DNA of 52,452 nucleotides, from the NCBI GenBank assembly GCA_029265075.1, contig JAJUJZ010000006.1, positions 1 through 52,452 of the forward strand, given 5' to 3'. The stretch comes from Gammaproteobacteria bacterium. Its GTDB lineage: Bacteria > Pseudomonadota > Gammaproteobacteria > Pseudomonadales > CAMLJR01. Every line of letters begins with the position of its first letter. Positions within the stretch are counted from its first letter, which is position 1. This document shows, piece after piece, positions 1 to 52,452 of the stretch. The translations under genes and the position numbers were made by a program. Under the pieces are notes generated by a model. The model worked only from the letters and a program-made list of their open reading frames with translations. It was not told where the DNA came from and did no database searches.

Positions 1-2
1 CG

Positions 3-734
3 CGTCGTCGGCGCGGGGGCCGCCGCGGCGGTCGGGGACGCGGCACCGGCAGTCAGGCCGCTCAGGCAGAAACCGATGAGGCGACCGACACGGAAGCAGG
101 CGAGCAGGAAGTGGCACCCGTAGCCACCCAGGCGGCCGAGCAGAGCCCGGCCGAGCCGACCGAGCGTTTCGCTACGCAGCCAGTTGCAGAGCGTGCTGAC
201 ACGCCGGTGAAGCCCGCTGAAACGCGCTCCGAAGCGCTCGACGAAACGCCTGCCGAAGCAGCTCCGGCAGCAGCTGCCGAAGCCTCCGCGAAGGTGGCCA
301 CGAAGGAAGCGGTCGCGCAGGAAGCGGGTGTGGTTGCCGTCCCCGCAACAGCAGCCACTCCGTCCGCACCTGCTGACTCGCGCACGGCGGCAACCGAGTC
401 CGCACAGCAGCAGAGCCTGCCGTTCTCGGAGCCGGCCAGCACAGCAGCGAGCGAACCCGCTGCTCCGGCACCTGCTGTCGCACCGGCAAGCTCTGCCCCG
501 GCAGCAGAGCGGCCCGCTCCTGCCGCCGCTGCTGAGGCACGGGGAGCACGCGCTGCCAACGACCCGCGGCTGGCCCCGCGGGTAGCCGAACCGGTGGGCC
601 TGAGTACCGAAAAGCTCGCGATCGAGCCGATTAAGGTCGCGCCGCCGGCGCAGCCGGAGAGCCGCCCGCAGCCGCCGCGCGCGCCCAACGATCCACGCCT
701 GCAGCGAGAGCAGCAGGCTGATCGCCCGGCGTAA
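3..734 (+). CDS. rne: Ribonuclease E, C-terminal scaffold region (5' end outside window)
   Basis: Open frame from the window edge (RRRRGGRRGGRGRG..., then an Ala/Pro/Glu-rich disordered tail) ending ...RAPNDPRLQREQQADRPA*. Arg-rich patches and NDPR motifs resemble Pseudomonas-type RNase E tails. Confidence 0.8.
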   Translation, partial: RRRRGGRRGGRGRGTGSQAAQAETDEATDTEAGEQEVAPVATQAAEQSPAEPTERFATQPVAERADTPVKPAETRSEALDETPAEAAPAAAAEASAKVATKEAVAQEAGVVAVPATAATPSAPADSRTAATESAQQQSLPFSEPASTAASEPAAPAPAVAPASSAPAAERPAPAAAAEARGARAANDPRLAPRVAEPVGLSTEKLAIEPIKVAPPAQPESRPQPPRAPNDPRLQREQQADRPA

Positions 735-770
735 ACAGTGCTGAAAGCCCGCTCCGGCGGGCACTGCAAA

Positions 771-803
771 ACAGAGCCCCGGCTACGGCCGGGGTTTCTG
801 TTT
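771..803. terminator. Rho-independent-like hairpin between convergent rne and the transporter gene
   Basis: CCCCGGCTACGGCCGGGG stem-loop (777-794) followed by TTTCTGTTT; another hairpin (gcccgctccggcgggc) lies just upstream. Confidence 0.65.
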
Positions 804-835
804 ATGGCTCAGCTACCGGCCAGGCGCGGACAGTC

Positions 836-2209
836 TCAGGTGCGCCCCGTCAGCGCCGCTATCAGCACCGCTGCAATACCCAGCGGTGTGATATAGCGCA
901 GCACCCAGTACCAGGCTCGAAACGACAGCTCGCTCCGCTCGAGCAAGGCGCCGCGCCAGCCGTCACCGACCGTCAGCCAGCCGACGAACAGCGCCACCAG
1001 CAGCCCCCCGGCGGGTAGCATGAGGTTGGAGGCGAGAAAATCGATCAGCTCAAATGCTGTTCTGTTGAACAGCAGCGGCTCGGACCACCAGCTGAACGAG
1101 CCCACGGTGCCGAGGCTTACCAGCCAGACCGCCGCGCCCAGCCAGCACGCCGCCTGACGTCGGCTGCAGCCGAAACGTTCTACCACGGTTGTCATCAGCG
1201 GCTCGATCGTTGAAATGGCGGAAGTAAAGGCAGCCAGCGCCAGCATCAGGAAGAATGCAGTGCCGATCAGCACACCCCCGGGCATCTGTCCGAAAGCAAT
1301 GGGCACCGTCACGAATACCAGCTGCGGCCCCACCCCGGGCTCCAGACCATGGGCGAAGACAATCGGGAACAGCGCCAGCCCGGCCAGCATCGCAACTGCC
1401 GTGTCCGCCAGCGAAATTTCCAGCGCCGTGCGTGGCAGCGAGCTGGTACCCGGCAGATAGGCGCCGTAGATGATCATGGTGCCGGCGCCCAGCCCTAGCG
1501 AAAAGAACGCGTGACCCATGGCTACCAGCACCACTGGCCAGGTGAGGGCGCTGAAATCGGGTCTGAAGAGAAACTGCAGGCCTGCGGCGAAGTCGCCCTC
1601 AATCGTCGCATAGATAACCAGCACCACCAGTAACAGGATCAGCACTGGCATGCTGAAGCGGAGCGAAGCTTCCAGACCCCGCCGCACGCCGAGTCCGACA
1701 CAGACCATGGTTGCAACCAGAAAGCCGGTGCTGTAAGCCAGCACTACCCAGGGCCGCGCCACATGTGATTCGAACAGCGCCGTGATTTCGACCGCGCTGC
1801 GCTGAGTAAAGGCGCCTTCGAGGGCAGCGAGGGTGTAATAGACCACCCAGCCGGCAATCACCGTGTAAAACGAAAGGATCAGGAAGCCCGCCAGGGCGGC
1901 CAGCCAGCCCACCGCTCCCCATGCGCGCGGGTATCGGCGGCCCTCAGCCCGGGCGATGGTCATCAGCGAGGCAGCCGGACTATGGCGGGCCCGGCGACCG
2001 ATAGCGGCTTCCGCGATGAGCAGCGGCAGGCCGATCAGCAGGATGCAGCCGAGGTAGACAATGACAAAGGCGCCACCGCCGTACACACCCGTAATGTAGG
2101 GAAACTTCCAGATATTGCCGAGGCCAACAGCCGAACCCGTGGCCGCCAGAAAATAGATCCAGCGACTGCTCCACTGCCCGTGGGGAGATACATCCTTACG
2201 TACGTCCAT
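836..2209 (-). CDS. Sodium-dependent transporter, neurotransmitter:sodium symporter (NSS/SNF) family
   Basis: WSSRWIYFLAATGSAVGLGNIWKFPYITGVYGGGAFVIVYL is the NSS TM1 signature; multiple TM helices. Start set at MDVRKDV. Confidence 0.9.
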   Translation of the reverse strand: MDVRKDVSPHGQWSSRWIYFLAATGSAVGLGNIWKFPYITGVYGGGAFVIVYLGCILLIGLPLLIAEAAIGRRARHSPAASLMTIARAEGRRYPRAWGAVGWLAALAGFLILSFYTVIAGWVVYYTLAALEGAFTQRSAVEITALFESHVARPWVVLAYSTGFLVATMVCVGLGVRRGLEASLRFSMPVLILLLVVLVIYATIEGDFAAGLQFLFRPDFSALTWPVVLVAMGHAFFSLGLGAGTMIIYGAYLPGTSSLPRTALEISLADTAVAMLAGLALFPIVFAHGLEPGVGPQLVFVTVPIAFGQMPGGVLIGTAFFLMLALAAFTSAISTIEPLMTTVVERFGCSRRQAACWLGAAVWLVSLGTVGSFSWWSEPLLFNRTAFELIDFLASNLMLPAGGLLVALFVGWLTVGDGWRGALLERSELSFRAWYWVLRYITPLGIAAVLIAALTGRT

Positions 2210-2274
2210 GCCAGCACTCTTGTTGGTTATCGCTGGGCTGGCAGTGTAACAACCCGCCAATGTCACTCAACGCC

Positions 2275-2302
2275 TTGAGTAATCGTCAGCGCCCGGTATA
2301 AT
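2275..2302 (+). promoter_or_regulatory. Sigma70-type promoter for tRNA-Ser
   Basis: TTGAGT (2275-2280), 16-nt spacer, TATAAT (2297-2302), 13 nt before the tRNA 5' end. Confidence 0.7.
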
Positions 2303-2315
2303 GCGCCGGCTTGCC

Positions 2316-2405
2316 GGAGGGGTGGCAGAGCGGCTGAATGCACCGGTCTTGAAAACCGGCGTGGGGGAAACTCCACCGTGGGTTCAAATCCCACCCCCTC
2401 CGCCA
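2316..2405 (+). tRNA. tRNA-Ser (anticodon TGA), CCA encoded
   Basis: GGAGGGG acceptor pairs with CCCCTCC; anticodon loop CTTGAAA; long variable arm; GGTTCAAATCC T-arm; G discriminator and CCA. Confidence 0.95.
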
Positions 2406-2554
2406 TCTTGCCGTCCTGTCCGGGCAATGCTCCGCTCACCCCGATCTCCGATGCACCTCTGCCCCGCCGGTTTGCTTTTCGCAAGTTTTCCTTTTGCCTG
2501 AGCCCCCGGTATCATCTCTCCGAGTGTTAATTTTCCTTACGAGTGGAGAGACCC

Positions 2555-3229
2555 ATGCAGCAGCCTCAAGCCATCGATCGCCGTCAGGCCGGCGTCTCGG
2601 TCGCCTCCTCAGCCGCAACCGCCAAAGTTCTCAAGAACACCTACCTGTTGCTGGCCATGACGCTGGCCTTCAGCGCATTCACTGCCATGCTGGCGCGCAG
2701 TCTGCCACCGCTTAATCCGTGGCTGTTCCTGATTGGCGCCTATGGCCTGATGTTCCTGACCCACAAGCTCGCCAACAGCGCGTGGGGCCTCGTGTCGGTG
2801 TTCGCGTTCACCGGATTCTTCGGCTTCGCACTGGGGCCGATTCTCAACGCCTACCTCCAGAGCAGCGCCGGCACCGCCATCCTGACACAGGCACTGGGCG
2901 GCACCGCGATTGCGTTCGCTGCACTGTCGGGCTACGCGCTGGTTTCACGCAAGGATTTCTCATTCCTCAGCGGCTTTATTGTCATCGGCTTCGTGGTGCT
3001 GATGCTGGGCGTGGTAGCCGGTTTGTTCCTTAACATTCCAGCGCTGAGCCTCGCGCTCTCCGCCGGCTTCATCCTGTTTGCCAGTGCCGCAATCCTGTAT
3101 CAGACCAGCGCCATCATTCACGGCGGCGAGCGCAACTACATTCTCGCTACGATTGGCCTCTATGTGTCGATCTACAACATCTTCATCAGTCTGCTTAATC
3201 TGCTCACCGCCTTCGGCGGCGACGACTGA
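2555..3229 (+). CDS. yccA: Bax inhibitor-1 / YccA family membrane protein
   Basis: Seven-TM hydrophobic protein with YccA-type sequence (KNTYLLLAMTLAFSAFTAM... GLYVSIYNIFISLLNLL). Confidence 0.88.
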   Translation: MQQPQAIDRRQAGVSVASSAATAKVLKNTYLLLAMTLAFSAFTAMLARSLPPLNPWLFLIGAYGLMFLTHKLANSAWGLVSVFAFTGFFGFALGPILNAYLQSSAGTAILTQALGGTAIAFAALSGYALVSRKDFSFLSGFIVIGFVVLMLGVVAGLFLNIPALSLALSAGFILFASAAILYQTSAIIHGGERNYILATIGLYVSIYNIFISLLNLLTAFGGDD

Positions 3230-3248
3230 CCAGACGGAAAGAGTCTGG

Positions 3249-3273
3249 AGCCCCGGCCTGCCCGGGGCTTTTT
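3249..3273 (+). terminator. Rho-independent terminator after yccA
   Basis: AGCCCCGG-cctgc-CCGGGGCT followed by TTTTC. Confidence 0.75.
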
Positions 3274-3297
3274 CATTGCGGCCCGGAGCGCGACCCG

Positions 3298-3684
3298 ATG
3301 ACGACATTCGCTCTCATGGTGCAGTCGAGCCCCCTGTCCAGCCAGAACGCCACGACTGCCCTCAATTTCGCGAAGGCGGCCATTGCTGCCGGGCACCGCG
3401 TTCTGCGCGTCTTCTTTTTTCATGATGGCGTGATCTGCGGCGACGACCGGGCTGGTTACCCGCACAACGAGCCGGCCACCGAGTGGAAAGCGCTGGCCTC
3501 GGAGCACGGTATCGACCTGGTGCTGTGTGCACCCAGCGCCCTCAGGCGCGGCGTGGTGGATGAAGGACAGGCAGCCCGCCTCGGCCGTCAGCCCACCGCC
3601 ACTGCGCCCTTCGCGCTGTCCGGTCTGGGTCAGTGGGTGGAAGCGGCCGCCGCCGCAGACCGCGTAGTGACGTTTGGCGTATGA
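3298..3684 (+). CDS. tusD: Sulfurtransferase complex subunit TusD
   Basis: DsrE-like fold sequence with LCAPSALRRGV (conserved Cys region); first gene of tusDCBE order. Confidence 0.88.
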   Translation: MTTFALMVQSSPLSSQNATTALNFAKAAIAAGHRVLRVFFFHDGVICGDDRAGYPHNEPATEWKALASEHGIDLVLCAPSALRRGVVDEGQAARLGRQPTATAPFALSGLGQWVEAAAAADRVVTFGV

Positions 3685-4058
3685 ATACTCCGGAGTCAAC
3701 AGCAAAGCGGTGGCTGCTGGTATTTCAGCGCCCGCCCTACGGCAGCGCGCTGGCACGCGAGGCCGTCGACGTCGCGCTGGCCGCTGCTGCCTTCGGCCAG
3801 CAGGTCAGCCTGCTGTTTCTCGGCAACAGCGTCTGGCAACTGCTTCCGAATCAGCAAGGTGACGCCATCGGTCACAAGGACTTTGATCGCCAGCTGGGCG
3901 CGCTGCCGATGTACGATATCGATCAGTTTTTCGTCGCGGCGGATGCGCTCACCGCGCGCGGCCTGGCCGCGACGGATCTGGTACTGCCGGTCACTGTGCT
4001 GGAGCCGGCTGCGATCGCCCCCCTGCTCGCGTCGCACGACATCGTCCTGAGCTTCTGA
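3681..4058 (+). CDS. tusC: Sulfurtransferase complex subunit TusC
   Basis: KRWLLVFQRPPYGSALAREAVDVALAAAAFGQQVSLLFLGNSVW; overlaps the tusD stop by 4 nt. Confidence 0.88.
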   Translation: MNTPESTAKRWLLVFQRPPYGSALAREAVDVALAAAAFGQQVSLLFLGNSVWQLLPNQQGDAIGHKDFDRQLGALPMYDIDQFFVAADALTARGLAATDLVLPVTVLEPAAIAPLLASHDIVLSF

Positions 4059-4060
4059 GC

Positions 4061-4354
4061 ATGCTTCACATCGTCAACAAGGCTCCGCCCCACTCCGCGC
4101 TCGATCGCTGTCTGCGCTACAGCAACGGCTCGCAGGCAATAATTCTGCTGATCGAAGATGGCGTCTACGCAGCAGTTGTCGGTACTGAATGGGCGCAGCA
4201 GCTGCTGGACTCCGGCGCTACGATCTGGGTTCTGGAGCCGGATGTGGAGGCACGTGGCATCGGCGGCCGCATCGAGCCGGGTATTGGCCGGGTCGACTTC
4301 AGCGGCTTTGTCGAGCTCTGCTGTCAGCATCACCCGATTCAGAGCTGGTACTGA
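4061..4354 (+). CDS. tusB: Sulfurtransferase complex subunit TusB
   Basis: MLHIVNKAPPHSALDRCLRY; 97 aa; operon position. Confidence 0.85.
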   Translation: MLHIVNKAPPHSALDRCLRYSNGSQAIILLIEDGVYAAVVGTEWAQQLLDSGATIWVLEPDVEARGIGGRIEPGIGRVDFSGFVELCCQHHPIQSWY

Positions 4355-4357
4355 GCC

Positions 4358-4705
4358 ATGGCGAACAACCATTCCACCCTGCTGGTCGAGGGCGACCCGG
4401 TCGAACTGGATGACGAAGGTTATCTGCTCGACTTCAATGCCTGGAACCGGTCGGTGGCCGAAGCGCTGGCCCGGCAGGATGCGCTCACCCTAACACCCGA
4501 ACACTGGGAGATCATCGAGCTGCTGCGCCTGTTCTATCAGGAGTTTCAGCAAGCCCCGGCGATGCGCGCTCTGGTGAAATATGTCGGCCTGCAACTCGGC
4601 GCCGACAAGGGTAACAGTATCCATCTGCTGCGACTCTTCCCCGGAAGCCCCGCCCGACGAGCTGCTCGGATTGCCGGCCTGCCCCGCCCCGAACATTGTC
4701 TTTAA
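4358..4705 (+). CDS. tusE: TusE/DsrC/DsvC family sulfur relay protein
   Basis: DDEGYLLDFNAWN...LTPEHWEIIELLR...GNSIHLLRLFPGSPARRAARIAGLPRPEHCL; only the penultimate Cys is present, so TusE-like rather than two-Cys DsrC. Confidence 0.92.
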   Translation: MANNHSTLLVEGDPVELDDEGYLLDFNAWNRSVAEALARQDALTLTPEHWEIIELLRLFYQEFQQAPAMRALVKYVGLQLGADKGNSIHLLRLFPGSPARRAARIAGLPRPEHCL

Positions 4706-4849
4706 CCCTTTTTATAAGCGCGCGAAACGAGTAAGATGCGCGCCGTGCGGCAACAGGTCGCAGGATAAACCCGTATATCCCGGTGCAAATCTCGCTACTA
4801 TGCTATCCGCACCGTCCCGTGTCTCCAGTAAGCGATGATCCTCGCCAAC

Positions 4850-4865
4850 TACTGAGCAATCAGTA
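4850..4865. promoter_or_regulatory. Perfect palindrome upstream of ccoN (candidate operator)
   Basis: TACTGA-GCAA-TCAGTA, 6-bp arms with 4-nt spacer; about 120 nt before ccoN. Confidence 0.35.
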
Positions 4866-4983
4866 ACTTCTGGCTACCTGGAATATCGCCCTGGATATGG
4901 GAAGTGGTGGCGCCGCAATGGCCCGCCCAGCGCACAGACATATTCATTGAGCGGACGCGCTCCTTCCAGTGGAAAGACTTGCG

Positions 4984-6489
4984 ATGAGTTCATCAGGACA
5001 GTTCCCCACACAGCCCACGAGCCCCGCGCTCTCACTATCTCTCGGTGCCGATCTCGAGCACCCGGTTTACAACTATCGGGTCGTTCGTCAGTTCGCCATC
5101 ATGACGGTAGTCTGGGGTATCGTCGGTATGGCGGTGGGTGTGATCATTGCTGCCCAGCTTGCCTGGCCGGCACTCAACTTCGATACCCCCTGGTTCACCT
5201 TCAGCCGGCTGCGACCGCTGCATACCAATGGCGTTATCTTTGCCTTTGGTGGTACGGCGCTGATCGGTACGTCGCTGTACGTAGTGCAGCGGACCTGTCA
5301 GACCAGACTGGTGTCTGACGCGGCAGCCTCATTTATCTTCTGGGGCTGGCAGGCGATCATCATTGCCACCATCATCTCGCTGCCCCTCGGCCTGACCTCC
5401 ACCAAGGAGTATGCCGAGATGGAATGGCCGATCGACGTGGCCATCGGCGTGGTATGGGTGGTCTATGCGTGGCTTTACTTCGCCACCATCGCCAAGCGCA
5501 AAACCAGCCACATCTACGTGGCCAACTGGTTTTACGGCGCATTCATCATCGCCATTGCCATGCTGCACATCGTCAACAGCATGGCGATTCCGGTTTCGCT
5601 CACCAAGTCGTACTCCATGTACTCCGGCGCGGTCGATGCGATGGTGCAGTGGTGGTACGGCCACAGTGCGGTTGGTTTCCTGCTCACCGCCGGCTTCCTC
5701 GGCATGATGTACTACTTCGTACCGAAGCAGGCTGATCGTCCGGTTTACTCCTACCGGCTGTCGATCGTTCACTTCTGGTCGCTGATCTCGATCTACATCT
5801 GGGCCGGTCCCCACCACCTGCACTACACCGCACTGCCGGACTGGGCGCAGAGCGTGGGGATGGTGATGAGTCTTATCCTGCTGGCACCGAGCTGGGGCGG
5901 CATGATCAACGGCATCATGACCCTGAGCGGCGCCTGGCATAAGCTGCGCACCGACCCGACCCTGCGCTTCCTGATCGTTGCCCTCTCCTTCTACGCGATG
6001 GCAACGTTCGAAGGCCCGATGATGGCAATCAAGACCGTCAACTCGCTGTCGCACTACACCGACTGGACCATTGGTCACGTTCACTCTGGTGCGCTGGGCT
6101 GGGTTGCGATGATTACCATCGGCTCGCTCTACCACCTGATTCCGGTGCTGTACGGCAAGCGTCAGATGTACTCGGTGCCGATGATCAACGCGCACTTCTG
6201 GCTGGCAACTGTGGGTACCGTTCTCTACATCGCTTCGATGTGGGTCAACGGCATCATGCAGGGTCTGATGTGGCGTGCCTACAACGCCGACGGCACCCTG
6301 ACCTACAGCTTTGTCCAGTCCGTGGAAGCAAGCTGGCCTGGTTACGTCGTACGCCTGATCGGTGGTGCCATGTTCTTCTCCGGCATGCTGCTGATGGCCT
6401 ACAACGTGTGGATGACCACGCGCCGTTCCCTGCCTGACACGGCGGACACCGCTGCGGTAGTCCCTGCCGCCTCAGTACAGAGCGCGTGA
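4984..6489 (+). CDS. ccoN: cbb3-type cytochrome c oxidase subunit I (CcoN)
   Basis: [70 protein letters not shown]. Confidence 0.98.
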
Positions 6490-6500
6490 GGAGCTGACAG

Positions 6501-7109
6501 ATGAATCACGATATTGTTGAACGGCACGTTGGCCTGCTCGTAGTTCTGACCTTCGTCGCACTCAGCTTTGGCGGCCTGGTGGAAATCGTCCCGCTGATGT
6601 TCCAGAAACAGACGACGCAGCCGATCGAAGGCCTCAGGCCACTGACCGCACTGCAGCTGGAAGGCCGGGACATTTACATGCGTGAAGGCTGTGCCAACTG
6701 CCACTCGCAAATGATCCGCGCCCTTCGTTCTGAGACCGAGCGTTACGGTCACTACTCGGTTGCCGGGGAGTCGGTCTACGACTTCCCGCACCTGTGGGGC
6801 TCGAAGCGTACCGGTCCGGATCTGGCACGGGTGGGCGAGCGCTATTCTGACGAGTGGCACCGCGCTCACCTCTACAACCCGCGAGACGTAGTTCCCGAGT
6901 CGAACATGCCGGCCTATCCGTGGCTGTTTGAGCGCACGCTCGATGGCAAACACACGGCCCGCAAGATGGAAGTTCTCCGCAAGCTCGGCGTGCCCTATAC
7001 CGATGAAGACATCGCGGGTGCGCAGGAAGCTGTGGCCGGCAAGCCCGAAATCGACGCTCTGGTTGCCTATCTGCAGCAGCTCGGCACCCTTCTCAAGTTC
7101 CAGCGCTGA
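6501..7109 (+). CDS. ccoO: cbb3-type cytochrome c oxidase subunit II, monohaem (CcoO)
   Basis: [28 protein letters not shown] (CxxCH) and CcoO C-terminus. Confidence 0.97.
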
Positions 7110-7119
7110 GGAGAAACGA

Positions 7120-7314
7120 ATGGACATCGATACGTTACGCGCCTTCAGCACGATTCCCGCGCTGATCGCATTCCTCGCCATCTGTGCCTGGACTTATAGC
7201 AGCCGGCGCAAGGGTCGCTTCGAAGAAGCGGCACAAGCGCCCTTCGCCGACGAACATTTGCATTCACAGCCCAGCGCTGTAGAAAGTTCAACCGGGAAGC
7301 AAAATCATGAGTAA
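7120..7314 (+). CDS. ccoQ: cbb3-type oxidase subunit IV (CcoQ)
   Basis: 64-aa single-TM protein MDIDTLRAFSTIPALIAFLAICAWTYSSRRKGRFEEAA between ccoO and ccoP. Confidence 0.9.
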   Translation: MDIDTLRAFSTIPALIAFLAICAWTYSSRRKGRFEEAAQAPFADEHLHSQPSAVESSTGKQNHE

Positions 7315-8212
7315 CTTCTGGAGCGCGTGGATCATCGTTCTGACGGTGCTCACGCTGGCTGGCAACGCCTGGGTTTTGCTTGCAAACCGCAAGACTGTCT
7401 CGCGTGGCCCGGATACAACAACTGGTCATAACTACGACGGCATCGAGGAGTATGACAACCCGCTGCCGGCCTGGTGGTTCTGGAGCTTTGTTCTCCTGTT
7501 CCTCTTTTCGATCGGCTATCTGATTGCCTATCCCGGCCTCGGCAGCTTCAAAGGGCTGCTCGGCTGGACGCAGGTCAACCAGCTTGAAAAGGAGCTGGCT
7601 GCTGCGCAGGAGCGTTACGGTCCGATTTTCGACCGCTATGCTGCCATGCCGATCGAAGAAGTCGCCCAGGATCCGCAAGCTCGTCAGATGGGTCAGCGGC
7701 TGTTTGCCAACAACTGTTCGCAGTGTCACGGTGTTGACGCGCGCGGCAGCTTTGGCTTCCCCAACCTGACTGATAACGACTGGCTGTGGGGCTCATCGCC
7801 TGAACAGATCCGTCAGACCATCACCCACGGCCGTCAGGGCGTCATGCCGGGCTGGGAGTCGGTACTGGGCAATAAGGGCGTCGTCGACGTCACCGCCTAC
7901 GTACTGTCGCTCAGCGGCCGGGAAGCTCCTGCCGGTGATATCAACGCTGGCGAGCAGGCCTACAAGACCGTCTGCGCGACCTGCCACGGCCCCGAAGGCA
8001 AAGGAGACATCGCTTTCGGCGCACCGAATCTGACCGACGATATCTGGCTGTACGGTTCGTCGCCGGCGTGGATTCAGCAGACCGTTCGTTATGGTCGTAA
8101 CAACGTAATGCCCGCTTTTGGTGAAAACCTCGAGCCGGCGAAAATCCACTTGCTGGTTGCGTACGTCTGGGGGTTGTCGAACCTCGACGCCAAGGAAACT
8201 GCAAGTCGCTAG
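7307..8212 (+). CDS. ccoP: cbb3-type oxidase subunit III, dihaem (CcoP)
   Basis: GIEEYDNPLPAWWFWSFVL plus two CxxCH haem sites (NCSQCHG, VCATCHG). Confidence 0.97.
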   Translation: MSNFWSAWIIVLTVLTLAGNAWVLLANRKTVSRGPDTTTGHNYDGIEEYDNPLPAWWFWSFVLLFLFSIGYLIAYPGLGSFKGLLGWTQVNQLEKELAAAQERYGPIFDRYAAMPIEEVAQDPQARQMGQRLFANNCSQCHGVDARGSFGFPNLTDNDWLWGSSPEQIRQTITHGRQGVMPGWESVLGNKGVVDVTAYVLSLSGREAPAGDINAGEQAYKTVCATCHGPEGKGDIAFGAPNLTDDIWLYGSSPAWIQQTVRYGRNNVMPAFGENLEPAKIHLLVAYVWGLSNLDAKETASR

Positions 8213-8213
8213 A

Positions 8214-8240
8214 GAGCGGGCCGCAAGGCCGCGCCCGCTC
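8214..8240 (+). other. Intra-operonic stem-loop between ccoP and ccoG
   Basis: GAGCGGGC-(11 nt)-GCCCGCTC; no U-tract follows. Confidence 0.5.
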
Positions 8241-8265
8241 CTCCCCGTCATCCTTGGGAGGATGC

Positions 8266-9684
8266 ATGAAGAAGTCAGAACGTATTCCCAGCGTCGAGAT
8301 TCAGGCGCCTGAATCTGGCGAAATCGACCTGTACCAGAAGCGGGAGAAGATCTACACCCGCAAGGTCGAGGGGTTCTATCAGCGCATCCGCCTGTTCACA
8401 GGGTGGCCACTGCTGCTCGGATATTTCCTGCTGCCGTGGCTCACCTGGGACGGCCGCCCGGCCGTCCTGTTCGACCTGCCGGCGCGCAAATTCCACATTT
8501 TCCATATCACGCTGTGGCCGCAGGATCTCCCTCTGCTCGCCTGGCTGCTGATCATTGCCGCGTTTGCATTGTTCACCGTCACCATGTGGGCGGGACGTGT
8601 CTGGTGCGGTTACACCTGCCCGCAGACGGTCTGGACCGCCATTTTCATGTGGGCGGAAGAGTTTGCCGAAGGCAGCCGGCACCAGCGCATTAAACTGGAC
8701 CAGGCCCCCTGGTCGGCCGAGAAAGTGGCGCGCAAAACGCTGAAGCACGTCATGTGGTTTGGCTTCGCCTTCCTCACGGGCGTTACCTTTGTCGGCTACT
8801 TTACCCCGATCCGGGAGCTGCTGATTGGCCTCTTCACGCTGGACGCGCACTTCTGGTCCTACGCGTGGACAGTGTTTTTCACCGGCGCCACCTACATCAA
8901 CGCCGGCTGGCTGCGCGAGCAGGTCTGCATCTACATGTGCCCCTACGCGCGTTTCCAGGCAGCGATGTTCGATCGCGATACCCTGATCGTCTCGTATGAC
9001 AAGGAGCGTGGCGAGCCGCGCGGTGCCCGCAAGGTCGGCACCGATCCGGCCGCGCTGAGCCTCGGCGACTGTATCGACTGCAGTATCTGCGTGCAGGTCT
9101 GCCCGACCGGCATCGATATTCGCGACGGCCTGCAGTATGAATGCATCAACTGCGCACTCTGCATCGACGCATGTAACGAGGTGATGGACCGGATGGGCTA
9201 TGCCCGCGGGCTGATTCGTTACACCACCGAAAACGCACTTGACGGCAAGCCGACGCGCATGCTGCGGCCGCGTCTGATGGGCTACGCTGCCATTCTGCTC
9301 ATCATGGCCGGTCTGTTTGTCTATACCGTGCTGACGCGTGTTCCGGTTGGGCTCGACGTGGTACGCGAACGCACCCAGCTCTACCGCGAAACCAGTGATG
9401 GGCTGGTCGAGAACACCTACCTGCTCACCATCCGCAACATGAGCGAGCAGGCACATGAGTTCGAGATCAGCATGCGCGGCCTGGAAGGTGCGCAGCTGGT
9501 CGGCAGTACGCGAGTTGAAGTGGCCGGCGGCGCGGCGCATGAACTGCCGCTGCGGCTGACCGTCGACCCGGCGGCACTGACCAACAGCAACGTCGACATC
9601 GAGTTTGTGGTCGAAGCGACTGACGAACCCTCCTACCGCGCTACTACGGAGAGCCGGTTCCTCGGACCCCGGCTGCCACGCTGA
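8266..9684 (+). CDS. ccoG: Cytochrome c oxidase accessory protein CcoG (FixG/RdxA)
   Basis: WCGYTCPQTVWT, two 4Fe-4S ferredoxin motifs (CIDCSICVQVCPTGID, CINCALCIDACNEVMD), Ig-like C-terminus. Confidence 0.96.
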   Translation: MKKSERIPSVEIQAPESGEIDLYQKREKIYTRKVEGFYQRIRLFTGWPLLLGYFLLPWLTWDGRPAVLFDLPARKFHIFHITLWPQDLPLLAWLLIIAAFALFTVTMWAGRVWCGYTCPQTVWTAIFMWAEEFAEGSRHQRIKLDQAPWSAEKVARKTLKHVMWFGFAFLTGVTFVGYFTPIRELLIGLFTLDAHFWSYAWTVFFTGATYINAGWLREQVCIYMCPYARFQAAMFDRDTLIVSYDKERGEPRGARKVGTDPAALSLGDCIDCSICVQVCPTGIDIRDGLQYECINCALCIDACNEVMDRMGYARGLIRYTTENALDGKPTRMLRPRLMGYAAILLIMAGLFVYTVLTRVPVGLDVVRERTQLYRETSDGLVENTYLLTIRNMSEQAHEFEISMRGLEGAQLVGSTRVEVAGGAAHELPLRLTVDPAALTNSNVDIEFVVEATDEPSYRATTESRFLGPRLPR

Positions 9685-10211
9685 TGCAAGAGACAGAGAT
9701 GAGAACGGACACTGACGTCACCCCCTGGTACCGGCAGTTCTGGCCCTGGTTCATCATTGCTCTGCCGACTATCATCGTGGTGGCGTGCATCGTGATGCTG
9801 ATGGTCGCCATCGAGCACGACGACAGCACGGTAGACGACAACTATTACAAGGAAGGCCTGGCCATTAACATGCGCCTGGCGGAAGACCAGGCGGCTACCC
9901 GTCTCGGTCTGAACGCTCAACTGCGGCTGGACCTGACTTCGGGCGACGCCAACCTGACCCTCAGCAGCGAGCAGTCGGTGACGCCACCGGCGTCGCTGCT
10001 GCTGCGCTTCACCCATCCGCTCAATGCCGACGCCGACTTCGAAGTGAATATGCGGCAGATCGCCGGCTTCAGCTATCGCGGCGATCTCGAGCGTCCTATT
10101 CAGGGGCGCTGGCACCTTGAGCTGCGCAGCGAAGAGTGGCGGCTGCGCAAGACCATCGACGTGCGGCCCACCGCGGACCAGGTGCATCAGTGGGATTTAG
10201 TGCATGAGTGA
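9684..10211 (+). CDS. ccoH: FixH/CcoH family protein
   Basis: PWYRQFWPWFIIALPTIIVVACIVMLMVAIEHDDSTVDDNYYKEGLAIN; located between ccoG and ccoI. Confidence 0.9.
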   Translation: MQETEMRTDTDVTPWYRQFWPWFIIALPTIIVVACIVMLMVAIEHDDSTVDDNYYKEGLAINMRLAEDQAATRLGLNAQLRLDLTSGDANLTLSSEQSVTPPASLLLRFTHPLNADADFEVNMRQIAGFSYRGDLERPIQGRWHLELRSEEWRLRKTIDVRPTADQVHQWDLVHE

Positions 10212-12621
10212 AGCTGCTTCGCTCCTCTCCTCCTGCTTTCACTGCGGCGACGCGGTGCCGCCCGCGATGGCGGGCGAAGTGCTGGAGATTGAGGGGCGTG
10301 AAGTGGCTTTCTGCTGCCCCGCCTGCCGCATGGTGGCCATGACCATCCGCGACAGCGGGCTGACCAGCTATTACCGGTTCCGCGACGAGCGTGGCGATAA
10401 ACCTACCACGCCAGCCCGTTATGACGCCTTTGACCAGCCCGCCTTTCAGCGCCGCTGGGTGCGCCGCCGCAGTGACGGACTGGTCGAAACCGAGCTGCTG
10501 CTCGAAGGCATGCACTGTGCCGCCTGTATCTGGCTGATTGAACACCATCTGCGGCAGCTGCCCGGGGTACGCGAAGTACAGGTCAACCTGAGCGAGCAGC
10601 GCTGCCAGGTGAGCTGGGAGCCAGACGTTTCCAGACTGAGTAATATCTGCTCCGCCGTTGCGGCCATCGGCTATCAGCCGCAGCCGTTCAGTGCCGACCG
10701 GCTGGAGCAGTCACAGCGCGCCGAGCAGCGCCGCCTGCTGCGCCAGCTGGGTGTTGCCGGGCTCGGCTCCATGCAGGTCGGCATGGCAGCCATTGGCCTT
10801 TATGCGGCCGATCTGCAGGGCGGCATCCACGATTCCATGCGAGAGCTGCTGCGCTGGGCCAGTCTCTGGCTGTCGATTCCCATCGTGGTTTACTCCGGCA
10901 TGCCGTTCCTGCGCGGCGCCTGGCGCGGCGTCAAAGCGCGGCGCCCGGGCATGGACCTGCCGGTAGCTGTCGCCATCGTACTCGGCTTTCTGGCCAGCGC
11001 CTGGGCGACCTGGCAGGGCACCGGCGAGATCTATTACGACTCGGTGACAATGTTCATCTTCCTGCTGCTCACCGGGCGCTATCTGGAGTCGCGCGCCCGC
11101 GCCTGGAGCAGCCGTGGCGGCACCGATCTCAACGCCCTGCTGCCGCTGGCCGCCACGCGCTTCGATGCCGACGGCAAGCTGGAAACGATACCGCTCGAAA
11201 CCCTGCGCAAAGGTGATCGCGTCGTAGTGGCGGCCGGTCAGACGCTGCCTGCCGATGGCATCCTGCTGGAACGTGATGCCAGTGTGAATGAAGCTGCGCT
11301 GACCGGCGAATTCATGCCAGTCCACAAACAGCCCGGCGACCTGCTGACGGCCGGTGCTGTCAACGGCGATCAGCCGCTGGTGATGACTGTGGAAGCGACC
11401 GGCGCCGATCTGCGACTGCAGATGGTGCAGCGGCTGGCGCGACAGGCCGAGCAGCACAAACCGCTGCTGGCTCAGCTGGCCGACCGCATGGCCAGCGCCT
11501 TTGTTATTGCCGTACTGGTGTTGTCGGGGCTGACCTGGCTGGGCTGGCATTTCATCGACCCCGGCCGCGCCTTCTGGGTGGCGTTGTCGGTGCTGGTGGT
11601 GAGCTGCCCCTGTGCGCTCGGCCTGGCCACGCCGATGGCGCTGACCACCGCCACCCAGGCGCTGCGCCGCCAGGGTCTGCTGGTCACCCGGGGCGCGGTA
11701 TGGGAGGCGCTGCCAACCATCACCGACGTGGTATTCGACAAGACCGGCACGCTCACCGAAGGGCGTATCGAGCTGGCGGAAACGCGGCCGGTCAGCGGCC
11801 GCAGCGCGGATGTCTGTATCGCGATTGCTGCGGCGCTGGAGGTGGGCTCCAGCCATCCGATTGCTGCCGCGTTCGGCGCCGCTGCCGGCAACATGGCCGA
11901 ACAGCGCCGCGATGTGGCGGGCCTGGGCGTCGAGGGCGTAATCGCGGGCCGTCGTTACCGGCTCGGCGTCGCTGCCTTTGCCGTGAATGGCGAGGTTGCA
12001 CCGCCCGGCAGCGGCCACTGGATCGCACTGGCAGAAGAAGGCGAGCTGATCTGCTGGTTCCGGCTCGACGACGCGTTGCGGCGGGACACTGCCGCCACAG
12101 TGGCGGCCCTGCAGGAGCTGGGCCTGCGCCTGCATCTGCTGAGTGGCGACCGCTCGGACAGCGTGGCCCGGCTGGCCACGGAACTCGGTTTCGATCATTA
12201 CGTCGACAGTGCGACGCCAGCAGACAAGCTCGCCTATCTGACCCGTCTCCAGGGGGACGGCAAGCGGGTACTGATGGTGGGCGATGGTATCAATGATATT
12301 CCGGTACTGGCGGCGGCGGATGTGTCGGTCGCGATGAGCAATGCGTCCCAGCTGGCAAAAACCCGCGCCGACTGCATGCTCCTCGGACCGCAGCTCAGCC
12401 GCCTGCTGGCCCTGCTCTGGCAAGGTGTGCGTACCCGCCGCATCGTGCGCGAAAACCTGGCCTGGGCACTGGGGTATAACATCATAGCCCTGCCGCTGGC
12501 AGCCGCTGGCCTGGTGGCCCCGTGGCTGGCGGCGGTGGGCATGTCAGCCAGCTCCCTGCTGGTTGTGCTCAACGCGCTGCGGCTGCAACGGTTACGGCTG
12601 CCACCATCCGCTACGAGCTGA
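10204..12621 (+). CDS. ccoI: Heavy-metal-translocating P-type ATPase for cbb3 maturation (CcoI/FixI)
   Basis: N-terminal Cys-rich domain (CFHCGD...CCPACRMVA), HMA motif MHCAACI, CPC in SCPCALGLATP, DKTGTLTEG, GDGINDIPVLAAADVSVAM. Confidence 0.96.
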   Translation: MSEAASLLSSCFHCGDAVPPAMAGEVLEIEGREVAFCCPACRMVAMTIRDSGLTSYYRFRDERGDKPTTPARYDAFDQPAFQRRWVRRRSDGLVETELLLEGMHCAACIWLIEHHLRQLPGVREVQVNLSEQRCQVSWEPDVSRLSNICSAVAAIGYQPQPFSADRLEQSQRAEQRRLLRQLGVAGLGSMQVGMAAIGLYAADLQGGIHDSMRELLRWASLWLSIPIVVYSGMPFLRGAWRGVKARRPGMDLPVAVAIVLGFLASAWATWQGTGEIYYDSVTMFIFLLLTGRYLESRARAWSSRGGTDLNALLPLAATRFDADGKLETIPLETLRKGDRVVVAAGQTLPADGILLERDASVNEAALTGEFMPVHKQPGDLLTAGAVNGDQPLVMTVEATGADLRLQMVQRLARQAEQHKPLLAQLADRMASAFVIAVLVLSGLTWLGWHFIDPGRAFWVALSVLVVSCPCALGLATPMALTTATQALRRQGLLVTRGAVWEALPTITDVVFDKTGTLTEGRIELAETRPVSGRSADVCIAIAAALEVGSSHPIAAAFGAAAGNMAEQRRDVAGLGVEGVIAGRRYRLGVAAFAVNGEVAPPGSGHWIALAEEGELICWFRLDDALRRDTAATVAALQELGLRLHLLSGDRSDSVARLATELGFDHYVDSATPADKLAYLTRLQGDGKRVLMVGDGINDIPVLAAADVSVAMSNASQLAKTRADCMLLGPQLSRLLALLWQGVRTRRIVRENLAWALGYNIIALPLAAAGLVAPWLAAVGMSASSLLVVLNALRLQRLRLPPSATS

Positions 12622-12630
12622 GGAGGTTCC

Positions 12631-12825
12631 ATGGAAAGCTTTTACCTGCTGGTGCCTGCTGCCATGCTGCTCTGCGGTATTGCTGTGGGCGTCTTCATCT
12701 GGGCGGTTCAGCGCCGCCAGTTCGACGACCTCGACAATGTCGGGCGCCAGATCCTGTTTGATGACGATCCGCCCGTCCGTCGCAAGGTGGCCGGCGAAGA
12801 CCGCAATCCTCCGGGCCGGTCATGA
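12631..12825 (+). CDS. ccoS: cbb3-type oxidase assembly protein CcoS
   Basis: MESFYLLVPAAMLLCGIAVGVFIWAVQRRQFDDLDNVGRQILFDDD. Confidence 0.93.
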   Translation: MESFYLLVPAAMLLCGIAVGVFIWAVQRRQFDDLDNVGRQILFDDDPPVRRKVAGEDRNPPGRS

Positions 12826-13565
12826 CACTCACCCTGCTCGGCAGCGGTCTGCTGCTAGGCCTCATGGGCAGTACGCACTGTCTGGGGATGTGCGGCGGCC
12901 TCAGTGCCGCGCTGGGTGCCGCGGCCGGTACACAGCAACGGCTGATGGCGCTGGCGTACAACCTCGGGCGCATCTGCTGCTACGCCCTCCTCGGCCTGAT
13001 CGCCGGCGGTATCGTCACCGGCTTCGGCGATCTGTTGCAGCAGTGGCTGCCGGAGACTGGTCGTATACTCCGTTCGGTTGCCGCCTTGCTGGTCATTGGG
13101 ATGGGGCTGTTCATCACCGGCTGGTGGCTCGGTGTCAGCCGCATCGAGACCATGGGCAGCGGCGTCTGGCGCCGGCTGCAACCAATGGTCAGACACTTTC
13201 TGCCGCCACGCACCCCCGTCGACGCGTTGCTGCTGGGCGGGCTGTGGGGCCTGCTTCCCTGCGGGCTGGTTTACTCCAGCCTGAGCTGGGCAGCCACTGC
13301 TGGCGGACCGCTGCAGTCGGCGACACTGATGGCCGCCTTCGGACTCGGTACGCTGCCCGCCATGCTGGTAACCACACTGGGCGGCCAGGAACTGCAGCAC
13401 CGCCTGCGGCGGCCGTTCGTCCGCAAGCTCGCGGGCAGCGTGCTGATCGGCGTCGGGCTCTGGTCACTGCTGTCGATCTGGGGTGTCATCCCGGGTCATG
13501 GTCATCACCATCACGCAGCGCACGACGCGGCGCCGCATTCAGGCACTGCGCCCCACGCTCACTGA
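12822..13565 (+). CDS. Sulfite exporter TauE/SafE-like membrane protein with His-rich C-terminus
   Basis: LMGSTHCLGMCGGLSAALG, multi-TM, tail PGHGHHHHAAHDAAPHSGTAPHAH; ATGA overlap with ccoS. Confidence 0.9.
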   Translation: MTLTLLGSGLLLGLMGSTHCLGMCGGLSAALGAAAGTQQRLMALAYNLGRICCYALLGLIAGGIVTGFGDLLQQWLPETGRILRSVAALLVIGMGLFITGWWLGVSRIETMGSGVWRRLQPMVRHFLPPRTPVDALLLGGLWGLLPCGLVYSSLSWAATAGGPLQSATLMAAFGLGTLPAMLVTTLGGQELQHRLRRPFVRKLAGSVLIGVGLWSLLSIWGVIPGHGHHHHAAHDAAPHSGTAPHAH

Positions 13566-13676
13566 CCTGTCGTCGCTGCCTGCAGCCGCGGCGGTATACT
13601 CATTTGCCCGCCATTGACTGGTGCGGGTCAGCAACCAGGCCGGCACACCGCTGGTCGTGACATCAGGCACGAGATC

Positions 13677-14687
13677 ATGAAATCGATTGCAGCGCTCGCC
13701 AAACCGGGCGAGCACCCGTTCGCCCCGTTCGTACGGATTCTCGGCAAGGGCCGGCAGGGATCGCGTTCGCTCTCGCGCGAAGAAGCCCGCGATGCGATGG
13801 CGATGATTCTGCGCGGCGACGTGGAGGAGGTTCAGCTCGGCGCATTTCTGATGCTGTTGCGGGTCAAGGAAGAGAGCGGCGACGAACTGGCGGGCTTTGT
13901 CGAGGCAGCACGAGCCGCCATCGCCGCCCCTGCCCTGCAAGTCGACCTGGACTGGTCAAGCTATGCCGGCAAGGGGCGTCACCTGCCGTGGTATCTGCTG
14001 GCAGCGCTGACGCTCGCCGACCATGGGATCCGCGTCTTCATGCACGGCGCCAGTGGTCATACACCGGGCCGCATCTACAGCGAACCGGCGCTGATCCAGC
14101 TGCTCGGCAGCGTCTGCGACAGCTGGGAGAGCGTGGCCAGCGCACTCGATGCGAGCAATTTCGCCTTTCTGCCGCTGCGCCATCTCTGTCCCCCGCTGGA
14201 CCGCATGATCGATCTGCGCAGCCTGCTGGGGCTGCGCTCGCCGGTGCACACACTGTCGCGGCTGCTCAACCCGCTGGCCGCGCCTTATGCGGTGCAGAGC
14301 ATCTTTCACCCGCCCTACGGCCCGCGCCACCAGGCGGCCGCCCTGGCACTCGGCCAGCCGCACGTCGCTGTTTTCAAAGGCGATGCCGGCGAGGTGGAGC
14401 GGCGTCCGGAGGCGGTCACCACCATTTATCGCATTGCGGATGGAGTGGCATCGGAGATGCGCTGGCCGCGACTGGTCGACGGCCGGCAGTCGCCGCCGGA
14501 AGAGCTGGAAGTGGAGAGGCTGCGTCAGGTGTGGCGCGGCGACCACCACGACGCTTACGGTGAGCTCGCCATTACCGGCACGCTGGCGGTTGTGCTGGAA
14601 CTGCTCGGACGCGCCGATCAGGAATCGGCACCCGCGATGGCGCAGCGCTGGTGGGCAGAGCGCAACCGCGAGCGCATCCCGGCATGA
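13677..14687 (+). CDS. Glycosyl transferase family protein, YbiB-like (anthranilate phosphoribosyltransferase-related)
   Basis: GKGRQGSRSLSREEARDAMAMILRGDVEEVQLGAFLMLLRVKEESGDELAGF is the TrpD/nucleoside phosphoribosyltransferase N-terminal helical domain; HGASGHTPGR. Confidence 0.82.
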   Translation: MKSIAALAKPGEHPFAPFVRILGKGRQGSRSLSREEARDAMAMILRGDVEEVQLGAFLMLLRVKEESGDELAGFVEAARAAIAAPALQVDLDWSSYAGKGRHLPWYLLAALTLADHGIRVFMHGASGHTPGRIYSEPALIQLLGSVCDSWESVASALDASNFAFLPLRHLCPPLDRMIDLRSLLGLRSPVHTLSRLLNPLAAPYAVQSIFHPPYGPRHQAAALALGQPHVAVFKGDAGEVERRPEAVTTIYRIADGVASEMRWPRLVDGRQSPPEELEVERLRQVWRGDHHDAYGELAITGTLAVVLELLGRADQESAPAMAQRWWAERNRERIPA

Positions 14688-14761
14688 ACTCTGGAGTCAG
14701 GCGGCCACCAGGGCGGGACCAGCATAGCGGGACCACCGAGCCCCGGCCGCCGGGTCAGAAA

Positions 14762-15472
14762 CTATGAATACCGCAGGCGCAGCCAGACGGTGCCCGGTTT
14801 ACGCTCCACCTCGACACCGGTTGCCGTAGTGCGATAGGTCAGATAGCAGTGCTGGCGAGGCGCGCTGAGCACGGCAGGCTGGAAAATCGCGACACTGTCA
14901 CCGCTGCAGCGTGCCGAGCGCGTGATCAGGCCAGGCAGCCCCTGCTGATGGAAACGCTGGCCGACCTGCTGGGTGAAGCCGTAGTCGTCCGGATCGATAA
15001 GCGCGGGCCAGGTATCAACGGCGTCGCGCAGATCAATCAGCACCGCATCGAGCATGACTGTGTAAACGCTCCGCTCCATCGAAATGCCCGGCCGCAGAAA
15101 GCCCTCGGCGTCGCTCAGCAGACCATTGCGCCAGTGCCAGGCGGTCTCGTGCACGGTGGTCGCAACGCTGTCGCCGCCATACCAGACCCCGAAACTGCCG
15201 TCGGAATAGCGGCTTCTCGTCCAATGGACAAACGGGAAGCCGATGGCCGCGCTCCACGCTGCCTCTTCAAACGGCCGGCTGATCACTGGCTGCGCCGCGT
15301 GGTAGGTTGGCGGCTTATGGGCCAGCTCGACCGCTGCAGCAATGGCACGATCGCCCGGGTCGTCGCTCAGGTCATCAAACAGATCCCGCGACGCCCGCAG
15401 CGAAACGATGTTGCGGTAAGTGCGCTGGCGATGGGCCAGTGTAGCGAGGCCGGAGAAGAAGTCCTGGAGCAA
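14762..15472 (-). CDS. RES domain protein (putative NAD+-targeting toxin of a RES-Xre TA pair)
   Basis: TRSRYSDGSFGVWYGGDSVATTVHETAWH and downstream CSGDSVAIFQPAVLS fit the R...E...S pattern; follows an MbcA/Xre-type antitoxin gene. Confidence 0.82.
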   Translation of the reverse strand: MLQDFFSGLATLAHRQRTYRNIVSLRASRDLFDDLSDDPGDRAIAAAVELAHKPPTYHAAQPVISRPFEEAAWSAAIGFPFVHWTRSRYSDGSFGVWYGGDSVATTVHETAWHWRNGLLSDAEGFLRPGISMERSVYTVMLDAVLIDLRDAVDTWPALIDPDDYGFTQQVGQRFHQQGLPGLITRSARCSGDSVAIFQPAVLSAPRQHCYLTYRTTATGVEVERKPGTVWLRLRYS

Positions 15473-15475
15473 GGT

Positions 15476-15883
15476 TCAGCGCCCGCGAGCACGATCGAGA
15501 TAGGCGCGCACCATCAGCATGCCGGCAAACCCCCACTCCCGAATCACTTCGACCGGTGTGCGCTGATCGAAAGCGCGGTTGCGAGTGGAGATCCAGCGGT
15601 AGGCGAGATCGCGGTCGTTTGGAAACAGCAGTCGCAGATTCTTGTGAATGCCGAGCAGCGTAGCTGCCCGATCGAGCAGATCGCGCTGGTTGGCCAGTGG
15701 TGAGCCGTTGCGATAGCGAGTGAGCGCGGCACGGTTATCCGGCGCCAGCCCCAGCAGCGACAGCTGATCAGCCGTATCGAGCTGCCAGTGCTCAAACAGC
15801 TGCATCAGCATGCGTGCCAGTGCTCTGCGCTCTTCTTCGCTGGCAGTCCAGCGGACCGGGGCAGGTTCGGCCGTTGCGCTCAT
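15476..15883 (-). CDS. MbcA/ParS/Xre (DUF2384-type) antitoxin
   Basis: [28 protein letters not shown]...[60 protein letters not shown]. Confidence 0.85.
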
Positions 15884-15909
15884 TGCAGTCCTCCCGCGAC
15901 TTCGCAGCA

Positions 15910-15938
15910 ATTGTTACACGCACACGAAACAAATGCAA
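15910..15938 (-). promoter_or_regulatory. Sigma70-type promoter for the antitoxin-toxin operon
   Basis: On the minus strand: TTGCAT, 16-nt spacer, TAACAAT, then GGAGGA 5 nt before ATG. Confidence 0.5.
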
Positions 15939-15969
15939 CGAACCTGCCCTGCGCTCCCTGCTTTTGTAC

Positions 15970-16983
15970 TTAACTCCCGTAGCCGTCCGGGTTCTGGCTC
16001 TGCCAGCGCCAGCTGTCGCGCGTCATCTCGTCCAGCCCCCGCTCAGCCCGCCAGCCCAGCTCGCGCGCGGCATAGCTCGGATCTGCAAAACAGCTGGCAA
16101 CATCCCCTGGCCGGCGATCAACCAGTTTGTAGGGGATGCGCCTGCCTGACGCCTTTTCGAAAGCCGCCACCATCTGGAGGACGGAATAGCCGGTCCCCGT
16201 TCCCAGGTTGTAGGCCTGCACCCCAGACTGCGTCGCCAGCTTGTCGAGGGCGCGCAGGTGTCCCAGCGCCAGATCGACCACGTGGATGTAGTCCCGCACG
16301 CCGGTGCCATCGATGGTCGGATAGTCGCTGCCAAACACCGACAGCTCTTTCAGCTTGCCGACCGCAACCTGGCTGATAAAGGGCATGAGATTGTTGGGAA
16401 TGCCGTTGGGATCCTCCCCGATCAGACCGCTTTCGTGGGCGCCTACCGGATTGAAATAACGCAGCAGCGCCACACGCCACTGTTTGTCGGCGCGCCCCAG
16501 ATCTCGCAGGATCTCTTCGATCATCAGTTTCGAGCGGCCGTAAGGGTTGGTGGCGGAAAGCGGAAAATCTTCCCGAATCGGCACCGTGTGCGGATCGCCG
16601 TATACCGTGGCCGAAGAGCTGAACACGAGCTTGTAAATACCGTGACGCTGCATGGTTTCACACAGCGTGAGGGTGCCTTCCACGTTGTTCTGGTAATAGC
16701 GCAGGGGCTGGGCGACCGATTCGCCGACCGCCTTGAGGCCCGCAAAATGAATCACGGCTTCCGGCTGATGCGTCCTGAAAATGCGCTCCAGCGCGGCGTG
16801 GTCGCGGATGTCGGCCTCCTCCAGGGTGACCGGGCGCCCGGTAATGCGCTCCACGCGGCGCAGCGATTCGGCGTTACTGTTACTGAAATTGTCTACTACG
16901 ACCACTTCCCAGCCGGCCGCAAGCAGTTCGACACAGGTGTGACTGCCGATATAACCGGCGCCACCGGTAACCAGAACCCGCAT
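15970..16983 (-). CDS. galE: UDP-glucose 4-epimerase
   Basis: [37 protein letters not shown]...[12 protein letters not shown]...[12 protein letters not shown]. Confidence 0.97.
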
Positions 16984-17169
16984 GTTCTCTCCTTAAGCGT
17001 TCAGGGCGACCGCCTGCACCGGCCTCGATGCCGATGCATCAGCCATCGCTGAGAAAGCATTCTAGCGGATGCGTTCGCCAGCCACTGCCGGCAATCTGAC
17101 AGATCGCCCTTACCGCGATCCGGATTACGAAGGGTATACTGCCCGCCGTTTCAACTTTTCGGATTTGTC

Positions 17170-18258
17170 ATGGCACTGCCGATCGTCGACCCGGCCCTCT
17201 ATGAGTCGCAGCTCGCCACCAAGGTGGAGCGCTTCCTCAGCGAAGCCGAGGCCCTCGAACTCCCCGCTCCTGCTATTTTCCGCTCGCCCCCTCTGCACTA
17301 CCGTCTGCGTGCCGAATTTCGTATCTGGCACGACGGTGAGCGGCTCGACTATGCGATGTTCGCACCGGAGCAGCCCAAAGTCCCGGTGCTGATCGACAGC
17401 TTCCCCGCTGGCTCGCAGCTCATCAACCATCTGATGCCGGCACTGCGGCAGCGGCTGCAGCGCGACCCGCTACTGCGGCGCAAGCTGTTCCAGGTGGAGT
17501 TTCTGACGACACTAAGCGGCGAGGCGCTGGTAACGCTGGTTTATCACCGCCGGCTCGACGAGTCCTGGCTGGAGGCTGCCGGTCCCCTACGCCGCGAACT
17601 CGGCATCGAACTGATCGGGCGCTCGCGCGGGCAGAAAATCGTGCTGGAGCGGGACTGGCTCACCGAAGAGCTTGAGGTGAACGGGCGCACCTACTCCTAT
17701 CAGCAGATCGAAAACAGCTTTACCCAGCCCAATGGGGCCATCAACCAGTCGATGCTGAGCTGGGCCCAGGAGGTGCTGGGCGAGCGTGACGATGACCTGC
17801 TGGAGCTTTACTGCGGCAATGGCAATTTCACAATGCCCCTGGCGCGAGGGTTCCGCCGCGTGCTGGCCACCGAGATCAGCAAGACCTCAATTGCTTCAGC
17901 GCAGCTCAACGCCCGTCGCAATCGGGTGAACAATGTTGAGCTGGTGCGCATGTCTAGTGAAGAGATCAGCGCGGCCCTGAACGGTGTGCGCCCGTTCCGG
18001 CGCCTCGCCCATCTCGACCTTGCGAGCTATGCCTTCAGGACGCTGCTCGTGGATCCGCCCCGCGCGGGGCTTGACGCGGGCACGCTCGAGCTGGCAAAGA
18101 ATTTCGAGAGAATTCTCTATATCTCCTGTAACCCGAAGACGCTGCTCGAAAATCTCACCGCCCTCAAACAGACACACCAGGCCCGTACCGTCGCGCTTTT
18201 CGATCAGTTTCCTTACACCGAGCACCTGGAGTGTGGGGTGCTGCTGGAGCGGTGCTGA
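17170..18258 (+). CDS. trmA: tRNA (uracil-5-)-methyltransferase TrmA
   Basis: [61 protein letters not shown]. Confidence 0.97.
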
Positions 18259-18295
18259 GGACGGTTACACCCACAGACATGCTGGAGCTGCCGCC

Positions 18296-18604
18296 ATGAA
18301 CCGCCCGCCACGACTCGACGAAGCCGCTCTCGCAGCAGCGCTGGCAAAGCTGCCGGCGTGGTCCATTCGGGATGCGAAGCTCTATCGGGCGTGGCGCTTC
18401 CCCGACTTCTCGCAAGCGTTCGCCTTTGTCACCCGTGTGGCGCTGCTCGCAGAGCGGTTCGATCACCATCCTGAATGGCGCAATAGCTATGGCGAGGTCG
18501 AGATCTGGCTGGCGACGCACGTCAGCAGCGGGATTACTGCGCGCGATATCGCGCTGGCGGCAGCCATTGACGCACTCGACGGCCAGCCCCAGCCCTGCGC
18601 CTAG
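18296..18604 (+). CDS. 4a-hydroxytetrahydrobiopterin dehydratase
   Basis: [39 protein letters not shown] (pterin dehydratase HHPEW motif region). Confidence 0.9.
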
Positions 18605-18987
18605 CCGCCACCCTGCTCGCCGGTAACCGGCACCAGTACAAAGCGATTGCCAGGGCCCAGCTCCAGTCTGTGCGGGCGTTCGCGTAGCCGCACGCCATCG
18701 TCCAGCAGCGCTGAATCGATATCGGCGCTGGTATGCCGCACACGCAGCCAGATGGCACCTACCGGCTCCAGCTGCAGAATCACACGGCGCTGGGACGATG
18801 GCGCCAGGCCGGAAATCAGCACATCCTGCGCGATGCCGGGCCCGTGCAGTACCACGTGGACGGGCGCCTCCCCGCGATTGACGACCAGCAGCGGCACCGG
18901 GCGCTCCGCCAGTCGGTCGCCGAACCACCAGGCGATCAGCAGCACCAGTGCGGCAACTACGCCGAGCCAACGCCAGCGTCGCCTCAC
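18601..18987 (-). CDS. Hypothetical membrane-anchored protein, 128 aa
   Basis: N-terminal signal-anchor [22 protein letters not shown] then beta-rich extracytoplasmic region; ATG overlaps the upstream gene by 4 nt. Confidence 0.7.
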
Positions 18988-19853
18988 CGCAGCGGCACCC
19001 CGCGCTGCCGCAGCTCGCCGGTGAGAAATTCGTCCAGGCGCGGCAGGTGAGCGGCCTGCACTTCAATGTGATCAAGCTGGCTGCGCCGGTAATGCTCCAG
19101 CCGTGCCAGCGTCGCGCTGAGCTGGGTGGCATTCCCTTCGTCACCGCTGTAATCGATGCAGAGTTCCGCCTCCGGCAGCCAGAAGTCGGCATGATGAGGC
19201 GCCAGATGCGGTAGCGCCCGATCGCAGGCATGGAGCACGCCGGCGAGATAGAGCCAGTCACAGATAAGACGGCGACCGTGACTGCGGTGAACGTGGCCAT
19301 CGAGGCCGATTAGTCCGGCACCGGTCAGCAGGTCGTCCTGTGCCGCTGCGGGTGTCTGATAAAAGGCGCGCCCATATTCCAGCTGCTGCTGGACGGCCTG
19401 CTCCTGCAGCGCTGATTCCGGCCAGAGCACGGGAAACGGCGAGTCCTGATCGACCAGCACCCCGCCCAGTGCTTCGCCAGCGCGGGTCAGGTGCCAGCCG
19501 TTGAAATCGCGCCGCAGCAAGCCCAGCTCGCCCAGCAGACGCTGAACCTCGCGGGCGGAAATGCCATACCTGCGGCCAAGCTGCAACGCGTTCCAGTGCC
19601 GGTTATCCTCCAGACCGCGCAGCAGCGGGTGCTCGAGAATCTCCGCCGGCCAGACGATATAACGTCCATAACGACGGCTGTGCACGTATTCGCCGCCTTC
19701 GAACTCACCCTTGCCGGTCAGCAGCCAGCCGTCGTCGGCCTTCCGGATCCAGCCATAATCACGCAGTGTCGTGAACAGCTGCTGCAGCGGCAGGTGCAGC
19801 GCCTTGGCCACTGCCGAGGTCGAAAGCTTGTGTTCCGGCGCGACCTCGTTCAT
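18984..19853 (-). CDS. Protein with two tandem winged-helix-like repeats and a C-terminal PD-(D/E)XK/Vsr-like nuclease-type domain
   Basis: Repeats ending GWLLTGKGEFEGG...YIVWPAEIL and GWHLTRAGEALGG...FPVLWPESAL; C-terminal HRSHGRRLICDWLYLAGVLHACDRALP...ADFWLPEAELCIDYSGDE...LDHIEVQAAHLPRLDEFL. Confidence 0.65.
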   Translation of the reverse strand: MNEVAPEHKLSTSAVAKALHLPLQQLFTTLRDYGWIRKADDGWLLTGKGEFEGGEYVHSRRYGRYIVWPAEILEHPLLRGLEDNRHWNALQLGRRYGISAREVQRLLGELGLLRRDFNGWHLTRAGEALGGVLVDQDSPFPVLWPESALQEQAVQQQLEYGRAFYQTPAAAQDDLLTGAGLIGLDGHVHRSHGRRLICDWLYLAGVLHACDRALPHLAPHHADFWLPEAELCIDYSGDEGNATQLSATLARLEHYRRSQLDHIEVQAAHLPRLDEFLTGELRQRGVPLR

Positions 19854-19856
19854 AGC

Positions 19857-20480
19857 TCACCCGGCGGTCTGCTGATAGCGGTCAGTCAAGGCAGCATAGA
19901 GGGCATCAGGAAAATCGGCACGGTTACTGTCCAGCTCGGCGAGCAGCTCGACCAGATGCTCGTTGTCCTCGCGGCCGGCCCATAGCTTACGGTACTCGCC
20001 GCTCTTATAACCGTGGTCCTGGCGGAAGAAATTGAGTACGTTCTTGCCGACATACTGGCGGTGCAGGGTCGCGAAATCGAGTTCCACAGCGGTCAGCAGC
20101 TCCCAGAAGGCAGAGACCGAGAATGCTCTGTGACTGAGCGCAAAAGCAGCCAGTGCTTCAGTCGCCTCGCGCACGTCCTGCCCCTGATAACGCCAGTCGG
20201 CCAGTTCCGCCTCGATCTCTGCGGCAATCAGCTCGACCGCCTTGCCAGGCCGGAACAGTGCGCTCATACCGAAATGCCAGATGTCGACTACTTCCAGGCG
20301 CACCTGGGCGAGATCGGGCTCCTGCTTTTTCCACCATTTATAGCCGTAATGCTCGATCAGCTCGCCGCACTCGATCCACACCGCCCGGTACCAGGCGAAC
20401 TGCTGGTCAATCCACTCCGGATGCACCCTGGTGTTCATCCGGTCCTGCAGGGTCAGCATGGTGGTCAGGGCTTGACGCAT
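19857..20480 (-). CDS. dUTP diphosphatase, all-alpha (dimeric/MazG-like) type
   Basis: LQDRMNTRVHPEWIDQQFAWYRAVWIECGELIEHYGYKWWKKQEPDLAQVRLEVVDIWHF (ExxE...ExxD all-alpha NTP-PPase pattern). Confidence 0.88.
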   Translation of the reverse strand: MRQALTTMLTLQDRMNTRVHPEWIDQQFAWYRAVWIECGELIEHYGYKWWKKQEPDLAQVRLEVVDIWHFGMSALFRPGKAVELIAAEIEAELADWRYQGQDVREATEALAAFALSHRAFSVSAFWELLTAVELDFATLHRQYVGKNVLNFFRQDHGYKSGEYRKLWAGREDNEHLVELLAELDSNRADFPDALYAALTDRYQQTAG

Positions 20481-20579
20481 TTTAATTTCGCTCCGCATTG
20501 CACAAGGCGCTAGTGTACGGACTTTTTGCATCGGCATCGCGTCCGGACGACGGTTGACTTGGCGCCGGCCGACCCCCTA

Positions 20580-23450
20580 ATGTTTACCGCCTCGCCTGTC
20601 CGGAACGCGCCAGTGGCTCCCGCTCTGCGTCTTTTCATTACTCTGTCCCTGCTGGTCCTGCTGTTGCCCGGCGCAGCCGCCCCGGTGCAGGCAGCGCCCG
20701 CGCTGGTATCACTGGATGGCTCTGGTCGCCTGAACCTCACCTCCCGGCTACAGCTGGTCCGCGCCGAAGGGCGCGATCTGCAGACCATTCTTGCGCTGGA
20801 TGACAGCGTCTGGCGCCGTCTCGATCATCCACTGAGCCAGGCCAAGGGCCGCTACTGGGCCCGCGTTGCGGTGCAGAATGCCACCGACATGCCGCTGGAA
20901 CAGCTCATTGTGAGTGATTTTCCGGCTACCAACAGTATTGCCCTGTGGCAGGTCGATGCCGCTGGCAATACCCGCCAGCTGGCGGCGCCAGCCGGCATCA
21001 ACTTCCCATTCCTGCATCGCGACGAACGCCATCGCCGGGTCCTGGCGACACTGCAGCTGGCCCCCGGCGAGCAGGCACTGCTGGTGTGGCAGATCGAGAG
21101 CCGGCCACTGTTCCGCTTTGCCGCACGGGTGTGGCCGCCCGAGCAGTTCCAGCCAGCGGACCATAACCGTTCGCTGCTTTACGGCATGCTGTACGGCGCG
21201 CTGCTGATCATGGCGGTCTACAACCTCTTTCTCTGGATTGCGCTGCGCGAAAAGCACTACTTCTTCTATGTGATTTATCTGCTTTGCGCCGGCTATCTGG
21301 CCGGCGCCGAAGAAGGTCACCTTTACCAGTTTCTCTGGCCGGCCAGTGCCTGGCCCAAGGCACTAGTCCTTACCCTCGTTTCTGCGGCCTCGATCGGTGC
21401 ATTTTTCGTTTTCTCTTCTGCTTTCCTGCGCCTGCGTCGGCGGCAGCAGACGCTGTTTCGATTCCTGCGAGTGGTGGCGCTGCTGACCATCGGCGCGACG
21501 CTGATTGGCGGCATTCTCGAGCAGGCATGGGCAGCCCGAACTGCTCTGGCCCTAGCCATCCCTTTCTATCTGCTGGCGCTGCTGGCGGCGGTGCGCGTCC
21601 GCATGCGTGGATTCATCCCGGCCGGTTATTACGTGGCAGCCATGCTGCTGCTGGTGATCGCCATGGTGCTGAACAACCTGGTTGCGCTGGGCGTCTGGAG
21701 CGGCATTAGCGGGCTGGAGGATTTCAACGCCATTGCCACGGCAGTGATGATGGCATTCTTCTCCATCGCGCTGGCCAGCAAGATCGATCAGCTGCAACGC
21801 GACAGTGATAACGCCGCCGCCGGCATCGCCAGTGCCAACCGGGAGATTCATCGCATCAACAATGAACTGGTGCAGGCGCGCATGGAGCGCGCTGCCCTGG
21901 AACAGAGCGCCATCGGCGCGCGCCGTGAAAGCCAGGCCAAGAGCGCGTTCCTCGCCACCATCGGCCATGAAATACGCACGCCCATGAGCGGCGTACTGGG
22001 CATGGCGGAGCTGCTGAAAGGCACTGAGCTCAACACCAGCCAGCTGCACTATGTGAATATCATCGAGCGCTCCGGGCACTCGCTACTGGAAGTGATCAGC
22101 GATCTGCTGGATTACGCGATCATCGAATCGGGTGCCATGGAACTGCATATCGAACCGTTCGATCTGTTTGCGCTGATCGACGACAACACTGCGATTTTCA
22201 CACTGCGGGCAGTCGAAAAACGGATCAACCTGTTCGCCGAGATTGCTCCCGATGTTGACCGCCAGGTGCGCGGCGATCCGCGCAAGCTGCAGCAGGTACT
22301 GCTGAATCTGTTATCCAACGCGTTCAAATACACCGATTCCGGCGAAGTGGTGGTGCGGGTCAGCCGCAGTGCGCGAACGGCAGTCAACAGTGTTGAACTG
22401 CGGTTCGAGGTCATCGATACCGGCATCGGCATGAACGATGAGATCAAAGCCAAACTGTTTGAACCGTTTGCTGCTGAGGATGCCCCCATCTCCGGCAAGG
22501 GGCTGGGGCTGGCCATCGTCAACCAGCTGGTTCGGCTGATGGATGGCGAGGTTGGCGTTGAAAGCGCTCCCGGCCAGGGCGCCCGGTTCTGGTTTACCGC
22601 CCGTTTTCTGGTGGTCCCCGATCAGGCGCCGGCACCACGACCACTGCAGGGGCGCCGGGTGCTGCTGATCAGTGCGCCCGGCCTGGTTACCACCGCTCTG
22701 CAGAACACGCTGACGGGCTGGGGGGCCGTGGTGCGCCCTGCTCACTCTGCGGAAGCCGCGGTCAGCGCCGCTGCCAATGCGCGCTTTGATATCGTGGTGG
22801 TCGACGATCACCGCGATGCCGGCCTCGGACTGCCACTGCTGGGCGAGCTGCACGCAGCGCACCCCGGGCTGGCCCCGGCCATCCTGCTGACCGGTGCCAA
22901 TCGTCCTCAGATCAGTGCCGGGCTGACTACCGCTGGTGTCGCGCAGGTGCTGGAAAAACCGGTGGCCCGCGGCGCACTGCTGCAGACCTTGCAGCGGGTA
23001 CTCGGCCAGGCGCCTGACGCTGCCCTCCCCAAACCGGCTGCGCTGCGCAATTTTGCCTCACTGAAAGTGCTGGTGGTGGAGGACAACCCGGTCAATCAAC
23101 TGGTCATCAGAGAACTGCTGGCACAGCTCGGGGTAATCCCAGCACTGACTGAAAATGGTTTGCAGGCGCTGGACCGCATCCATGCAGAGCCGTTCGACGT
23201 GGTGCTGATGGATTGCGAAATGCCGGAACTGGATGGCTATGAAGCGACGCGCCAGCTGCGTGCCTTCGAGCAGCGCAGCGAACGCCCAGGTTGCCGCGTG
23301 GTCGGCGTCAGCGCTCACGCCGGCAGCGATTACCGGGAGCGGGCCTTACACGCGGGAATGGACAGTTATCTCACCAAACCACTGAGTCTCAGCGACCTTG
23401 CCCACGAGCTCCATGCCGCTGACCATGCCCGGCAGGCTCGTCCGCATTAA
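20580..23450 (+). CDS. Hybrid sensor histidine kinase: DISMED2-like / 7TMR-DISM / HisKA / HATPase / REC / REC (RetS/LadS-like architecture)
   Basis: Signal peptide; periplasmic domain; 7-TM block; [21 protein letters not shown] (HisKA); [13 protein letters not shown] and GKGLGLAIV (HATPase); two C-terminal REC modules. Confidence 0.9.
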
Positions 23451-23887
23451 CCGGTGCGGCGCCGCTGCAGCTCGGCGCTGGGCAGATCACAGGCATCGCG
23501 ATTTGCCGCCAGAGCACACAGCACATCGGCACGGGTCACAATGCCCAGCAGTACCTGATCGCGGTCAGTTACGGGGTAGACCTTGGGCTTGTTCTTGCCC
23601 ATCCGCTGAGCCAGATCGACGATCAGCTCATCCGGCGACACTGTGAACGGCTCTGAGTGCATCACCTCATTGACCACCGGCCACCCTTCACAGTGGTAGC
23701 TGCTCACCATGATGGCGTGGATACAGTCCTGCTCGGAGACAAAGCCGATGACCCGGTGGGCGCTGTCGACCACTGGCAGGCCAAGAATGTGATGCTCCAG
23801 CAGCGTCCGGACCACCGCGCTGAGGTGTGTTCCGGCCTCGACATAAAGCGGCGGGCGCATGATCTGGCGAACGATGGATGCTGCCAT
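23447..23887 (-). CDS. Two-CBS-domain protein
   Basis: VRQIMRPPLYVEAGTHLSAVVRTLLEHHILGLPVVDSAHRVIGFVSEQD...VMHSEPFTVSPDELIVDLAQRM...YPVTDRDQVLLGIVTRADVL. Confidence 0.9.
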   Translation of the reverse strand: MAASIVRQIMRPPLYVEAGTHLSAVVRTLLEHHILGLPVVDSAHRVIGFVSEQDCIHAIMVSSYHCEGWPVVNEVMHSEPFTVSPDELIVDLAQRMGKNKPKVYPVTDRDQVLLGIVTRADVLCALAANRDACDLPSAELQRRRTG

Positions 23888-23986
23888 GACGAATCCTTCC
23901 CTCTGCACTCTTTCCCGGACTATACCTGCACCAGCTCCACCGGCCTCATTAAAAAAAGCAATGAAAGCCGGCGGTTTTCTAATCAC

Positions 23987-25156
23987 TCAGCGTGGTGCGG
24001 TGTAGGTAGCCTGCCGGAATCCCGGCTTTGACAGCACGAACTGCCACAAATGAATGGTGCGTGCGCGGAAGGCACCGGCACAGCAGTTGAGGTAGTAGCG
24101 CCACATCCGGTAGAAGCGCTGGTCGTAGCGACGCGACAGCTTGTCCCAGTGCCTGCAGAAATTCTCATCCCACGCTTTCAGTGTGCGGGCATAGTCGGGT
24201 CCGAAGTTGTGGACATCCTCGATATCGAGCAGCCCCTCGGCAGCGGTGGCTACCTGCGCCATCGACGGCACCTTGCCGTTGGGGAAGATGTACTTGTTGA
24301 TCCAGGGATCGTAGCTGGGCGAAGTGATGGCGTTGCCGATGGTATGCAGCAACATCAGTCCATCATCGCGCAGCAGACTATTGCAGACTTCCATGAAGAC
24401 GCGGTAATTGCGCTCACCGACGTGCTCAAACATGCCGACCGAGACAATGCGGTCATAGCGGCCGTCGACCTCGCGGTAATCCTTGAGCATGATGTTGACC
24501 GGCAGTCCGGCGCACCGTTCCCGGGCATACTGGGCCTGCTCCTTTGACACAGTAACGCCGTCAACCGCCACCCCGTAATTACGGGCGGCGTAATCGACAA
24601 AACTGCCCCAGCCACAGCCGATATCCAGCACTTTCATGCCCGGCTGCAGATCCAGCTTGCGACAGATGAGATCGAGCTTGGCAACCTGAGCCTCGTGCAG
24701 ATTGCTGGCCGTTCGCCAGTAGCCACAGCTGTACGCCATGGTTTTGTCGAGCATCAGGCTGAACAGCTCGTTGTCGAGGTCGTAGTGCTTCTCGGCCACT
24801 TCGGATGCGCGCGCCACTGACTGGCGGTTGCGCAACCGGCCGCCGATCACCTGCAGCGCCTGAACCCAGCGGGAGACACTCCAGTCGCCCGCGCGGGCTT
24901 GCAGCAGACGGAAGATGAGCTCATCGATGGCGTCGCAGTCCCACCACCCTTCCATGTAACTTTCGCCGAGGCCGAGCGACCGTTTTGAGAGTACGCGAGC
25001 GAAGGTGTCCGGATTGTGCACCTGAATGTCCCACGGGCGATTACCGTCGACCTGGACATCGGCACGCGCCAGCAGCTCGCGCAGAACTTTTTCAAGCGGG
25101 GATCCGGTGGCCGGAGCAGACGAAGAGGCGGAACTGCTTGGCATAAATTCAGACAT
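23987..25156 (-). CDS. cfa: Cyclopropane-fatty-acyl-phospholipid synthase
   Basis: HYDLDNELFSLMLDKTMAYSCGYW, VLDIGCGWGSF, VSVGMFEHVG, NKYIFPNGKVPS. Confidence 0.95.
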   Translation of the reverse strand: MSEFMPSSSASSSAPATGSPLEKVLRELLARADVQVDGNRPWDIQVHNPDTFARVLSKRSLGLGESYMEGWWDCDAIDELIFRLLQARAGDWSVSRWVQALQVIGGRLRNRQSVARASEVAEKHYDLDNELFSLMLDKTMAYSCGYWRTASNLHEAQVAKLDLICRKLDLQPGMKVLDIGCGWGSFVDYAARNYGVAVDGVTVSKEQAQYARERCAGLPVNIMLKDYREVDGRYDRIVSVGMFEHVGERNYRVFMEVCNSLLRDDGLMLLHTIGNAITSPSYDPWINKYIFPNGKVPSMAQVATAAEGLLDIEDVHNFGPDYARTLKAWDENFCRHWDKLSRRYDQRFYRMWRYYLNCCAGAFRARTIHLWQFVLSKPGFRQATYTAPR

Positions 25157-25295
25157 GGCGACTCCCAATTGCAGTAACAGCTCATGAGTATCAGCACACG
25201 CTCTGACCTTAGCGTACTCCCCGGTTCCGGGCAATGGCAGGCGAGAAGGGCAAATTACGTATTGGTAAGCCGCAAAACGAGGTAACCGCAAAATT

Positions 25296-25311
25296 TGGCA
25301 CTTTCTTCGCA
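25296..25311 (+). promoter_or_regulatory. Sigma54-like promoter motif upstream of prc
   Basis: TGGCAC-TTTCT-TCGCA versus consensus TGGCAC-N5-TTGCA; GG and GC elements correctly spaced, one mismatch. Confidence 0.35.
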
Positions 25312-25436
25312 AATTGCGGAAAGATGCTGCAGGCCGCGGTCTCACTTGGCCCCGGCGTCAGGGTTGACCCATAATACGGTCGTCCGGCGGGTCGGGCCGC
25401 TCTGCAGTCCGCCGCCCCTTCCAGAGAAGACGCCTT

Positions 25437-27563
25437 ATGCAGTTCAAGCTTCGCCCCTCATTGCTGTTGTTGGCTTTCCTGTTCGCCGGTCTGTGTGCGC
25501 ACGCCGCGCCCCAGCTGCGTGACCCGACCGACCTGACATGGACGCCGGAGCAGAGCAAAACAGCGGCCGAGATCGTCGCGCGCCTCGAAAACCAGCATTA
25601 CAACAAGCAGGCGTTCAATGATGAGCTCTCCTCGCGGCTGCTCGACTCTTATATCGAGAGTCTCGACCCACAGCGACTGTTTCTGTTGCAGAGCGATATC
25701 GATGAGTTCCAGCGTTACCGCCACACGCTGGATGACACTCTCCGTCGCGGCGAGCTGGAGCCGGGGTTTCTGATCTTCCAGCGCTATGCCACCCGCATTA
25801 TCGATCGGCTCAGGACCGAGCTTGACCGGCTCGAGGAAACCATCGCGGCGATGGATTTCTCGCGCGACGAGTATCTCGAGACTGACCGCAGCAAGGCCCC
25901 CTGGCCCCGCACCGCTGCCGAGGCGGACGAGCTGTGGCGCCTGCGGCTCAAGAACAATGTCCTCAGCCTCAGGCTGGCCGGTAAACCTGAAGAGGAGATT
26001 GTCGAGCTCCTGCAAAAGCGCTATCGCAATCAGCTCAACCGGGTGCAGCAGTACGAAGGCGAGGACGTGTTTCAGACCTACATGAATGCGCTGGCCAGCC
26101 TCTACGATCCGCACACCAATTACCTGTCGCCGCGTACCTCGGAAAACTTCAACATCAACATGAGCCTCAAGCTGCAGGGCATTGGCGCAGTGCTGCAGGC
26201 GCAGGACGAATATACCCAGATCGCCCGGCTGGTACCGGCCGGACCGGCCCACAAACAGGGTGAGCTGCAGCCGGCCGACCGTATCGTTGGTGTGGCCGAA
26301 GGTCTCGACGGTCCCATGCAGGACATCGTCGGCTGGCGCCTCGACGATGTGGTCGACCTGATCCGTGGCGAGAAAGGCACCATCGTGCGGCTGGAAGTAA
26401 TCCCTGCCGGCTCGCAGAGCGAGAGCGAACGCAAGGTGATCGCCATCGAGCGTAATGAGGTCAACCTCGAAGAACAGAGCGCGCAGAAGCGGGTGCTGGA
26501 GATCTGGCATAACGATCGCACGGTCAAGCTCGGTGTCATCGACATCCCTGCGTTCTACATTGATTTCGACGCCATGCGCGCAGGCGACCTTACCTACCGC
26601 AGCACCACGCGAGACGTGCAGAAGCTGCTGCAGGAGCTGCTTGAGGAAGGCGTGGAAGGGATTGTGGTCGACCTGCGCGATAACGGGGGCGGCTCACTGC
26701 AGGAGGCCAACGCACTGATCGGCCTGTTCATCGATTCGGGCCCGACGGTACAGATCCGCCACTCCTCTACCCGCGTCTTCCGCGAGGGTAAGCCGCGCAG
26801 CTCAGCCTATTACGACGGGCCGCTTCTGGTGCTGATTAACCGCCTCAGCGCGTCGGCGTCGGAGATCTTTGCCGGCGCCATCCAGGACTACCAGCGCGGC
26901 ATCGTGGTGGGTGATCAGTCGTTCGGCAAAGGAACGGTACAGTCGCTGGCGCCGCTGCAGCATGGCGAGCTCAAGCTGACGGAGTCGAAGTTCTACCGGA
27001 TCTCGGGTGACAGTACCCAGCATCGCGGCGTGGTCCCCGACCTGCTGTTCCCGTCGATCTACAGTGCCGCCGAAGTGGGCGAAAGCGCCTTTGACAACGC
27101 GCTCCCCTGGGACCGTATCAGTCCGGTGCGGCATCGTATCTACTTCGACATCGAGCAGGCGCTGCCGCAGCTGCGCACTCAGCACCAGCGGCGGATCGAA
27201 ACCGATCCCGATTTCGTCTACCTCACCCAGCAGCTCGCGCTCGCCGAAGAGCTGCGCAACCGCACGCGCGTGTCACTCAATGAAGAAAAACGGCGTGAGC
27301 AGCAGGCGGAGGAGAAGAAGCGACAGCTGGCTCTGGAAAATGCGCGGCGCAAATCCCGCGGCCTCGAACCGCTGACCGATCTGGCGAGTACACCTGCCGA
27401 ACTGGACGCCGACCTACCGGCGGGCACTGCCGACACTGAAAACCGGCAGGATGAGGTCGCCGACCCGCTGTTGATGGAGGCGGCGCACGTGCTGGCCGAC
27501 GCTCTCCCGATTTATCAGCGACCCAGCTTCGCCTACCGCGACTATCGCTCCACCGGGTCCTGA
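25437..27563 (+). CDS. prc: Carboxy-terminal processing (tail-specific) protease
   Basis: DPHTNYLSPRTSENFNINMSLKLQGIGAVLQ, VVDLRDNGGGSLQEA, SASASEIFAGAIQDYQRGIVVGDQSFGKGTVQ. Confidence 0.97.
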   Translation: MQFKLRPSLLLLAFLFAGLCAHAAPQLRDPTDLTWTPEQSKTAAEIVARLENQHYNKQAFNDELSSRLLDSYIESLDPQRLFLLQSDIDEFQRYRHTLDDTLRRGELEPGFLIFQRYATRIIDRLRTELDRLEETIAAMDFSRDEYLETDRSKAPWPRTAAEADELWRLRLKNNVLSLRLAGKPEEEIVELLQKRYRNQLNRVQQYEGEDVFQTYMNALASLYDPHTNYLSPRTSENFNINMSLKLQGIGAVLQAQDEYTQIARLVPAGPAHKQGELQPADRIVGVAEGLDGPMQDIVGWRLDDVVDLIRGEKGTIVRLEVIPAGSQSESERKVIAIERNEVNLEEQSAQKRVLEIWHNDRTVKLGVIDIPAFYIDFDAMRAGDLTYRSTTRDVQKLLQELLEEGVEGIVVDLRDNGGGSLQEANALIGLFIDSGPTVQIRHSSTRVFREGKPRSSAYYDGPLLVLINRLSASASEIFAGAIQDYQRGIVVGDQSFGKGTVQSLAPLQHGELKLTESKFYRISGDSTQHRGVVPDLLFPSIYSAAEVGESAFDNALPWDRISPVRHRIYFDIEQALPQLRTQHQRRIETDPDFVYLTQQLALAEELRNRTRVSLNEEKRREQQAEEKKRQLALENARRKSRGLEPLTDLASTPAELDADLPAGTADTENRQDEVADPLLMEAAHVLADALPIYQRPSFAYRDYRSTGS

Positions 27564-27576
27564 CCGCGACCGGTTC

Positions 27577-28932
27577 TCAGCGAGCCGGTACCCGCATGGT
27601 GACGAATTCCTCCGCCGCCGTCGGATGGATGCCGATGGTGGCGTCAAACTGCGCCTTGGTCGCGCCTGCCTTGATGGCGATTGCCAGCCCCTGGATGATT
27701 TCTCCTGCATCCGGGCCCAGCATATGGGCGCCCACCACCCGGTCACTGGCTGCATCCACTACCAGTTTCATCAGGGTCTTTTCGGGGTTGCCGGAAAGCG
27801 TGTGCTTGAGCTGCGTGAATTTCGCGGTATATACCCGGATCTCCCCATAGCGCTCTCGCGCAGCTTCCTCGCTGAGCCCTACTGTCGCCATATTGGGCTG
27901 ACTGAAAATAGCGGTTGGCACGTTTTCGAGATTGACCGAGGCGTCGAGCTCCGGCTTGAAGAGCCGCCTTGCCACCGCCATGCCCTGCGCCAGTGCTACC
28001 GGAGTCAGCTCCATGCCACCGATGACGTCGCCGACTGCGTAGATGTTCGGCACCGAGGTCTGGAACTGGGCATTGACTTCGATATGGCCCTGCTCCCCGG
28101 TCCGGATGCCCACCTGCTCCAGACCGAGCCTGTCGGTGCTGGGGCGTCGCCCGGTGGCATACAGCACCAGGTCCACCTCGGTTTCAGAACCATCGTTGAG
28201 CTGGACGGCCAGTGCTTCTCCCCGCCGCTCGATCCGCTCGACCTCCGTGGCAAAGCGGAGCTTCACCCCTTTACGCTGCATCTCTTCAGCCAGCTGCTGC
28301 CGCAGCTCAGCATCGAAGCCGCGCAGGAACAGATCGCGGCGGTAGACGAGCTGCGTTTCGACGCCGAGACCGTTGAGAATGGACGCGAATTCCACGGCGA
28401 TATAACCGCCACCAACGATCAGGGCACGATGCGGGAATTCTTCCAGATGGAACAGCTCATTGGACGTGATCACCAGGTCGCTGCCGGGGAACTCCGGTAC
28501 CCAGGGCCAGCCGCCCGGTGCCAGCAGGATGTATTCGGCTGTCACCTGCTGATCGCCCACCTGCACCGTATGGGCGTCCACCAGCGACGCCCGCGCCTCG
28601 AACAGCGTGACATCGGCATTGATCAGCAGGTTACGATAGATCTCATTGAGCCGCGCGATCTCGCGGTCCTTGTTTCTGATCAGCGTTTCCCAGTCGAATA
28701 CCGGCGCTCCGGTATCCCAGCCGAAGCCGCGGGAGTCACGAAACAGTTCATCAAACTGGGCGGCATAGGCAAGCAGCTTTTTGGGCACGCAGCCAACATT
28801 GACGCAGGTGCCGCCGAGATAACGATCCTCCGCGACCGCAACCCGGGCACCGAACTGGGCCGCCATCCGGCTGGCGCGCACGCCGCCGGAACCGGCGCCA
28901 ATCACAAACAGATCAAAATCGTACTCGGCCAC
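27577..28932 (-). CDS. gor: Glutathione-disulfide reductase
   Basis: [33 protein letters not shown]-terminal [13 protein letters not shown]. Confidence 0.96.
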
Positions 28933-29073
28933 AATACTGCTCCTGCACGAAAAAGTGAGAGCTTACCGAAAGCAGCCGACCAGTGGGAATTCAGGGAAGT
29001 TCAACGACGGGGCGGACAAGACGCTGCCGCGCCAGCGGACATAACCAGCCGGCGACTACGGAGCCGAAAGGAG

Positions 29074-29301
29074 TCAGACAGTGATATCGACCGTACGACG
29101 GCGCCGCTCGGTGCCGAGCCGCCGTTCGACGACCGGCCGGGTGCCGCTGTTACGGCGACGGTCCGCGCCCCGGCGATCAGTGCGGCCGATGGTGTTGTCC
29201 CGCGGCCGCTGCGTGGCAACTTCTGCCGGCGTCTCGCGCGGAGAGGTTCTGGGCGCCGGATCGACGCGGGTCGCTGGCAGAGGTACCGGACGAATTTCCA
29301 T
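29074..29301 (-). CDS. Small Arg-rich hypothetical protein, 75 aa
   Basis: AGGAGG 8 nt upstream of ATG on the minus strand; C-terminal TDRRGADRRR...VERRLGTERRRR repeat; short gap between the MFS gene and gor. Confidence 0.6.
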   Translation of the reverse strand: MEIRPVPLPATRVDPAPRTSPRETPAEVATQRPRDNTIGRTDRRGADRRRNSGTRPVVERRLGTERRRRTVDITV

Positions 29302-29365
29302 AACGAGCTCCTCCTGCAGCGGTTGTCGGCACAGGCTGAGTAAACTTTAACCGCTGTGCTCGTTT

Positions 29366-29381
29366 TGTGATCAGAACCACA
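29366..29381. promoter_or_regulatory. CRP/Vfr-like palindrome upstream of the small Arg-rich ORF
   Basis: TGTGA-TCAGAA-CCACA; 9/10 match to TGTGA-N6-TCACA. Confidence 0.45.
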
Positions 29382-29394
29382 GCTGCGCCTTCCC

Positions 29395-30588
29395 TCACAC
29401 GGTACCAGGTCGCTCGTAAGGATCCTCGAGCCAGCGCCAGACCAGCACCGCTACGATCAGCAGTACGATGCCGAGCGCGCCAATAACAGCACTATTGCCG
29501 AAATGGCGTCCGATCAGCGCACTGACGACAGGCCCCAGCGCGCCGCCTGTGAAGCGAATCGACGCATGCGCCCCCACCGCTGCGCCCTTCTCGGCGCTGA
29601 ACAGATTCACCAGGATCGCCATCTGTGGCGGCAGATTGCTGCCCAGCAGCAGGCCGAACAGCAGCATGAACAACAGCAGCAGGGGCAGCGGCAAAGCGTT
29701 AATGGCGAGCAGGCCTGCGAGCGCCAGCACTGCGACCGCCAGCCCTGAAGCTGCGCCGTTGACCACCAGTGTCCGGTGCCACCGCCCCACCAGCCAGCGG
29801 GACAGGCGTACCCCTACCAGCAGCCCGACCGTCAGTGGCAGAAAAGCGAGTCCCTTTTCGGCAGTCGAGAGCGGCTGATCGTGCAGCAGCACCGGCAGAT
29901 GCACAAGGAAGGCGTAGTAAGCATAAAGCTGCGTGAAGCCGAGCAAAAACAGCGCCCAGGCCGGCCGGCTGCGCAGCAGCCTGCCCAGCCCCTGCATGCC
30001 TGTCCCCTGCGCTGCGGCAGCAGCCGGACGGGTTTCTGGCAGGATGCGCGCATTACCGATCAGCACCACGATGCTGAGTACCGTCAGCAGTGCGAAGATC
30101 CACTGCCACGGCAGGTAACTGGCGAACACGCCGCCGACAACCGGCCCCGCGACGGGTCCGAGAAAAGCCAGCAGCTGGTAGACGCTCATGGCGTCAGTGC
30201 GCTCATCCGGCGCGTAAATGTCGCCGATCACAACGGCAGCCATGGTGACACAGGCGCTGATGCCCAGCGCTGCCACCATGCGCCCGGCGAGAAACCAGCC
30301 GTAGCGCTGCGCCACCAGACACAGCAGTGAACCGATGGTGAAGATCACCAGCCCGGTCAGCAGCACAGCGCGCCGGCCAAACCGGTCCGCCAGTGGCCCG
30401 ACGATGAAACCCGCCACTGCCAGCACCAGAACCCAGCCGGAAATGGTCCAGTTCACCGCCAACTGGCTGACCTGAAAGTAGTGTCCGATCTCGACCAGGC
30501 TGGGCGCATAGACAGTCTGCGTGAAGGGGCCGAGGAAGGCGGCGGCAGAAACACCCATCAGAATCGCCGCCCGGTGACGCTGCTCCAC
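29395..30588 (-). CDS. MFS multidrug transporter, Bcr/CflA type
   Basis: 12-TM; GPLADRFGRRAVLLTG motif; AALGISACVTMAAVVIGDIYAPDERTDAMSVYQLLAFLGPVAGPVVGG. Start uncertain (ORF extends to 30636). Confidence 0.87.
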   Translation of the reverse strand: MEQRHRAAILMGVSAAAFLGPFTQTVYAPSLVEIGHYFQVSQLAVNWTISGWVLVLAVAGFIVGPLADRFGRRAVLLTGLVIFTIGSLLCLVAQRYGWFLAGRMVAALGISACVTMAAVVIGDIYAPDERTDAMSVYQLLAFLGPVAGPVVGGVFASYLPWQWIFALLTVLSIVVLIGNARILPETRPAAAAAQGTGMQGLGRLLRSRPAWALFLLGFTQLYAYYAFLVHLPVLLHDQPLSTAEKGLAFLPLTVGLLVGVRLSRWLVGRWHRTLVVNGAASGLAVAVLALAGLLAINALPLPLLLLFMLLFGLLLGSNLPPQMAILVNLFSAEKGAAVGAHASIRFTGGALGPVVSALIGRHFGNSAVIGALGIVLLIVAVLVWRWLEDPYERPGTV

Positions 30589-30602
30589 TACGTGCGCTCT
30601 GG

Positions 30603-32003
30603 TCAGGACGACGCTGAGTCGTCGGGCGAAAACCACGCCAGCTTTCGATGCAACCGCACCACCTCGCCTACGATGATCAGCGTCGGTGCGCGTACGCCGG
30701 CCTCAGCCACCCGTGCCGGCAGATCGGCCAGCGTGCCGACGATCACGCGCTGCTCCGGCGTGGTGCCCTGCTGAATCAGCGCCACCGGAGTGTCCGGAGC
30801 GCGACCATGGGCGACCAGTTCCTGGCAGATGATCGGCAGCCCCACCAGCCCCATATAAAACACCACGGTCTGGTTGGGCTGGACCAGTTCGGCCCAGGGC
30901 AGATTACTGGTATTGTCCTTGAGATGACCGGTGACGAAGCGCACCGACTGCGCGTAATCGCGGTGCGTCAGCGGGATGCCGGCATAACTGGCGCAGCCCG
31001 ACGCAGCCGTAATACCCGGCACCACCTGGAAGGGAATCCCTTGCTCCGCCAGCGGTTCGATCTCCTCGCCGCCGCGACCAAAAATGAACGGGTCGCCGCC
31101 TTTCAGCCGCAGCACCTTTTTGCCCTGCATCGCCAGATCGACCAGCAGCTGGTTGATCTGTGCCTGCGGCACTGCGTGCTGCGCGCGCGCCTTGCCGACG
31201 TAAATCTGCTCGGCGTCGCGCCGGCACAGTGCCAGTATCTCTGGCGCCACCAGCCGGTCGTACAGGACGACATCGGCACGCTGCATCAGTCGCAGCGCCT
31301 TGAAGGTGAGCAGATCGGGGTCGCCGGGGCCGGCTCCCACCAGGAACACCTCGCCCCCATGTGCCACTGGCGCAGCCTGTGCCAGCTGCTCGGTCAGCAG
31401 TCGGTCCGCTTCATCGGCGCGCCCCGCCAGCACCATCTCGGCAATCGGGCCATCCAGCACCTCTTCCCAGAAGAAACGACGCTGATCAATGTCGGGGAAC
31501 CGGCGGGCGGCCGCTTCCCGGAATTTCCCGAGCAGGCCTGCCAGCCGCCCGTAGGCGGCGGGAATGGTCGATTCGAGCCGGGCCCGCAACCGGCGCGCCA
31601 GCACCGGGGAAGCGCCGCCGCTGGAGATCGCCACCATCAAGGGTGAGCGGTCAATGATGGAGGGCAGAATGACAGAGCAGAGCGCCGGGTCGTCCACCAC
31701 GTTGACCGGCAGCTGACGCTGCTGAGCAGCGGCAGACACTGCGGCATTGAGATCGCGGTCATCCGTGGCGGCGATGACCAGCGCAACGCCATCGAGATCG
31801 CCGGGCTGGTAGGCGCGCTGGCGCACCTCGCCGCCACTCGCCACGGCCAGGCTGGCCAACTCGGACTCAACGCTGGGCGCTACCACAACCAGGCACCCGC
31901 CGGCCTGCGCCAGCAGGCGCGCCTTGCGCAATGCTACCACCCCGCCCCCGACTACCAGACAGCGACGTTCCGCCAGTCGTGTGAAGAGCGGCAGATAATC
32001 CAT
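30603..32003 (-). CDS. cysG: Siroheme synthase CysG (trifunctional)
   Basis: N-terminal CysGB domain [78 protein letters not shown]. Confidence 0.97.
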
Positions 32004-32012
32004 GGTCGTTGC

Positions 32013-33314
32013 TCAGCCAGGGGTGAGGGCGCGCAGACCGCCCATGAACGGCACCAGCGCTTCCGGGACCGTAACGCTGCCGTCGGCCTGCTGGTAGTTT
32101 TCCAGGATCGCAACCAGGGTGCGTCCGACCGCCAGCCCTGAGCCATTGAGGGTGTGCAGGTATTCTGGCTTGCCGGTGGCCGGGTTGCGCCAGCGGGCCA
32201 TCATGCGGCGTGCCTGGAAGTCGCCAAAATGGCTGCAGCTGGAAATTTCGCGATACTGGCTCTGTCCCGGCAGCCACACTTCCAGATCATAGGTGGCTGC
32301 CGCGGCAAACCCCATATCGCCCCCGCACAGCAGCACTTTGCGATACGGCAGCTCCAGCGCCTGCAGGATGTACTCGGCGTGACCGGTCAGCGCCTCCAGC
32401 GCCGCGTCGGCCTGCTCAGGGCGGACCAGCTGCACCAGCTCCACCTTTTCGAACTGGTGCTGGCGGATCATGCCGCGGGTATCTCGCCCGTAGCTGCCCG
32501 CTTCACTGCGAAAGCAGGGAGTATGGCACACCAGTTTCACGCCATGCTCACCCAGCTCATCTGCTTCAAGAATGCGATCACGCGCCAGATTGGTGACCGG
32601 CACCTCGGCCGTTGGAATCAGGTAGTAGCCACTGTCGCCCTCCAGCCGGAACAGGTCCTCTTCGAACTTGGGGAGTTGTCCGGTGCCGCGCAGGCTGTCG
32701 GCATTGACCAGATAGGGAACGTAGACCTCGCGATAGCCGTGGCGGGTGGTATGGGTATCCAGCATGAACTGGATCAGCGCCCGGTGCATGCGGGCCACCT
32801 GGCCTTCCAGCACCATGAAGCGGCTGCCGGTCAGCTTTGCAGCGGCGTCGAAATCGAGTCCCGCCAGCCGCTGGCCGACATCGACGTGATCTCTGACCTC
32901 AAAATCGAACGCGCGCGGTTCGCCCCAGCGCAGCACTTCAGCATTGGCAGTTTCATCCGCGCCTTCGGGCACGCGATCTGCAGGGAGGTTGGGCACTGCC
33001 ATCAGCAGCTCGTCCAGCTGCTGCTGTGCCGTCCGGGTCTGCTGTACTGCTGCTTCGAGCCGCTCGTCAATGGTGCGCAGCGTGTCGGCCACCTGCGCCT
33101 TGGCTTCATCGACACTGAGCCCCTGCTTGATCAGCACGCCGACCTGTCTGGCCGCCTGATTGCGCTGAGATTGCAGCGTCTGGCTCTCCGTTTCAGCCCG
33201 CTTGCGCTCGGCATCGAGCGCGAGGAAGCGCGCCACATCGAATTCAAAATGTTTTTTGCGCAGCCGGTCGGCAACCCCTTCCGGGTCCTGCCGCAGCAGT
33301 TTCAGGTCGAGCAT
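32013..33314 (-). CDS. serS: Seryl-tRNA synthetase
   Basis: [70 protein letters not shown]. Confidence 0.98.
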
Positions 33315-33370
33315 CGCTGATATTCCTTGCAATTCCTACATCCGGCAAGACCGGAAAAAAGGTTGCCACC

Positions 33371-33751
33371 TTAGCCGTTCAGAGCCCAGCGCGCCAGCGC
33401 AATTCCGCCCGCACAGCCAGCCAGACAGAACACCACGCTGGTAAGCAGATAGCCGAGTGCCGTGGTCCAGCGGTCCTGGTGCAGCAGCATGACGAGCTCC
33501 AGCGAAAACGCGGAAAAAGTGGTGAACGCACCGAGCACTCCAACCATCAGCAGGTGGCGCCACTCCGGCGGCAGCACCATGCGCTCCACGATCAGGACAT
33601 AGCACGCGCCGATGGCCACAGAGCCAGCCACGTTGATGGCACCGGTGGCAACAAAGCCCTGCAGCCCCAGCCGCACCGCCCCCTGGCTGACCCCATAACG
33701 GGCGGCCGCCCCCAGCGCGCCACCCAGTGCCACCAGCAGCAGCGCCTGCAT
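33371..33751 (-). CDS. crcB: Fluoride efflux transporter CrcB
   Basis: GGALGAAARYGVSQ...GVLGAFTTFSAFSLE. Confidence 0.93.
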   Translation of the reverse strand: MQALLLVALGGALGAAARYGVSQGAVRLGLQGFVATGAINVAGSVAIGACYVLIVERMVLPPEWRHLLMVGVLGAFTTFSAFSLELVMLLHQDRWTTALGYLLTSVVFCLAGCAGGIALARWALNG

Positions 33752-33775
33752 CAGGCGGCTCCGGCACGTAGCCGG

Positions 33776-35101
33776 TCACTCATAGCGCTGGTCCGGACTC
33801 TGTGCATCGAGCTGCCGCAGCCACGCGAGTTTGTCGGCAATTTTCTTTTCGAGACCACGTTCGACCGGCAAGTAATAACTGCGATCGCGCAGCGGCTCGG
33901 GGAAATAGTTTTCACCAGCCGCATAGCCGTGTGGTTCATCGTGCGCATAACGATATTCCGCGCCATACCCTTCCGCTTTCATCAGTTTCGTCGGGGCATT
34001 GCGCAGGTGTACTGGCACGTCGTGGCTGGGCTGGGCCCGCACATCGGCCAACGCCGCCTTGTACGCCATGTAAACAGCGTTGCTCTTCGCAGCACAGGCC
34101 AGGTAAACGATCGCCTGGGCAATGGCGAGCTCCCCTTCCGGGCTCCCCAGCCGCTCCTGGACATCCCAGGCGTTCAGTGCAATCTGCAGCGCCCGCGGAT
34201 CGGCATTACCGATATCTTCGGTCGCCATGCGCACCACCCGCCGGGCCACATAGAGTGGATCGCAACCACCGTCGATCATCCGTGCGAACCAATAGAGTGC
34301 CGCATCCGGCGAACTGCCACGCACCGCCTTATGCAGCGCGGAGATCTGCTCGTAGAAGATGTCGCCGCCCTTGTCGAAGCGACGCACAGCACCCTGCAGC
34401 ACTTCGTCTACTACGGCCGCCTCTATGGCACTGTCACCCCGCCCCTGCGCCAGATCGACAGCCAGCTCCAGCAGATTGAGCGCGCGGCGGCCATCGCCAT
34501 CGGCTGCCTGCACCAGCCGGAGCAGCTGGTCGGGGACGATGGAAACCGGCTCCGGCAGCCGGGTCAGTGCCCGTTGCAGGATCGCGGAAAGCGCCTCGTC
34601 GCTGAGCGGTTTGAGCCGGTAGACGCGGGTACGTGACAGCAGCGCATTGTTCAGCTCGAATGAAGGATTTTCCGTCGTGGCGCCGACAAAGATGAAGGTA
34701 CCGTCTTCCACAAACGGCAGAAACGCGTCCTGCTGCGACTTGTTGAAGCGATGCACCTCGTCGATGAACAGGATAGTGCGCTGGCCACGCTGCGCCTGCT
34801 GTTTTGCCTCGTCGACGGCTGCGCGAATCTCCTTCACTCCCGACAACACCGCCGACAGGGCGATGAAATGTGCGTCACAGAGGTGAGCCACCATTTTGGC
34901 GAGCGTGGTCTTGCCCACGCCGGGCGGCCCCCACAGCACCATCGAATGCAGCGCGCCTGCATCCAGCGCCTCGCGCAGCGGTCGCCCCTTGCCCAGCAGG
35001 TGTTCCTGGCCGAAGTAGTCGTCCAGCCCTGTCGGCCGGACGCGTGCGGCCAGCGGCTGGTAAAGCTCACTGCTCAATTCAGATTCCGCTATCAATGCCA
35101 T
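33776..35101 (-). CDS. rarA: Replication-associated recombination protein A (RarA/MgsA)
   Basis: MVLWGPPGVGKTTLAKMV, FIDEVHRFNKSQQDAFLPFVEDG, GATTENPSFELNNALLSR. Confidence 0.96.
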   Translation of the reverse strand: MALIAESELSSELYQPLAARVRPTGLDDYFGQEHLLGKGRPLREALDAGALHSMVLWGPPGVGKTTLAKMVAHLCDAHFIALSAVLSGVKEIRAAVDEAKQQAQRGQRTILFIDEVHRFNKSQQDAFLPFVEDGTFIFVGATTENPSFELNNALLSRTRVYRLKPLSDEALSAILQRALTRLPEPVSIVPDQLLRLVQAADGDGRRALNLLELAVDLAQGRGDSAIEAAVVDEVLQGAVRRFDKGGDIFYEQISALHKAVRGSSPDAALYWFARMIDGGCDPLYVARRVVRMATEDIGNADPRALQIALNAWDVQERLGSPEGELAIAQAIVYLACAAKSNAVYMAYKAALADVRAQPSHDVPVHLRNAPTKLMKAEGYGAEYRYAHDEPHGYAAGENYFPEPLRDRSYYLPVERGLEKKIADKLAWLRQLDAQSPDQRYE

Positions 35102-35732
35102 CGCGAATCACATCGGCGTCGGCCGGAGGCTCGAACGTAAATAACTGGTCATCCAGTGCCGGATTGGCCTGGACATCGTGAAACCGGATTTCGGTGCGCT
35201 GATCCAGCTCGTCAATCAACTCCAGGCGGGTGACAGCACCGTCGGCAAACTGGACCCGGAGTGTGCGGAACAGCGCCTGCTCGCCGCGTGGCGTCAACAG
35301 GAACCAACTGCCGGTTCTGCCCTGCTCCGCTTCGATACGATAGTGCTCCGCCAGGGTCGTCCGGTCACTGCTGAAGATCAGCGCCGGCGTATCGGCCAGC
35401 TCGCCCCGGAATGGCTGCACCACCGCCTGCTCCAGGTCAGCATCGTAACGCCACAGCGTGGCACCGTCGGTCACAATCAGATAGGCGTAAGGGCTCTCGA
35501 TCTCCCAGCGCAGGCGGTTGCCACGCTTGACCGCCATCTGTCCCTCGGCGCTCTGGAGCGGATCGCCCTCTTCGCTCCAGACCGTCTGCGAAAACCTTGC
35601 GGTCATCGACTGCAGCTGGTCAAGCTGCGCGGCGAGCGCATCGAGCGCTGCTTCCTGAGTCTGTGCCAGCGCCGCCGCGCAGCACAATAGCGTAGCGAGA
35701 CAGCCGTACAGGACACGACGCAGTGACATCAT
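35079..35732 (-). CDS. lolA: Outer-membrane lipoprotein carrier protein LolA
   Basis: Signal peptide; MTARFSQTVWSEEGDPLQSAEGQMAVKRGNRLRWEIESPYAYLIVTDGATLWRYD; between ftsK and rarA. Start uncertain (35747 possible). Confidence 0.92.
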   Translation of the reverse strand: MMSLRRVLYGCLATLLCCAAALAQTQEAALDALAAQLDQLQSMTARFSQTVWSEEGDPLQSAEGQMAVKRGNRLRWEIESPYAYLIVTDGATLWRYDADLEQAVVQPFRGELADTPALIFSSDRTTLAEHYRIEAEQGRTGSWFLLTPRGEQALFRTLRVQFADGAVTRLELIDELDQRTEIRFHDVQANPALDDQLFTFEPPADADVIRDGIDSGI

Positions 35733-35760
35733 GACAACCCCGAACATGAATGGATGGGAA

Positions 35761-38103
35761 TCAGTCCCGTGGTGCTGGCGGCGCGAGCACTTCCCGGCTG
35801 CCGTTGCTGCTCATCGAGGAAACCACCCCGGCCGCTTCCATCGCCTCAATCAGGCGGGCCGCGCGGTTGTATCCAATGCGCAGCTTTCGCTGGACGGCCG
35901 AGATCGAAGCGCGCCGGCTTTCACAGACGAAGTGTACGGCTTCATCATAAAGCGGGTCGGACTCGCTGCCCTCACCGCCATCGCCGCTCTCACCGCTCAG
36001 CCCCGGAATGCCGTCAAAGCTGCTGCCCTCTTCCAGCAGACCGTCGATGTAATCAGGGGCGCCCCGTTTTTTCCAGTCGGCGACGACGCGATGGACCTCG
36101 TCATCGGAGACAAAAGCGCCGTGCACCCGGACTGGCAGCCCGCTGCCGGGTGGCATGTAGAGCATGTCGCCATGCCCCAGCAGCTGCTCGGCACCGCCCT
36201 GATCGAGGATGGTGCGCGAGTCGATGCGCGACGATACCTGGAAGGCGATCCGGGTCGGAATATTGGCCTTGATCAGGCCGGTGATGACATCAACCGACGG
36301 CCGCTGCGTGGCCAGAATCAGATGGATGCCCGCTGCCCGCGCCTTCTGGGCGATACGCGCGATCAGCTCCTCGACCTTCTTACCGACGATCATCATCATG
36401 TCGGCAAACTCGTCGATGACCACGACGATGGTCGGCAGCGGCTCCAGCGGCGGTGCGGTGGCTACTTCCTCCCCGGCCTCGTAGTGCTCTTCCGGATTGA
36501 AGAAGGGGTCGAGAATCGGCTCCCCCATCTGCACCGCTTCATTCACCTTACGGTTGAAACCGGCGAGGTTGCGGACCCCGAGCGCGGCCATCAGCTTGTA
36601 CCGGCGCTCCATTTCTGCGACGCACCAGCGCAGGCCCGCAGCGGCGTCCTTCATGTCCGTAATGACGGGCGCCAGCAGGTGGGGAATCCCCTCGTAAACC
36701 GACAGCTCGAGCATCTTCGGGTCAACCAGCAGCAGACGCACTTCGGCCGGTGTCGCCTTGTAGAGAATACTCAGCAGCATCGCGTTGACACCCACCGACT
36801 TACCCGAGCCGGTGGTGCCCGCCACTAGCAGGTGCGGCATTTTTGCCAGATCAGCCACCACCGGCTCGCCGCTGATGTCATGTCCGAGCGCGAGGGTCAC
36901 CGGCGACCGCGACTCCTCATAAACGCGTGACGCCAGTACCTCGCGGAAATTGACGATTTCGCGATCTTCATTCGGAATCTCGATGCCGATTACCGACTTG
37001 CCGGGAATAACCTCGACCACCCGTACGCTCACCACCGCCAGTGACCGGGCGAGGTCTTTGGCCAGATTGGTGATCTTGCTGGCCTTGGTGCCGGGGGCCG
37101 GCTGAATTTCAAAGCGGGTGATCACCGGGCCCGGCTGCACCGCAACCACTTCGGCGGTGACGTTGAAGTCAGCCAGCTTGAGTTCGAGCAGGCGCGACAT
37201 CGCCTGCAGCGTCTCTTCGGAGTAGCCCCGATTGTGCCGATGATCTCGACCGTCGAGCAGCGCCAGCGGGGGCAGTGTGCCGGTTACCGAGCCGTCTTCG
37301 AACAGCGAAGGCTGACGCTCCTTCTGCGCGCGCTTGCTCGGTGCGGGCGCAGGCCTGGGTTCCGGCACGGTAATCACTGGGGCCTTGCGTTCCTTTTCCC
37401 GGGCACGTTCCCGCGCCACAGTTTCGCGACGCTGCTTCTGCTGCGCCCGGTCCGCGCGATCACGTTCCGCATGCTCGCGGCGCCGCTGCAGGATGTCGCG
37501 CAGCTTTTCCTGGGCATTAAGGATGAGTGCCCCGATCTGGTCCATGAGCCGCAGCCATGAGAGATCGGTGAACACGGTCAGCCCGAACAGCAGGACCGCC
37601 ACCAGTACCAGCCGGCCCCCGACTGAACCAAATGCCTCAAACGCGGCGTTACCGACGGCCTGGCCGAGCACGCCGCCAGCCCCGAAGGGCAACACGCTCT
37701 CGTGACCTGCCAGCGTCACCAGCGCGGTCGAGGCGATCATCACCAGCGTCAGACCGATGACCCGTACAATAAACGCCGGCCAGTCGAAGGCACCTGCTTC
37801 CCGGCGGTCGCGATAGAGCAGCCAGGCGCGGTAGGCGATCAGGGTCGGAAACAGGTAGGCCATGAACCCGAACAGCGAAAAGAACACGTCTGAGATCCAG
37901 GCACCCGCCGGACCGCCGGCATTCTGGATGCTGTTGCTGTTGCCGGTGCGCGACCAGCCCGGGTCGTCCTGGTGGTAGGTCAGCAGCGCCAGAAAGAGAT
38001 AGACGCAACCGGCCACAAGGCCAATGAACGCCCCTTCCCGCAGGCGGAGTCTGCGCTTGTCGGCGATGGCTGGAACGGAAGCGGTTGGCGCGGTTTTACT
38101 CAA
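35761..38103 (-). CDS. ftsK: DNA translocase FtsK
   Basis: Four N-terminal TMs; [48 protein letters not shown]; gamma domain [33 protein letters not shown]. Confidence 0.98.
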
Positions 38104-38241
38104 TGGTCTGACCGGTATCGGGATGAGTTAAAGACCCGGATTTTATCACCTCGGGCCTGAGTTTACCCGGCACAGCCGGGCATTCCTCCTTTTTGGCGGG
38201 CCGGGAGCGTTTCCGTTATCATCAGCCCCCACATTTTGTGA

Positions 38242-39207
<966 letters not shown>

Positions 39208-39212
39208 ACGCC

Positions 39213-39932
39213 ATGGTGGTCCTGCCCCAGCTCGACCACAGCTCGCTCTGGTTCCCGGCGGCCGAAGAGGCATTGGCGGAACCGAACGGGCTGCTGGCCT
39301 GGGGCGGCGATCTGCGGCCGCCACGCCTGCTTGCTGCGTACCGGCACGGCATTTTCCCCTGGTTCGAAGAGGGTCAGCCGATCCTCTGGTGGTCGCCGGA
39401 CCCTCGGGCAGTCCTTACTCCACGACAACTGCACATCTCCCGCAGCCTGCGACGAACCCTGCGTCGTGGCCGCTTTCAGATTACGTTTGATCGCGCTTTC
39501 ACCGCTGTCATGCGTGGCTGTGCCGGGCGCGCGGAGACGTGGATCGGCCCAGCCATGGTGGACGCCTACATGACCCTGCACGAACTGGGGCATGCCCATT
39601 CGGTCGAATGCTGGCGGGACGGCGAACTGGTGGGAGGTCTCTATGGCGTGGCGCTGGGGCGGGCCTTCTTTGGCGAATCGATGTTTTCCCGGGCGACCGA
39701 CGCCTCGAAAGTTGCTCTGGTGCATCTCTGCGGGCAGCTCGAGGAGTGGGGTTTCGCGATGATCGACTGCCAGGTCAGCAATCCGCATACGCTCAGTCTG
39801 GGGGCTCGCGAACTGCCGCGCCAGCAGTTTCTGCAGCGGCTGCGCGACCTGACGGCACAGGAGCTGTCCGTCAACGGCCAGCGGTGGACACTGCAATGGG
39901 CGTGGCGTGATCAGGCCGGAGGTTTGGCATGA
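39213..39932 (+). CDS. aat: Leucyl/phenylalanyl-tRNA-protein transferase
   Basis: [56 protein letters not shown]. Confidence 0.97.
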
Positions 39933-40636
39933 CTGCCCTCTCCCGCCTCAAGGTGTTCGCCACGCACCCGCATGACTGCAGTTATCTGGAGGATCAGCAG
40001 GCGACGACACTGTTCGTCGACCCGGCCGCTGAGATGGACAGCGAGACCTACAGTCAGCTGTCGGAAATGGGCTTTCGCCGCAGCGGTCCCCATCTTTACC
40101 GGCCGCACTGCGCCAGCTGCAACGCCTGCGTCGCAGCCCGCATTCCGGTGGAACGGTTCCAGCCCAGCCGGCAGCAGCGCCGGGTCTGGAGTCGCAATCG
40201 CGATCTGTCAGTGATCGGCCGCCATGCGCTTGATGACGATCGTTACTACACGCTTTACGCCAGCTATATCGAACAGCGGCATCGCGATGGCGACATGTAT
40301 CCGCCCAGCCGGGCTCAGTTCGATGCCTTCCTGACCGCCGAATGGGACATTACCCGGTACTACTGTTTCGAGCTGGGTGACGAACTCCTTGCGGTGGCAG
40401 TGGTTGACCTCATGCAGGGTGGTCTGTCGGCAATTTACACCTTCTACGAACCGGCGCTGGGCCGGCGCAGCCTCGGCGTTTATGCGGTGCTCTGGCAGAT
40501 CGAAGAAGCCCGGCGGCTTGGCCTGCCCTATGTTTATCTCGGCTATTGGATCAAGCAGTGTCCGAAGATGTCCTACAAGGTCAATTATCGCCCGCTTGAG
40601 CTGCTCATCAACGGCCGCTGGGTGTGCGTGAACTGA
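39929..40636 (+). CDS. bpt: Arginyltransferase-type N-end rule enzyme (Ate/Bpt)
   Basis: [62 protein letters not shown]. Confidence 0.94.
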
Positions 40637-40645
40637 CTTGCCGCT

Positions 40646-40674
40646 TTGCGAAATATGTGAATTTCGTGCAAAAT
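40646..40674 (+). promoter_or_regulatory. Putative infA promoter with an overlapping inverted repeat
   Basis: TTGCGA, 17-nt spacer, CAAAAT; CGAAAT-ATGTGA-ATTTCG (40649-40666) overlaps the -35/spacer. Confidence 0.4.
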
Positions 40675-40762
40675 GCGCGCACTCCGGCCCGTGTGCGGCC
40701 ACTAACCGTTAACGCAACTTATTGAATTTGCGTAAAAAACAAGCTTCAGAGGTAGTCGCCGG

Positions 40763-40981
40763 ATGGCAAAAGAAGACCAGATTGAAATGGAGGGTGAAGT
40801 AATCGACACTCTTCCCAACACCACATTCCGTGTCAGGCTGGAAAACGGCCACGTCGTCACTGCCCACATCTCGGGCAAAATGCGCAAGAACTACATCCGC
40901 ATCCTCACTGGCGACAAGGTCAAGGTGGAGTTGACCCCCTACGATCTGAGCAAGGCGCGCATCACCTACCGCGCTCGCTGA
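40763..40981 (+). CDS. infA: Translation initiation factor IF-1
   Basis: [72 protein letters not shown]. Confidence 0.98.
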
Positions 40982-41022
40982 TAACTCGGCACTGCGGAGC
41001 GCGGTGCACGCGCTTCGATCAT

Positions 41023-41050
41023 AAAAAAACCCGCGTCGCCGCGGGTTTTT
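41023..41050. terminator. Bidirectional Rho-independent terminator between convergent infA and clpA
   Basis: AAAAAAACCCGCG-TCGC-CGCGGGTTTTT. Confidence 0.9.
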
Positions 41051-41068
41051 CGTTACAGCTACCCAGGA

Positions 41069-43342
41069 TCAGGCGAGCTCCTCCACTTCCGTCTCCAGTA
41101 CCAGCTGATCGTCGCGGACGGTGATGTGCAGCGTGCCACCCTGCTCCGACAACTCCCCGAACAGCACCATTTCGGCCAGTGGCTTTTTGATGTGCTCCTG
41201 GATGATGCGCGCCATCGGCCGTGCACCCATGGTGCGATCGTAGCCCTTCCTGACCAGCCAGCGCCGGGCGGCGTCGTCGACGATGAGATGGACCCGTTTG
41301 TCATCCAGCTGGCTCTGCAGTTCTACCAGGAACTTGTCCACGACGTTGAGCACAACCTCTTCGGGCAGCGGCCGGAACGTAATAATGCTGTCGAGGCGGT
41401 TGCGGAATTCCGGCGTGAACATCCGGTTAATCGCCTCCATCGCATCCGTGGTGTGGTCCTGTTCCGCAAAACCGATGCTGCGACGGCTCACGTTCTCCGC
41501 GCCCGCGTTGGTCGTCATGATCAGGATGACATTGCGGAAATCCGCCTTACGGCCGTTGTTGTCGGTCAGCGTACCGTGGTCCATCACCTGCAACAGCAGG
41601 TTGAATACCTCGGGGTGTGCCTTCTCGATCTCGTCGAGCAGCACTACCGCGTGCGGATGTTTGGTAACTGCATCAGTCAGCAGACCGCCCTGATCAAAGC
41701 CGACATAGCCTGGCGGCGCACCGATCAGCCGCGACACGGTGTGGCGCTCCATGTACTCCGACATATCGAAGCGGATCAGCTCCAGCCCGAGCACCTTGGC
41801 CAGCTGCCTGCTCACCTCGGTCTTGCCGACACCGGTAGGCCCGGCCAGCAGGAAAGAACCGATCGGCTTCTCGGCTGGCTTCAGCCCGGCACGGGCGAGC
41901 TTGATGGAGGTAGCCAGCGCGCCAATGGCCTCGTCCTGGCCAAACACCACCATCTTGAGATTGTCCTCGAGCTTCAGCAGCACCTCCTTGTCGTCGGACG
42001 AGACGGTCTTCGGAGGGATGCGCGCAATCTTCGCCACTACCGCTTCGATCTCGGCGACATTGATTGTCTTCTTGCGTTTGTTCGCCGGCTGCAGTTGCTG
42101 GTAGGCGCCCGCTTCGTCGATCACGTCAATCGCCTTGTCAGGCAGAAAGCGGTCGGTGATATAACGGGCGGACAACTCCGCCGCGGCCTGCAGGGCCTTG
42201 TCAGTGTACTTCAGGCCGTGATGCTCCTCGAAGCGGCTTTTCAGCCCCTTCAAAATCAGGAATGCGTCCTCGACGCTCGGCTCCAGCACATCTACTTTCT
42301 GGAAGCGACGGCTCAGTGCGCGGTCCTTCTCGAAGATGCCGCGATACTCCTGGAAGGTGGTCGAACCGATGCAGCGCATCTGGCCAGACGTCAGCAGCGG
42401 CTTCAGCAGGTTGGAGGCGTCCATGACACCGCCCGACGCCGCGCCGGCACCGATGATAGTGTGGATCTCGTCGATGAACAGGATCGCCTTGGGACGCCGC
42501 TTCAGTTCGGCGAGCAGCCCCTTGAATCGCTTCTCGAAGTCACCGCGGTATTTGGTACCGGCCAGCAGGGAGCCCAGGTCGAGCGAATAGACCACGCTGC
42601 CCTTGAGGATCTCGGGCACCTGCTCCTCGACGATGAGTTTGGCCAGTCCTTCGGCGATGGCGGTCTTGCCCACCCCCGACTCGCCCACCAGTAGCGGGTT
42701 ATTCTTGCGCCGCCGGGTGAGAATCTGCGCGACCCGCTCCACCTCGTTCAGACGGCCGACCAGCGGATCGATCCGGCCCTGACGGGCCTCTTCGTTGAGG
42801 TTGGTCGCAAACGCGTCAAGCGGGCTGCGTTCAACATCGCCACCGATCTGGTCGTCATCCATCTGCTCACGTCCATGCTCGCTGCCATGCTCGGCACTGT
42901 GGTCCGAAACCTTGGAAATTCCGTGTGTGATGTAGTTGACGACATCGAGCCGGGCCACGCTCTGCTGTTTGAGGAAGTAGACGGCCTGCGACTCCTGCTC
43001 GCTGAAAATGGCGACCAGCACATTGGCACCAGTCACCTCCTTCTTGCCAGAGGACTGGACGTGGAATACGGCGCGCTGCAGTACGCGCTGAAAGCCCAGC
43101 GTCGGCTGGGTCTCGCGCGACGGATCCCCTTCCGGAATCAACGGCGTTGTGGAGTCGACAAAATCGGTCAGATCGGAGCGCAACCTGGCGAGATCCACCC
43201 CGCAGGCGCGCAGCACCCTGATCGCCACCTCGTTGTCGAGCAAGGCCAGCAGCAGGTGCTCAACAGTCATGAATTCATGGCGTTTCAACCGGGCACCTTT
43301 GAATGCCTGGTTCAAGGTCACCTCTAGGTCTCTGCTCAACAT
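41069..43342 (-). CDS. clpA: ATP-dependent Clp protease ATP-binding subunit ClpA
   Basis: MLSRDLEVTLNQAFKGARLKRHEFMTVEHLLLALLDN; two Walker A sites (GESGVGKTAIAEGLA, GPTGVGKTEVSRQLA). Confidence 0.98.
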   Translation of the reverse strand: MLSRDLEVTLNQAFKGARLKRHEFMTVEHLLLALLDNEVAIRVLRACGVDLARLRSDLTDFVDSTTPLIPEGDPSRETQPTLGFQRVLQRAVFHVQSSGKKEVTGANVLVAIFSEQESQAVYFLKQQSVARLDVVNYITHGISKVSDHSAEHGSEHGREQMDDDQIGGDVERSPLDAFATNLNEEARQGRIDPLVGRLNEVERVAQILTRRRKNNPLLVGESGVGKTAIAEGLAKLIVEEQVPEILKGSVVYSLDLGSLLAGTKYRGDFEKRFKGLLAELKRRPKAILFIDEIHTIIGAGAASGGVMDASNLLKPLLTSGQMRCIGSTTFQEYRGIFEKDRALSRRFQKVDVLEPSVEDAFLILKGLKSRFEEHHGLKYTDKALQAAAELSARYITDRFLPDKAIDVIDEAGAYQQLQPANKRKKTINVAEIEAVVAKIARIPPKTVSSDDKEVLLKLEDNLKMVVFGQDEAIGALATSIKLARAGLKPAEKPIGSFLLAGPTGVGKTEVSRQLAKVLGLELIRFDMSEYMERHTVSRLIGAPPGYVGFDQGGLLTDAVTKHPHAVVLLDEIEKAHPEVFNLLLQVMDHGTLTDNNGRKADFRNVILIMTTNAGAENVSRRSIGFAEQDHTTDAMEAINRMFTPEFRNRLDSIITFRPLPEEVVLNVVDKFLVELQSQLDDKRVHLIVDDAARRWLVRKGYDRTMGARPMARIIQEHIKKPLAEMVLFGELSEQGGTLHITVRDDQLVLETEVEELA

Positions 43343-43370
43343 ACTGCTACCTCAGCGCTGTGCGCTCTAG

Positions 43371-43745
43371 TCATTCGGATGCCTCGATCTCGGCCAGCAA
43401 GGGGTGCTGGTGATCGCGCGCGTACTGATTGACCTGCGCTGCTTTTGTTTCTGCGATATCCCGGGTAAAGATCCCACAAACGCCCTTTCCCTGGGTATGC
43501 ACGGTAAGCATGACCTGCGTCGCCTGTTCCCGCCCCATTCGGAAAAAGATTTCCAGCACGTCAACTACGAACTCCATGGGGGTGTAGTCGTCGTTGAGTA
43601 ATACGACCTTGTAGAGCGGCGGTTGTTTCAGCTGAGGCTTGGATTCCTGAACAGCCAGACCGCCCTCATGATCCCCCTGCGCGTCACTGTCCCGCGCCAT
43701 CGACACGACCAATTCGAACTCCTCTCTGTCAGCTGTATAGGACAT
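43371..43745 (-). CDS. clpS: ATP-dependent Clp protease adaptor ClpS
   Basis: [58 protein letters not shown]. Confidence 0.97.
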
Positions 43746-43836
43746 ATTGCGGCATCCCGAAAATTATCAACCAGCGATGCGGCAGCAGTGGGCATCATAC
43801 TGCGAGCACGCCCAAAAGCGACCCGAAACCGCATGC

Positions 43837-43864
43837 TTGACTATTGATCAAAAAATGATACAAC
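43837..43864 (+). promoter_or_regulatory. Putative sigma70 promoter for cspD
   Basis: TTGACT, 16-nt spacer, TACAAC, about 80 nt before the cspD ATG. Confidence 0.4.
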
Positions 43865-43946
43865 AAGCCCATCCCGCCGTAGCTGGGTGGGAGTGGCAAT
43901 TCAGCCGGCTTACCCAGGCCGGCAGCACAGCGGAAGGGCTTTTGCT

Positions 43947-44210
43947 ATGCAGACGGGTATCGTCAAGTGGTTCAATAACACCAAGGGATACGGGTTCATT
44001 CTTCCCGATAATGGTGGCGGTGACATCTTCGCGCATTACTCTGCTATAGACATGGACGGCTACAAGACGTTGAAAGCTGGCCAGACCGTGCGCTTTGAAG
44101 CGGAACAGGGGCCCAAAGGTCTCCACGCCAAGCATATCCAGGCAAGCGACAGCGAAGCACCCGCCGAAAACACTGATCAAGCAACTGCCAGCGCAGTTCC
44201 AGCGACCTGA
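43947..44210 (+). CDS. cspD: Cold-shock domain protein CspD
   Basis: [61 protein letters not shown]; divergent from clpS. Confidence 0.95.
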
Positions 44211-44363
44211 CTTCTGGCTTTCGCGGCGCCCTGCTCCACTCCGGCGCCGGGCGTCGCGCGCCTCAGCCAGCTTTCTCTCCGGTCACGGTTCATTCGCGGC
44301 CGTAAACCCGTACGCCACTCATTCCTCCATCAGCCGTCCACTTCAGACAGCCAAACATGCTAG

Positions 44364-46736
<2,373 letters not shown>

Positions 46737-46740
46737 CGTG

Positions 46741-46777
46741 AACGGGTACCTCCGTACCAGCGGAGGTATCCCCGTTT
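46741..46777 (+). terminator. Stem-loop after idh, probable terminator
   Basis: AACGGGTACCTCCG-taccag-CGGAGGTATCCCCGTTT. Confidence 0.6.
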
Positions 46778-46858
46778 CTGCTCGCCGGCCGGTTCCTGCA
46801 ATCTCCCCGCAGGACCGGCCTGCCGACGACCTTCGCGGTACTGGCGAACGACCTCACC

Positions 46859-47479
46859 ATGAGTCGCCTTATCCTCTTCAACAAGCCATTTCGTGTCATG
46901 TCGCAGTTTTCACCTTGCGACAATAAGCAGACACTGGCGGACTACCTCGATATTCCCGATGTTTATCCAGCCGGGCGGCTCGATTACGACTCCGAGGGCC
47001 TGCTGCTGCTGACTGATGATGGCCGCCTGCAGCACCGGATCAGCCATCCACGGCACAAGCTGCCGAAGACTTACTGGGCGGAGGTTGAGGGTGCTCCTGA
47101 CCCGGCGGCCGTGGCGCGACTGCGTGCGGGCGTTGAGCTCAACGATGGACCGACGCAGCCGGCCGGGGTCGAGATCATTCCCACACCGGTACTTTGGGCA
47201 CGCCATCCGCCGGTTCGGTTTCGCGCCAGCATCCCTACTCACTGGCTCGCCATCACGATCGCGGAAGGGCGTAACCGTCAGGTGCGTCGCATGACCGCCG
47301 CCGTCGGTCTGCCAACCCTCAGGCTGGTGCGGGTACGCATCGGGGACTGGCGCCTTGACGACCTGCAACCCGGACAGTGGCGCATGGAGCTGGTCGCGAC
47401 CTCACCGCTGCCAGCGCGAGTACGGTCACGCGCCAGCGCGCCGGGCAATCGTGGGCCCCGCCGTTCGCGGCGCGTATAA
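46859..47479 (+). CDS. rluE: 23S rRNA pseudouridine synthase, RluE-type
   Basis: LILFNKPFRVMSQFSPCDNKQTLADYLDIPDVYPAGRLDYDSEGLLLLTDDGRLQHRISHPRHKLPKTYWAEVEG; ITIAEGRNRQVRRMTAAVGLPTLRLVRVRIG. Confidence 0.94.
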   Translation: MSRLILFNKPFRVMSQFSPCDNKQTLADYLDIPDVYPAGRLDYDSEGLLLLTDDGRLQHRISHPRHKLPKTYWAEVEGAPDPAAVARLRAGVELNDGPTQPAGVEIIPTPVLWARHPPVRFRASIPTHWLAITIAEGRNRQVRRMTAAVGLPTLRLVRVRIGDWRLDDLQPGQWRMELVATSPLPARVRSRASAPGNRGPRRSRRV

Positions 47480-47506
47480 TGCCGCCTTTTCCTGATGGGA
47501 GTGGAG

Positions 47507-47947
47507 ATGAGCTGGCATCCGCACGTCACGGTCGCAACGGTAATCGAAGATCGGGGCCGCTTTCTGCTGGTGGAAGAGGAAGCAGGTGGTCGCCTGGTCT
47601 ACAACCAGCCAGCAGGCCATCTCGAAGCCGGTGAAACCCTGTTGGAGGCTGCCTGTCGGGAAACGCTGGAGGAGACCGGATGGACGGCCGAACTGGACGG
47701 GGTGATCTCGGTCGGTCTCTACACCGCACCCGCCAACGGCGTCACCTATATGCGGACGACGTTTTTCGGCCGTGCTGTTCACCACGATCCGACTTTGCCG
47801 CTGGATACCGGCATTCAGCGCGCTGTCTGGCTGACACCGGCTGAACTGGCCGCCACGCCGGAGAAGCTGCGCAGCCCCATGGTGCTGCAGGTTATTCACC
47901 AGTATCTGGCAGGTCAGCGGTTTCCGCTCGCCCTGATTTTCCCCTGA
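47507..47947 (+). CDS. NUDIX hydrolase, NudJ-like
   Basis: MSWHPHVTVATVIEDRGRFLLVEEEAGGRLVYNQPAGHLEAGETLLEAACRETLEETGW (Nudix box); directly upstream of mnmA. Confidence 0.92.
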   Translation: MSWHPHVTVATVIEDRGRFLLVEEEAGGRLVYNQPAGHLEAGETLLEAACRETLEETGWTAELDGVISVGLYTAPANGVTYMRTTFFGRAVHHDPTLPLDTGIQRAVWLTPAELAATPEKLRSPMVLQVIHQYLAGQRFPLALIFP

Positions 47948-47956
47948 GGCAACGCC

Positions 47957-49048
47957 ATGTCCACTTCTCCCCATGTGATCGTCGGCATGTCCGGCGGAGT
48001 CGATTCCTCGGTCGCCGCGCAGCTGCTGCTGGAGCAGGGCTATCGCGTCGAAGGACTGTTCATGAAGAACTGGGACGAAGACGACGGCACCGAATACTGC
48101 ACCGCCAGGGCCGACCTGGCCGACGCTCAGGCGGTCTGTGATCGCATTGGCATCAGACTCCACACCGCCAATTTCGCAGCAGAATACTGGGACCGGGTGT
48201 TCGAACATTTTCTGGCTGAATACCGCGCCGGCCGCACGCCCAATCCCGACATCCTCTGCAACAAGGAGATCAAGTTCCGGGCCTTCCTCGACTACGCAAT
48301 CACGCTGGGCGCCGATTTCATCGCTACCGGGCACTATGCGCGCGTGCGGCAGCTGGACGGTCAGGCGCAGCTGCTGAAGGGACTCGATACCAACAAGGAC
48401 CAGAGCTACTTTTTGCACGCCGTCGGGGAGGCACAGCTCGCCCGGACGCTGTTCCCGGTGGGTGAGCTCGAAAAGAGTGAAGTACGCGCCATCGCTGCCC
48501 GTCACGAGTTCGTCACCGCCACCAAAAAGGACTCGACCGGTATCTGCTTCATTGGCGAGCGCCGCTTCCGCGATTTTTTGCAGCGCTATCTCCCGGCCCA
48601 GCCCGGTGCCATCGAAGATGAGCATGGCCAGGTACTGGGCGAGCATCAGGGGCTGATGTATCACACGATCGGTCAGCGTCAGGGGCTTGGCATCGGCGGC
48701 GTGCAGGGTGCCGGCGACTCGCCCTGGTACGTCGCGGAGAAAGATCTCGAGCGCAATGTGCTGGTGGTTGTACAGGGCAGCGATCACGCGCGCCTCTACA
48801 AGCGCGCCCTCGCCCTCAGCCATATCGACTGGGTGGCCGGAGAGCCACCCGCTCTGCCTGCTCGTCTCATGGCTAAGACCCGCTACCGGCAGCCCGACCA
48901 GGCCTGTCAGCTGGACCGCACAGCGGACGGTTACCGGGTCGTGTTTGACGAGCCGCAGCGCGCCATCACCCCTGGCCAGTCCGCCGTCTTCTATGACGGC
49001 GAGGTCTGTCTTGGTGGCGGCGTTATCGAAGCCGCGCTCGCGGTGTAA
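47957..49048 (+). CDS. mnmA: tRNA 2-thiouridylase MnmA
   Basis: [75 protein letters not shown]. Confidence 0.98.
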
Positions 49049-49070
49049 CCGATAGCAGGAATTCAGCTGG

Positions 49071-51217
<2,147 letters not shown>

Positions 51218-51239
51218 GCCGGTCCCGGGGCAACCAGGC

Positions 51240-52406
51240 ATGACTGACTCTGCACTCGCGTGGCGCGATTTCGATCCCGCTGCATTTCTGCGCGACTACT
51301 GGCAACGCAAGCCGCTGCTGATCCGCCAGGCTTTCACGCAATGGGAAAACCCGCTCGAACCCGACGAGCTGGCAGGCCTGGCCTGTGAAGAAGGCGCCGA
51401 CGCGCGACTGATCTTGCACGACCCCGGAAGCAATGCCTGGCAGCTCGAGCACGGACCGCTGCCCGAGGAACGTTTCGCCTCGCTCCCCGCCTCGCACTGG
51501 ACCCTGCTGGTGCAGGCGGTCGATCACTGGGTGCCGGAAGTCGCCGCGCTGATCGCGCCGTTCCGTTTCCTGCCGGACTGGCGCATTGATGACGTGATGG
51601 TGAGCTATGCCGCCGATCAGGGCGGCGTCGGACCGCACGTCGATCAGTACGACGTTTTTCTGGTGCAGGGCCTCGGCCGCCGTCGCTGGCAGGTCGGCCC
51701 GCACTACCCCGCCGATGCGCCGCTGCGCGACGACGTGCCGCTGCGTCAGCTGGCGCGCTTCCAGGTAATCGAGGAGTGGATGCTGGAGCCCGGCGACATT
51801 CTTTATCTGCCACCCGGTTATGGACATCACGGTATCGCCGAAGGCAACGGCTGCATGACTTATTCGGTCGGTTTCCGTGCTCCTTCGCGCGCGGAGCTGG
51901 TCGCGCACTGGGCTGGCTACGCTCTCTCCGAACTCACCGAAGACGACCGCTATCAGGATCCGACACGGGTGCCGGTCAGCTCACCGTCGCTGATCGACCA
52001 GTCGGCTGCTGACCATGCGCGGCAGATGATGCTGTCGACGCTGAGCGACCCGGCCCAGTTCTACCGCTGGTTCGGTACCTACGTCACCTCACCCAGGTAT
52101 CCCGAACTGCTCGACGAGCCCGAACCCATCGATGCCGGCACGTTGATCGAGCTGGCACGGAAGGCAGGGCTCGAGCGGACTCCCGGCAGCCGCTTGGCCC
52201 GCTTCAAAACCGCCGACGGCATCCTGCTGTTTGCCGATGGCGAGAGCCACGACTGCCCGGCCGCGCTGGCACCGCTCGCGCAATGGCTGGCAGACGAACA
52301 CAGTTTCCCCCCCGAAGAGCTCGCGCCCTGGCTGCAACAGCCGGCCGCGGTGGAGCTGCTCTGTCGCCTCTGCAACCAGGCCGCCATTCGCCTCGTCGAG
52401 GACTGA
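51240..52406 (+). CDS. Cupin / ribosomal protein L16 arginine hydroxylase family (RoxA/YcfD)
   Basis: YWQRKPLLIRQAF; VGPHVDQYDVFLVQGLGRRRWQVG (HxD); LEPGDILYLPPGYGHHGIAEGNGCMTYSVGFRAPS. Confidence 0.9.
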   Translation: MTDSALAWRDFDPAAFLRDYWQRKPLLIRQAFTQWENPLEPDELAGLACEEGADARLILHDPGSNAWQLEHGPLPEERFASLPASHWTLLVQAVDHWVPEVAALIAPFRFLPDWRIDDVMVSYAADQGGVGPHVDQYDVFLVQGLGRRRWQVGPHYPADAPLRDDVPLRQLARFQVIEEWMLEPGDILYLPPGYGHHGIAEGNGCMTYSVGFRAPSRAELVAHWAGYALSELTEDDRYQDPTRVPVSSPSLIDQSAADHARQMMLSTLSDPAQFYRWFGTYVTSPRYPELLDEPEPIDAGTLIELARKAGLERTPGSRLARFKTADGILLFADGESHDCPAALAPLAQWLADEHSFPPEELAPWLQQPAAVELLCRLCNQAAIRLVED

Positions 52407-52452
52407 CTCCCTCAAGGCTGCGCCTGGCATCTCGGGCCGGCCGGCTCCCATC

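Follow-up and report, generated by a model that had tools for sequence, protein, structure and literature searches.

Prokaryotes use two unrelated families of dUTPase, and some prokaryotes are without either (PMC5122711). The dUTPase of the locus described here resembles the all-alpha dUTPases (PF08761, for example 1w2y) in family match and active-site motifs, and differs from them in its operon partners; the literature consulted gave no description of an all-alpha dUTPase together with either partner gene (here gene 2 and gene 3). Gene 2 matches nearly its full length to PDC-S69 of PADLOC, the PDC genes being termed 'phage defence candidates' (PMC11514479). PDC-S69 is, however, a candidate label only, and a literature search found no publication naming it or reporting a test; moreover, the copy studied here is without catalytic residues, stands in a housekeeping context and is apparently coupled to a dUTPase. 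The C-terminal part of gene 2 (residues 184-285) shares its fold with the Vsr-like/PD-(D/E)XK nucleases, including I-Bth0305I (3r3p) and NGO0050 (3hrl), and is distinguished from these by the absence of active-site residues and the presence of two N-terminal winged helices. The first winged-helix module is also common to PLD-family nucleases with a C-terminal winged helix, in which the catalytic domain is unrelated and the domain order is opposite. The likeness to the Stl repressor of SaPI is conceptual only, with no homology claimed: Stl is a DNA-binding protein answering to dUTPases of two unrelated folds, and the dUTPases in question are phage enzymes acting in trans (PMC5608427).

Organization of the locus and the dUTPase gene

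The stretch of DNA analysed (hereafter the window) is 52,452 nucleotides long, and its contig belongs to a 2.8-Mb, about 90% complete genome of a marine bacterium. Three open reading frames are closely packed on the minus strand, with the spacing exactly as given in the preliminary description: gene 1 (19857..20480), encoding an all-alpha (dimeric-type) dUTPase of 207 aa; gene 2 (18984..19853), encoding a 289-aa tandem winged-helix protein with a degenerate PD-(D/E)XK/Vsr-like C-terminal domain; and gene 3 (18601..18987), encoding a 128-aa small protein with a GTG start, supported by an AlphaFold model and orthologues. The stop of the dUTPase gene is separated from the ATG of gene 2 by 3 nt (19854-19856), and genes 2 and 3 overlap by 4 nt. 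Gene 3 also overlaps, a detail absent from the preliminary description, by 4 nt (18601-18604) with the convergent gene for pterin-4a-carbinolamine dehydratase (PCD; 18296..18604, plus strand; PF01329, E=2.2e-29), located after trmA (tRNA uracil-5-methyltransferase; 17170..18258, plus strand; PF05958, E=1.1e-150), a conserved convergent neighbour of the operon. The wider conserved synteny includes galE (15970..16983, minus strand), and a 71% identical galE adjoins trmA in a relative, G031. With ybiB, these genes form a housekeeping neighbourhood. A consensus scan of the operon strand found neither promoter nor terminator, a point against the operon reading favoured below. Between ybiB and galE, the window carries a pair of RES-domain toxin (PF08808) and Xre/MbcA/ParS antitoxin (PF09722) genes (14762-15910, minus strand), an insertion relative to G031.

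The earlier assignment of gene 1 as an all-alpha dUTPase was correct. The protein matches PF08761 (dUTPase_2) with E=9.6e-29 and 101.2 bits (cut-off 22.9) and can be aligned with 1w2y, a dUTPase of the Campylobacter jejuni type (E=3e-26), the alignment showing both metal-binding motifs (E37xxE40 and E63xxD66) and the C-terminal motif GYKxGxYxKxWxGxEDN, present as KNVLNFFRQDHGYKSGEYRKLWAGREDNE. Among 57 relatives, the all-alpha dUTPase was found in 34 and the trimeric Dut in 21, with no genome carrying both; both families were absent only from two incomplete genomes (G003 and G054). Because the two families never co-occur, and because the genome of the window gave only a weak, dCTP-deaminase-like match to the trimeric Dut family, the enzyme is most likely the sole, housekeeping dUTPase of this cell, by non-orthologous displacement. 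Three near-complete genomes (G462, G612 and G648) contain gene 2 together with neither an all-alpha dUTPase nor a strong match to trimeric Dut, and life without a known dUTPase is possible in these cases. A metallo-beta-lactamase-fold hydrolase gene repeatedly adjoins the all-alpha dUTPase gene, with or without gene 2 (L042:8141-8797, L046:10382-11029, L164:4660-5304 and L168:4814-5470), with 4-nt overlaps in three loci.

We favour, with about even confidence, the reading that the locus is a vertically inherited chromosomal housekeeping dUTPase operon, in which gene 2 is a nuclease-derived DNA-binding accessory, and not a mobile defence locus. The dUTPase would hydrolyse dUTP, keeping uracil out of DNA and providing dUMP for dTMP synthesis; gene 2 would be produced in step with the dUTPase via translational coupling, and would bind DNA via its two winged helices rather than cut it, acting as a regulator or as an accessory factor where DNA is replicated or uracil is repaired; gene 3 would add, only in a subclade, a membrane-anchored and probably periplasmic protein. 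The analysis shows the identities of the genes, their junctions, the predicted fold, the lost catalytic residues, purifying selection among relatives, a likely single origin of the linkage and the mutual exclusion with Dut; translational coupling, binding of DNA rather than cleavage, the topology of gene 3, the role, and any biochemical tie of gene 2 to the dUTPase are inferred. A role of gene 2 in the control of dUTP or uracil would be directly testable in cultured strains of Zhongshania, Spongiibacter or Halieaceae.

Linkage of gene 2 to the dUTPase gene

The linkage was surveyed in 295 genomes of the order and in 71 named loci, the latter yielded by closer alignment after a single-protein scan of genome contigs had given no match. 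The all-alpha dUTPase is present in 129 of the 295 genomes (72 of them without gene 2), and gene 2 in 66, of which 57 have both; in 41 of these 57 the two genes are adjacent, representing seven family groups (f1, f4, f9, f11, f24, f30 and f41). Fisher's exact test for co-occurrence gave p=7e-16, a value that ignores phylogeny and for this reason is not used as a probability. Among the 71 named loci, the dUTPase gene adjoins gene 2 in 43, trmA lies in the same stretch as gene 2 in 44, and PCD, a conserved neighbour, is near gene 2 in 27; where all are present, the gene order is dUTPase > gene 2 >< (PCD) trmA. In 41 linked relatives the junction between the dUTPase gene and gene 2 could be measured; it lies between -8 and 33 nt in all but one, which has 103 nt, and these short junctions place the close packing above chance. 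The preliminary description had put the three genes forward as a candidate for an undescribed unit. Its linkage of dUTPase and gene 2 is borne out by both surveys; the three-gene set, in contrast, is not a general unit, being limited to a subclade (gene 3 in 10 of the 295 genomes), nor is gene 2 wholly undescribed, since PADLOC already models it as PDC-S69. In this way a conserved housekeeping partner is found for a family so far listed solely as a candidate for phage defence.

Named relatives that share this arrangement belong to the gammaproteobacteria (Spongiibacteraceae, Halieaceae and allied groups) or are bins from metagenomes whose labels are broader. One sister record (L085, JAQGNY010000035.1), with the closest gene 2 (57%), is an exception in that it is labelled Verrucomicrobiaceae, a label that looks wrong.

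In a quick tree, in which some branches stay open, the linked copies of gene 2 fall in one part; linkage need have been gained only about once and lost a few times, and it most likely arose once. That it is essentially one evolutionary event speaks against the favoured reading and for a serious rival, namely that gene 2 was inserted once downstream of the dUTPase gene and has since been carried along by the operon structure, without any functional tie; we regard this as possible, if on balance unlikely. In line with such neutral neighbours, the slot after the dUTPase gene varies, being occupied by the metallo-beta-lactamase hydrolase (L042, L046 and L164) or an alpha/beta hydrolase (L175), and in G001 gene 2 is followed by a protein kinase gene. 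Outside the linked clade gene 2 is located elsewhere, including the families with trimeric Dut (f31, f39, f47 and part of f38), where it stands elsewhere in the genome. Within f4, the metallo-beta-lactamase hydrolase gene sits between the dUTPase gene and gene 2. The tie is not obligatory, since gene 2 has become a pseudogene beside the dUTPase gene (a remnant with a stop in G009), has been replaced (an alpha/beta hydrolase gene takes its place in G633), or has been retained after loss of the dUTPase (L098 and Litorivivens). A 290-aa open reading frame of G633, considered as a diverged gene 2, was rejected as being this alpha/beta hydrolase. Against mere neighbourhood, the pair remains near-gapless across seven families, while its surroundings have been disrupted in a number of lineages, with the pair persisting without adjacent trmA in L085, L090, L189 and L190; in addition, gene 3 stands after the dUTPase gene in all 10 genomes that carry it, whether that dUTPase has the all-alpha fold or a different one.

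Gene 3 and the trmA/galE/ybiB slot

For gene 3, the AlphaFold model (pLDDT 80) predicts an N-terminal transmembrane helix (residues 3-25) followed by a beta-sandwich, so that its description as a small membrane-anchored protein holds. The product is probably periplasmic, as judged from its positive N-terminus. Foldseek returned generic beta-sandwich matches to solved structures, none with E < 0.001, and for this reason no function is drawn for gene 3. PADLOC gave no match for either gene 1 or gene 3. Six relatives among the named genomes keep gene 3 at the stop of gene 2, and in three of these the overlap is likewise 4 nt; the GTG start is supported because gene 3 of the relatives begins at the matching position with respect to this stop.

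In profile searches, the 10 genomes with gene 3 carried it always directly behind the dUTPase operon. In nine of them it directly follows the dUTPase-gene 2 pair, including G466 and G490, in which trmA is not nearby; in the tenth, G031, it comes 9 nt after a trimeric Dut gene in the same trmA/galE/ybiB slot. Gene 3 thus goes with the dUTPase gene and not with gene 2 or trmA, and at this slot the dUTPase has been replaced in place by an unrelated enzyme. In one chromosomal slot, two unrelated dUTPases interchange beside the same neighbours. The trimeric Dut occupies the slot at L187:3257-5185 (G031) and L188:3768-5305 (G440, a congener of G031), the Dut gene and trmA of G440 being convergent without gene 3. 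On the other side of Dut in G031 are the genes for ribonucleotide reductase and a TSCPD-domain protein.

Domains, active site and possible roles of gene 2

The AlphaFold model of gene 2 (pLDDT 90) comprises two winged-helix repeats and a C-terminal domain. Repeat 1 (residues 8-72; 19638..19832, minus strand), the best conserved part as judged from the invariant columns of alignment A3, terminates in GEFEGGxYxxSxRYGRYIVWP, and repeat 2 (residues 84-147; 19413..19604, minus strand) aligns to it by hhalign at 99.2% (E=2.9e-19), this repeat-versus-repeat match and the model together confirming the tandem winged-helix assignment. The degenerate nuclease domain (residues 184-285; 18999..19304, minus strand), recognized by alignment to the E-D-E-K members and by the model, has the predicted alpha-beta-beta-beta-alpha-beta order of the PD-(D/E)XK core. 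Its best solved match by Foldseek is 3r3p, the catalytic domain of the Vsr-like I-Bth0305I (prob 1.00, TMt 0.69, E only 0.029); a search of protein P0001 against PDB by sequence gave noise matches only. The nuclease-like tail noted earlier is therefore sound as to fold, but the name 'nuclease' is misleading for the window copy because its catalytic residues are lost. The positions of the catalytic Glu/Asp/Glu/Lys set are occupied by R194, D223, D234 and T248/R251, so that Arg stands where motif I should have Glu, and Thr/Arg stand in place of the lysines; D223 is retained, and motif III still has an acidic residue.

The E/D/E/K set is complete in 5 of the 6 members from outside the order and in 5 of 39 dUTPase-linked members, these five being of the Halieaceae type. 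Within the order, the Glu of motif I is kept in 12 of 39 linked and 12 of 30 unlinked members; it has undergone at least nine changes across the tree, and the majority of copies within the order lack it, irrespective of linkage. Erosion is not clearly a consequence of the linkage, because the unlinked members of the order are nearly as eroded, and a connection between the two was dropped. The dN/dS of family members is 0.02-0.09 at unsaturated synonymous sites, with the C-terminal domain included and also in members without the Glu, indicating that purifying selection on the family is still strong. Low dN/dS in the Glu-less members suggests that the C-terminal domain, at least in these copies, is kept for a purpose different from canonical cleavage. 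The case is one of a nuclease fold in which the active site was lost repeatedly and selection persists. A DNA-targeting role of gene 2 is likely because its first winged-helix module is also found fused to PLD nucleases, in Acidovorax plasmids and in Vibrio inoviruses (filamentous phages).

An anti-phage function, in which gene 2 is a single-gene effector (PDC-S69) cutting or binding invading DNA, with the dUTPase co-opted as sensor or antidote, is improbable for the window. The match to PDC-S69 (PDLC05067) is full-length (positions 8-286 of 289, E=4e-82), relatives with intact residues outside the order are found near a type I restriction system and a Fic gene (L048) or near a UvrD-family helicase gene on a conjugative plasmid, and the Stl-dUTPase control offers a precedent for a DNA-binding protein answering to a dUTPase (PMC5608427). 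The window copy, however, has lost the active site and is surrounded by trmA, PCD, galE and ybiB rather than by a defence island; the linked genes follow a clade and are inherited with the lineage, instead of showing the patchy distribution of a mobile anti-phage island. Plasmids seldom carry gene 2 (14 of 72,556 records), and full-length gene 2 was not found in phages, which carry the N-terminal module at most; for the PDC-S69 label itself no test was found in the literature. The defence-island reading of the window was rejected on context and mobility, and the defence option of the preliminary description is accordingly not favoured here; for the relatives outside the order, a defence role is possible. 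In Methylotuvimicrobium alcaliphilum 20Z, the conjugative plasmid has at L051:4006-7891 a gene 2 homologue with an intact active site, located directly behind the UvrD-family helicase gene, near umuD.

Two further readings are more doubtful still. Control by the dUTPase could be direct, with gene 2 a nuclease turned DNA-binding sensor that responds to the co-translated dUTPase or to the load of dUTP or uracil, and gene 3 connecting this state with the envelope; in that case gene 3 would be an accessory of dUTPases generally, because it follows trimeric Dut in the same slot as well. An active DNA-repair nuclease, coupled to the dUTPase for residual dUMP in DNA and acting on uracil-containing or mismatched DNA, would agree with the Vsr-like/homing-endonuclease fold, the retained acidic residues and the five linked Halieaceae-type copies, but is very unlikely given the replacement of the Glu and the lysines in the window and the retention of this Glu in so few linked copies. 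The reading of gene 2 as a DNA-binding accessory of a housekeeping dUTPase operon is preferred to both. PLD-family proteins ending in the first winged-helix module of gene 2 are encoded at L053:3503-4204 and L054:3494-4204, and the copy from phage bears the annotation 'DNA repair protein'.
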